From a virus: a stretch of DNA of 34,850 bases. Position 1 is the stretch's first letter. Every line of letters starts with the position of its first letter. Shown piece after piece: positions 1 through 34,850 of the stretch. The stretch lies in IMG/VR virus record IMGVR_UViG_3300034198_004558, positions 1 to 34,850 of that record. One strand, written 5' to 3'. The notes beneath the pieces are model-generated. The model was not told where the DNA came from. It did not search any database and was given only the letters and a program-made list of their open reading frames with translations. The translations under genes and the position numbers were made by a program.

Positions 1-329
1 CAATCGTAGTCACTAGCTACGTCACCTTTACTACATACCCACGCATAACACGGGTCGTTCAATACGTCGCCGTGTTCGTGTAGCACCCACTCTACCGGTT
101 GCCCACAATGGGTAATAGTTCCGTCGTCGTTAAAATCCGCATTCTCTCCGTCGTTATTACATAGCTTGCAATATTCTTGGTTACCCTCACACGTCCGGCA
201 AAATGGGGTACAGTCATACCCGCCCTCGTGTTCTGGGCACTCTATTAGTTCGTGTTCGTGTGTTTTGGTCTGTAAACTTTCCAGAATTAAGCCCAATGTT
301 TTTGAGTCTTTATCACTAATAATTTTCAT
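1..329 (-). CDS. Cys-rich zinc-ribbon-like protein, C-terminus cut by window edge
   Basis: Reading leftward from an ATG at 329-327, 109 codons are open to the window edge, so the protein is partial. It begins MKIISDKDSKTLGLILESLQ and then carries several Cys pairs: C-R-T-C, C-K-L-C, an H-C-G and C-x4-C, in a very acidic background with many His. Such spacing suggests one or two structural zinc ribbons, though no named family is recognised. The start overlaps the stop of the upstream 59-residue gene by one base (TAATG), placing it last of the visible genes in the ArdC operon. The function is unknown. The reading frame is well supported by the coupling and the regular Cys pattern. Confidence 0.7.
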   Translation of the reverse strand, partial: MKIISDKDSKTLGLILESLQTKTHEHELIECPEHEGGYDCTPFCRTCEGNQEYCKLCNNDGENADFNDDGTITHCGQPVEWVLHEHGDVLNDPCYAWVCSKGDVASDYD

Positions 330-508
330 TAGATCGCTCCTTGTTTTCTGGCGCGTTCAATCTGGGCAAGGCTATCTAGTCTGCCTTGCCAATAGTTTCT
401 TTCCGCCGTGTCGTTTAGGCTTATCTCGTTTAGTTTCTCGAATACGTACTCAATTTCAACATTCATAAACTGATTATCGGTATTCCATAATTTTTCTTTA
501 GTGTTCAT
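329..508 (-). CDS. Small hypothetical protein, 59 aa
   Basis: Encodes MNTKEKLWNTDNQFMNVEIE followed by a charged, probably alpha-helical tail ending ERARKQGAI. The start is preceded by an AGGGGCAAGTA ribosome-binding stretch, and lies nine bases after the stop of the 85-residue gene. Its TAA overlaps the ATG of the next gene by one base. This tight packing on both sides is the main evidence that it is translated. There is no signal peptide, membrane segment, Cys or known motif. It could be an accessory or anti-defence peptide, but only its operon position points that way. Confidence 0.65.
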   Translation of the reverse strand: MNTKEKLWNTDNQFMNVEIEYVFEKLNEISLNDTAERNYWQGRLDSLAQIERARKQGAI

Positions 509-517
509 TACTTGCCC

Positions 518-775
518 CTATGCGTAAGACTTTAGCGCGTTGCGGTAAGACTTCCGCGCTTGGGTTAGTGTTTGGTATTGCTCATAGAATACGTTCGCGT
601 TAGACGGGTGCCCTACGTAATCGTAGTTAGTTATCTGCACGTAGTACGGCTCAACTTTCTGGCCTCCACCATAACGTGCCAACTCTATGCCGTATTTTCC
701 ATTCTCTACGCGCTCAACATATCCACAAGCTAACCCGTAAGCGGTTAGTTCGCCTCTAGTATTTTGTATTTCCAT
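518..775 (-). CDS. Conserved-type hypothetical protein, 85 aa
   Basis: The product starts MEIQNTRGELTAYGLACGYV and has a middle strand-rich part (YYVQITNYDYVG) and a C-terminal basic helix (TQARKSYRNALKSYA). The start is fixed by a strong AGGAGG ribosome-binding site eight bases upstream. The AYGLACGYV opening resembles small proteins of unknown function that accompany antirestriction genes on actinobacterial phages and plasmids; that comparison is from memory and not searched. It sits below a 90-base hairpin-rich spacer, so its expression may be set separately from the upstream genes. The function is unknown. Confidence 0.7.
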   Translation of the reverse strand: MEIQNTRGELTAYGLACGYVERVENGKYGIELARYGGGQKVEPYYVQITNYDYVGHPSNANVFYEQYQTLTQARKSYRNALKSYA

Positions 776-803
776 TTCGTAAGCCCTCCTATGGCCTTAA
801 TTC

Positions 804-852
804 CTAGTCTTAGTGACTAGATAGCCAGACACGGAGACTAACCCCGTGCCTG
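804..852 (-). other. Two adjacent hairpins in spacer of the ArdC operon
   Basis: The 89-base spacer between the 39-residue and 85-residue genes holds two stem-loops. One is CTAGTC-TTAGT-GACTAG at 804-820 (six perfect pairs). The other pairs 826-834 with 844-852: nine pairs, with a single position that is A:C on the plus strand but a G:U wobble on the minus strand. The structure is therefore fully paired only in RNA made from the minus strand, the direction of the operon. There is no U-tract, so it is more likely a processing, stability or attenuation element than an intrinsic terminator. Confidence 0.45.
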
Positions 853-864
853 ACTAACCGGTAA

Positions 865-984
865 CTAATTCGTGCCTATCCAAAATATTAACACAATAAC
901 GCCCGACGACATTACCAAGCACGCGGCCGCGATTAAGTTATCTCTCAACCGGTAGGCCTTAGGCGTCCAATTCCATTTAGTCAT
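865..984 (-). CDS. Small single-span membrane protein, 39 aa
   Basis: An ORF encoding MTKWNWTPKAYRLRDNLIAA followed by a continuous hydrophobic stretch (about residues 17-36, containing CLVMSSGVIVLIFWIG) and stopping after T-N. Its ATG overlaps the TGA of the 161-residue gene as ATGA, a classic coupled arrangement, so no separate ribosome-binding site is needed. The basic, aromatic N-terminus before one membrane segment predicts a cytoplasmic N-terminus with the short tail outside. Possible roles are membrane-associated anti-defence peptide, superinfection-exclusion peptide or small regulator; none can be chosen from sequence alone. Confidence 0.65.
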   Translation of the reverse strand: MTKWNWTPKAYRLRDNLIAAACLVMSSGVIVLIFWIGTN

Positions 985-1466
985 ACTAACGCTCCGTCTC
1001 GGTTAAATTCCCAGTACCCTACACCAATTAAGCTCGTGATATTCCGGCGTAATCTTTGGCAATAAGCATAGGCGAAAGTCTGCTCCCATTCCTCCGTCTC
1101 ACATGCTTGGTACTCGTAACAATGGATAGCCCCAAGTACCACGGCCTGCCAATTTTCCATACGTTGCAATGGCGTGTAGTTGTAAGCCTCCGGCTCCGTA
1201 TTCTCTCCGTATCTGGCGTTTACACTTGCGTTATTTTCTGCCACTAGCTCCCCGCCTAGCGCGGATAACTTGGCCGTCCCGTCCGTCCGTCCCATAGGTA
1301 GTCGCGCCGGCGAATAACCGGCGGCGGCCTCCATAAAGGTATCTAGGCCGGCCGTCCTTGGTGTCGTGTCTGTAATTAATTCCGGCATGTAATGGCCGTC
1401 TCCCGTCCAATACCAAGCTGAAACCAATAAATCTATGGTGTCTTTGTTTACATTGAAAGCAGACAT
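981..1466 (-). CDS. Conserved hypothetical protein of antirestriction neighbourhoods, 161 aa
   Basis: The N-terminus (NKDTIDLLVSAWYW) is followed by a conserved-looking core: GGELVAENNASVNARYG, then an aromatic YNYTPLQR, then CYEYQACETEEWEQT, and a C-terminal RRNITSLIGVGYWEF. This order (ENxxSVNxRY, then EYQxCExxxW) matches a family I recall from phage and plasmid accessory regions, often near ArdC-type genes, with no known activity. It is coupled to the 60-residue gene upstream (TAATG) and the 39-residue membrane protein downstream (ATGA). No signal peptide or catalytic motif is evident. The many short ORFs on the other strand here are shadows. Confidence 0.75.
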   Translation of the reverse strand: MSAFNVNKDTIDLLVSAWYWTGDGHYMPELITDTTPRTAGLDTFMEAAAGYSPARLPMGRTDGTAKLSALGGELVAENNASVNARYGENTEPEAYNYTPLQRMENWQAVVLGAIHCYEYQACETEEWEQTFAYAYCQRLRRNITSLIGVGYWEFNRDGALV

Positions 1467-1648
1467 TAGATACCGGCCAATCCGCGTTCGCGGCGTTCTA
1501 AGTTAATCCAATAGGTGTCGCGGCTTGCCTTAAATAAGGCCACGGCCTCGCGCTTGGTGTAGTAGTAATAGCTTTGTGTTACTTGGTAGCCGGCCTTATC
1601 GGTGTCGCTTATGACCCAAGCTCCGGCGTGATTCTTTTCTATTGTCAT
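1466..1648 (-). CDS. Small hypothetical protein, 60 aa
   Basis: Encodes MTIEKNHAGAWVISDTDKAG, then a Tyr-rich YYYYTKREAVALFKASRD segment and a basic end. The start has a strong AAGGAGATATAAGC ribosome-binding stretch. The pattern of aromatic strand followed by T-K-R-E-A-helix resembles short phage/plasmid proteins of unknown function. It is the first gene after an 89-base hairpin spacer that separates it from the ArdC gene, and its TAA overlaps the next ATG. No enzymatic motif is present. Confidence 0.7.
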   Translation of the reverse strand: MTIEKNHAGAWVISDTDKAGYQVTQSYYYYTKREAVALFKASRDTYWINLERRERGLAGI

Positions 1649-1699
1649 TGCTTATATCTCCTTATCTTGTATCTAATCCCGACTAGGAATAGATAGCTA

Positions 1700-1724
1700 C
1701 GGCCTAACCCTAGCAGCTAGGCCG
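1700..1724 (-). other. Hairpin in spacer after the ardC-like gene
   Basis: CGGCCTA at 1700-1706 pairs perfectly with TAGGCCG at 1718-1724 around an 11-base loop, 13 bases beyond the stop of the ArdC-like gene. There is no following U-tract. The surrounding spacer shares words with the spacer at 776-864 (GACTAG, ATAGCYA, CGG in the same order), suggesting a repeated intercistronic element. Confidence 0.4.
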
Positions 1725-1737
1725 CAACTATCCAACA

Positions 1738-2625
1738 CTAAACGGAAACTAGCTCCTTATCCTTGACAGACACGCCGGCCACTATGTCGGCGGCCTTCTG
1801 TGCAGCTTGCGCCGCGCTAACCAATAGCGAACGGTCGTCTTTTAAGGCCTTAAGCCAAGAACCTACATAAGCGGCCGTCTGCTCCGTCTCAATCTGCACG
1901 CCATAAGTCGCGGCCAATATCGCCGCGCTAATCTCGGCTACTAGCTCCTCTTTGGCATAAGTAGCGCACCCAAAGGCCGTGGAATCATCTCTCTCAAAGC
2001 GGCCTAATCTGTCGGCGTGTCCGGTGCTATGGCTTAGCTCATGCGCCAATGTCTCAAAGTATCCGGCGGCCGTGTCGAATTGGTCACGCGCCGGCAAGGT
2101 AATCGTGTCTAGTGCCGGTGAATAATAAGCACGGTCGCCGCGTACATTGGTAACACTTGGCCGGCCTTGGTAGGCCTCCAAGATAGCTATTTCAGCCCCA
2201 AGTATGTCTACCGGCTCCCGTTCCTCAATCTTTGGAATCTCAATACCGCCTATCTGCTCCAAGTTAAATAAAGAATATGTACGCATTAGCGAAATTTTCT
2301 TTGGGTCATTATCTGGGTTAACCTTGCAGGCCACGTCCAGAATCTTCCAAAATACAACTGGCGCGGCCTTTTCTCCCTTGCGTACCTGCCCGCCTAGCTC
2401 CTCAGCTTGCTTATAGGTAAGCCATAGGTCGGAGCTATAACCCTTGGCAGCTCCTATGCACCAAAGATTAAGAATGTTAATACCACGGTAGGCCTTACCG
2501 GTGGAATAGTTGGCCGGTAGCCCGCCTCCGGTAGTTGTCCAAGGCTTGCGCCATGGCACTACACCGGCCTCTAGTGCCTCGATTATTGCGTTAGTAACCT
2601 TTTCAGTCGTCTCGTTAGTTGTCAT
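1738..2625 (-). CDS. ardC: ArdC-like antirestriction protein (ssDNA-binding domain plus zincin metallopeptidase)
   Basis: A 295-residue protein with the ArdC layout. Residues 1-130 form the N-terminal ArdC/DUF1738 domain (VPWRKPW at 24-30, NYSTGKAYRGINILNLW at 39-55, and a GGQVRKGEKAAPVVFWK strand pair). A zincin-like domain follows with HELSH at 195-199, the HExxH zinc site, and a downstream glutamate region (KEELVAEISA, 225-234) that should supply the third ligand. ArdC proteins bind single-stranded DNA and protect entering DNA from type I and some type II restriction. All key residues are present. The ATG overlaps the stop of the upstream 68-residue gene (TAATG). This gene gives the minus-strand operon its most likely theme, evasion of host defence. 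Confidence 0.9.
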   Translation of the reverse strand: MTTNETTEKVTNAIIEALEAGVVPWRKPWTTTGGGLPANYSTGKAYRGINILNLWCIGAAKGYSSDLWLTYKQAEELGGQVRKGEKAAPVVFWKILDVACKVNPDNDPKKISLMRTYSLFNLEQIGGIEIPKIEEREPVDILGAEIAILEAYQGRPSVTNVRGDRAYYSPALDTITLPARDQFDTAAGYFETLAHELSHSTGHADRLGRFERDDSTAFGCATYAKEELVAEISAAILAATYGVQIETEQTAAYVGSWLKALKDDRSLLVSAAQAAQKAADIVAGVSVKDKELVSV

Positions 2626-2831
2626 TATTTCACGGCCTTAGGCGTGTGCTTAAGCTCCCGCAATAACGTGGCCTTAGCAATTTCAAATTCCTTGGGATCC
2701 ATAAAGAAGGTAACGCCGGCTACGCGTAGCGTGTACCGCTTGCCATTCTCCCAAGATTGAACGGCTACGCCGTCGGTGTCGAATTGATCTATATGAACAC
2801 TTGCCATGAATGTAGTCTTAGTAGCTTGCAT
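2625..2831 (-). CDS. Small hypothetical protein, first gene of ArdC operon, 68 aa
   Basis: Encodes MQATKTTFMASVHIDQFDTD and then a short beta-rich core (GKRYTLRVAGVTFFMDP) with a helical basic tail. The start at 2831 is preferred over Met9 because an AGGG sits at ribosome-binding distance upstream and none precedes Met9. It leads the minus-strand operon and is coupled to the ArdC-like gene, so it may be an early-expressed partner or a small regulator. No known motif is recognised. Confidence 0.7.
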   Translation of the reverse strand: MQATKTTFMASVHIDQFDTDGVAVQSWENGKRYTLRVAGVTFFMDPKEFEIAKATLLRELKHTPKAVK

Positions 2832-2846
2832 AACTAGCCCTATCTT

Positions 2847-2901
2847 TAACGCCGCCGGCCACTATCCGGTAGCTATTAGTTAGATACTAACGCCGCCGGC
2901 C
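2847..2901. repeat. 14-bp direct repeat pair in leader of ArdC operon
   Basis: TAACGCCGCCGGCC occurs at 2847-2860 and again exactly at 2888-2901, 41 bases apart, just upstream of the first minus-strand gene. The 27 bases between hold CTATCCGGTAGCTATTAG. The GCCGGC core of each copy is itself palindromic. This looks like a pair of regulator binding sites or leader-RNA stems. Confidence 0.55.
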
Positions 2902-2918
2902 TAATCCTCCAGACCAAT

Positions 2919-2951
2919 TTAGGTAAACATTAGGTAAAGAATTAGTAAAGA
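2919..2951. repeat. Three tandem 11-bp repeats (candidate operator or iteron)
   Basis: Three contiguous units: TTAGGTAAACA (2919-2929), TTAGGTAAAGA (2930-2940) and ATTAGTAAAGA (2941-2951). The 11-bp period puts every copy on the same face of the helix. On the minus strand a TTGAAA (2971-2966) lies just outside, with the repeats covering the place of a -10 box. The array could therefore be an operator for the ArdC operon. An iteron-type origin is an alternative. Confidence 0.55.
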
Positions 2952-3035
2952 TTATTTCGTCATAATTTCAAGCTATCTGCCCCTTGCTTGACTGTCTCCG
3001 ACTACACAAACAAACACTATGTAACACAGCAAGAA

Positions 3036-3069
3036 TAACCCCTGATTTCAATGCCCTAACCCCTGACTT
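3036..3069. repeat. 13-bp direct repeats spaced 21 bp
   Basis: TAACCCCTGATTT (3036-3048) and TAACCCCTGACTT (3057-3069) match at 12 of 13 bases, and their starts are exactly 21 bp apart, two helical turns. This spacing is typical of cooperative binding by a dimeric or tandem regulator. No gene overlaps them. Confidence 0.5.
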
Positions 3070-3327
3070 ATAGCGACCAGAGAGCCTTTAGCGCTGCTTA
3101 CGGTGTCTGCTGGTGTCACCCAATTACAAGGCACGGGCTACACGTTCGACCTAGGGATTTTAACTATGGGTGGCGGTACTATTGTACTATCACCTGAAAT
3201 AATTTTTCTAAAGTGGGGAACTATAGTTCTTTGTTTGCAAGGGTTATAGCTTGTTACACAATTGTTATAAAAAAAGTTTTGGAAAAGCCGTGGTAAAGTA
3301 TATGTTTCCCCCCCTTAGTATTAGTGA

Positions 3328-3430
3328 GGGGCTTCGCCCGTTAAGAAGCCCCGAACCTTCGTTGTTACTACGGTTCGTGGAATGAAATGGAACGAACAAA
3401 CAACTTGCTCGAAGAGCATTCGCAAGTTGT
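3328..3430. other. Hairpin cluster ahead of the terminase gene
   Basis: Successive inverted repeats: GGGGCTTC/GAAGCCCC (3328-3335 with 3345-3352, eight pairs), GTTCGT/ACGAAC (3373-3378 with 3392-3397), and ACAACTTGC/GCAAGTTGT (3400-3408 with 3422-3430, nine pairs). An alternative GAACC/GGTTC pairing (3353-3357 with 3372-3376) would compete with the second. The seven T at 3441-3447 lie ten bases beyond the last stem, too far for a standard terminator. A structured leader, or nested operator sites around the promoter, fits better. Confidence 0.45.
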
Positions 3431-3435
3431 ATAAT
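3405..3435 (+). promoter_or_regulatory. Candidate promoter for the virion gene operon
   Basis: A perfect TATAAT at 3430-3435 lies 19 bases after TTGCTC (3405-3410). The arms of a nine-bp inverted repeat (3400-3408 and 3422-3430) overlap the -35 box and touch the -10 box, so a repressor bound there would block the polymerase. The -35 match is weak and the spacer long, so an activator or a phage-specific factor may be needed. Confidence 0.4.
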
Positions 3436-3488
3436 GATGGTTTTTTTACTACTAATGTTTTGTTCTAGGACTACTACCAAACTGGCTT

Positions 3489-3512
3489 CTCCTAGGAGTC
3501 GAAGACCAGGAG
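3489..3512 (+). promoter_or_regulatory. Ribosome-binding site of terL with a possible sequestering arm
   Basis: AGGAG at 3508-3512 is spaced five bases from the terminase ATG and sets its start. A ten-base palindrome CTCCTAGGAG (3489-3498) lies just upstream. Its CTCCT can pair either with its own AGGAG or with the true ribosome-binding site, so the leader could switch between open and closed forms. Confidence 0.4.
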
Positions 3513-3517
3513 TCTAG

Positions 3518-5410
3518 ATGTCTACGCCGAAGAGAAATTCCCAACACCGCACCGTAGGGACTATGACTGCTGACGCAGCCAAGGAACGACTACTTCAGTT
3601 GTTCCAAGACGGGTTTTCTGTAGCTGATGCTTGCATAGCCATAAACAAGTCCGAGAAGTCTTATTACTATTACCTACAGTCTGACCCTGAGTTTTCTAGA
3701 GCGATTAAACTCCTGCGCGCTGTTCAGCAGCGCAAGGGACATATCGCGGATGAAGACAGGGAAATCTCTTTTGAAGACTTCCGTACCAAGTATTTAAACT
3801 CGGCCACCTTTAATCACCAGTTAAATGTAATTGACCTGATTGAAAACAAGACTCCCCGCTGGGTTCATGAAGCTATGACATACGAGGCAGGCTTACCGCA
3901 GTATGTGCTAGTCAACATGCCTCCAGAACACGCTAAATCTATGACGGTCTCTATTGACTACATCACTTACCGTATCTGTACAGACCCCAACATCCGTATC
4001 AAGGTAGTTTCTAAGACGCGGGAAATGGCTAAGGAGTTCCTTTATGCTGTTAAGCAGCGCCTTACCTCCCCTTCCTACTCGGAACTACAAAGACGTTACG
4101 CTCCTGCTGATGGTTTCAAAGCAACATCAGATAAGTGGACTGCGGATGCAATTTATCTTGAGCGAGATTCAGGTGAAAAGGATCCGACACTTCAGGCTTT
4201 GGGTATTGGCGGGCAGATCTACGGTGCCCGTGCTGATCTCATCATCCTCGATGACACAGTTACTCTCTCAAATGCTAACGAGTATGAAAAGCAGATCCGT
4301 TGGATCCAACAAGAAGTTCTAACACGTGTAGGTCCTACAGGTAAAATCCTGGTTGTGGGTACTCGTGTAGATCCTATTGACTTATATCGAGAGATCCGTA
4401 ATCCCGATCGTTACCCAGAGGGTGAGTCCCCCTGGACTTACCTTGCTATGCCCGCCGTTTTGGAGTTTGATGATGACCCTTCCAAGTGGGTCACTCTGTG
4501 GCCGCATTCAGATCGCCCTTGGGCAAACGATATGGTCGAGCCTGGCGAAAATGGCTTCTATCCTAGATGGGATGGAACTAGACTCAAGCAACGAAGAGGA
4601 TTATTAGATCCTAAAACTTGGGCAATGGTTTACCAGCAACAGGATGTTCAATCCGAGTCTGTCTTCTCCCCCGAAGCAGTTCGCGGTTCTGTTAATGGTA
4701 TGAGAGCGTGCGGTACGTTTATAGCGGGAGCCGCAGGTCATCCGAAAGAAACCACAGGTTTCTATACAGTGTGTGGGCTAGATCCCGCCATGTCGGGTGA
4801 CACGTTTGGTGTTGTGGTGTCGGCTGATAGAGCGACGAAAAAACGCTATTTACTTGATGCTTCGCGTATGCCTGCACCCACACCACAACGTATCCGCGAA
4901 CTTATTATGTCTTGGACTGACAAGTACAAGCCACAAGCCTGGGTTATTGAAAAGAATGCTTTCCAGTTATTCCTAACTCAGGACGAAGCAATTAACGGAT
5001 TCCTCGCTTCGCGGGGTGTCCGACTAATTAGCCACTACACAGGTAATAACAAGATGGACCTGGAGTATGGCGTTGCTTCACTTGGCCCATTGTTTGGGCA
5101 GATAGATCAAGCTGGAAAATTTATTAAAGGTACATCCCTGCTGGAGTTACCTCGAAGTGATAATGAGGGTGTCAAGGCTCTTATTGAGCAATTGATTACC
5201 TGGTCCCCTGGGACTAAAAACAAACAAGACGGCCCTATGGCCCTATGGTTTGTTGAAACACAGATAAGAGATTATGTGAACCAGATGGGGACGCATGGGC
5301 AAACATTCGTTAAGAATAGATTTGCAACTCCACGAGACTTGGCAAAACGCCAGACCGTGGATCTGGAAGAGTACGCAAACATTCAACGTATGGCTGCGGG
5401 AAGGTTCTAA
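3518..5410 (+). CDS. terL: Terminase large subunit with N-terminal helix-turn-helix region
   Basis: A 630-residue packaging motor. Residues 18-75 (ERLLQLFQDGFSVADACIAI, then NKSEKSYYYYLQ) look like a helix-turn-helix of the small-terminase or resolvase type. The ATPase domain has a deviant P-loop MPPEHAKS (134-141), Walker B LIILDD (241-246) and a VVGTR coupling motif (279-283). The RNase H-fold nuclease domain begins GLDPAMSGD (D422) with VIEKN (E478). It cuts concatemeric DNA and drives it into the prohead through the portal. No separate small terminase gene is visible upstream, so DNA recognition may lie in the N-terminal part. The portal ATG follows its stop directly. Confidence 0.93.
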   Translation: MSTPKRNSQHRTVGTMTADAAKERLLQLFQDGFSVADACIAINKSEKSYYYYLQSDPEFSRAIKLLRAVQQRKGHIADEDREISFEDFRTKYLNSATFNHQLNVIDLIENKTPRWVHEAMTYEAGLPQYVLVNMPPEHAKSMTVSIDYITYRICTDPNIRIKVVSKTREMAKEFLYAVKQRLTSPSYSELQRRYAPADGFKATSDKWTADAIYLERDSGEKDPTLQALGIGGQIYGARADLIILDDTVTLSNANEYEKQIRWIQQEVLTRVGPTGKILVVGTRVDPIDLYREIRNPDRYPEGESPWTYLAMPAVLEFDDDPSKWVTLWPHSDRPWANDMVEPGENGFYPRWDGTRLKQRRGLLDPKTWAMVYQQQDVQSESVFSPEAVRGSVNGMRACGTFIAGAAGHPKETTGFYTVCGLDPAMSGDTFGVVVSADRATKKRYLLDASRMPAPTPQRIRELIMSWTDKYKPQAWVIEKNAFQLFLTQDEAINGFLASRGVRLISHYTGNNKMDLEYGVASLGPLFGQIDQAGKFIKGTSLLELPRSDNEGVKALIEQLITWSPGTKNKQDGPMALWFVETQIRDYVNQMGTHGQTFVKNRFATPRDLAKRQTVDLEEYANIQRMAAGRF

Positions 5411-7225
5411 ATGACTGATGTAGCACACATCCTTGCACGGGTTTCATACCTGCGCCGCAAAGCCTCAGAGCGTGACCAGCGTTGGTCAGATGTTCTAGAG
5501 GTTCGTAAGGGTAACATCAATAAGGTTTTCCCTGGATTGTTCCCAGATGATTACCCTAAGCCACTTGTGGCTAACTTCATTGACACCGCTGCCCGCGATA
5601 TCTCTGAGGTAATTGCTCCGCTACCAGCAATGAACTGCAACTCAACCAACAGCGTTTCAGACCGTGCACGCACTAGAGCTGATAAGCGCACCATGATTGT
5701 TGCGGGATACCGCGACCAATCACGCCTACAGACTCAGATGTTTAGTGGCGCAGACCGCTACATAACCTTTGGTATGCTGCCATTTGTTATTGAAATTGAC
5801 CATGAACTTAAAACCCCTATTGTTCGTGTAGATAACCCTATCGGCTCGTACCCAGACTATGATCGCTTCGGTCGTTTAACCTCATACACCAAGCGTTATT
5901 TAAAGACTGTTGAAGATTTATGTGCAGAGTTTCCAGAACATGCACCTGTAATTCGCGGTAACTACCGTGAAGGTGGCCAAAATGCTACCCTAGAAATGTA
6001 CCGCTACCACGATAAAGACATGACTATGCTTTATCTTCCAGGTCGCGGCAACTATATACTAGCCAAAATACCTAATCCAATTGGTAAGATCATGGTTGTT
6101 ACCGCTGTACGTCCAGGCGTTGACACCGATGAGACTATGCGTGGTCAGTTTGATGACGTACTATGGGTGCAGGTGGCGCGTTCGCGCTTCGCTACCCTTA
6201 GCCTTGAAGCGGCACAGAAGTCTGTGCAAGCACCATACGCACTACCAGCAGACGTTAACATTCTGGAAATTGGTCCAGATGCTACCATTCGTTCTGCTTC
6301 CCCCGAGAAGATTCGCCGCGTAGACCTTAATGTTCCTCCTGGTTTGTTCCAAGAGTCTGCAGCATTAGACCAGGAAATGCGAGTTGGCTCGCGTTACCCT
6401 GAGGGTCGTTCAGGTTCTGTACAGGGATCTATTGTTACTGGTCGTGGCGTTGAAGCCCTTATGGGTGGATTTGATACTCAGGTTAAAACAGCTCAGCAAG
6501 TTCTTGCTGTGGCGCTTAAAGATGTTATGGCCCTGTGTTTTGAAGTTGATGAAAAGATATTTGGTAAAGTTACCAAGACAGTTCGTGGCGTAGATGCTGG
6601 TTCACCATACGAAATAACTTACACACCAGAAAAAGACATTGCTGGTGAGCATATTGTAGATGTAACTTATGGCTTAATGGCTGGTCTAAATCCTAACCAG
6701 GCTCTAGTATTTGGTCTACAGGCACGCGGAGATAAACTTATCTCCCGCGACTTCCTTCGCCGTCAGATGCCTTGGGAAGTTAACGTTACATTAGAAGAAC
6801 AAAAACTTGAAATTGAGTCTTTGCGCGATGGTTTACTACAAGCTGTAAATGGATACGCACAGGCTATCCCAATCCTTGCACAAAATGGGCAGGATCCTGG
6901 TGAAATTTTAAAGCGCATTGCCAACGTTATCGAAGGCAGACTCAAGGGTGGCGCTTTAGAAGAAGTTGTAATGCAAGCATTTGCACCTGAAGAAGTTCCA
7001 GAACAGCTTGGTATGCCAGAACAACCTGCAGAAGCAGGTGTACCTGGTGGTCCAGGTGGCGCGGAATTAAACCCTAGAACTGGTATGCCACCTTCTGTCG
7101 TACCAGGTCAGGCAGGTATGGGCCCAGGTGGCCGTCCTGCAATGCAACAACTTCTCGCTGGCATCGGTCGGGGAGGAAACCCCTCGCTAGCAGCGAGTGT
7201 AGTTAGATCGGTCCCAGCAGGTTAA
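5411..7225 (+). CDS. Portal protein
   Basis: A 604-residue protein directly following terL, the usual place and size for a portal. The N-terminal half (VANFIDTAARDISEVIAPLP, then YITFGMLPFVIEIDHE and DNPIGSYPDYDRFG) is typical of portal proteins of the SPP1-gp6-like group. The middle carries long helices, and the last 70 residues are Pro/Gly/Gln-rich and probably disordered. It would form the dodecameric vertex that docks the terminase and later the tail. The exact family is inferred, but the role is well supported by context. Confidence 0.85.
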   Translation: MTDVAHILARVSYLRRKASERDQRWSDVLEVRKGNINKVFPGLFPDDYPKPLVANFIDTAARDISEVIAPLPAMNCNSTNSVSDRARTRADKRTMIVAGYRDQSRLQTQMFSGADRYITFGMLPFVIEIDHELKTPIVRVDNPIGSYPDYDRFGRLTSYTKRYLKTVEDLCAEFPEHAPVIRGNYREGGQNATLEMYRYHDKDMTMLYLPGRGNYILAKIPNPIGKIMVVTAVRPGVDTDETMRGQFDDVLWVQVARSRFATLSLEAAQKSVQAPYALPADVNILEIGPDATIRSASPEKIRRVDLNVPPGLFQESAALDQEMRVGSRYPEGRSGSVQGSIVTGRGVEALMGGFDTQVKTAQQVLAVALKDVMALCFEVDEKIFGKVTKTVRGVDAGSPYEITYTPEKDIAGEHIVDVTYGLMAGLNPNQALVFGLQARGDKLISRDFLRRQMPWEVNVTLEEQKLEIESLRDGLLQAVNGYAQAIPILAQNGQDPGEILKRIANVIEGRLKGGALEEVVMQAFAPEEVPEQLGMPEQPAEAGVPGGPGGAELNPRTGMPPSVVPGQAGMGPGGRPAMQQLLAGIGRGGNPSLAASVVRSVPAG

Positions 7226-7235
7226 GGAGAAAATA

Positions 7236-7421
7236 ATGGCTTTCGGATCAGGTAAGAAACCAGCCAATCAGGGTGGTTCAGGTAAGGCACCAGTTCAGGG
7301 TGCAAAGGTACAGGCAGCACCTGGCGGTGTTAAGAAGCCAGGTAAGAGCGAAATCAAGTTTGGTTACGCTCCTGCAGGTCAGGGCGGTTCAGGAACCGTT
7401 GGTAAGTCAAAGGGTTTCTAA
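7236..7421 (+). CDS. Gly/Lys-rich low-complexity protein, 61 aa
   Basis: Begins MAFGSGKKPANQGGSGKAPV and repeats G-G-S-G, G-K and P-A motifs to the end, with no hydrophobic core. A strong AAGGAG ribosome-binding site lies before the ATG. Strongly basic and disordered, it could bind DNA or fill a scaffolding or minor head role; it cannot be assigned. Its location between portal and head genes suggests a virion component. Confidence 0.7.
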   Translation: MAFGSGKKPANQGGSGKAPVQGAKVQAAPGGVKKPGKSEIKFGYAPAGQGGSGTVGKSKGF

Positions 7422-7423
7422 TC

Positions 7424-7774
7424 ATGTCTGACATGATGACCCCTAGAGTTCGCACAAATGCTGGAGATAACGGCAGCGTTAATCCTGTTTTTGGAAAAAT
7501 TGCTCAGTCTGCTAATTTTCAAAAGGGAGATAACGATTCTGCTGAAAAGCGTGTCAACACTTCCGTTGGAAAACAAAAAGATGACGATGATAACGAAAAG
7601 CAGGATAACGAAGGAAAAAGTGAAAACGAAGGAAGCAAAAAGGGTGCTGGAGAAATCCGTAAACCTAATGCTGAGGGCTCTAAGCCAACCATGTCTACAC
7701 TTCCAGTTCTTCCTACGGCAAGCAAGCCTAAAGTAAAAAAGAGTCTTGGCGGTACTTCAAACGGTGCGTACTAA
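7424..7774 (+). CDS. Highly charged disordered protein, 116 aa
   Basis: Starts MSDMMTPRVRTNAGDNGSVN. The middle (about residues 45-80) is almost entirely Asp, Glu, Lys, Asn and Gly, including a KDDDDNEKQDNEGKSENEG run, and the end is Pro/Lys-rich. It follows the previous stop by two bases. A hydrophilic protein next to the portal may be a head-internal or scaffold-like factor. Longer ORFs on other frames here are shadows of the repetitive charge pattern. Confidence 0.65.
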   Translation: MSDMMTPRVRTNAGDNGSVNPVFGKIAQSANFQKGDNDSAEKRVNTSVGKQKDDDDNEKQDNEGKSENEGSKKGAGEIRKPNAEGSKPTMSTLPVLPTASKPKVKKSLGGTSNGAY

Positions 7775-7872
7775 CGTATCAACAAACAAGCTCTAATTAA
7801 TAAACAAGTGTCCAGAAGTTATTCTGGTCTACTGAGTAAACCATTCGGATTAAATAAAAAGGCGGTAGAAAC

Positions 7873-8295
7873 ATGGCTCGTGGAGGATATCAACGTCCAT
7901 CAAGTCCAGCACCAGTTTCAGGCCCTGGGTCTTTATCCCAACGTACCGATGGTGGTCCAGCAGACAAGCAAGCCTCTAGATACGTTTCGGGTTTACCCTA
8001 TGGTGAGGGGCAGGCGTTAATGGCAACACAAGGTGCAGCTCCTATGGCTGCGGCACCAGAAACGCCAGAGCCTGCCCCCATCACTCCTATAGGTGCACCA
8101 TCACAACGTTCCGAAGAACCAGTAACTTCTGGCGCTAACGCTGGTGCTGGAGTTGGTATGAGTGCCTTAGGTTTACCAAATCCAGACATTGCTAGTTATC
8201 AAAGTACCAAAGATTATGTTCATGCTTTGGCACGAAATACTGATGCCTCACCAGCTTTAAAGTTTTTAGCGCAACGTATTAACGGAGCGTTCTAG
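7873..8295 (+). CDS. Pro/Ala-rich putative virion protein, 140 aa
   Basis: Encodes MARGGYQRPSSPAPVSGPGS, then a long Pro/Ala/Gly linker (about residues 20-105) and a short folded-looking helix at the end (DYVHALARNTDASPALKFLA). The ATG follows AAAGGCGG at ribosome-binding distance, after a 98-base spacer with only a small CCAGAA-GTTA-TTCTGG hairpin (7812-7827). Its TAG is followed immediately by the TTG start of the giant gene. The function is unknown; the architecture suits a head-associated or tether protein. Confidence 0.65.
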   Translation: MARGGYQRPSSPAPVSGPGSLSQRTDGGPADKQASRYVSGLPYGEGQALMATQGAAPMAAAPETPEPAPITPIGAPSQRSEEPVTSGANAGAGVGMSALGLPNPDIASYQSTKDYVHALARNTDASPALKFLAQRINGAF

Positions 8296-11200
8296 TTGAC
8301 TATAGATCCCTCATGGGCCTATAACGAAGCGCTCAACAATAACCCACATTTACAAAACTCTCCAGGTTTAGCTGCAGACGTTCTTCGTTCTCCCAGTCCT
8401 TTAACAACTGCGCCCGTTCTTGTTCATACTGCTACCATGTCTTCAGTGCAACAAGCAGCTCAAGATTATGCGGCAGAAAATCCTGTTCAAAATCATTGGT
8501 GGGACAGCGTTGTTCACAATGCTGCCACTAGCCTTGGTGCATTAAATAAACCTCTTAAAGAAGTTCAACGCGATTATAAGTACATTCATTCTTTATATTC
8601 TCGTCATGGTATTATTTGGGGAACTTTAGGTACTCTTGCTGTTGCAGGTGGAGCAACTATAGGTACCCTTGTTGCTGGTCCAATGGGAACTGTTATTGGT
8701 GCTGAACTTGCTGCTACTGGTTTGCGTAAAATTGGTGGCAATCTTGATGAATTTAAAAATTCTGTTACAGATTCAGAAAATGAAAATTACAAAGTTTCGG
8801 CTGGACGCGATTTTGCACACATGCTTCAAATTCAAAATACTGATTCGGGCGCTGGTAAATTAGTTTCTGGTGGTATAGATGCCACCTTTGATTTAACTAT
8901 GGATCCTTTAATGAAAGCTGGCAACCTTTCTAAAGTTTTAAAAACTGGTAAATGGGTTAAAGGTAGTAATAAATTTATTCCTTTAATTGCTCGTCCTGCT
9001 GGAGCACAAGCATTTTTAGAACGCAATAGTCTTCGCATGTATAGTGCCGATCAAGTTGCCGCTCTATACCAAACAGCAAAATTTGGAAATATTGCTGATA
9101 AAACTTTTGGTGCTGGCCGTCAATATAATCGCTCACTTGAAGAACTTGCTGGTATGACTACTGGTGATGTTATTGCAAAGTACCCTGAACTTCAGGGTCT
9201 TGCTTCTGAAATTGGTGCTGCAAAAAAAGCTGAAGATGTGCATAAAGTTTTTCTTCGCACTTTTTCTGAACAAGATTTAATGACTAAATTTGCCGTATCT
9301 GGCTCACCATTTGTGCCATCACGTTCTGTGGCTAGATCTGCATTATCCAGTGTTTCAGACAAATTACGTCAACCTGGTTGGGATAAATTAGATAGTAGCG
9401 TATTTGAATATCGTAATGCTGCTAATTTTATTATACCTCGCATTGTTAAAAATAATGATAATTCTGCAAAATTTATTTTACCGCTTGCTTTTAATCCATT
9501 TAGCGGTGAAAAATGGGCTTCAGCTTTAGCCAAAAAAACTCGCACATTTTCTGGTTACAAATCTTATGTAATCGATCAAGGAACCTTGGATCTCTCTACC
9601 AAAACGTTTAATCCAAATGATCCTGGTGCACTTGTTGGTATTTATCGTGTTATGCGTTTTTCTTTAAGTGAAAAATCCGCTCGCAATATTGCTGGTGCAT
9701 TTTCTGATGCTCCTGATTTGGCAACCAAAAGAAGTATATTGCTTGCTGGTTATCATGAAATGTTTAAAGCCGCTGGTCTTCCAAATGATTCTCACCTTGT
9801 ATCAGATTTATTAGAACAAATTGGTATGCACGGTGAAGGAACCATTGGATCTGGAACTTATGGTCACGGTCTTTCCCTTGGTGATGAAGCATCTATTGTT
9901 TCTACTGCCTCTGGTTCTAGTGCTGCGGCCCTTTATACACATCAAGCTGGTAAGTGGGCTTATCCTGATTTTGGTCAAGTTAAACTTGCAATGCGCAGTA
10001 TGGGTCATGTTGGTAAACTTTATGGCACCGTTGATGATTTTACCGCTCGCAACTGGACTAATAGTATCTTTAAGCCTTTAGCTTTGTTAACTACTGGTTT
10101 TGGTTTACGTATTGCGGCTTCTGAAATTATTCCTGCAATGATTCGCTTTGGCGGTCTTGACATGGCTAAAGCTAAAATAGCTGGCGCAGCCGCTAAAATG
10201 AATTACAAATTAATTCCTGGCGAAGATCAGCATGTTTTGGCTAATGTGGCTTTGGCTCTTTCGGGTAATGATTTTGATTACACTGCTGGTAAGTTACTTA
10301 CCGATGTTGCTGGCGATGTTCCTGGAAAGCCTATTCGTTCTGCTGTTGCTCGAACCCTTACTAAAATTGCCGATCCCGAAGATTTTGATTTAGCTGCACG
10401 TATTACACTTGCTACCAACGGTCACATGGCTACTGGTGCTACTTTATCTGGACATGGCACTGAAGCTGAATTTACTGAGCGTCAACGTCAGTTGCAAGAT
10501 TTAACTGGTCAACGCATCAAAAGAACCATGACTGAAGCACCTGATGGCAAATACAGTCATTACACTGCACATGACGATCATTTTGATATTCATTGGATTT
10601 CTAATTTACAAAAGGCTTCTCAAAATAAAGTAGCTCAATCTATTGCTGCAGATGTTCGCCAGGCTTTAGATAGTGGTCTTGGTCAAGATGAAGCATGGAA
10701 ACTTGCTCAAGTTAAAGAAGAAGCACGTATTCGTGGCGTACAATATGACCCTTTAGTATCAAATAATTTTGGCGAAAAACTAAAACCTGCTGAAGATATT
10801 TATGCAATGGATAGAAAAACTCTTTCGCGCTATAAAGATCAAGCACCACAAACATTTGCTTTTCATCGAATAGATGACCTACGCAATACTCTTACTGGTA
10901 CTGATGGAACTTTCCATGATAATTTCTTAAACATGATTGCAAACCGTCAGAAGCCAATGGTAACTGATGTTATGAATCTTGATTCAGCAACAAAGCCTAA
11001 GGCAGTTATTGGTCCAGAACTTGAACCTTACATTGGCAACAATGTTATGCAACGTATTATTCAAACTGGTTTCAAAAAAGTAATTGATCCTATTGTTGGT
11101 AATCTTTCACGTCAACCATTGTTTTTTCAACATACTAAACAAGCAATGACACTGTACCAGCCGATGATTGACGCTGGTATGATTAGTGAAGAAACTGGTT

Positions 11201-12771
11201 TGCGCCTAGCTATGACACGTGCAACTCACGCAATGCTTCCACAAATTCACAACGTGGCATTACGTACACAATTTTCTGTATTAGTGCAAAACTATTTACC
11301 ATTCTATTTTGCTCAAGAACAGGCTACTAAGCGTTATATTAAACTTGCTACAGATAATCCAGAAGCCCTTCGTGCATATCAACTAATTGAACAAGGTTTA
11401 AATGATCCTGGTTTTATACAAAAAGATGACCAAGGTAATCGCTACTTAATGTTCCCTGGTGTTGGTGAACTTGGTGCTGCAGCTATTTCTGGTGCTGCGG
11501 CTATTGGTTTACCTGTACAAGCTGGTCTTCCAGTTACAGTTCGTGGAAACATGGAGTCTCTTAAAACTGTTCTTCCTGAAATGAGCATGCCTGGTGTTTC
11601 ACCAATTATGGCTGTAAGCGCTAATGCAATTGCTTCTTTGCACCCCGAATGGGCACGTCAAATGAAAGCCATCATCGGTGACATGGCATTTGGTAGAGGC
11701 ATTATTGATGAAATAATTCCTTCGGCACCATTGCGTAACATGGTTAAAGCCGTAATTATTCGTGATGGAGATGCGTCATTCCAAAATGCAATGTTGTCAT
11801 CTATTGCGTCAGCTTCTTATGCCAAATCTACAAATCCTGATTACAACTTCCCAGGACCTGACGCATCACCCGCTGAAAAACAAGCATTTTTAGAACGCAT
11901 TAAAAATAATGCTACAAGCATTATGATTATTAAAGCAGTGCTTTCTGCTGTATCTCCTTTGTCACCACAAGTTACACAAGAGCAACTTGGACTACGCGAT
12001 GAATTTTATAAACTGGTTCAACAAAAAGGTGATTACCCTACGGCTTTGCATGAGTTTTTAATTAAACATGGAGATGGTGCAATTTCTTATACTGTTGCAC
12101 GTTCAGAAGGAACCATCAAGGGCGCTAACATGCCTTACACAAATGAAGTTGCTAACTGGCTAGAAAGTAATAATTCACTTCTTTTATCTAATCGTGCTGT
12201 AGGCGCAGCATTTCTTATTCCACAATCTGCTAGTGGTGGTGGAGACAAGCAAGCCATTTACGATGAAATCATGAAACTGCACTTACGCACTAAAAGAAAT
12301 CCTCAGGATTTTCTAGATGCCATTTATAGTGCTACTGGCAACAATGCTTACTTCCAGGATAAAGCTATTCATGATGCTACCATTGCTGCTGCTGGTGGAA
12401 ACAAATCAATGGTTGAAGCTGAGAATGCAAATTGGGCTACTTATAAATCTAATTTTGCTTTAGCCAATCCTATTTGGGCTGATGATTTTCAATCACCTGA
12501 AAAACGAAATATTGCCAAAAAGGCTATTGATGATTTGCAATATTTGTTTTCCAATAACAAAGTTCCAAATACAGAACAGTCTCGTTTAGTTTCTGGATTG
12601 CTTGATGACTATAAAAAACACCAAGAAGCCAAAGATCAAATTAGAGGATTAAATGTTAAAGTTACGTTAACTCAGGAAAATGATAACTGGGATGCGTACT
12701 TAACTCAATTAACAAAAGATGAACCTCGCCTCACAACTATTATTAACGGCGTTTTTAGAAGGTTGGATTAA
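8296..12771 (+). CDS. Giant virion-associated protein, 1491 aa
   Basis: The start is a TTG set eight bases after GGAG and adjoining the preceding stop. Residues about 109-140 are hydrophobic and Gly/Ala-rich (TLAVAGGATIGTLVAGPMG), able to insert in a membrane. A second notable segment (about 583-618) reads FKPLALLTTGFGLRIAASEI, of a kind I associate with very large actinophage structural proteins. Another (about 997-1019) is QNYLPFYFAQEQATKRYIKL. Most of the rest is predicted helical. Lying between portal and scaffold, it may be an internal or ejection protein that helps DNA delivery. No protease, lysozyme or transferase motif was found. The gene looks richer in T-ending codons than terL. Confidence 0.75.
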   Translation: MTIDPSWAYNEALNNNPHLQNSPGLAADVLRSPSPLTTAPVLVHTATMSSVQQAAQDYAAENPVQNHWWDSVVHNAATSLGALNKPLKEVQRDYKYIHSLYSRHGIIWGTLGTLAVAGGATIGTLVAGPMGTVIGAELAATGLRKIGGNLDEFKNSVTDSENENYKVSAGRDFAHMLQIQNTDSGAGKLVSGGIDATFDLTMDPLMKAGNLSKVLKTGKWVKGSNKFIPLIARPAGAQAFLERNSLRMYSADQVAALYQTAKFGNIADKTFGAGRQYNRSLEELAGMTTGDVIAKYPELQGLASEIGAAKKAEDVHKVFLRTFSEQDLMTKFAVSGSPFVPSRSVARSALSSVSDKLRQPGWDKLDSSVFEYRNAANFIIPRIVKNNDNSAKFILPLAFNPFSGEKWASALAKKTRTFSGYKSYVIDQGTLDLSTKTFNPNDPGALVGIYRVMRFSLSEKSARNIAGAFSDAPDLATKRSILLAGYHEMFKAAGLPNDSHLVSDLLEQIGMHGEGTIGSGTYGHGLSLGDEASIVSTASGSSAAALYTHQAGKWAYPDFGQVKLAMRSMGHVGKLYGTVDDFTARNWTNSIFKPLALLTTGFGLRIAASEIIPAMIRFGGLDMAKAKIAGAAAKMNYKLIPGEDQHVLANVALALSGNDFDYTAGKLLTDVAGDVPGKPIRSAVARTLTKIADPEDFDLAARITLATNGHMATGATLSGHGTEAEFTERQRQLQDLTGQRIKRTMTEAPDGKYSHYTAHDDHFDIHWISNLQKASQNKVAQSIAADVRQALDSGLGQDEAWKLAQVKEEARIRGVQYDPLVSNNFGEKLKPAEDIYAMDRKTLSRYKDQAPQTFAFHRIDDLRNTLTGTDGTFHDNFLNMIANRQKPMVTDVMNLDSATKPKAVIGPELEPYIGNNVMQRIIQTGFKKVIDPIVGNLSRQPLFFQHTKQAMTLYQPMIDAGMISEETGLRLAMTRATHAMLPQIHNVALRTQFSVLVQNYLPFYFAQEQATKRYIKLATDNPEALRAYQLIEQGLNDPGFIQKDDQGNRYLMFPGVGELGAAAISGAAAIGLPVQAGLPVTVRGNMESLKTVLPEMSMPGVSPIMAVSANAIASLHPEWARQMKAIIGDMAFGRGIIDEIIPSAPLRNMVKAVIIRDGDASFQNAMLSSIASASYAKSTNPDYNFPGPDASPAEKQAFLERIKNNATSIMIIKAVLSAVSPLSPQVTQEQLGLRDEFYKLVQQKGDYPTALHEFLIKHGDGAISYTVARSEGTIKGANMPYTNEVANWLESNNSLLLSNRAVGAAFLIPQSASGGGDKQAIYDEIMKLHLRTKRNPQDFLDAIYSATGNNAYFQDKAIHDATIAAAGGNKSMVEAENANWATYKSNFALANPIWADDFQSPEKRNIAKKAIDDLQYLFSNNKVPNTEQSRLVSGLLDDYKKHQEAKDQIRGLNVKVTLTQENDNWDAYLTQLTKDEPRLTTIINGVFRRLD

Positions 12772-13410
12772 ATGGTATATACACCAGAAACCACTAATAG
12801 TGGTACAAATCTTTGGGCTAATAGCCAATTTTACTTTGATCCGAATACTGGAAATTTAAGCGCAACTAATAATCCTTTTGGTGGAACAAATGTTCCTTGG
12901 GTTATGGATCCTGAAACACGCAGAGAAACTTATCGTGGTTATACAGATAAAACAGCATATGATAAAGCCTATGCTGATGCTGTTAAAAATTATGGCCTTA
13001 CTGGTAGCAATGTTTCTACTGGTAAAGGTGGCACTGGTAGGGGCAAAAGTGCTCCGCGCAATCAAACCAATGTATCTTACTCTAAAAAAGTTTACACTGA
13101 AGATGAGTTTCGTACTATTGGAAATGCTATTTCTCAAAACCTTCTTGGTCGTTTGTTAAGTGACAGTGAAGTAAAAAAGGCTCTAGCCGCTGCTAATGCA
13201 GAGTCTGTAAAAAATCCAAACAAAACTGTTACTAAAACTCATTACAATTCTAGCGGAACTTCTACCACTTCAAGCTCTACTACTTCAGGTGGTTTTGATG
13301 CACAGGCTTCTTTGGAGAAAAAAATTGGTGGTACTGTTGAATCACAGGCTTATACAACCAATAATGTTTTTAATGATGCTATGCGTATACTAGCAAGCAG
13401 GATTGGATAA
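12772..13410 (+). CDS. Putative virion protein, 212 aa
   Basis: Begins MVYTPETTNSGTNLWANSQF directly after the stop of the giant gene. The N-terminal third is Asn/Thr/Gly-rich. A basic patch follows (GKGGTGRGKSAPRNQ), then a helical segment (EDEFRTIGNAISQNLLGRLL) and a Ser/Thr-rich stretch. No family is recognised. Position and composition suggest a head or internal virion protein acting with its larger neighbour. Confidence 0.65.
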   Translation: MVYTPETTNSGTNLWANSQFYFDPNTGNLSATNNPFGGTNVPWVMDPETRRETYRGYTDKTAYDKAYADAVKNYGLTGSNVSTGKGGTGRGKSAPRNQTNVSYSKKVYTEDEFRTIGNAISQNLLGRLLSDSEVKKALAAANAESVKNPNKTVTKTHYNSSGTSTTSSSTTSGGFDAQASLEKKIGGTVESQAYTTNNVFNDAMRILASRIG

Positions 13411-13412
13411 GT

Positions 13413-14381
13413 ATGGCAAAGTTAACTCCTGCACAAATAAAAGCCAATGCTGCCGCTAAAGCAAAAGCAGCCGCTGCGGCTAAAGCTAAAGCTGCTGCAG
13501 ATGCTCAAAAAATAGCTGACGCTGCGTATGCAAAAATTCAAAGCAGTTACGGTCTCACTGACGCGCTTCTTAATACAGATCAGTTTGGTTCACTTAAAGC
13601 CGCTTTTGAGCAAATTCGTGCTCAAAAAATTACAGATCCTACTATTGCCGCTAACATCCTTGCTGGAACCGAATGGTTCAAAACGCATGGAGTTCAGGTT
13701 ACTCAAAACCTTGCATTAGAACAAACATCTCCTGGTATATTTCAACAAAATGTTGATGCCATCAAAGAGCAAATTCGTGATGAAGCTGCAAAAATAGGTA
13801 AAGCCCTATCTGAAACTGATCTTAATGCCATTGCCAAAGATGCTTTCATTTATGGTAAAGCCTATGATGCGTCTCAAGTAATTAATGACATTGTTGCTAA
13901 GGGCACGGGAACTGGTGGTGGCACTTATGGCACCACTATTAATGATTTAAAATCCTATACAGCAAATATGGGTGTTTCTTATAATGACTCTTGGTATACC
14001 ACTGCGGCTGACAAAGTTGCTGCTGGAGACATGACTCTTGCAGATTATCAAGCTGAAGCCAAGGCAATTGCCAAATCCAAGTATCAGGGTTTTGCTACTC
14101 AAATAGATCAAGGAATGACGGTTCAAGATATTGCCTCACCTTACATGCAATCTATGGCAAAACTTCTTGAAATTCCTTGGTCTTCAATTGGTCTTAATGA
14201 TACTACGATTAATCAGGCTTTAACTAGCATGGGTTCCAATGGAACGCCTCAAGCGCAACCTTTATGGCAATTTGAAACAAACCTTCGTAAAGACCCTCGC
14301 TGGGCTCAAACTCAAAATGCACGCGCAACTGTTGATAGCACTGCACGTAGCATTCTTCAGACATTTGGATTGGTTAGTTAA
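13413..14381 (+). CDS. Ala/Lys-rich helical putative internal virion protein, 322 aa
   Basis: The first 40 residues are almost pure Ala/Lys heptad-like helix (KANAAAKAKAAAAAKAKAAA). A folded helical body follows, containing YGLTDALLNTDQFGSL and DLNAIAKDAFIYGKAYDASQ, with a Gly linker in the middle. It resembles the next gene in overall helical style. The stop overlaps the next ATG (TAATG). Likely an internal or tail-needle-type virion component; the actual role is unknown. Confidence 0.65.
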   Translation: MAKLTPAQIKANAAAKAKAAAAAKAKAAADAQKIADAAYAKIQSSYGLTDALLNTDQFGSLKAAFEQIRAQKITDPTIAANILAGTEWFKTHGVQVTQNLALEQTSPGIFQQNVDAIKEQIRDEAAKIGKALSETDLNAIAKDAFIYGKAYDASQVINDIVAKGTGTGGGTYGTTINDLKSYTANMGVSYNDSWYTTAADKVAAGDMTLADYQAEAKAIAKSKYQGFATQIDQGMTVQDIASPYMQSMAKLLEIPWSSIGLNDTTINQALTSMGSNGTPQAQPLWQFETNLRKDPRWAQTQNARATVDSTARSILQTFGLVS

Positions 14382-15277
14382 TGGCAACTGTAGTAGACCC
14401 AACTTTAACACCCGCTCCAGCTAGCCCTGCCACTCCCGCTACTGCTGCCACCGCAACAACTGCACAAATAGATGCTATTGCCAACCTAAGCAAAACATTT
14501 GAATTGTATGGTCTTGGTACATTGGCTGCTAGTATTACAAATTTTATTTATCAAGGATATAGCACTGATACAGTTGCATTGTTACTCCAAGATACGCCAG
14601 AATATAAACAACGTTTTGCTGCCAATGATGCTCGCCGTAAAGCTGGGCTACCAGTTCTTTCTCCAGCAGAATACCTTGCTACTGAAGAGTCTTATCGTCA
14701 GATTATGCAATCTGCTGGATTGCCAAAGGGTTTTTATGATTCTCCTACAGATTTTCAAAAGTTTCTTGAAGGTGACGTTGCACCTACTGAATTAAAGGCT
14801 CGCGTAGATGCAGCGGCTAAAGCTGTGGATAACTCTGACCCTTACTACACACAATCTTTGCGTGAAATGTATGGGCTATCTAGTGGTGACATGATTGCCC
14901 ATCTACTCGATCCCGCTGTGGCTGCGCCACTTGTTGAAAAGCAATCTAAGGCTGCAGAGTATGGTGCTGCTGCGTTACGTCAAGGCTTGGCCATCAATAC
15001 TAAAAACTTTGAACAATACGCTGGTGGCATTGGCACGGGTATTGGCGCAGAACAGGGTATGCAACAGGTTGCTGAAATTACCCCTGGTCTTTCAAATCTT
15101 GCCACTATCAGTGGCACTAACTACAATCAATCAACTGCTGAGTCAGAAGTATTTGGTGGTTTGGCTTCGGCTAAACGTAAGCGCGATCAACTTGTCGCTC
15201 AAGAAGAGGGCCGTTTTACTGGTCGCTCAAACGTTGATTCTAAATCACTGCAAGGTGGTACTACGGGGCAATTCTAA
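14381..15277 (+). CDS. Helical putative virion protein, 298 aa
   Basis: After a Pro/Ala/Thr-rich leader (about 30 residues) it has helical segments including LYGLGTLAASITNFIYQGYS and SLREMYGLSSGDMIAHLLDP, and a basic C-terminus (LASAKRKRDQLVAQEEGRFT). Coupled to the preceding gene, with which it shares the Y-G-L helical motif style, it closes the group lying between portal and tRNA. An internal or ejection protein is the best guess. Confidence 0.65.
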   Translation: MATVVDPTLTPAPASPATPATAATATTAQIDAIANLSKTFELYGLGTLAASITNFIYQGYSTDTVALLLQDTPEYKQRFAANDARRKAGLPVLSPAEYLATEESYRQIMQSAGLPKGFYDSPTDFQKFLEGDVAPTELKARVDAAAKAVDNSDPYYTQSLREMYGLSSGDMIAHLLDPAVAAPLVEKQSKAAEYGAAALRQGLAINTKNFEQYAGGIGTGIGAEQGMQQVAEITPGLSNLATISGTNYNQSTAESEVFGGLASAKRKRDQLVAQEEGRFTGRSNVDSKSLQGGTTGQF

Positions 15278-15284
15278 TCCCCGC

Positions 15285-15364
15285 GCTGCATAGTCCCCAA
15301 GGTGGGGAAGCGGACTGTAAATCCGCCGCCTATGGCATGCCTGGTTCGATCCCAGGATGCAGCA
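15285..15364 (+). tRNA. tRNA-Tyr (anticodon GTA)
   Basis: A full cloverleaf can be drawn. Acceptor GCTGCAT (15285-15291) pairs with ATGCAGC (15357-15363), followed by discriminator A. The anticodon stem GCGGA/TCCGC encloses loop CTGTAAA with GTA at 15317-15319. A 13-base variable arm with GCC/GGC stem makes it class II, as bacterial tRNA-Tyr must be. The T arm is CCTGG-TTCGATC-CCAGG. The D arm (TCCCC-AAGGT-GGGGA) is compact. CCA is not encoded. It lies in the virion operon's plus strand between a helical virion protein and the scaffold. Confidence 0.92.
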
Positions 15365-15482
15365 CTCCGCACAGATCGATCGGCCCATGTGCGCGTATCC
15401 GAAGTCCGATAGCAAAAGCGACACCACGTTCCCCTGCGTGACTGTTTGGTTTGCGAACCCACAATGGAAAGGGAGTGGCTAA

Positions 15483-15944
15483 ATGCCAAACCAATATGAA
15501 GATGATGACGACAATGAGTACGAGTTTGACTCGGAAGGTCCTGCTAATTTGCGTAAAGCCCTTAAGAAGGCTGAACGTCAACGCAAGGAACTCGAAGATC
15601 AACTTTCAAATCTGAAGTCAAACCTACGTCAACGCTCAGTCAAAGACGTATTGGAAGCAAAGGGTGTTAATCCTAAAATTGCAGCGTTTATACCTGCAGA
15701 TGCAGATTCACCTGAAGCGATCGCAACATGGCTAGACGAATATGCAGACATATTCGGTGGCAGTGTTGCAAAAACTAGCGAGCCAGAGTTATCTGAAGAT
15801 GACCGTATGTCACAACGTATGGACAATTCTGTTTCTACTGCTCCTACCCCTGGACGTGACGAGGATCTTATGACCCGACTTGCAAACGTTTCCAGCAAAG
15901 AAGAGTTAGACCAGTTGGTCTTCGGCAAAACAATGGGTCGCTAA
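15483..15944 (+). CDS. Capsid scaffolding protein
   Basis: A 153-residue acidic protein immediately before the major capsid gene. It opens with an Asp/Glu run, has a coiled coil at about residues 23-50 (LRKALKKAERQRKELEDQLS), a segment KDVLEAKGVNPKIAAFIPAD typical of tailed-phage scaffolds, and a C-terminal helix (EDLMTRLANVSSKEELDQLV) likely to bind the capsid protein. The GGGAG ribosome-binding site fixes the start. It would guide prohead assembly and then leave or be degraded; no protease gene is visible. Confidence 0.85.
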   Translation: MPNQYEDDDDNEYEFDSEGPANLRKALKKAERQRKELEDQLSNLKSNLRQRSVKDVLEAKGVNPKIAAFIPADADSPEAIATWLDEYADIFGGSVAKTSEPELSEDDRMSQRMDNSVSTAPTPGRDEDLMTRLANVSSKEELDQLVFGKTMGR

Positions 15945-15981
15945 GCCACATTAAAATCAACCCATTGAAAGGAGATGTATT

Positions 15982-16941
15982 ATGGCTAATGCCTATACAT
16001 CCACCGACAGCGGTTCGCTAGGTAACTACCTCGTCCAAGCCGCTTATGACCGCTACGTAGAGTTCGCTCTTCGTGCTGTCCCACTTATCCGCGATGTTGC
16101 AGATAAGCGTCCAGTTCAACAGGCTATGCCAGGTTCCTCTGTCGTATTCCAGTTGTACAACGACTTGTCAAAGGCTACTGGAGTTCTGTCTGAAACAGCA
16201 GATCCAGATGCAGTTGGCTTTGGTAACACAAACCAGATTTCTGTAACTCTTGCAGAATACGGTAATGCTGCCCTTGCTACACGCAAGTTGGAACTGTTCT
16301 CGCTATCTGACGTTGATCCAGCAATTGCTGACATCATCGCATTCAACATGGCAGATTCCATTGATGATGTTGCTCAGACCGTACTTCGCGGTGGAAGCAA
16401 CGTAATCTACTCAGCATCCGCTTCGGGTACTGCTGCAACAAGCACGACTGGTGTTGGCGCAACTAACACTATCAAGTCTGCTGACATCCGTAAGGCTGTT
16501 GCAAAGCTACGCACCAACAAGGCTGTGCCTCGTCAGGGTGAATTCTACTGGTGTGGTATCCACCCAGAAGTTTCCCATGACCTTCGTGCAGAAACTGGTG
16601 CTGGCGGTTGGCGTGAAGCTCACGTATACAACGAATCAGGCGCTGGAGAACTATGGCCAGGAAGCATTGGTACCTACGAAGGTGCAATGTTTGTTGAGTC
16701 ACCACGTCTATATAACGCAACCGATGGCGCTTCAAGCACCAAGGTTTTCCGCACGATCCTTGCTGGAAAGCAGGCTCTTGCCGAAGCGATTGCAGAAGAG
16801 CCACACGTAGTTGTTGGCCCAGTTGTTGACAAGTTAATGCGTTTCCGTCCAATCGGATGGTACGGCGTTCTTGGTTTCGCTCGTTACCGTGAACAAGCAC
16901 TATACCGCATTGAGTCAACCTCAAGCATTGACAACGTTTAA
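15982..16941 (+). CDS. Major capsid protein, N4-gp56-like
   Basis: A 319-residue protein with an excellent AAAGGAG ribosome-binding site. Recognisable stretches are AAYDRYVEFALRAVPLIRDV, PGSSVVFQLYNDLSKATGVL, LAEYGNAALATRKLELFSLS, AVAKLRTNKAVPRQGEFYWC and GIHPEVSHDLRAETGAGGW. These correspond to the N4-gp56 group of HK97-fold capsid proteins as I know it from actinophage and environmental phage genomes. It follows a scaffold and precedes a terminator-like hairpin, as expected for a highly expressed gene. Confidence 0.92.
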   Translation: MANAYTSTDSGSLGNYLVQAAYDRYVEFALRAVPLIRDVADKRPVQQAMPGSSVVFQLYNDLSKATGVLSETADPDAVGFGNTNQISVTLAEYGNAALATRKLELFSLSDVDPAIADIIAFNMADSIDDVAQTVLRGGSNVIYSASASGTAATSTTGVGATNTIKSADIRKAVAKLRTNKAVPRQGEFYWCGIHPEVSHDLRAETGAGGWREAHVYNESGAGELWPGSIGTYEGAMFVESPRLYNATDGASSTKVFRTILAGKQALAEAIAEEPHVVVGPVVDKLMRFRPIGWYGVLGFARYREQALYRIESTSSIDNV

Positions 16942-16959
16942 TTAATTAAACAAAGTCAA

Positions 16960-17013
16960 GGTGGTCCTCCGTCATATAACGGGCGGGGGGCCACCACCCT
17001 TTACACAATTTTT
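16960..17013 (+). terminator. Candidate terminator after the capsid gene
   Basis: GGTGGTCC (16960-16967) pairs with GGGCCACC (16988-16995; one G:U), with an inner CCGT/ACGG stem (16969-16972 with 16979-16982). The T-rich stretch at 17009-17013 starts 14 bases after the stem, so termination is probably partial. It could equally stabilise the capsid mRNA. Confidence 0.5.
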
Positions 17014-17027
17014 ATTTAGGAGCCAGC

Positions 17028-17291
17028 GTGAAATACTTCTTTACAACACCTACTGTTGAAGAGGGTCCTGCTGGTGATGACCGATTGTTCTACCGTTTCC
17101 GCTTACCGCGTGCAGACACAATCCTGAAGAATGCCGATGGGTCTTATTCCCACTTCCGCACACCAGGCTTAGAGCAATTAGAAAACGCTGTCTTGTTTTA
17201 CCAAGGTGGCCACATCAATGAAGTTTCTGCCAGTGAAGCCGCTAGTCTTACGACTGCTGGATATGGCGCATACATTACAACGGAGGCATAA
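17028..17291 (+). CDS. Hypothetical protein after capsid, 87 aa
   Basis: A GTG start is favoured by AGGAG five bases upstream. The product reads MKYFFTTPTVEEGPAGDDRL, then FYRFRLPRADTILKNADGSY and ends in an Ala/Thr-rich helix. No family is recognised. Position directly after the capsid hints at a decoration, head-completion or neck protein. Confidence 0.7.
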   Translation: MKYFFTTPTVEEGPAGDDRLFYRFRLPRADTILKNADGSYSHFRTPGLEQLENAVLFYQGGHINEVSASEAASLTTAGYGAYITTEA

Positions 17292-17639
17292 GTGAAACCT
17301 GGTCGCTACAATTACCGACTCACTCAGGGTGACACTTTTCAAAACATGCCCGTTTGGAAAATTGATACTGTTCCTGTCAACGTTACAAGCTACACAGCAC
17401 GCATGCAGATTCGCCGTAGTATCGCATCTACAGATAAGTTAATTGAACTTTCAACTGAAAATGGTCGCATCACTGTTGATGGCGTTAATGGCAAATTTAC
17501 TTTGTACATTTCTCCAACAGATACTGCAGCCTTACCTTCTGGTACTTGGGTTTATGACTTTGAGGTCTTTGCCCCAAACGGCACAACCACTACCCTTCTT
17601 GAAGGCGCATTTGTTGTAGATCCTCAGGTATCACGTTAA
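17292..17639 (+). CDS. Beta-sandwich tail/baseplate-type protein, 115 aa
   Basis: A GTG start follows CGGAGG by five bases. The sequence has the alternating pattern of an Ig-like fold: [20 protein letters not shown], then [30 protein letters not shown] and [20 protein letters not shown]. This resembles the N-terminal domains of baseplate or fibre proteins (BppU-like) that add strands to a receptor-binding complex. It is coupled to the collagen-like gene by TAATG, so it may be the anchor for those fibres. Confidence 0.7.
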
Positions 17640-18519
17640 TGACAGATTACTTTGAAATTGAAAACGCCATGTCGGTGGTGGAAATCCCCATCCAGTCCAC
17701 TGTCATGGACAATGTTTTTACCGATACCCATGTTGTCGAACTTGGTTTAATCGGTCCTCAAGGTATTGTTGGTCCTACAGGTTCTACGGGTAACTCAGGA
17801 CCAACTGGTCCTACTGGTGTTGGATTTGCCGTTCAACCTGAAACCCCTCCAACAACTGAAGTGTTATGGCTTGATACTGATGACCCATCAGCAACCATGC
17901 TTCCTTCTGGCGGTACAACTGGTCAGGCTTTAGTAAAAATTAATGGCACCGATTACAACACGCAGTGGTCTAGCGTGGTTGGACCTACGGGACCGACAGG
18001 CCCTACGGGCAGTACAGGTCCAACGGGTCCCACTGGAGCAAATAGCACAGTTGCTGGACCTACAGGTCCTACAGGTTCAACAGGCCCTACAGGGCCTACT
18101 GGCGCTACGGGAACCAATGGAACCAATGGTCAAGGCGTAGTTGTTGGTGGAACTTCAGGTCAGGTTCTTACTAAAATTGATTCTACTGATTACAACACAC
18201 AATGGTCTACCCCAGCCACAGTAACCTTTACAACACTTACTACGGGTGCTACCGCCATGGCTTTAGATAATGCTGAAACGGTTCAAGTTACCCCTAATGC
18301 TACCGCAACTTACACTACCACTGTCGCTACTGCTGGTTCAGTTTCAAGATTAATTATTCTTACTTCTGGCACAACCTCACGCACCATAACCTTTGGAACT
18401 GGATTTAAAACCACTGGTACTTTAACTACTGGCAGTACTTCTGCAATTCGTTTTGTATTTAACTTTGTTTGCGATGGTACTAACTGGATTGAAATGTCTA
18501 GAACGGTGGGTATAGCATA

Positions 18520-18520
<1 letters not shown>
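17639..18520 (+). CDS. Collagen-like fibre protein, 293 aa
   Basis: Two collagen-like blocks of G-P-T/G-X-T triplets (about residues 38-60 and 113-165) alternate with a globular module, [20 protein letters not shown], found twice here and once in the next gene. The C-terminal 110 residues are Thr-rich beta strands ([20 protein letters not shown]) likely to form a trimeric head. No lysine hydroxylation would be expected; stability would come from Thr-rich triplets. It probably forms a trimeric fibre or capsid bristle. Confidence 0.85.
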
Positions 18521-19818
<1,298 letters not shown>

Positions 19819-19820
19819 CA

Positions 19821-20147
19821 ATGGCAACAACATACAAGGTTTTAGGACAATCAAATCCTTCAGCTACAACAGCGACAACTCTTTACACAGTTCCGTCCGC
19901 CACTTCAACAGTTGTCTCCACCATCACAGTTGCCAACATTGGTGTATCGGGTACATACCGAATCGCCGTTCGACCTGCTGGCGCGACCCTGGCTAACCTG
20001 CATTACGTTGTTTATGAAGCAAGTCTTAACGCTAACGATTCAATCACTTTCACACTTGGCTTGACACTAGCCACAACTGACGTAATAACGGTTTACGCTT
20101 CTACGGCAAACTTTGCGTTTGGTGCATACGGTAGCGAGATTTCCTAA
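19821..20147 (+). CDS. Small beta-sandwich virion protein, 108 aa
   Basis: Encodes MATTYKVLGQSNPSATTATT, then TVPSATSTVVSTITVANIGV and strands such as YRIAVRPAGATL and TLATTDVITVYASTANFAFG. This compact all-beta pattern is widespread beside phage fibre genes and probably forms a fibre tip, chaperone-like or decorating subunit. It starts three bases after the collagen gene and is coupled to the LRR gene by TAATG. Confidence 0.75.
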   Translation: MATTYKVLGQSNPSATTATTLYTVPSATSTVVSTITVANIGVSGTYRIAVRPAGATLANLHYVVYEASLNANDSITFTLGLTLATTDVITVYASTANFAFGAYGSEIS

Positions 20148-21868
20148 TGGCAGTTAAGTCCATACGGCGGCGGCCAATAGGCACGAATCCAAACACAGTC
20201 GTTGACCCTGACGCTTGGGTTCGCCCATCTGATTGGCTGGTACTACCAACGCCAACAACGCACCAAATGGTTGGTTTGTTTGCTGTTTACAATGACGATA
20301 CTCAATACCTTGCGCTTAGTGCAACGGCGGCTGGAAACTACACCGTTGATTGGGGCGATGGAACGGTAGACAACTGGACAAGCGCGGCAGTTGCTTCACA
20401 CACTTACAACTACACAACACTTTCCAGCGCGGTATCTTCTCGCGGTTACAAAATGGCAATCGTTACGGTGTACCCGCAGTCGGGAACAATGACTGCGCTT
20501 GTTCTTACTGCTGTAAAGCATCCGTCATTGGTTTCAACAAATACCAATTATTCTTACAACTGGCTTGATGTTTGGATTAACGGCGCATCTTTAACCACGC
20601 TTACTATTGGTAGCGCAACTCAAGCTTTAGCACCAAAAATGTTGGAACAAGTAAGAATTGATGCTTGGGCGGTGACAACTTACGCAAATCAATTTTACAA
20701 CTGCACCGAATTACAATCAGTAATTCTTGCGAATAGTAGTGGCACAGTTACTTCTACAAACAGTATGTTCTACGGTTGTTATGCGTTAAAAACTGCGCCA
20801 TTATTTAATACCGCAAATGTTATTGATATGTCACAAATGTTTTATACTTGTTATTCATTAAAAAGTACGCCATTGTTTAACATCGCAAGTGTTACAAATA
20901 TGACAAGTATGTTTTTTTCTTGTTATGCACTTCCATCAGTTCCATTGTTTAACACCGCGAGTGTTAACAATATGACAAGTATGTTTCAGGCTTGTTTTAC
21001 GTTAACAAAAATTTCGCTTTATAACACCGCAAGCGTTACAAATATGACAAGTATGTTTCAAAGTTGTTATGGACTTACATCAGTTCCATTGTTTAATACG
21101 GCAAATGTCACAAATATGACAAGTATGTTTCAGTATTGTTATGCGCTACAAACAGTTCCATTATTTAACACGACAAGTGTTACAAATATGACAAGTATGT
21201 TTAATTCTTGTTATGCACTTACATCAGTTCCATTGTTTAACACAGCAAACGTAACAATTATGACAAGTATGTTTAACGGTTGCTCATCCTTAGCAACAAT
21301 TCCATTATTTAATACCGCAAGTCTTATAGCCATGCCAACTATGTTTGTTAATTGTTACAACCTTAACTCAATAGGCGCAATGGATTTTTCCAAGTCAAGT
21401 TCGGTTACTGGTACAACTAGTATGTTTACAGCAACATATCAATTATCTTCGGCTAACTTTATCTCTCCAGCACTCTCCTTTACGTTGGCAAACTCAAAAC
21501 TTTCAGCCACAGCATTAAATACTGTTTTTACTAATCTTGCGACAAAGCCTGCGGTTGCCACAATTTCTTCAGCAACAGGAACTGGTGCAACCGCAACCTA
21601 TACAACAAGTTCGCCGCATGGTTTCAAAGTGGCTCAAAGCGTAGCAGTAGCAGGTCTTACTCCTGCTGCTTTTAATACGGCTGGTGCTTCAATTTCAGCG
21701 GTGAATACTTCAACAACATTTCTTATAACCAGCACAGCCACAGGCACATCCTCTGGAGTTGGAACGGCAACCATTGGCACTCCAATAATCACAGTCACAG
21801 GCAATCCAGGTGCAGCAACCTGCACGACTACTATTGCTACGGCTAAGGGATGGACGGTGACGGTCTAA
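20147..21868 (+). CDS. BspA-type leucine-rich-repeat surface protein with PKD-like domain
   Basis: A 573-residue modular adhesin-like protein. Residues about 42-110 form a PKD-like domain (YTVDWGDGTVDNWTS). Residues about 196-411 hold nine 24-residue repeats of the form FNTASVTNMTSMFQSCYALT, the BspA/DUF285 type of leucine-rich repeat, followed by a decayed tenth. The C-terminus (about 465-573) is a Thr/Ala-rich beta module with SSPHGFKVAQSVAVAGLTP. BspA repeats occur in surface proteins that bind host ligands. In this fibre cluster a receptor- or surface-binding role is likely. No signal peptide is present, consistent with a virion protein. Confidence 0.85.
   Translation: MAVKSIRRRPIGTNPNTVVDPDAWVRPSDWLVLPTPTTHQMVGLFAVYNDDTQYLALSATAAGNYTVDWGDGTVDNWTSAAVASHTYNYTTLSSAVSSRGYKMAIVTVYPQSGTMTALVLTAVKHPSLVSTNTNYSYNWLDVWINGASLTTLTIGSATQALAPKMLEQVRIDAWAVTTYANQFYNCTELQSVILANSSGTVTSTNSMFYGCYALKTAPLFNTANVIDMSQMFYTCYSLKSTPLFNIASVTNMTSMFFSCYALPSVPLFNTASVNNMTSMFQACFTLTKISLYNTASVTNMTSMFQSCYGLTSVPLFNTANVTNMTSMFQYCYALQTVPLFNTTSVTNMTSMFNSCYALTSVPLFNTANVTIMTSMFNGCSSLATIPLFNTASLIAMPTMFVNCYNLNSIGAMDFSKSSSVTGTTSMFTATYQLSSANFISPALSFTLANSKLSATALNTVFTNLATKPAVATISSATGTGATATYTTSSPHGFKVAQSVAVAGLTPAAFNTAGASISAVNTSTTFLITSTATGTSSGVGTATIGTPIITVTGNPGAATCTTTIATAKGWTVTV
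20732..21379 (+). repeat. Nine tandem 72-bp BspA repeats
   Basis: Nine units of 72 bp, each encoding one 24-residue repeat. The words AATATGACAAGTATGTTT and CAGTTCCATTGTTTAA recur nearly unchanged in most units. Variation is concentrated around the two codons after the ATGTTT and before the TGTTA, that is at fixed repeat positions. Confidence 0.88.
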
Positions 21869-22029
21869 TGCCATTTTACAAAGTTGAAGGCGATCAGGTT
21901 TATGTTGCTCAAAGTGCCGTCTATGCACCTGACTACGAGATTCACATTGAGGATAAAGATTCCTACACCTACCCAATCAACGGGTGGAACTGGGTAGATA
22001 CTGACGAGGAAGTTCCTAATGGCTTGTAG
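21868..22029 (+). CDS. Small hypothetical protein, 53 aa
   Basis: Encodes MPFYKVEGDQVYVAQSAVYA and ends GWNWVDTDEEVPNGL. The ATG overlaps the stop of the LRR gene (TAATG) and the 3' end overlaps the next cistron by 11 bases. The G-W-x-W-x-D-T-x-E-E ending is seen in short phage tail-region proteins of unknown role. A real cistron, on grounds of coupling on both sides. Confidence 0.65.
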   Translation: MPFYKVEGDQVYVAQSAVYAPDYEIHIEDKDSYTYPINGWNWVDTDEEVPNGL

Positions 22030-22114
22030 AACTGGATGCCCAACACAAGACTGCGACTCATACGCAGATTGTTGCAAAGGTGTAGCAATAAACAAATCGT
22101 CTTTACGCCCATAG
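22019..22114 (+). CDS. Truncated Cys-rich MACRTGC protein, 31 aa
   Basis: Encodes MACRTGCPTQDCDSYADCCK plus an 11-residue tail. Its first 18 residues match the start of the 105-residue gene at 23186 at 11 positions, including M-A-C-R-T-G-C, T, D and D-C. In both places the start overlaps the preceding stop in the same way (a gene ending G-L). It looks like a shortened copy left at the left border of the glycosyltransferase gene. Whether it is functional or a remnant is open. Confidence 0.6.
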   Translation: MACRTGCPTQDCDSYADCCKGVAINKSSLRP

Positions 22115-22131
22115 TATGATAGGGTTGTGGT

Positions 22132-23196
22132 ATGAAGATTGCAGTTTACGCCATTGCCCTTAACGAGGCCAAACATGCCGAGCGCTGGGCCAAGGCTACA
22201 GCGGGTGCTGATATACGAATAGTAGCAGATACAGGCTCAACAGACAACACGATGGCTTTGCTTGCAAAGCATGGTATCCAGGCACACAAAATTAGTGTAG
22301 TCCCATTCAGGTTTGATGATGCTCGCAATGCAGCTTTGGCTTTAGTTCCAGCAGATGTAGACATCTGTGTAAGCCTAGACATGGATGAAATACCAGATCC
22401 AGATTTCTTTGACAAACTCAGGGAACACTGGCAACCAAATACCGACAGAGCTTGGGTCATGTGGGATACTGGAACCATCTGGGCTAACAACAATAGGGTT
22501 CATGCTAGGCATGGGTTCCGTTGGATTAAGCCATGCCATGAAGTTCCTGTTCTTTCCAAGAAACGACCAGAGAACGACATAGTTGTTGAGACCCTGGTTA
22601 AACACGCTCCAGACGATTCTAAGCCACGTACACAGTACCTTGGTATGCTAGAGTGGGCGGTAGAAGAAGACCCCTCAGATTCACGCATGTTGGCTTACTT
22701 GGCACGTGAGTATTACTTTCATTCAAGGTGGGAAGATGTCATCAGAACAGCAGGAACCCTCCGAGGATTGGATGCTGGTTGGAATGTTGAGCGTGCTGCT
22801 ACTTGGCGCAATGCTGGTTTTAGTTTTCAGCAATTAGGCAACAATCAAGAAGCCGAGCAATGGTATCAATTTGGTACTGAGACTGCCCCTGAACAAATGG
22901 AAACTTGGTTCTCTTATTCCCAGTTTATGTACACACGGGAACGCTGGGAAGAGTGTTTAGCTGCCACAGATAAAGGTCTAGCCCTAAAGCCCGACACACA
23001 CTATCTTGCCGATGAGTCAACTACTTGGCGGTTGCACGATTTAAAGTCTATTGCTTGCTGGAACCTTGGTAAAAAGGGTTCGGCTAAAAAGCATTCGCGC
23101 ATTGCTTTGGAACTTAATCCTGATGAGCAACGCCTTAAAGATAACTACGCCTTCATGGTGAGTTCTGTTGTAAAGGAATACAAAGATGGCCTGTAG
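22132..23196 (+). CDS. Family 2-type glycosyltransferase with C-terminal TPR-like helices
   Basis: A 354-residue protein. Residues 1-110 give the GT-A fold: AVYAIALNEAKHAERW, the nucleotide-binding DTGSTDNT (33-40) and DMDE (83-86), the metal-binding DxD. The C-terminal half has TPR-like helical pairs (ARNAGFSFQQLGNNQEAEQW style, residues about 185-340). It would transfer a sugar from a nucleotide donor. Possible acceptors are the neighbouring fibre proteins or host surface. It begins with an AGGG-type ribosome-binding site and is bracketed by two versions of the MACRTGC start, which suggests it was inserted as a unit. Confidence 0.88.
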   Translation: MKIAVYAIALNEAKHAERWAKATAGADIRIVADTGSTDNTMALLAKHGIQAHKISVVPFRFDDARNAALALVPADVDICVSLDMDEIPDPDFFDKLREHWQPNTDRAWVMWDTGTIWANNNRVHARHGFRWIKPCHEVPVLSKKRPENDIVVETLVKHAPDDSKPRTQYLGMLEWAVEEDPSDSRMLAYLAREYYFHSRWEDVIRTAGTLRGLDAGWNVERAATWRNAGFSFQQLGNNQEAEQWYQFGTETAPEQMETWFSYSQFMYTRERWEECLAATDKGLALKPDTHYLADESTTWRLHDLKSIACWNLGKKGSAKKHSRIALELNPDEQRLKDNYAFMVSSVVKEYKDGL

Positions 23197-23503
23197 AACG
23201 GGTTGTTTAACTAAAGACCACGCCACATGGGGCGATTGTCTTCGTGCTTCCAACATTGAAATGAATGCTGGAGATGCTTCCTCGACTAAAGCTATGTCTA
23301 AGTCTAAGTGGAATGGTGAACTTGATGCTTACCAGGCTGCTAGAGACCAAGGCATTCAACCTGCTGGTACTCGTATAGGGCAGATTAAAGCTGCTGTCGA
23401 AGCCAGTGACAAACTTGGTAAAGCCTATGACGCTGGCACTATGCCTAAGGCTGAGTCAATAACCAAGGCACATGGTGCCGTTATGAAGGAAGTGGGAATG
23501 TAA
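23186..23503 (+). CDS. Cys-rich conserved phage protein, 105 aa
   Basis: The start MACRTGCLTKDHATWGDCLR has the C-R-x-G-C-x-T-x-D-H-x-x-W-x-x-C-L-R motif of a small family common in tail regions of actinophages and aquatic phages, with unknown function. The Cys/His set could bind zinc. The body is helical, ending GAVMKEVGM. AAGGA precedes the ATG, which overlaps the glycosyltransferase stop by 11 bases. Confidence 0.75.
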   Translation: MACRTGCLTKDHATWGDCLRASNIEMNAGDASSTKAMSKSKWNGELDAYQAARDQGIQPAGTRIGQIKAAVEASDKLGKAYDAGTMPKAESITKAHGAVMKEVGM

Positions 23504-23697
23504 TGGCTGTTGCTAAGAAGTTTAGCGAAAAGGCTGACAAGAAGCAAGATGCAAAAGTAATGAAAGGCATGACTGCTGCTCAAAAAGCAAAATTCATAAA
23601 AGCCGACAAGGTTATGGATAAAAAATCTATGACCGTAAAGCAGGACATGAAGGCAGATAAAGCTGTTGCTAAAAAGATTATGAAGAAGAGCAAGTAA
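23503..23697 (+). CDS. Lys-rich small protein, 64 aa
   Basis: About one third of residues are Lys (MAVAKKFSEKADKKQDAKVM to KKIMKKSK), with an amphipathic-helix pattern and no Cys. TAATG links it to both neighbours. The highly basic character suggests binding to nucleic acid or to an acidic virion component. Confidence 0.65.
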   Translation: MAVAKKFSEKADKKQDAKVMKGMTAAQKAKFIKADKVMDKKSMTVKQDMKADKAVAKKIMKKSK

Positions 23698-23873
23698 TGG
23701 CTGCCTCACCTAAAGGTTTTAAAAATGTACAAAAATCAATCGCCAAGAAGCAAGGTATTCCTATGGAAAACGCTGGGGCGATCTTAGCAGCGGGAGCACG
23801 TAAGGCTTCCCCTGCTGCAATTAAAAAGAATCCAGCCCTAAAAAAGGTAACTGGCGTAAAGAAGGGTAAGTAA
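23697..23873 (+). CDS. Lys/Ala-rich small protein, 58 aa
   Basis: Encodes MAASPKGFKNVQKSIAKKQG and ends VTGVKKGK. It is basic and Ala-rich, with a helix around ENAGAILAAGARKASPAA. The ATG overlaps the stop of the 64-residue gene. A role in packaging DNA or as a minor virion protein is possible; no family is recognised. Confidence 0.65.
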   Translation: MAASPKGFKNVQKSIAKKQGIPMENAGAILAAGARKASPAAIKKNPALKKVTGVKKGK

Positions 23874-23875
23874 AT

Positions 23876-24007
23876 ATGTGCGTGCAATGCGGATGTACAG
23901 ATAAGAAAACTGCCTCTGGTCTTGAAGGCAAGACTGGTCGCCCTGACCTACCTAGCGGTGGCTACTCAGGCGTTGGCGGTTCCCCAATCAAGAAGCAAGG
24001 TAAGTAA
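23876..24007 (+). CDS. Cys-motif small protein, 43 aa
   Basis: Encodes MCVQCGCTDKKTASGLEGKT followed by a Gly-rich tail ending KKQGK. The C-x2-C-x-C at the N-terminus could hold a metal or form disulfides. It fits exactly between neighbours (two bases to either side). Confidence 0.6.
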   Translation: MCVQCGCTDKKTASGLEGKTGRPDLPSGGYSGVGGSPIKKQGK

Positions 24008-24009
24008 TC

Positions 24010-24261
24010 ATGGCTGCTGGTGATGGTCGTACTCTCCAATACCACATGAATCGTTTGGCTGGCACATTAAATTCTTTTGATGTTCCTGCTTATGACGCTC
24101 AAGGTGCTGCAAATTTGTATGCTGGAACCAGCGGTCTTGACATTAAGGGTGCCCTGAATGCTAAGGCTGGTACGTCTGGTCTTGAAATACAGGGCGCTCT
24201 TAACAAATTGGCTGGTACTTCTGGCCTTGGCGAAAATGAAGCCGCAGCGAGGATTGTATAA
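24010..24261 (+). CDS. Repeat-containing small virion protein, 83 aa
   Basis: After MAAGDGRTLQYHMNRLAGTL there are three copies of an AGTSGL unit, each followed by an I-x-G-A-L-N helix piece in the first two (about residues 38-75). This A-G-T-x-G-L...G-A-L-N repeat is a recurrent phage-specific pattern of unknown role. Coupled to the next gene by TAATG, it may assemble with that adaptor-like protein. Confidence 0.7.
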   Translation: MAAGDGRTLQYHMNRLAGTLNSFDVPAYDAQGAANLYAGTSGLDIKGALNAKAGTSGLEIQGALNKLAGTSGLGENEAAARIV

Positions 24262-25187
24262 TGGCTAACTTTAAAGACATAGTTGATGAGGTACTGATTT
24301 CAGTATCTGGTTACACTCAACGCCAAGACCAAGCAACGTATTTAACTTCTGCTATTACAGATGCAACCTCTACCCCATGGGTACAAAATAGCACTGATGC
24401 TTACTATTCCTTTACTGTTGCTGATGGTACAACGCTATCACGCGGTACTGTTGAAATTGGCGATGAATTATTTTGGATTGATAACTTTGACCGCATAAAC
24501 AACGTTGCCTACATTGCTCCACAGGGTCGCGGATTTCGTAACTCTAACATTACCATTCATGCCATTGGTGATCGTGTAGTTATCTCCCCTGTATACCCTC
24601 GCGTGGTAATCCAAAAAGCTATCAATAATGCTATCAACGGTGTATACCCCGATCTGTTTGGTGTTTACTACACAACATTCCCATTCGTTGCAGCACGCAA
24701 TACTTACCAATTACCTACCGAAGCCATTGATGTTATTCAGGCTAGCTGGCAAACCGTTGGTCCTACCCGTGAATGGTTGCCTATTCGCCGTTGGAAAATT
24801 GATAAGGTTGCTAACGTTGCCACATTCAACACTGGCAAAACTCTATCTATCTATGATGGCATTGTTCCAGGTCGCACGGTAAACGTTGTTTACACAAAGC
24901 GACCAACTGAATTGCTACTTGATTCGGATGATTTTACCGACAGTGGTTTGCCTGATTCCTCTCGTGAGGTTATCACCCTTGGTGCAGCATATCGTGTATC
25001 TGCTTATCTTGATACACCTCGTGTTACTGCTATGGCTGTTGAGGCCGATGCCCTTGACCAGTCCACACCTTCAGGTGCTGGCGCTCAGGCTTCCCGTTAC
25101 TTCTTTGCTCAGTACAAAGATCGCTTGTCTGTCGAGATGCGCCGTCAGCAAGAACTATTCCCAACCCGCGTTCACTACACACGATAG
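24261..25187 (+). CDS. Putative head-tail adaptor or tail tubular protein, 308 aa
   Basis: Opens with a helix (ANFKDIVDEVLISVSGYTQR) followed by a beta-rich insert (DATSTPWVQNSTDAYYSFTV). It then returns to RVVIQKAINNAINGVYPDLF, WLPIRRWKIDK and a C-terminal helical bundle with EALDQSTPSGAGAQASRYFF-like composition. The helix plus beta-insert plus helix order resembles T7 gp11-type adaptors that join portal and tail in podoviruses. The assignment is inferred, but it suits the absence of long-tail genes. Confidence 0.55.
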   Translation: MANFKDIVDEVLISVSGYTQRQDQATYLTSAITDATSTPWVQNSTDAYYSFTVADGTTLSRGTVEIGDELFWIDNFDRINNVAYIAPQGRGFRNSNITIHAIGDRVVISPVYPRVVIQKAINNAINGVYPDLFGVYYTTFPFVAARNTYQLPTEAIDVIQASWQTVGPTREWLPIRRWKIDKVANVATFNTGKTLSIYDGIVPGRTVNVVYTKRPTELLLDSDDFTDSGLPDSSREVITLGAAYRVSAYLDTPRVTAMAVEADALDQSTPSGAGAQASRYFFAQYKDRLSVEMRRQQELFPTRVHYTR

Positions 25188-25194
25188 GTAAATC

Positions 25195-26463
25195 ATGGCA
25201 ATCAATCGTTACTACTCATCCACAGCGATAGATACAACTTTAGTCTATGGAATTTCTGCTAGTGATACGCAGATTGTTCTTGCAACTATTGCTGGTTATC
25301 CAACGTCCTACCCATTTACTTTGTCGCTTGGTTACGATACCAGTTCCGAGGAAATTGTTGATGTTACCAGTGTTGGTTCTGCGACTAACTCTTACATCAT
25401 TTCTCGTGGAGTCGATAGCACTACTGCTATTACTCATAGTGCTGGCTCTACAGTAAAGCATGTTATTACTGGTCGTGATATGCGTGAAGCACAGGCACAT
25501 ATTGCTGGAACTACAAGTGTTCATGGTATTGCCGACACTTCTACCCTTGTAACAACAGGTGCCACTCAGACAATAACTGGCAAAACTATTAACAGTTCTA
25601 ATAATACTTTAACTGTTGCTCAGGCTTCTGTAACTAATCTAACTACTGATCTTGCTGCAAAGGCATCAACTACTGACCTTGCCCTAAAAGCTCCATTGGC
25701 TAGTCCAACATTTACGGGAACTGTTACCTTACCTACTGGCACTGTTACCTCAGCAACTCTAGCTACTGGCGCGGTAACTTCAACAGCCCTTGCTGCTGGT
25801 TCTGTTACCTCAGCAGCCATTGGTACTGGCACGGTAACCTCAACAAACATTGCCGATGGAACAATTGTTAATGCTGACATTGCAGCGGCTGCTGCTGTTG
25901 ACTGGACTAAATTGGGAATTTCCTCAACAGTTAGTTCAACTCAAATTGGATACGTTGCTGGTGTAACATCTGCTATCCAAACACAACTTAACAGTAAAGC
26001 GGGTACGGCTGGACCGACTTTTACTGGAACAGTTACTCTTCCTTCTACTACATCTGTTGGTGCAGTGACATCTACTGAACTTGGTTATGTTGACGGTGTT
26101 ACTTCTCCAATTCAAACACAGATAGATACTAAATCTCCCACTGCATCGCCAACATTTACTGGAACTGTAACACTTCCAACTGTTACTCCGACAACTCAAA
26201 TACCATATGCAATGGAAGTTAATACGGCAAGTATTACGGGTTCTGGATCCGTTACGTTTACAGCAGGAAGATTTGCAGTTGCGCCCATAGTGACACTTGC
26301 AATTCAAAGCACCTCGGGGCCAACTGGAACTTCCGCGACTTATTCTTCACCAACAACTACTGGAATGAATTTATATGTATGGACTGGCGCAACTGCTTCG
26401 GCAAGCGCAAGATCAGTTTCATTTGTAGCGGTTCAAATGACATCAACAACGGCAGCAGGATAG
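25195..26463 (+). CDS. Tail fibre protein, 422 aa
   Basis: N-terminal beta domain (INRYYSSTAIDTTLVYGISA), then repeated shaft elements: SPTFTGTVTLPT three times, GAVTSTALAAGSVTSAAIGT runs and Q-T-Q-L/I spacers, which form trimeric beta-helical shafts in phage fibres. The last 75 residues (SGSVTFTAGRFAVAPIVTLA, then TSASARSVSFVAVQ) look like a compact beta head of the H-type lectin kind. It should contact the host cell. Confidence 0.85.
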   Translation: MAINRYYSSTAIDTTLVYGISASDTQIVLATIAGYPTSYPFTLSLGYDTSSEEIVDVTSVGSATNSYIISRGVDSTTAITHSAGSTVKHVITGRDMREAQAHIAGTTSVHGIADTSTLVTTGATQTITGKTINSSNNTLTVAQASVTNLTTDLAAKASTTDLALKAPLASPTFTGTVTLPTGTVTSATLATGAVTSTALAAGSVTSAAIGTGTVTSTNIADGTIVNADIAAAAAVDWTKLGISSTVSSTQIGYVAGVTSAIQTQLNSKAGTAGPTFTGTVTLPSTTSVGAVTSTELGYVDGVTSPIQTQIDTKSPTASPTFTGTVTLPTVTPTTQIPYAMEVNTASITGSGSVTFTAGRFAVAPIVTLAIQSTSGPTGTSATYSSPTTTGMNLYVWTGATASASARSVSFVAVQMTSTTAAG

Positions 26464-26470
26464 GAAAGAT

Positions 26471-26602
26471 ATGAATTATTTAGTTACTTGCCACACATCA
26501 GGTTGTGAGAATGAAAACATTGAAATTGAATTTCTTGACCCTTTGCCAACAGTTATTTGCGGCCCATGCGGAAATGAAATTACCGACAAAGTGGAACAGT
26601 AA
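26471..26602 (+). CDS. Zinc-ribbon mini-protein, 43 aa
   Basis: Encodes MNYLVTCHTSGCENENIEIE, then a C-G-P-C knuckle and KVEQ. Four Cys at positions 7, 12, 30 and 33 form a likely zinc ribbon. AGGAAAG precedes the start and the stop overlaps the next gene's ATG (TAATG). A zinc-ribbon peptide encoded between a fibre and a tail gene is unusual; the function is unknown. Confidence 0.7.
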   Translation: MNYLVTCHTSGCENENIEIEFLDPLPTVICGPCGNEITDKVEQ

Positions 26603-29079
26603 TGTCAACAGTTGGTTTAACTGCAACAATTACTGGTGTCTCAATAACAAATGTTACTGGCCCACCAGCGTATCAAGTTGTAACATTTACTGCGGCTAAT
26701 TCATTTACTGCTGGAGATGGCGTAACCATTACTGGTATTACTCCAACTACTTTAAGCATTGTTAGTGCTCAGATTTCCTCTTGCACTGGAACAGCCTTTA
26801 TCGTACGGCTACCAGCATCAACAGTTTCTGGTACATACAGTAGTGGTGGAACGGCAACAACGTTTTTCTTTAATGAAACAAGTCTGACAGATCCTGCAGT
26901 ACCAACACACAGTATGACAGAATACGTTGTTGATCCAATCGGTTTGTCTGCGGTGGCTAACGTAATTCACCAAAATACCGACAGCGTTTATGACATTGCT
27001 ATTGGTGGCGAGCCATACTACTTAGCTGCATCTAACAAGTATCCATACATTCGTGAGACTGCAACATACAAGCGAACTCAATTAGATACAACACAGCAAC
27101 CAGGTGAGCAGACCTTTGAGGGCTGGTGGCTACGCTCACAAGGTTCATGGCACCTTGGCGCAAACATTAACTACCTTGAACCATTGCAAGGCCCAGATGT
27201 TATCTACCGTTTTAAAAAATCTGTTGGCATTGACCCATGGACTCCTGGACAAATCTCTTTGTTGCCAGATGTCACTAAAGTTTTAACCACTACTGGCGTA
27301 ACAACTATTATGGGCGCTATTGATGGAAGCAATGTCTCATGTGTATTTGTTTCGGATGGTTCTGCATTAAAGCGCATTGACTCAGCGGGCACCGTTACCT
27401 CGGTAACTTATGGTGGTTCAGGTTCTGACATTTTATCCATGACACAAGATGGAACAAACTACTACGTTGCCAACTCTACTGGTATCTATAAAGGTTTGTT
27501 AACTGGTGTCGGTACTGGCACATCAATCTTTACTTACCCTGCATCAGTTGGATCTGTCACTAGCGTTACCATCGGGTGGGTAAAGCAACGCTTAATGGCT
27601 GGTGTTAATAATTACTTGTTTCAGGTTATTGGAATAGCATCTAAAACTGCTACTGCAGCGCAATTATACAAGAACCCTACAAGTGGTGTTTATACTGCTA
27701 CGGTTACGTTTGCTTCAAAGCATGACTTTGGTGTTGGCGATCCTATTACTATGGCAAGTTTTGCTGCACCGTTTACATCGTTTAACGTAGCAACTACTGT
27801 TACAGCAGTTACAACTAACAGTGTTTCATTTTCTATACCCAATGTTACGGCAGAAATTGCTTACGCAACCGTGTCTGCAGGAACGGTAATTTTAACAAGC
27901 AATTCAAGTAACCCTAATTACATACATCCGAATGCTAAGTGGATCTTTACAGCTATTGCTGAAGGACCAACTGGTATCTATGCTTCTGGCTATGCTGGCA
28001 TAACATCATCCATTATTAAACTTACACTTAATAGTGATGGCACTATCCCAACATTAACTAATGCCGTATCCGCTGCAGACTTCCCTGACGATGAGCATGT
28101 TATTAGCCTTGGTATTTACCTTGGAAAGTTTGTTCTCATCGGAACCAACAAAGGTATTCGCATTGGAACTATTGACTCATCAGTTTATGGTGGCGGTTAT
28201 GTTACCTATGGTCCGTTGACATATGAACAACCAGGTACAGCCCACATTAATGGGTTCGGTTTCCGTGACCGTTTTGCTTACGCAACTGTCACCGAAGACA
28301 TTGACGGTAAGTCTGGTCTTATTCGCATTGATTTGTCACAACAACTATCTGATGGCAAATTTGCTTGGACTACAGATCTCAACTCTGGGGTTACGGGTAA
28401 CTGTGATGGCATTGCTTTCATTGGTGAAACTGGTCGCGCTGCTTTCGTTGTTGATGGACAGGGTGTGTATTTCCAGCATGCAACTAACAAGGTTTCTACT
28501 GGCTATCTTGATACTGGTGCTATTCGTTACAACACCATGGAAAAGAAGCACTTTAAGTTTATCAAGGTCCGCGCACTATCACCTTTAACTGGCAGTATCG
28601 CCATATCTACAATTGATAAGTCTGGCACAGTAACTGGCGTTACCGCTGTTGCTTCTGACACCGCAGTAGATCAAGACTTCTCAACCAACTTGGACTCTCC
28701 TGCAGAACAACTTGCCTTCAGGTTCCAACTAAACCGCAACACAAGCAACGCTGCTATTTCACCAGTAATGGTTGGCTATCAGACAAAGGCATTGCCTGCC
28801 AACAAACGCACACGCTCAATTAGTATTCCGATTATGTGTTATGACTTTGAGTCAGATCGTTACAACATTGCTTCTGGTTATGAAGGTCGCGCTTGGGATC
28901 GCTTGTCTGCGCTAGAACAAATTGAAGGTGACGGCAACACTGTTACCATTCAAGACTTTACAACGGGTGAGCAGGTCGAAGGTCTTATTGAAAAGGTTGC
29001 CTTTGAGCGTACCGATCCACCAGACCGCCGTTTCAAGGGCTTTGGTGGAATTATTATGGTCCAGGTGAGGACAACATAA
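26602..29079 (+). CDS. Large tail protein, 825 aa
   Basis: The N-terminal 90 residues are a beta module (VVTFTAANSFTAGDGVTITG), and a second copy of that kind sits near residue 380 (TVTFASKHDFGVGDPITMAS). The central region has propeller-like repeats: GSNVSCVFVSDGSALKRIDS, DILSMTQDGTNYYVANSTGI and KFVLIGTNKGIRIGTIDSSV. The C-terminal 150 residues (RTRSISIPIMCYDFESDRYN, then VEGLIEKVAFERTDPPDRRF) close it. Order and size are compatible with a tail nozzle or hub protein, with a structural scaffold like P22 gp10 or T7 gp12; this is inference from pattern, not from a search. Confidence 0.7.
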   Translation: MSTVGLTATITGVSITNVTGPPAYQVVTFTAANSFTAGDGVTITGITPTTLSIVSAQISSCTGTAFIVRLPASTVSGTYSSGGTATTFFFNETSLTDPAVPTHSMTEYVVDPIGLSAVANVIHQNTDSVYDIAIGGEPYYLAASNKYPYIRETATYKRTQLDTTQQPGEQTFEGWWLRSQGSWHLGANINYLEPLQGPDVIYRFKKSVGIDPWTPGQISLLPDVTKVLTTTGVTTIMGAIDGSNVSCVFVSDGSALKRIDSAGTVTSVTYGGSGSDILSMTQDGTNYYVANSTGIYKGLLTGVGTGTSIFTYPASVGSVTSVTIGWVKQRLMAGVNNYLFQVIGIASKTATAAQLYKNPTSGVYTATVTFASKHDFGVGDPITMASFAAPFTSFNVATTVTAVTTNSVSFSIPNVTAEIAYATVSAGTVILTSNSSNPNYIHPNAKWIFTAIAEGPTGIYASGYAGITSSIIKLTLNSDGTIPTLTNAVSAADFPDDEHVISLGIYLGKFVLIGTNKGIRIGTIDSSVYGGGYVTYGPLTYEQPGTAHINGFGFRDRFAYATVTEDIDGKSGLIRIDLSQQLSDGKFAWTTDLNSGVTGNCDGIAFIGETGRAAFVVDGQGVYFQHATNKVSTGYLDTGAIRYNTMEKKHFKFIKVRALSPLTGSIAISTIDKSGTVTGVTAVASDTAVDQDFSTNLDSPAEQLAFRFQLNRNTSNAAISPVMVGYQTKALPANKRTRSISIPIMCYDFESDRYNIASGYEGRAWDRLSALEQIEGDGNTVTIQDFTTGEQVEGLIEKVAFERTDPPDRRFKGFGGIIMVQVRTT

Positions 29080-29384
29080 TGTCTATGGATGGGTTCTTAC
29101 CTTTACTTCCCTATGTTATTGCTCTTCTAGCAGGTATCTGGGGTGTGTGGCGAAAGATAGAAAAAAATCAGCAAGATACACAGATCAGGTCGGTGAGAAT
29201 GGAAGATAGGTTGCACCGCATCGAGGCTCAGTTTGGTCCTAATGGTGGTGGTATTCGTGAAGCAATCAATCGCATCTCTGACACTGTAAACAAAATGGAT
29301 TTAAAACTAGACACCCTGGGTAGGGAATTATCCCAACTTAAAGGTGAGTACGAACAGCACATAAGGGAGAACGCTAGTGAATGA
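29079..29384 (+). CDS. Membrane-anchored coiled-coil protein, possible holin partner
   Basis: One membrane segment (about residues 6-24, PLLPYVIALLAGIWGVW) is followed by a cytoplasmic coiled coil (VRMEDRLHRIEAQFGPNGGG, then EAINRISDTVNKMDLKLDTL to the end). This recalls DUF2746-like lysis-region proteins of actinophages. It stands first in the lysis cassette and is coupled on both sides, so an antiholin, holin or spanin-like part is plausible. Confidence 0.7.
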   Translation: MSMDGFLPLLPYVIALLAGIWGVWRKIEKNQQDTQIRSVRMEDRLHRIEAQFGPNGGGIREAINRISDTVNKMDLKLDTLGRELSQLKGEYEQHIRENASE

Positions 29385-29488
29385 ACATACAAAGAAATTT
29401 TCACACCAGTAGAAGTATGAGAAAACCAGCATACAAATCTAAAGTAATCGTAACCATAGCACGCTACCGTAGAGGAAAATACAAATGA
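29381..29488 (+). CDS. Very basic 35-residue protein inside lysis cassette
   Basis: Encodes MNIQRNFHTSRSMRKPAYKS followed by K-V-I-V-T-I-A-R and a Lys/Arg-rich end. Its ATG overlaps the previous stop as ATGA, and its own TGA overlaps the next ATG as ATGA, so it fills the space between two lysis genes with no free base. No hydrophobic span. It may tune holin synthesis by coupling, or have its own role. Confidence 0.6.
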   Translation: MNIQRNFHTSRSMRKPAYKSKVIVTIARYRRGKYK

Positions 29489-29742
29489 AGTTAAGTAAGA
29501 ACACAAAGAAGTTTCTAGCAGCAATAGCAGAACGTTCGATTAAAACTTTTATTCAAACATTCGCAGCAGTTAGTGCTTCTGCAAATCTATTTAACAGCGC
29601 AACAACTACCGACTTATTAGGCGTAGCCGCTTCTGCCGCATTGCTATCCATTGCCACAAGCGTTGTCTCAGCCAAGTTTGGTGCACACGGTCCATCACTT
29701 ACAACTGAGGTTGTCGTTAACGACCAGGTTGCAGGGCACTAA
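29485..29742 (+). CDS. Holin, r1t-like
   Basis: An 85-residue protein with a basic N-terminus, a first membrane helix (about residues 19-36, KTFIQTFAAVSASANLF) and a second (about 44-63, LLGVAASAALLSIATSVVSA), ending GAHGPSLTTEVVVNDQVAGH. The R-x-x-x-T-F-x-Q-T motif and the A-A-x-L-S-x-x-T-S second helix match r1t-type holins. It would form membrane lesions that release the endopeptidase encoded next, to which it is coupled by TAATG. Confidence 0.85.
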   Translation: MKLSKNTKKFLAAIAERSIKTFIQTFAAVSASANLFNSATTTDLLGVAASAALLSIATSVVSAKFGAHGPSLTTEVVVNDQVAGH

Positions 29743-30155
29743 TGCGCCCAGTTGACATAAAGTTTAAGATAACTCAAGGCTACGGTATTAAGTCCAAGCT
29801 GTACGCCAGCGGTATGCACAAAGGCGTTGACTTTGGTTGCCCAGTTGGAACTCCAGTTCATGCTATGAACGATGGCGTTGTTACCTCATTCAATTGGGGA
29901 GCTGCGTTTGGACATCACGTAATTGTCGATCACATCAAGTTCCCTGATCGCACACCTGGCCTATGGGCTGGTTACATGCACCTATCAGTAGTTAAAGTTA
30001 AGCCTGGCGATCACGTTAAGCGTGGACAAGTCATTGGTCTTAGCGGAGCAACAGGACATGTCACAGGACCCCACCTTCACGTTGAGGTTCAGAATAACAA
30101 AGGTCATTGGAATGCTTTCAAGTCTGTTAACCCTACGAAATGGATTGGTGCCTAA
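29742..30155 (+). CDS. M23-family endopeptidase endolysin
   Basis: A 137-residue single-domain enzyme. The zinc site of LytM/M23 proteins is complete: H26 and D30 (HKGVDFG), H80 (YMH) and H111/H113 (HLHVE). GQVIGLSGATGHVTGPHLHV is the typical final strand-turn. It would cut peptide cross-links of peptidoglycan. No signal peptide or wall-binding domain is attached, so export depends on the holin. Position directly after the holin supports a lysis role. Confidence 0.93.
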   Translation: MRPVDIKFKITQGYGIKSKLYASGMHKGVDFGCPVGTPVHAMNDGVVTSFNWGAAFGHHVIVDHIKFPDRTPGLWAGYMHLSVVKVKPGDHVKRGQVIGLSGATGHVTGPHLHVEVQNNKGHWNAFKSVNPTKWIGA

Positions 30156-30520
30156 TGTACGTTAGTTGGAAGGATGACACGCATCCGCAGGTTATTCCTG
30201 CAAAGAAGTGGACACTACTTAAGTTCAATGGTGTAGCTTTGATTACACCTACTGCCGATGGCATGGGTCACTTTGGAGTATACCTAAACGTAGCCAATAC
30301 TGGTGGCTCCAAGCGCATTCTTGCTAGGTTCTCGCGAGATCCATTGAAACTCAATGATTTCACTGGTCAGCACGCTCTAGATCTAACCTTGGATAACATT
30401 GATTCACACACCTGGTTTTTCCAGGCTAAAAAAGGCACGCCTATTGGTGTTATGGTTTACCATGACGGTCCTAAGGCTTTAACTCTGGGAACTAGAGAAT
30501 TTAAAGCAGCCATAGGATAG
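30155..30520 (+). CDS. Hypothetical beta-rich protein after endolysin, 121 aa
   Basis: The start at 30155 (MYVSWKDDTHPQVI) is preferred over an ATG 15 bases earlier, because it forms the TAATG overlap used by its neighbours. Strand-rich sequence with FNGVALITPTADGMGHFGVY and THTWFFQAKKGTPIGVMVYH-like stretches. No family is recognised. As last gene before the terminator and next to the endopeptidase it could be a wall-binding or minor tail protein. Confidence 0.7.
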   Translation: MYVSWKDDTHPQVIPAKKWTLLKFNGVALITPTADGMGHFGVYLNVANTGGSKRILARFSRDPLKLNDFTGQHALDLTLDNIDSHTWFFQAKKGTPIGVMVYHDGPKALTLGTREFKAAIG

Positions 30521-30555
30521 GGCTAGGAAGCCCACAGCGGGACGCTAAGACACTT

Positions 30556-30595
30556 AAAGGGTCATCTGGTACTTCGGTATCAGGTGGCCCTTTTT
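30556..30595 (+). terminator. Intrinsic terminator with UUCG loop
   Basis: A 17-pair stem (30556-30572 with 30577-30593; a few G:U pairs, no mismatch) closes a cUUCGg tetraloop, one of the most stable RNA loops. It runs into TTTTT at 30591-30595. It ends the virion and lysis operon and separates it from replication genes. Confidence 0.92.
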
Positions 30596-30671
30596 GTCGT
30601 TCCTAGGGCCGTATAGATTCAGAGGGCACACTAAACCCCTTTAACCACACGGTTTTGTTTTGTTCTAATTT

Positions 30672-30685
30672 GCGCCTCAAGGCGC
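30672..30685. other. Small GC-rich hairpin upstream of replication promoters
   Basis: GCGCC-TCAA-GGCGC, five perfect pairs, followed by TTGTT. It lies between the terminator and the TATAAT at 30717; it may be a minor terminator or protein site. Otherwise the 293 bases between 30521 and 30813 hold only the terminator and candidate promoters. Confidence 0.35.
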
Positions 30686-30692
30686 TTGTTCA

Positions 30693-30722
30693 TTGTTTCG
30701 CTCGCTCTGCTCGCAGTATAAT
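30693..30722 (+). promoter_or_regulatory. Candidate promoter upstream of replication genes
   Basis: TTGTTT (30693-30698), an 18-base spacer and a perfect TATAAT (30717-30722). The stretch before the -10 (GCTCG then TCGCA then GTATAAT) resembles that at 3407-3435, suggesting a shared regulator or polymerase preference. Confidence 0.45.
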
Positions 30723-30777
30723 TTCCTCTTCGAGGACTTGTCAAATCACGGCGCGACACGCCTACGAACTAACTGAT

Positions 30778-30806
30778 TTGCATTGTGTGTTCGTTGTGTG
30801 TACAGT
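30778..30806 (+). promoter_or_regulatory. Candidate promoter giving a leaderless transcript
   Basis: TTGCAT (30778-30783), a 17-base spacer and TACAGT (30801-30806). The ATG at 30814 is exactly where transcription would start, and no ribosome-binding site precedes it. Leaderless mRNAs are common in actinobacteria, so the arrangement is coherent. Confidence 0.4.
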
Positions 30807-30813
30807 CTCTCTC

Positions 30814-31017
30814 ATGGGATTAATCAAAGAACAAACGGTGGGACATAGATCCTTCTCGTCATTTACATCCTGGGTACAGTGCGGTAAGAAGTGGCAGCTC
30901 GAAAGAGAGCTACACGTACCCACTCAACCAGCGTGGGCATTAGTCGGGGGATCTTCGGTTCATCTCGCACTAGAGCGCTACCTCAGGGAAACATTGGAGC
31001 AGGATACAAATGTCTAA
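30814..31017 (+). CDS. PD-(D/E)XK (Cas4/RecB-like) nuclease, N-terminal part
   Basis: 67 residues: MGLIKEQTVGHRSFSSFTSW, then C23 in VQCGKKWQ and GGSSVHLALERYLRE. These are the two opening motifs of Cas4/RecB-type nucleases (S-x-S-x-x-x-W-x-x-C and G-x-x-x-H). The longer upstream extension of the frame is not credible, since it crosses the promoter region and lacks a ribosome-binding site. The rest of the enzyme is in the next frame, overlapping by eight bases, so neither half alone should be active. Confidence 0.8.
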   Translation: MGLIKEQTVGHRSFSSFTSWVQCGKKWQLERELHVPTQPAWALVGGSSVHLALERYLRETLEQDTNV

Positions 31018-31687
31018 AGCACAGTTACTATGGGCCGAAGCGTTTAATGACTGCATCGGTCAAGAGCAGGAAAAGTCTGGGGTTAATCCTCTAGACTGGC
31101 GTGCATCAGGTCGCGCAAGTAAAGCAAATCCAGATAAAGAAAATGGCGATTGGTGGGCCGAGCAAGGTCCTATCATGGTGCAAAACTTTATCGAATTTTG
31201 GGAGTCATCAGGCTGGAAAGTGTGGATGACTCCAGAAGGAATACCTGGTATTGAAATACAATTCAATGTCATGTATGGTGATGTTCGCATCAAGGCATTT
31301 GCCGACATGATTGCTATAACACCAGATGGTGAACTTGCTGTAGTGGACTTTAAGTCTGGCGCAAGTATGCCAGGAAGTGACATGCAGCTAGGGCTATACG
31401 CAACTGCAATGGAAAAGCAGTTTGGTATTCGCCCAAGTGTGGGTTACTACTATGATGCACGAAAGGTCATAATGATTCCAGCTCAAAGGCTGGATCTTTG
31501 GACAGCACCACTGTTTACTGAATTGTTTAGGCAGTTCGAGGACTCAGTACAACGTAAGGTATTCCTACCTAACACCAACAACTACTGCTCATCGTGTAGC
31601 GTAAAAGATTATTGCTACATTCAGGGCGGGGAGTTTGCAAATCTAATGGATCCATTATACGCAATAGCACAACAGAAGGAGCAATAA
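31010..31687 (+). CDS. PD-(D/E)XK (Cas4/RecB-like) nuclease, C-terminal catalytic part
   Basis: 225 residues with the catalytic core: D99 in AFADMI, D113-x-K115 in VVDFKSG, and Q126-x-x-x-Y130 in QLGLY. Then CSSCSVKDYC (C193, C196, C202) gives three of the four ligands of a 4Fe-4S cluster; the fourth would be C23 of the upstream half. It would be a 5'-3' or RecB-like exonuclease for recombination or replication. An AGGA lies at ribosome-binding distance from the ATG, so it can be started independently. Confidence 0.88.
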   Translation: MSKAQLLWAEAFNDCIGQEQEKSGVNPLDWRASGRASKANPDKENGDWWAEQGPIMVQNFIEFWESSGWKVWMTPEGIPGIEIQFNVMYGDVRIKAFADMIAITPDGELAVVDFKSGASMPGSDMQLGLYATAMEKQFGIRPSVGYYYDARKVIMIPAQRLDLWTAPLFTELFRQFEDSVQRKVFLPNTNNYCSSCSVKDYCYIQGGEFANLMDPLYAIAQQKEQ

Positions 31688-31848
31688 TGTTTGTATCAAA
31701 AAGAAAGTTTGATAGATTGTCAGACGATCTGTATGAAGTGTTACTTGAAAATGTAGCACTACAAAGCGCATTAGCAAGAGCACAAAAAAGTGCAAAGGAA
31801 GCAACCAAACCTGCTAAAAAAGCAGCAACAAAGAAAGCGGTTAAGTAA
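31687..31848 (+). CDS. Small coiled-coil protein with histone-like basic tail, 53 aa
   Basis: Start at 31687 is chosen for AAGGAG and the TAATG overlap. MFVSKRKFDRLSDDLYEVLL opens a coiled coil, then a Lys/Ala-Pro tail ends KPAKKAATKKAVK, like a linker-histone tail. It may bind DNA near the nuclease or be a small adaptor. Confidence 0.7.
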   Translation: MFVSKRKFDRLSDDLYEVLLENVALQSALARAQKSAKEATKPAKKAATKKAVK

Positions 31849-32261
31849 TGAGTAACGGTAACGTAGCCTTACAGGCTAACTTCAAGACATCATCTGGCGC
31901 ATTGCTTAATGTGTACGGTGAAACCGCAGAGCAGTTTGAGTTTAACCTTAAAGCCTTTGTTGCTCTAGTGCCAGACATCGTGGCTGCAGAACGCGCAGTA
32001 CAAAGTGGCGTAGCACCAGCAGCTCCAGTATCAGCAGTTGATACCGTAGTTGCATCACTAGGTGGTCAGGTAATCAACCAGGCACCAGTAGCACAGGCAC
32101 CACAACAGTATGCTCAAGCACCAGTAGGTGGCGGTGCACCATCATGTCGACATGGTGTTATGCAACATGTTGCTCCTGCTAATAAGCCATGGTCAGGTTA
32201 TTTCTGTCCACAGCCTAAAGAAGCTACTGACAAGTGTGCACCTATCTTCGATAAGAAGTAA
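31848..32261 (+). CDS. Zinc-finger protein of replication region, 137 aa
   Basis: N-terminal domain with strand-rich VALQANFKTSSGALLNVYGE and helix AEQFEFNLKAFVALVPDIVA, a Pro/Ala/Gln linker (about residues 55-95) and a C-terminal C-R-H-G...F-C-P...D-K-C finger. This order (domain, linker, C-terminal finger) recurs in actinophage replication clusters near nuclease and primase genes; a ssDNA-binding or loader role is a guess. Confidence 0.7.
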   Translation: MSNGNVALQANFKTSSGALLNVYGETAEQFEFNLKAFVALVPDIVAAERAVQSGVAPAAPVSAVDTVVASLGGQVINQAPVAQAPQQYAQAPVGGGAPSCRHGVMQHVAPANKPWSGYFCPQPKEATDKCAPIFDKK

Positions 32262-32264
32262 GTC

Positions 32265-32492
32265 ATGGTGGTACGCAAGGGAACCAAAGTTCATCCTGCT
32301 ACCTTCGGCCTTGTACTCAGGTTAAAAGATCGCTGGGGTTGGACTTACGATGACCTCAGCGATCTGCTTGAAGTAACCCCAAGTCGGGTTCAGCAGATCG
32401 TATTACAACAACGCAAACAGACAGGAGAAGCGCATGCTTACACTTGCCCAGGCTGCCAACAGGCAGAAAAGCGGGGCGCAGCTCTTACCTGA
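32265..32492 (+). CDS. Helix-turn-helix protein, 75 aa
   Basis: TFGLVLRLKDRWGWTYDDLS followed by DLLEVTPSRVQQIVLQQRK forms a sigma-region-4-like helix-turn-helix. The last 20 residues overlap the next gene for 59 bases and contain C-P-G-C, so they may or may not be folded. Likely a small DNA-binding regulator or replication accessory. The start follows the previous stop by three bases. Confidence 0.65.
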   Translation: MVVRKGTKVHPATFGLVLRLKDRWGWTYDDLSDLLEVTPSRVQQIVLQQRKQTGEAHAYTCPGCQQAEKRGAALT

Positions 32493-33261
32493 TTTGTTTC
32501 CAGCGTTAGCCAGTGATGGTGTGAGATTCCGTAGGGGTCAAGTCACTATGATTGCTGGTCAACCGAATAGCGGTAAGTCTTTACTTGCTTTGTTCTACGC
32601 GCTTAAGTCGGGTGTGCCAACACTTTACATCAGTGCAGATACGGATGCTTATACTACTGCTATTCGTGCCTCTGCTGTTATCACAGGCAACCAAGTAAAC
32701 AATGTAGAAGAAGCATTCAGTAGTGGCAATGGGTATGAGTTCTATCGGGATGAGCTAAACACGCTCAAGCACCTGCAGTTCTCGTTTGATCCTAGTCCAA
32801 CACTAGACGACATTGACATAAGCATTCAGGCTTACGGTGAAGCATTTGGTGAGTATCCTCACTTGATTATCATTGATAACCTGATGAACGTAGCTGCCCT
32901 ACATGACAATGAATGGACTGGTATGAGAGACATAGCCAAGGCCATGCACCATGTTGCTCGTAAGACAGATGCTGCAGTATTCCTATTGCACCATACTTCT
33001 GAGGGCGAAGGCAGACCAGAGTATCCACCATCACGCAAGAGTATTCAGGGTAAGATTAGTCAGTTACCTGAGATGATCTTGACCGTAGCAATGGATCATG
33101 ACACCAGCGAGTATCGTGTTGCCTGTGTTAAGAACCGTTTTGCCAAGAACTCAGCCAGTGGAACTAACTTTACTGTGTTGTATGCTGATGCTAGTCGCAT
33201 GACGTTATACAATGACAGACAAAGCGTTGTCGGCGCAGAGTATCGAAGGAGCATAGTATGA
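32434..33261 (+). CDS. RecA/DnaB-like ATPase (replicative helicase or recombinase)
   Basis: 275 residues. Walker A GQPNSGKS at 42-49, Walker B LIIIDN at 144-149, a conserved LLHHTSEGEG (about 179-188, motif H3) and a C-terminal VKNRFAKNSASG. This is the single-domain RecA-fold ATPase found next to phage primases, related to DnaB and RadA/RepA-type helicases. AGGAG before the ATG confirms the start inside the upstream gene. It probably unwinds DNA for the split primase. Confidence 0.85.
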   Translation: MLTLAQAANRQKSGAQLLPDLFPALASDGVRFRRGQVTMIAGQPNSGKSLLALFYALKSGVPTLYISADTDAYTTAIRASAVITGNQVNNVEEAFSSGNGYEFYRDELNTLKHLQFSFDPSPTLDDIDISIQAYGEAFGEYPHLIIIDNLMNVAALHDNEWTGMRDIAKAMHHVARKTDAAVFLLHHTSEGEGRPEYPPSRKSIQGKISQLPEMILTVAMDHDTSEYRVACVKNRFAKNSASGTNFTVLYADASRMTLYNDRQSVVGAEYRRSIV

Positions 33262-33467
33262 GTTACAAAACTTATGTGACAAAAGATTGTCCACACTGCA
33301 AAAAGGGTGGAATGCTTACTGTTTGGGAAGATGACTTGAAGAGATACATCAATGGGGCTTATGCTCAAGATGCTTTCTCTGATCTAATGGCACCAATGCG
33401 CGAACAAATTATAAGTGGCATTCACCCTGAATGCTGGACTGAAATGCTTAAGGATCACAATGGCTAG
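33258..33467 (+). CDS. Zn-knuckle small protein, 69 aa
   Basis: MSYKTYVTKDCPHCKKGGML shows a C-x2-C knuckle (Cys 11 and 14) and a later H-P-E-C (Cys 59). ATGA overlap with the ATPase gene shows coupling. It may be a zinc-dependent helper of replication; the family is unknown. Confidence 0.65.
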   Translation: MSYKTYVTKDCPHCKKGGMLTVWEDDLKRYINGAYAQDAFSDLMAPMREQIISGIHPECWTEMLKDHNG

Positions 33468-33819
33468 TAAACAATCAGCAGCAAAAGCGAAAGGATCCAA
33501 CTTTGAAACTTCAGTGCTTAAGTGGTTGCGAAGCAAAGGAATTATGGCAGAGCGTTTACGGCTTGCAGGTAAGGCAGACGAGGGCGACATCGTTTGTTTT
33601 GTGTCAGGAGCACCTTATGTACTTGAACTCAAGGCAACAGCAAAGCTTGATCTCCCAGGATTTTGGCGTGAAGCCGTTGTTGAGGCAGAGAACTATGCGA
33701 AAGCGCGTAACATCACTCCTGTCCCACCTGCGTATGTAATTGTTAAACGCCGACAGGCCAGCATAGATCAGGCTTGGGTAGTGCAAACACTTGAACAGTT
33801 TGTAAGGGAAGAGCGATGA
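33460..33819 (+). CDS. Hjc-like PD-(D/E)XK nuclease (possible Holliday-junction resolvase)
   Basis: Start at 33460 follows AAGGA; the longer frame start at 33415 lacks it and would overlap the previous gene more. The active-site set is E16 (KGSNFETSVLKWL), D43 (DEGDI) and E56-x-K58 (LELKA), in the order seen in Hjc and related resolvases. At 119 residues the size also fits. It would resolve recombination or replication branches before packaging. Confidence 0.82.
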   Translation: MASKQSAAKAKGSNFETSVLKWLRSKGIMAERLRLAGKADEGDIVCFVSGAPYVLELKATAKLDLPGFWREAVVEAENYAKARNITPVPPAYVIVKRRQASIDQAWVVQTLEQFVREER

Positions 33820-33995
33820 ACACGGAACAATGGAACGAACGTGCTGATTGGGTACAACATGGCATAAGCAAGGGTTGGTGTACAGATAGTATCTGCGCTA
33901 CCCATGACGGCACCTACGAGTACATGTCTGATGAAGAAAAAGAACAGTGGGATGAGGGCGGAGATCCATGCGACCTGGTGCTCAAACTATTGTGA
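33816..33995 (+). CDS. Conserved actinophage-type Cys/His protein, 59 aa
   Basis: The protein reads MNTEQWNERADWVQHGISKG, then W-C-T-D-S-I-C-A-T-H-D-G, a glutamate-rich helix and G-G-D-P-C. The C-x4-C-x2-H and final D-P-C match small proteins of unknown function next to primase and nuclease genes of actinobacteriophages, as I recall them. The start overlaps the previous stop (ATGA). Confidence 0.7.
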   Translation: MNTEQWNERADWVQHGISKGWCTDSICATHDGTYEYMSDEEKEQWDEGGDPCDLVLKLL

Positions 33996-34354
33996 AAGAT
34001 AAGCCTGATCTGTCTGCAATACTTGAGCACTATGGCGCTCAGATACCAAACAGGTATGGTTATATTTCAATGCGGTGTGTCTTGCATGATGACACACAGG
34101 CTAGTGCTACAGTAAACATTGACAAGCAACGCTACCATTGCTTTGTCTGCCAGTTCGATGGCGATGTATATTCGGTGGTCCAATTCAAAGAACAGATAGG
34201 ATTTAAAGATGCTGTCACAAGAGCAGAAGTTATTGCTGACGGAAACCGCAAACAAGTACGCCAAAGCACTGGATCATCAGACGGCCTCTTACCTGCTAGG
34301 GCGGGGAATAACAAAAGAAGCCGCCGATACATTCCGCCTAGGTACGGTCAATGA
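33968..34354 (+). CDS. DNA primase, CHC2 zinc-binding part
   Basis: C37-x2-H40 and C58-x2-C61 form the CHC2 zinc finger (SMRCVLHDD...RYHCFVCQFDGD) followed by SVVQFKEQIGFKDAVTRAEV, the usual helix after it. ATG 33968 has GGAG upstream; a GTG at 33992 that overlaps the preceding stop is an alternative. The final 40 residues overlap the Toprim gene in another frame and are Lys/Arg/Ser-rich with no conserved look, so the real protein may shift frame before them. Confidence 0.85.
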   Translation: MRPGAQTIVKDKPDLSAILEHYGAQIPNRYGYISMRCVLHDDTQASATVNIDKQRYHCFVCQFDGDVYSVVQFKEQIGFKDAVTRAEVIADGNRKQVRQSTGSSDGLLPARAGNNKRSRRYIPPRYGQ

Positions 34355-34844
34355 TCCTGCGCCAGGCCATGAGCATGCTGTTGGTTGTCTTAGTATTCCT
34401 TATCGCACTCCCACTGGTGTTGTTGGCATTAAGTTTCGTAAGGTTGACGGTGGTTCTCCTAAGTATCTTTGGCCTACTGGTCAAAAGGTTGGTCTATATA
34501 ATGTTGTGGACATTCATGATAGTTCGGATGTCATTGCTATTTGTGAGGGCGAACTTGATAGCCTTGTCATGTCTGCTCTTGTTGGTGTACCCGCGGTGGG
34601 GATTGCTGGTGTTTCCCAATGGAAGCCCTGGTTCCCGAAAATGTTCGAGGGCTTTGACCGTATTGTTATCTTTGCAGATAACGACCTTAAAGAGGATGGC
34701 AGAAATCCAGGAATGGAACTTGCTAAAAGAATTAAGGAAGACCTCGACAAGGCGGTTGTCATCTCGCTACCTGAGAACCAGGATGTAAATCAGGTATACT
34801 TGGATGGTGGAGCTGACTGGCTACGAGAGAGGGCACTAGCGTAA
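34209..34844 (+). CDS. DNA primase, Toprim catalytic part
   Basis: 211 residues: linker helices (TASYLLGRGITKEAADTFRL), then IPYRTPTGVVGIKFRKVDGG, and a Toprim domain with E113 (ICEGELDSL) and D157-x-D159 (FADND), the metal ligands for primer synthesis. It overlaps the CHC2 part for 146 bases in the +1 frame. The ATG has only a distant AGG, so synthesis may depend on coupling or frameshifting. Confidence 0.88.
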   Translation: MLSQEQKLLLTETANKYAKALDHQTASYLLGRGITKEAADTFRLGTVNDPAPGHEHAVGCLSIPYRTPTGVVGIKFRKVDGGSPKYLWPTGQKVGLYNVVDIHDSSDVIAICEGELDSLVMSALVGVPAVGIAGVSQWKPWFPKMFEGFDRIVIFADNDLKEDGRNPGMELAKRIKEDLDKAVVISLPENQDVNQVYLDGGADWLRERALA

Positions 34845-34847
34845 AGC

Positions 34848-34850
34848 ATG
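34848..34850 (+). CDS. Start codon of next gene, cut by window edge
   Basis: The ATG at the last three bases lies three bases after the primase stop, in keeping with the tight spacing of this operon. Nothing of the product can be read. Confidence 0.35.

What the first reader, a model, noticed from the sequence alone, without database searches (positions are those of the whole stretch)
1..2831. ArdC-led operon of unknown small genes: candidate anti-defence island
Eight coupled minus-strand genes, one a clear ArdC-type antirestriction zincin and the others (68, 60, 161, 39, 85, 59 residues and a zinc-ribbon-like protein) unassigned. Genes that sit with a known antirestriction gene under one control are good candidates for new inhibitors of host defence. 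The coupling is seen; the function is inferred.
Basis: partly seen in the sequence, partly recalled or inferred. Interest (0 to 1): 0.65.

Follow-up and report, generated by a model that had tools for sequence, protein, structure and literature searches.

The report
Phage antirestriction gene in modular operon
A freshwater phage carries a genuine antirestriction gene (ArdC) near the front of a row of small exchangeable genes; most of its neighbours are not tied to anti-defence, but the row is stitched together by repeated RNA hairpins and start signals whose exact complement sits in the terminator loops of related phages, hinting at an unrecognised RNA control circuit.

Summary
The eight minus-strand genes are real and ArdC is a bona fide family member (ArdcN + zincin domains, intact active site, 1.7e-61 to R388 ArdC). 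They are not one coupled unit: two of seven junctions are 89-nt gaps, a 68-aa gene (not ArdC) comes first, and the last gene is cut by the record end. Relatives show this is the head of a leftward accessory operon, divergent from the terminase, in freshwater actinophage-like viruses; the closest (96% terminase) has the operon without ArdC. Guilt by association is uneven: the 161-aa family (20/80 viral loci) and 60-aa family (6/69) recur near ArdC-type genes; the 39-, 85-aa and zinc-ribbon genes occur without them. So "anti-defence island" is only partly supported. New: both gaps hold a strongly covarying tandem-hairpin leader (absent from Rfam) followed by a start-associated RBS (GATAGG[A/G]). 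In eight relatives the operon ends, 4-5 nt after its last stop, in two hairpins whose loops exactly complement that RBS; in four Cluster K1 mycobacteriophages the unexplained reversed SAS also lies in a hairpin loop. I propose RNA-level control of exchangeable gene blocks; function is inferred.

The parts
2625..2831 (-). g8, 68-aa first gene of the operon; no homologue found
   Evidence: start-associated RBS GATAGGG at 2838-2844; stop overlaps ArdC start by 1 nt
1738..2625 (-). ArdC-type antirestriction protein, 295 aa, ArdcN (ssDNA-binding) plus MPTase-PolyVal zincin domain; HELSH and glutamate-helix EELVAEIS intact
   Evidence: PF08401 1.3e-36, PF18818 3.2e-35; PHROG 7245 2.2e-79; PDB 6i89/6sna R388 ArdC 1.7e-61
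1649..1737 (-). 89-nt gap with tandem-hairpin leader (hairpins 1673-1730) and RBS GATAAGGAG before g6
   Evidence: R1 match 48.6 bits, E 1.3e-9, a seed sequence; fold and covariation
1466..1648 (-). g6, 60-aa GAWVISD...YYYYTKREA protein
   Evidence: 69 related viral loci; 6 with ArdC-type gene 222-454 nt upstream
981..1466 (-). g5, 161-aa helical protein, MSAF.V...CYEYQACE family, widespread in phages, plasmids and genomes
   Evidence: model pLDDT 79.8; no convincing fold match
865..984 (-). g4, 39-aa hydrophobic protein, homologues in relatives without ArdC
776..864 (-). 89-nt gap with tandem-hairpin leader (hairpins 804-856) and RBS ATAGGAGGG before g3
   Evidence: R1 match 64.5 bits, E 3.1e-13, a seed sequence
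518..775 (-). g3, 85-aa LTAYGLACGYV protein; homologue in L098 (43%)
329..508 (-). g2, 59-aa protein; homologue in L134, whose operon is led by an ArdcN-only gene
3..329 (-). g1, zinc-ribbon-like protein (YDCTPFC..C...), at least 109 aa, cut by the record end
2838..2844 (-). start-associated sequence GATAGGG of the first gene
   Evidence: predicted pairing with anti-SAS loop -10.9 kcal/mol versus -5.8 with the 16S anti-SD
2870..2988 (-). conserved block upstream of the first gene (82% identical in L085), likely promoter region
   Evidence: no sigma-70 consensus above chance

Best explanation
The region is the head of a leftward, non-structural accessory operon of a freshwater actinophage-like virus. 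It is made of exchangeable blocks of translationally coupled small genes: {68 aa, ArdC}, {60, 161, 39 aa}, {85, 59, zinc ribbon ...}. Each block is introduced by a start-associated RBS (GATAGG[A/G] or a variant), and the later blocks also by an intercistronic tandem hairpin. ArdC most likely protects incoming phage DNA from host restriction by binding DNA through its N-terminal domain. The small genes are a mixed accessory set; the 161-aa protein is the best candidate for a functional partner of ArdC-type genes. In relatives the same transcript ends in two hairpins whose loops are the exact complement of the start-associated RBS, so I propose that the loops pair with the RBSs of the regulon and tune its translation. 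Shown: gene content, domains, covarying hairpins, complementarity, positions. Inferred: antirestriction in this phage, RNA pairing, partner role of the 161-aa protein, and that this phage's own unsequenced operon end carries the loops.
For: ArdC domains and catalytic motifs; in R388 ArdC the protease activity is dispensable and the N-domain binds ssDNA (PMC7213743). L085 with 96% identical terminase has the same operon with other blocks and no ArdC. Relatives carry WhiB in 13 of 17 records and DnaN-like genes. Leader hairpins: inner stems pair 6.93 of 7 versus 4.95 for arms swapped between copies, 0 of 20000 permutations reach it; covariation score 0.465 versus 0.210 shuffled and at most 0.075 slid; 12 held-out copies found by the model in L284, L286, L287, L297, L300 (2), L317, L098 and L395 (4); 23 copies examined lie 21-42 nt before a start codon. 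Anti-SAS twin hairpins 4-5 nt after the last gene's stop in 8 of 8 relatives examined (found by the motif), with 2-6 SAS starts before them on the same strand and none opposite or after; YCCTATC is the commonest terminator loop word after the UUCG-type loop words among 296 terminator-like hairpins. K1 mycobacteriophages Anaya, Adephagia, Angelica and CrimD present their single reversed SAS in a hairpin loop.
Against: No expression or restriction data exist for this phage. The operon's 3' end is outside the record, so anti-SAS loops are not shown in this phage. A count of twin hairpins alone does not beat shuffled motifs (6 versus mean 1.8, maximum 7). The eight relatives form only about three divergent lineages. 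The loops also resemble the 16S anti-Shine-Dalgarno, so complementarity to a purine-rich RBS may be partly generic. Subcluster K3 phage Pixie has 17 SAS core matches but no exact anti-SAS in the region read. The two window leaders were among the 14 model seeds, and the outer stem bases were fixed by the pattern used to collect the seeds.
Confidence: 0.66

Rival explanations
1. Anti-defence island: most or all of the small genes inhibit host defences alongside ArdC.
For: ArdC is genuine; the 161-aa and 60-aa families recur near ArdC-type genes, mostly just downstream on the same strand; the 161-aa family also sits in plasmid regions with ArdR, cytosine methyltransferase, UmuDC-like and toxin-antitoxin genes.
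Against: 39-aa, 85-aa and zinc-ribbon genes occur in relatives without ArdC; 60 of 80 161-aa loci and 63 of 69 60-aa loci show no ArdC-type gene in the DNA held; no other anti-defence family is recognised; relatives' operons carry WhiB and DnaN-like genes.
Confidence: 0.2
2. The ArdC-type gene serves phage DNA metabolism (ssDNA binding during replication or packaging) rather than antirestriction.
For: Relatives often keep only the ssDNA-binding N-domain; their operons also encode DnaN-like proteins; several phage ArdC homologues are annotated as DNA primase.
Against: Both domains and the zincin motif are intact here; sporadic presence (2 of 50 relatives) fits an accessory defence-evasion gene better than a replication gene; R388 ArdC antirestriction does not need the protease (PMC7213743).
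Confidence: 0.2
3. Leader hairpins are transcription attenuators, RNase processing sites or protein-binding sites, and the anti-SAS loops are only terminators shaped by another constraint, with no RNA-RNA pairing.
For: The hairpins follow stop codons and are stable (-24 to -33 kcal/mol); the terminal hairpin is a good intrinsic terminator; C-rich loops can be generic.
Against: Leaders lack terminator T-runs and lie 21-42 nt before starts; loop words stay constant while stems change in three lineages and recur in unrelated K1 phages; SAS-bearing genes pair with the loops at about -8 to -13 kcal/mol and unmarked coupled genes at about -2 to -7.
Confidence: 0.35
4. The small ORFs are chance ORFs and not genes.
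For: Short lengths; no database family.
Against: Six of the seven small genes have homologues in other contigs; tight overlaps and RBSs.
Confidence: 0.02

Closest known systems
ArdC of plasmids R388 and pSa (PDB 6i89, 6sna)
   Same: Two-domain architecture, HExxH and glutamate-helix motifs, alignment over residues 7-283
   Different: Encoded by a phage, near the head of a leftward accessory operon; activity untested. Many relatives keep only the N-domain
Polyvalent-protein ArdC-N / MPTase modules (PMC5512222)
   Same: Same two domains fused in one protein encoded by a mobile element
   Different: Minimal two-domain form with no further effector domain
Anti-defence islands of plasmid leading regions (PMC11541004)
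   Same: An antirestriction gene clustered with uncharacterised small genes; the 161-aa family also occurs in plasmid regions with ArdR, methyltransferase and toxin-antitoxin genes
   Different: Phage operon with a single recognised antirestriction gene; the neighbours in relatives are WhiB and DnaN-like genes
[quoted passage not shown]
   Same: GATAGGA core at the RBS of a subset of small non-structural genes; inverted repeats upstream; K1 phages also hold one reversed SAS, here shown in a hairpin loop
   Different: The 13-bp GGGATAGGAGCCC consensus is not kept; ESAS repeats are near-constant sequences that contain a promoter and show little pairing support, whereas the leaders here have variable, covarying stems and the model does not match Anaya
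Freshwater 'Ca. Nanopelagicales' phages with WhiB, glycosyltransferase and, in one, an ArdA homologue (PMC10202952)
   Same: Actinophage-type gene content with a sporadic antirestriction gene; the window has a glycosyltransferase
   Different: Here ArdC, not ArdA; direct relationship to those isolates was not tested

Membership tests
ArdC antirestriction family | ArdcN domain (PF08401) above the curated cut-off | tested here: met
   126 bits versus 22.6
ArdC antirestriction family | MPTase-PolyVal zincin domain with HExxH and glutamate helix | tested here: met
   PF18818 121 bits versus 27.5; HELSH and EELVAEIS align with R388 ArdC
ArdC antirestriction family | Relief of host restriction | not testable with these tools
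   needs an experiment
Anti-defence island | More than one recognised anti-defence gene in the cluster | tested here: not met
   only ArdC recognised by Pfam, PHROGs and NCBIfam; the operon's 3' part is outside the record
Anti-defence island | Neighbour families recur with antirestriction genes elsewhere | tested here: inconclusive
   161-aa and 60-aa families yes, in a minority of loci; 39-aa, 85-aa and zinc-ribbon no; 59-aa one case with ArdcN
Anti-defence island | Early expression after DNA entry | not testable with these tools
   no expression data
Cluster K SAS | 13-bp GGGATAGGAGCCC with at most two deviations | tested here: not met
   only the core GATAGG[A/G] is shared in the sites read
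Cluster K SAS | Location a few nt upstream of start codons of non-structural genes, one orientation | tested here: met
Cluster K ESAS | Conserved-sequence 17-bp inverted repeats carrying a SigA-like promoter | tested here: not met
   R1 finds no match in Anaya; stems vary with compensation; promoter scan shows no site in the two leaders
Any Rfam RNA family | Match at the gathering score | tested here: not met
   none in window, L188, L195, L085, L196, L199; best sub-threshold match in the region E 0.85 to a microRNA model

The most novel reading that the evidence does not exclude
Actinobacteriophages use an RNA circuit in which a start-associated sequence marks the RBSs of exchangeable accessory genes (including, here, the block that holds antirestriction ArdC) and hairpin loops with the exact complement, made at the end of the same transcript or elsewhere in the genome, pair with them to set expression. 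This would give the unexplained SAS repeats of Cluster K mycobacteriophages a function, and the 161-aa protein would be a new ArdC partner.
Probability: 0.3. Interest if true: 0.75.

Novelty: new variant of a known kind. Interest (0 to 1): 0.48.

Why it matters
If the SAS/anti-SAS pairing is real, it explains repeats that have been described without a function since 2011 and gives a simple test in M. smegmatis phages that can be engineered. It would also explain how phages swap small accessory genes, antirestriction genes among them, while keeping them under shared control.

Tried and rejected
Pfam, PHROGs and NCBIfam for the small genes: nothing. Megablast of the phage against 50,697 phage records: no match. 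Structure of the 161-aa protein: all-helical, pLDDT 79.8, best Foldseek E 0.63 and VIA-align Z 5.8 or less, so no fold assigned; its PDB sequence search was empty. Viral scan with the 85-aa protein failed because the peptide pattern was too degenerate (600 stretches, one weak relative); phage-database hits for it are weak (E 0.1 or more). Sigma-70 promoter scan at or below chance. First ArdC count with a full-length profile missed N-domain-only genes and gave 0 for the 60-aa family outside the window; corrected with an N-domain profile. Random-placement test in bacterial genomes was not significant (3 of 27 loci). Twin-hairpin count against shuffled motifs was not significant on its own, so I rely on position, loop constancy and the terminator-loop ranking. 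Idea that the leaders are ESAS: rejected.
Full report
WHAT IS THERE. The window is a 34,850-base linear virus record. ORF calling finds all eight minus-strand genes with the sizes given. Junctions: 68 aa/ArdC overlap 1 nt; ArdC/60 aa gap 89 nt; 60/161 overlap 1 nt; 161/39 overlap 4 nt; 39/85 gap 89 nt; 85/59 gap 9 nt; 59/zinc ribbon overlap 1 nt. So there are three coupled blocks, not one coupled octet; ArdC is second; the zinc-ribbon gene is cut by the record end. On the other side lies a divergent terminase (starts 3518, +) followed by a portal gene.

ARDC. The 295-aa product has ArdcN and MPTase-PolyVal well above cut-off, matches the PHROG antirestriction family at 2.2e-79 and the solved R388 ArdC at 1.7e-61 over residues 7-283, with HELSH and the glutamate helix preserved. 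For R388 ArdC the N-domain binds ssDNA and protease activity is not required for antirestriction (PMC7213743). By homology, antirestriction is likely; it is not shown here.

RELATIVES OF THE PHAGE. The terminase is about 45% identical to Streptomyces phages and up to 96% identical to IMG/VR contigs. The closest, L085, is 89% identical in DNA across the terminase side and shares the 119-bp block before the first leftward gene, the 39-aa gene and part of the zinc-ribbon gene, but has no ArdC, 161-, 60- or 68-aa (g8) gene; in their place are unrelated 68- and 73-aa genes, a 191-aa DnaN-like gene and a 61-aa gene. Other relatives have WhiB (13 of 17 records) and DnaN-like genes in the same leftward arm, which runs for several kb to a conserved gene of about 100 aa. 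WhiB is an actinophage indicator (PMC10202952). The window itself has no WhiB, as expected if the rest of the arm is missing.

IS IT AN ANTI-DEFENCE ISLAND? The 161-aa family is broad: 105 viral stretches, 74 plasmid records, 27 genome loci. An ArdC-type gene lies in 20 of 80 viral loci (9 of 41 clusters at 70% identity, window included), always on the same strand, 17 of 20 upstream, 4-3430 nt away; random placement never gave distances as short (0 of 5000). In several freshwater phages an ArdcN-only protein of about 120-135 aa heads the operon and the 161-aa homologue follows (L218, L216, L225, L235). The 60-aa family has ArdC-type genes in 6 of 69 loci, all 222-454 nt upstream, all in one sequence cluster. 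In genomes it is 3 of 27, in the seven plasmid regions read 0 of 7, though the two Pseudomonas plasmids read carry a cytosine methyltransferase, UmuDC-like and toxin-antitoxin genes near it, one of them also ArdR. Against: 39-, 85-aa and zinc-ribbon homologues occur in relatives with no ArdC; 80 loci of the closest ArdC relatives contain none of the small genes. Missing ArdC in short contigs is not proof of absence. Verdict: partly supported, for one or two of seven genes.

THE GAPS ARE STRUCTURED. Both 89-nt gaps contain a hairpin of 13 or more pairs followed by a small second hairpin, then an RBS. Fourteen copies collected from the window and relatives by a pattern that fixed only the outer bases were compared. 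The seven inner pairs, not fixed by the pattern, pair in 6.93 of 7 cases; swapping arms between copies gives 4.95, and no permutation of 20,000 reaches the observed sum. A covariance model finds 12 held-out copies in L284, L286, L287, L297, L300 (2), L317, L098 and L395 (4). On 22 copies, 10 of 18 pairs have changes on both sides, the covariation score is 0.465 against 0.210 shuffled and at most 0.075 slid. The 23 copies examined follow a stop codon closely as a rule and precede a start by 21-42 nt, usually with GATAGG[A/G] between. Genes behind the leader are of many families (60-aa, DnaN-like, zinc-binding), so the leader tags blocks rather than one gene. Rfam has no match. A stricter whole-collection pattern finds nine contigs.

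START-ASSOCIATED SEQUENCES AND THEIR COMPLEMENT. The GATAGG[A/G] site recalls the SAS of Cluster K mycobacteriophages (GGGATAGGAGCCC, PMC3203893), whose role is stated to be unknown (PMC11373665). The ESAS of those phages contain promoters and near-constant repeats and are not the same element. In eight relatives the leftward operon ends, 4-5 nt after the last stop, with two hairpins whose loops read YCCTATC(C), the exact complement of GATAGG[A/G]; the second is an intrinsic terminator. The stems differ between three lineages while the loop word stays. Among 296 terminator-like hairpins in these contigs YCCTATC and its one-base shifts are the commonest loop words after the UUCG-type loop words. 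A plain twin-hairpin count does not beat shuffled motifs, and I state this as a limit. SAS starts lie before the hairpins on the same strand (2-6 per operon) and none after or opposite. In K1 phages Anaya, Adephagia, Angelica and CrimD, the single reversed SAS noted in 2011 as not obviously tied to a gene start is the apical loop (CCTCCTATCC) of a long hairpin on the SAS-gene strand; these four are close relatives, so they count as one case. Pixie (K3) has none in the region read. In the window, genes that open a block or bear a SAS-like RBS (g8, g6, g3, g2) are predicted to pair with the loops at about -8 to -13 kcal/mol at best, coupled genes at about -2 to -7.

MECHANISM. Most likely: a divergent promoter region drives a leftward transcript; each block is translated from a SAS-type RBS, with hairpins insulating it from the block before; the transcript end carries loops that can pair with these RBSs and so modulate or coordinate translation. 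ArdC is one exchangeable passenger. Shown: anatomy, covariation, complementarity, syntenic exchange. Inferred: promoter, pairing, direction of effect, antirestriction in this host. The relevant 3' end is not in this record.

SCORE. As an anti-defence island the finding is ordinary to moderate. The RNA elements raise it, because they make an open question about SAS directly testable.

Noticed in passing
L188:5095-5131, L191, L195, L196, L199, L284, L297, L317 (operon 3' ends): Twin hairpins with loops exactly complementary to the start-associated RBS, 4-5 nt after the last leftward gene; not in the window because the record ends first.
   Followed up: yes
L396-L399 (phages Anaya near 59,873, Adephagia 58,685, Angelica 58,637, CrimD 58,838): The single reversed SAS of K1 mycobacteriophages sits in the apical loop of a long stable hairpin on the SAS-gene strand.
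   Followed up: partly
L218, L216, L225, L235, L299, L301: ArdC N-domain-only proteins (about 120-135 aa) head the leftward operon in several freshwater phages, suggesting that the protease domain is dispensable.
   Followed up: partly
L354, L386: The 161-aa family also lies in Pseudomonas plasmid regions with a cytosine methyltransferase, UmuDC-like and toxin-antitoxin genes (L386 also ArdR).
   Followed up: partly
L085, L094, L098, L101, L300, L395: DnaN-like sliding-clamp proteins of about 190-200 aa (shorter than a full clamp) in the leftward arm; several directly follow the tandem-hairpin leader. Identity rests on Pfam for L098, weak Pfam hits for L085 and L101, and sequence resemblance for the rest.
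   Followed up: partly
window 22132-23196 (+): Protein with a glycosyltransferase family 2 domain and tetratricopeptide repeats among the rightward genes.
   Followed up: no
window 18520-19818 (+): Collagen-like tail fibre protein.
   Followed up: no
window 2888-2901 and 2847-2860 (-): GGCCGGCGGCGTTA repeated twice just upstream of the first gene of the operon; purpose unknown.
   Followed up: no
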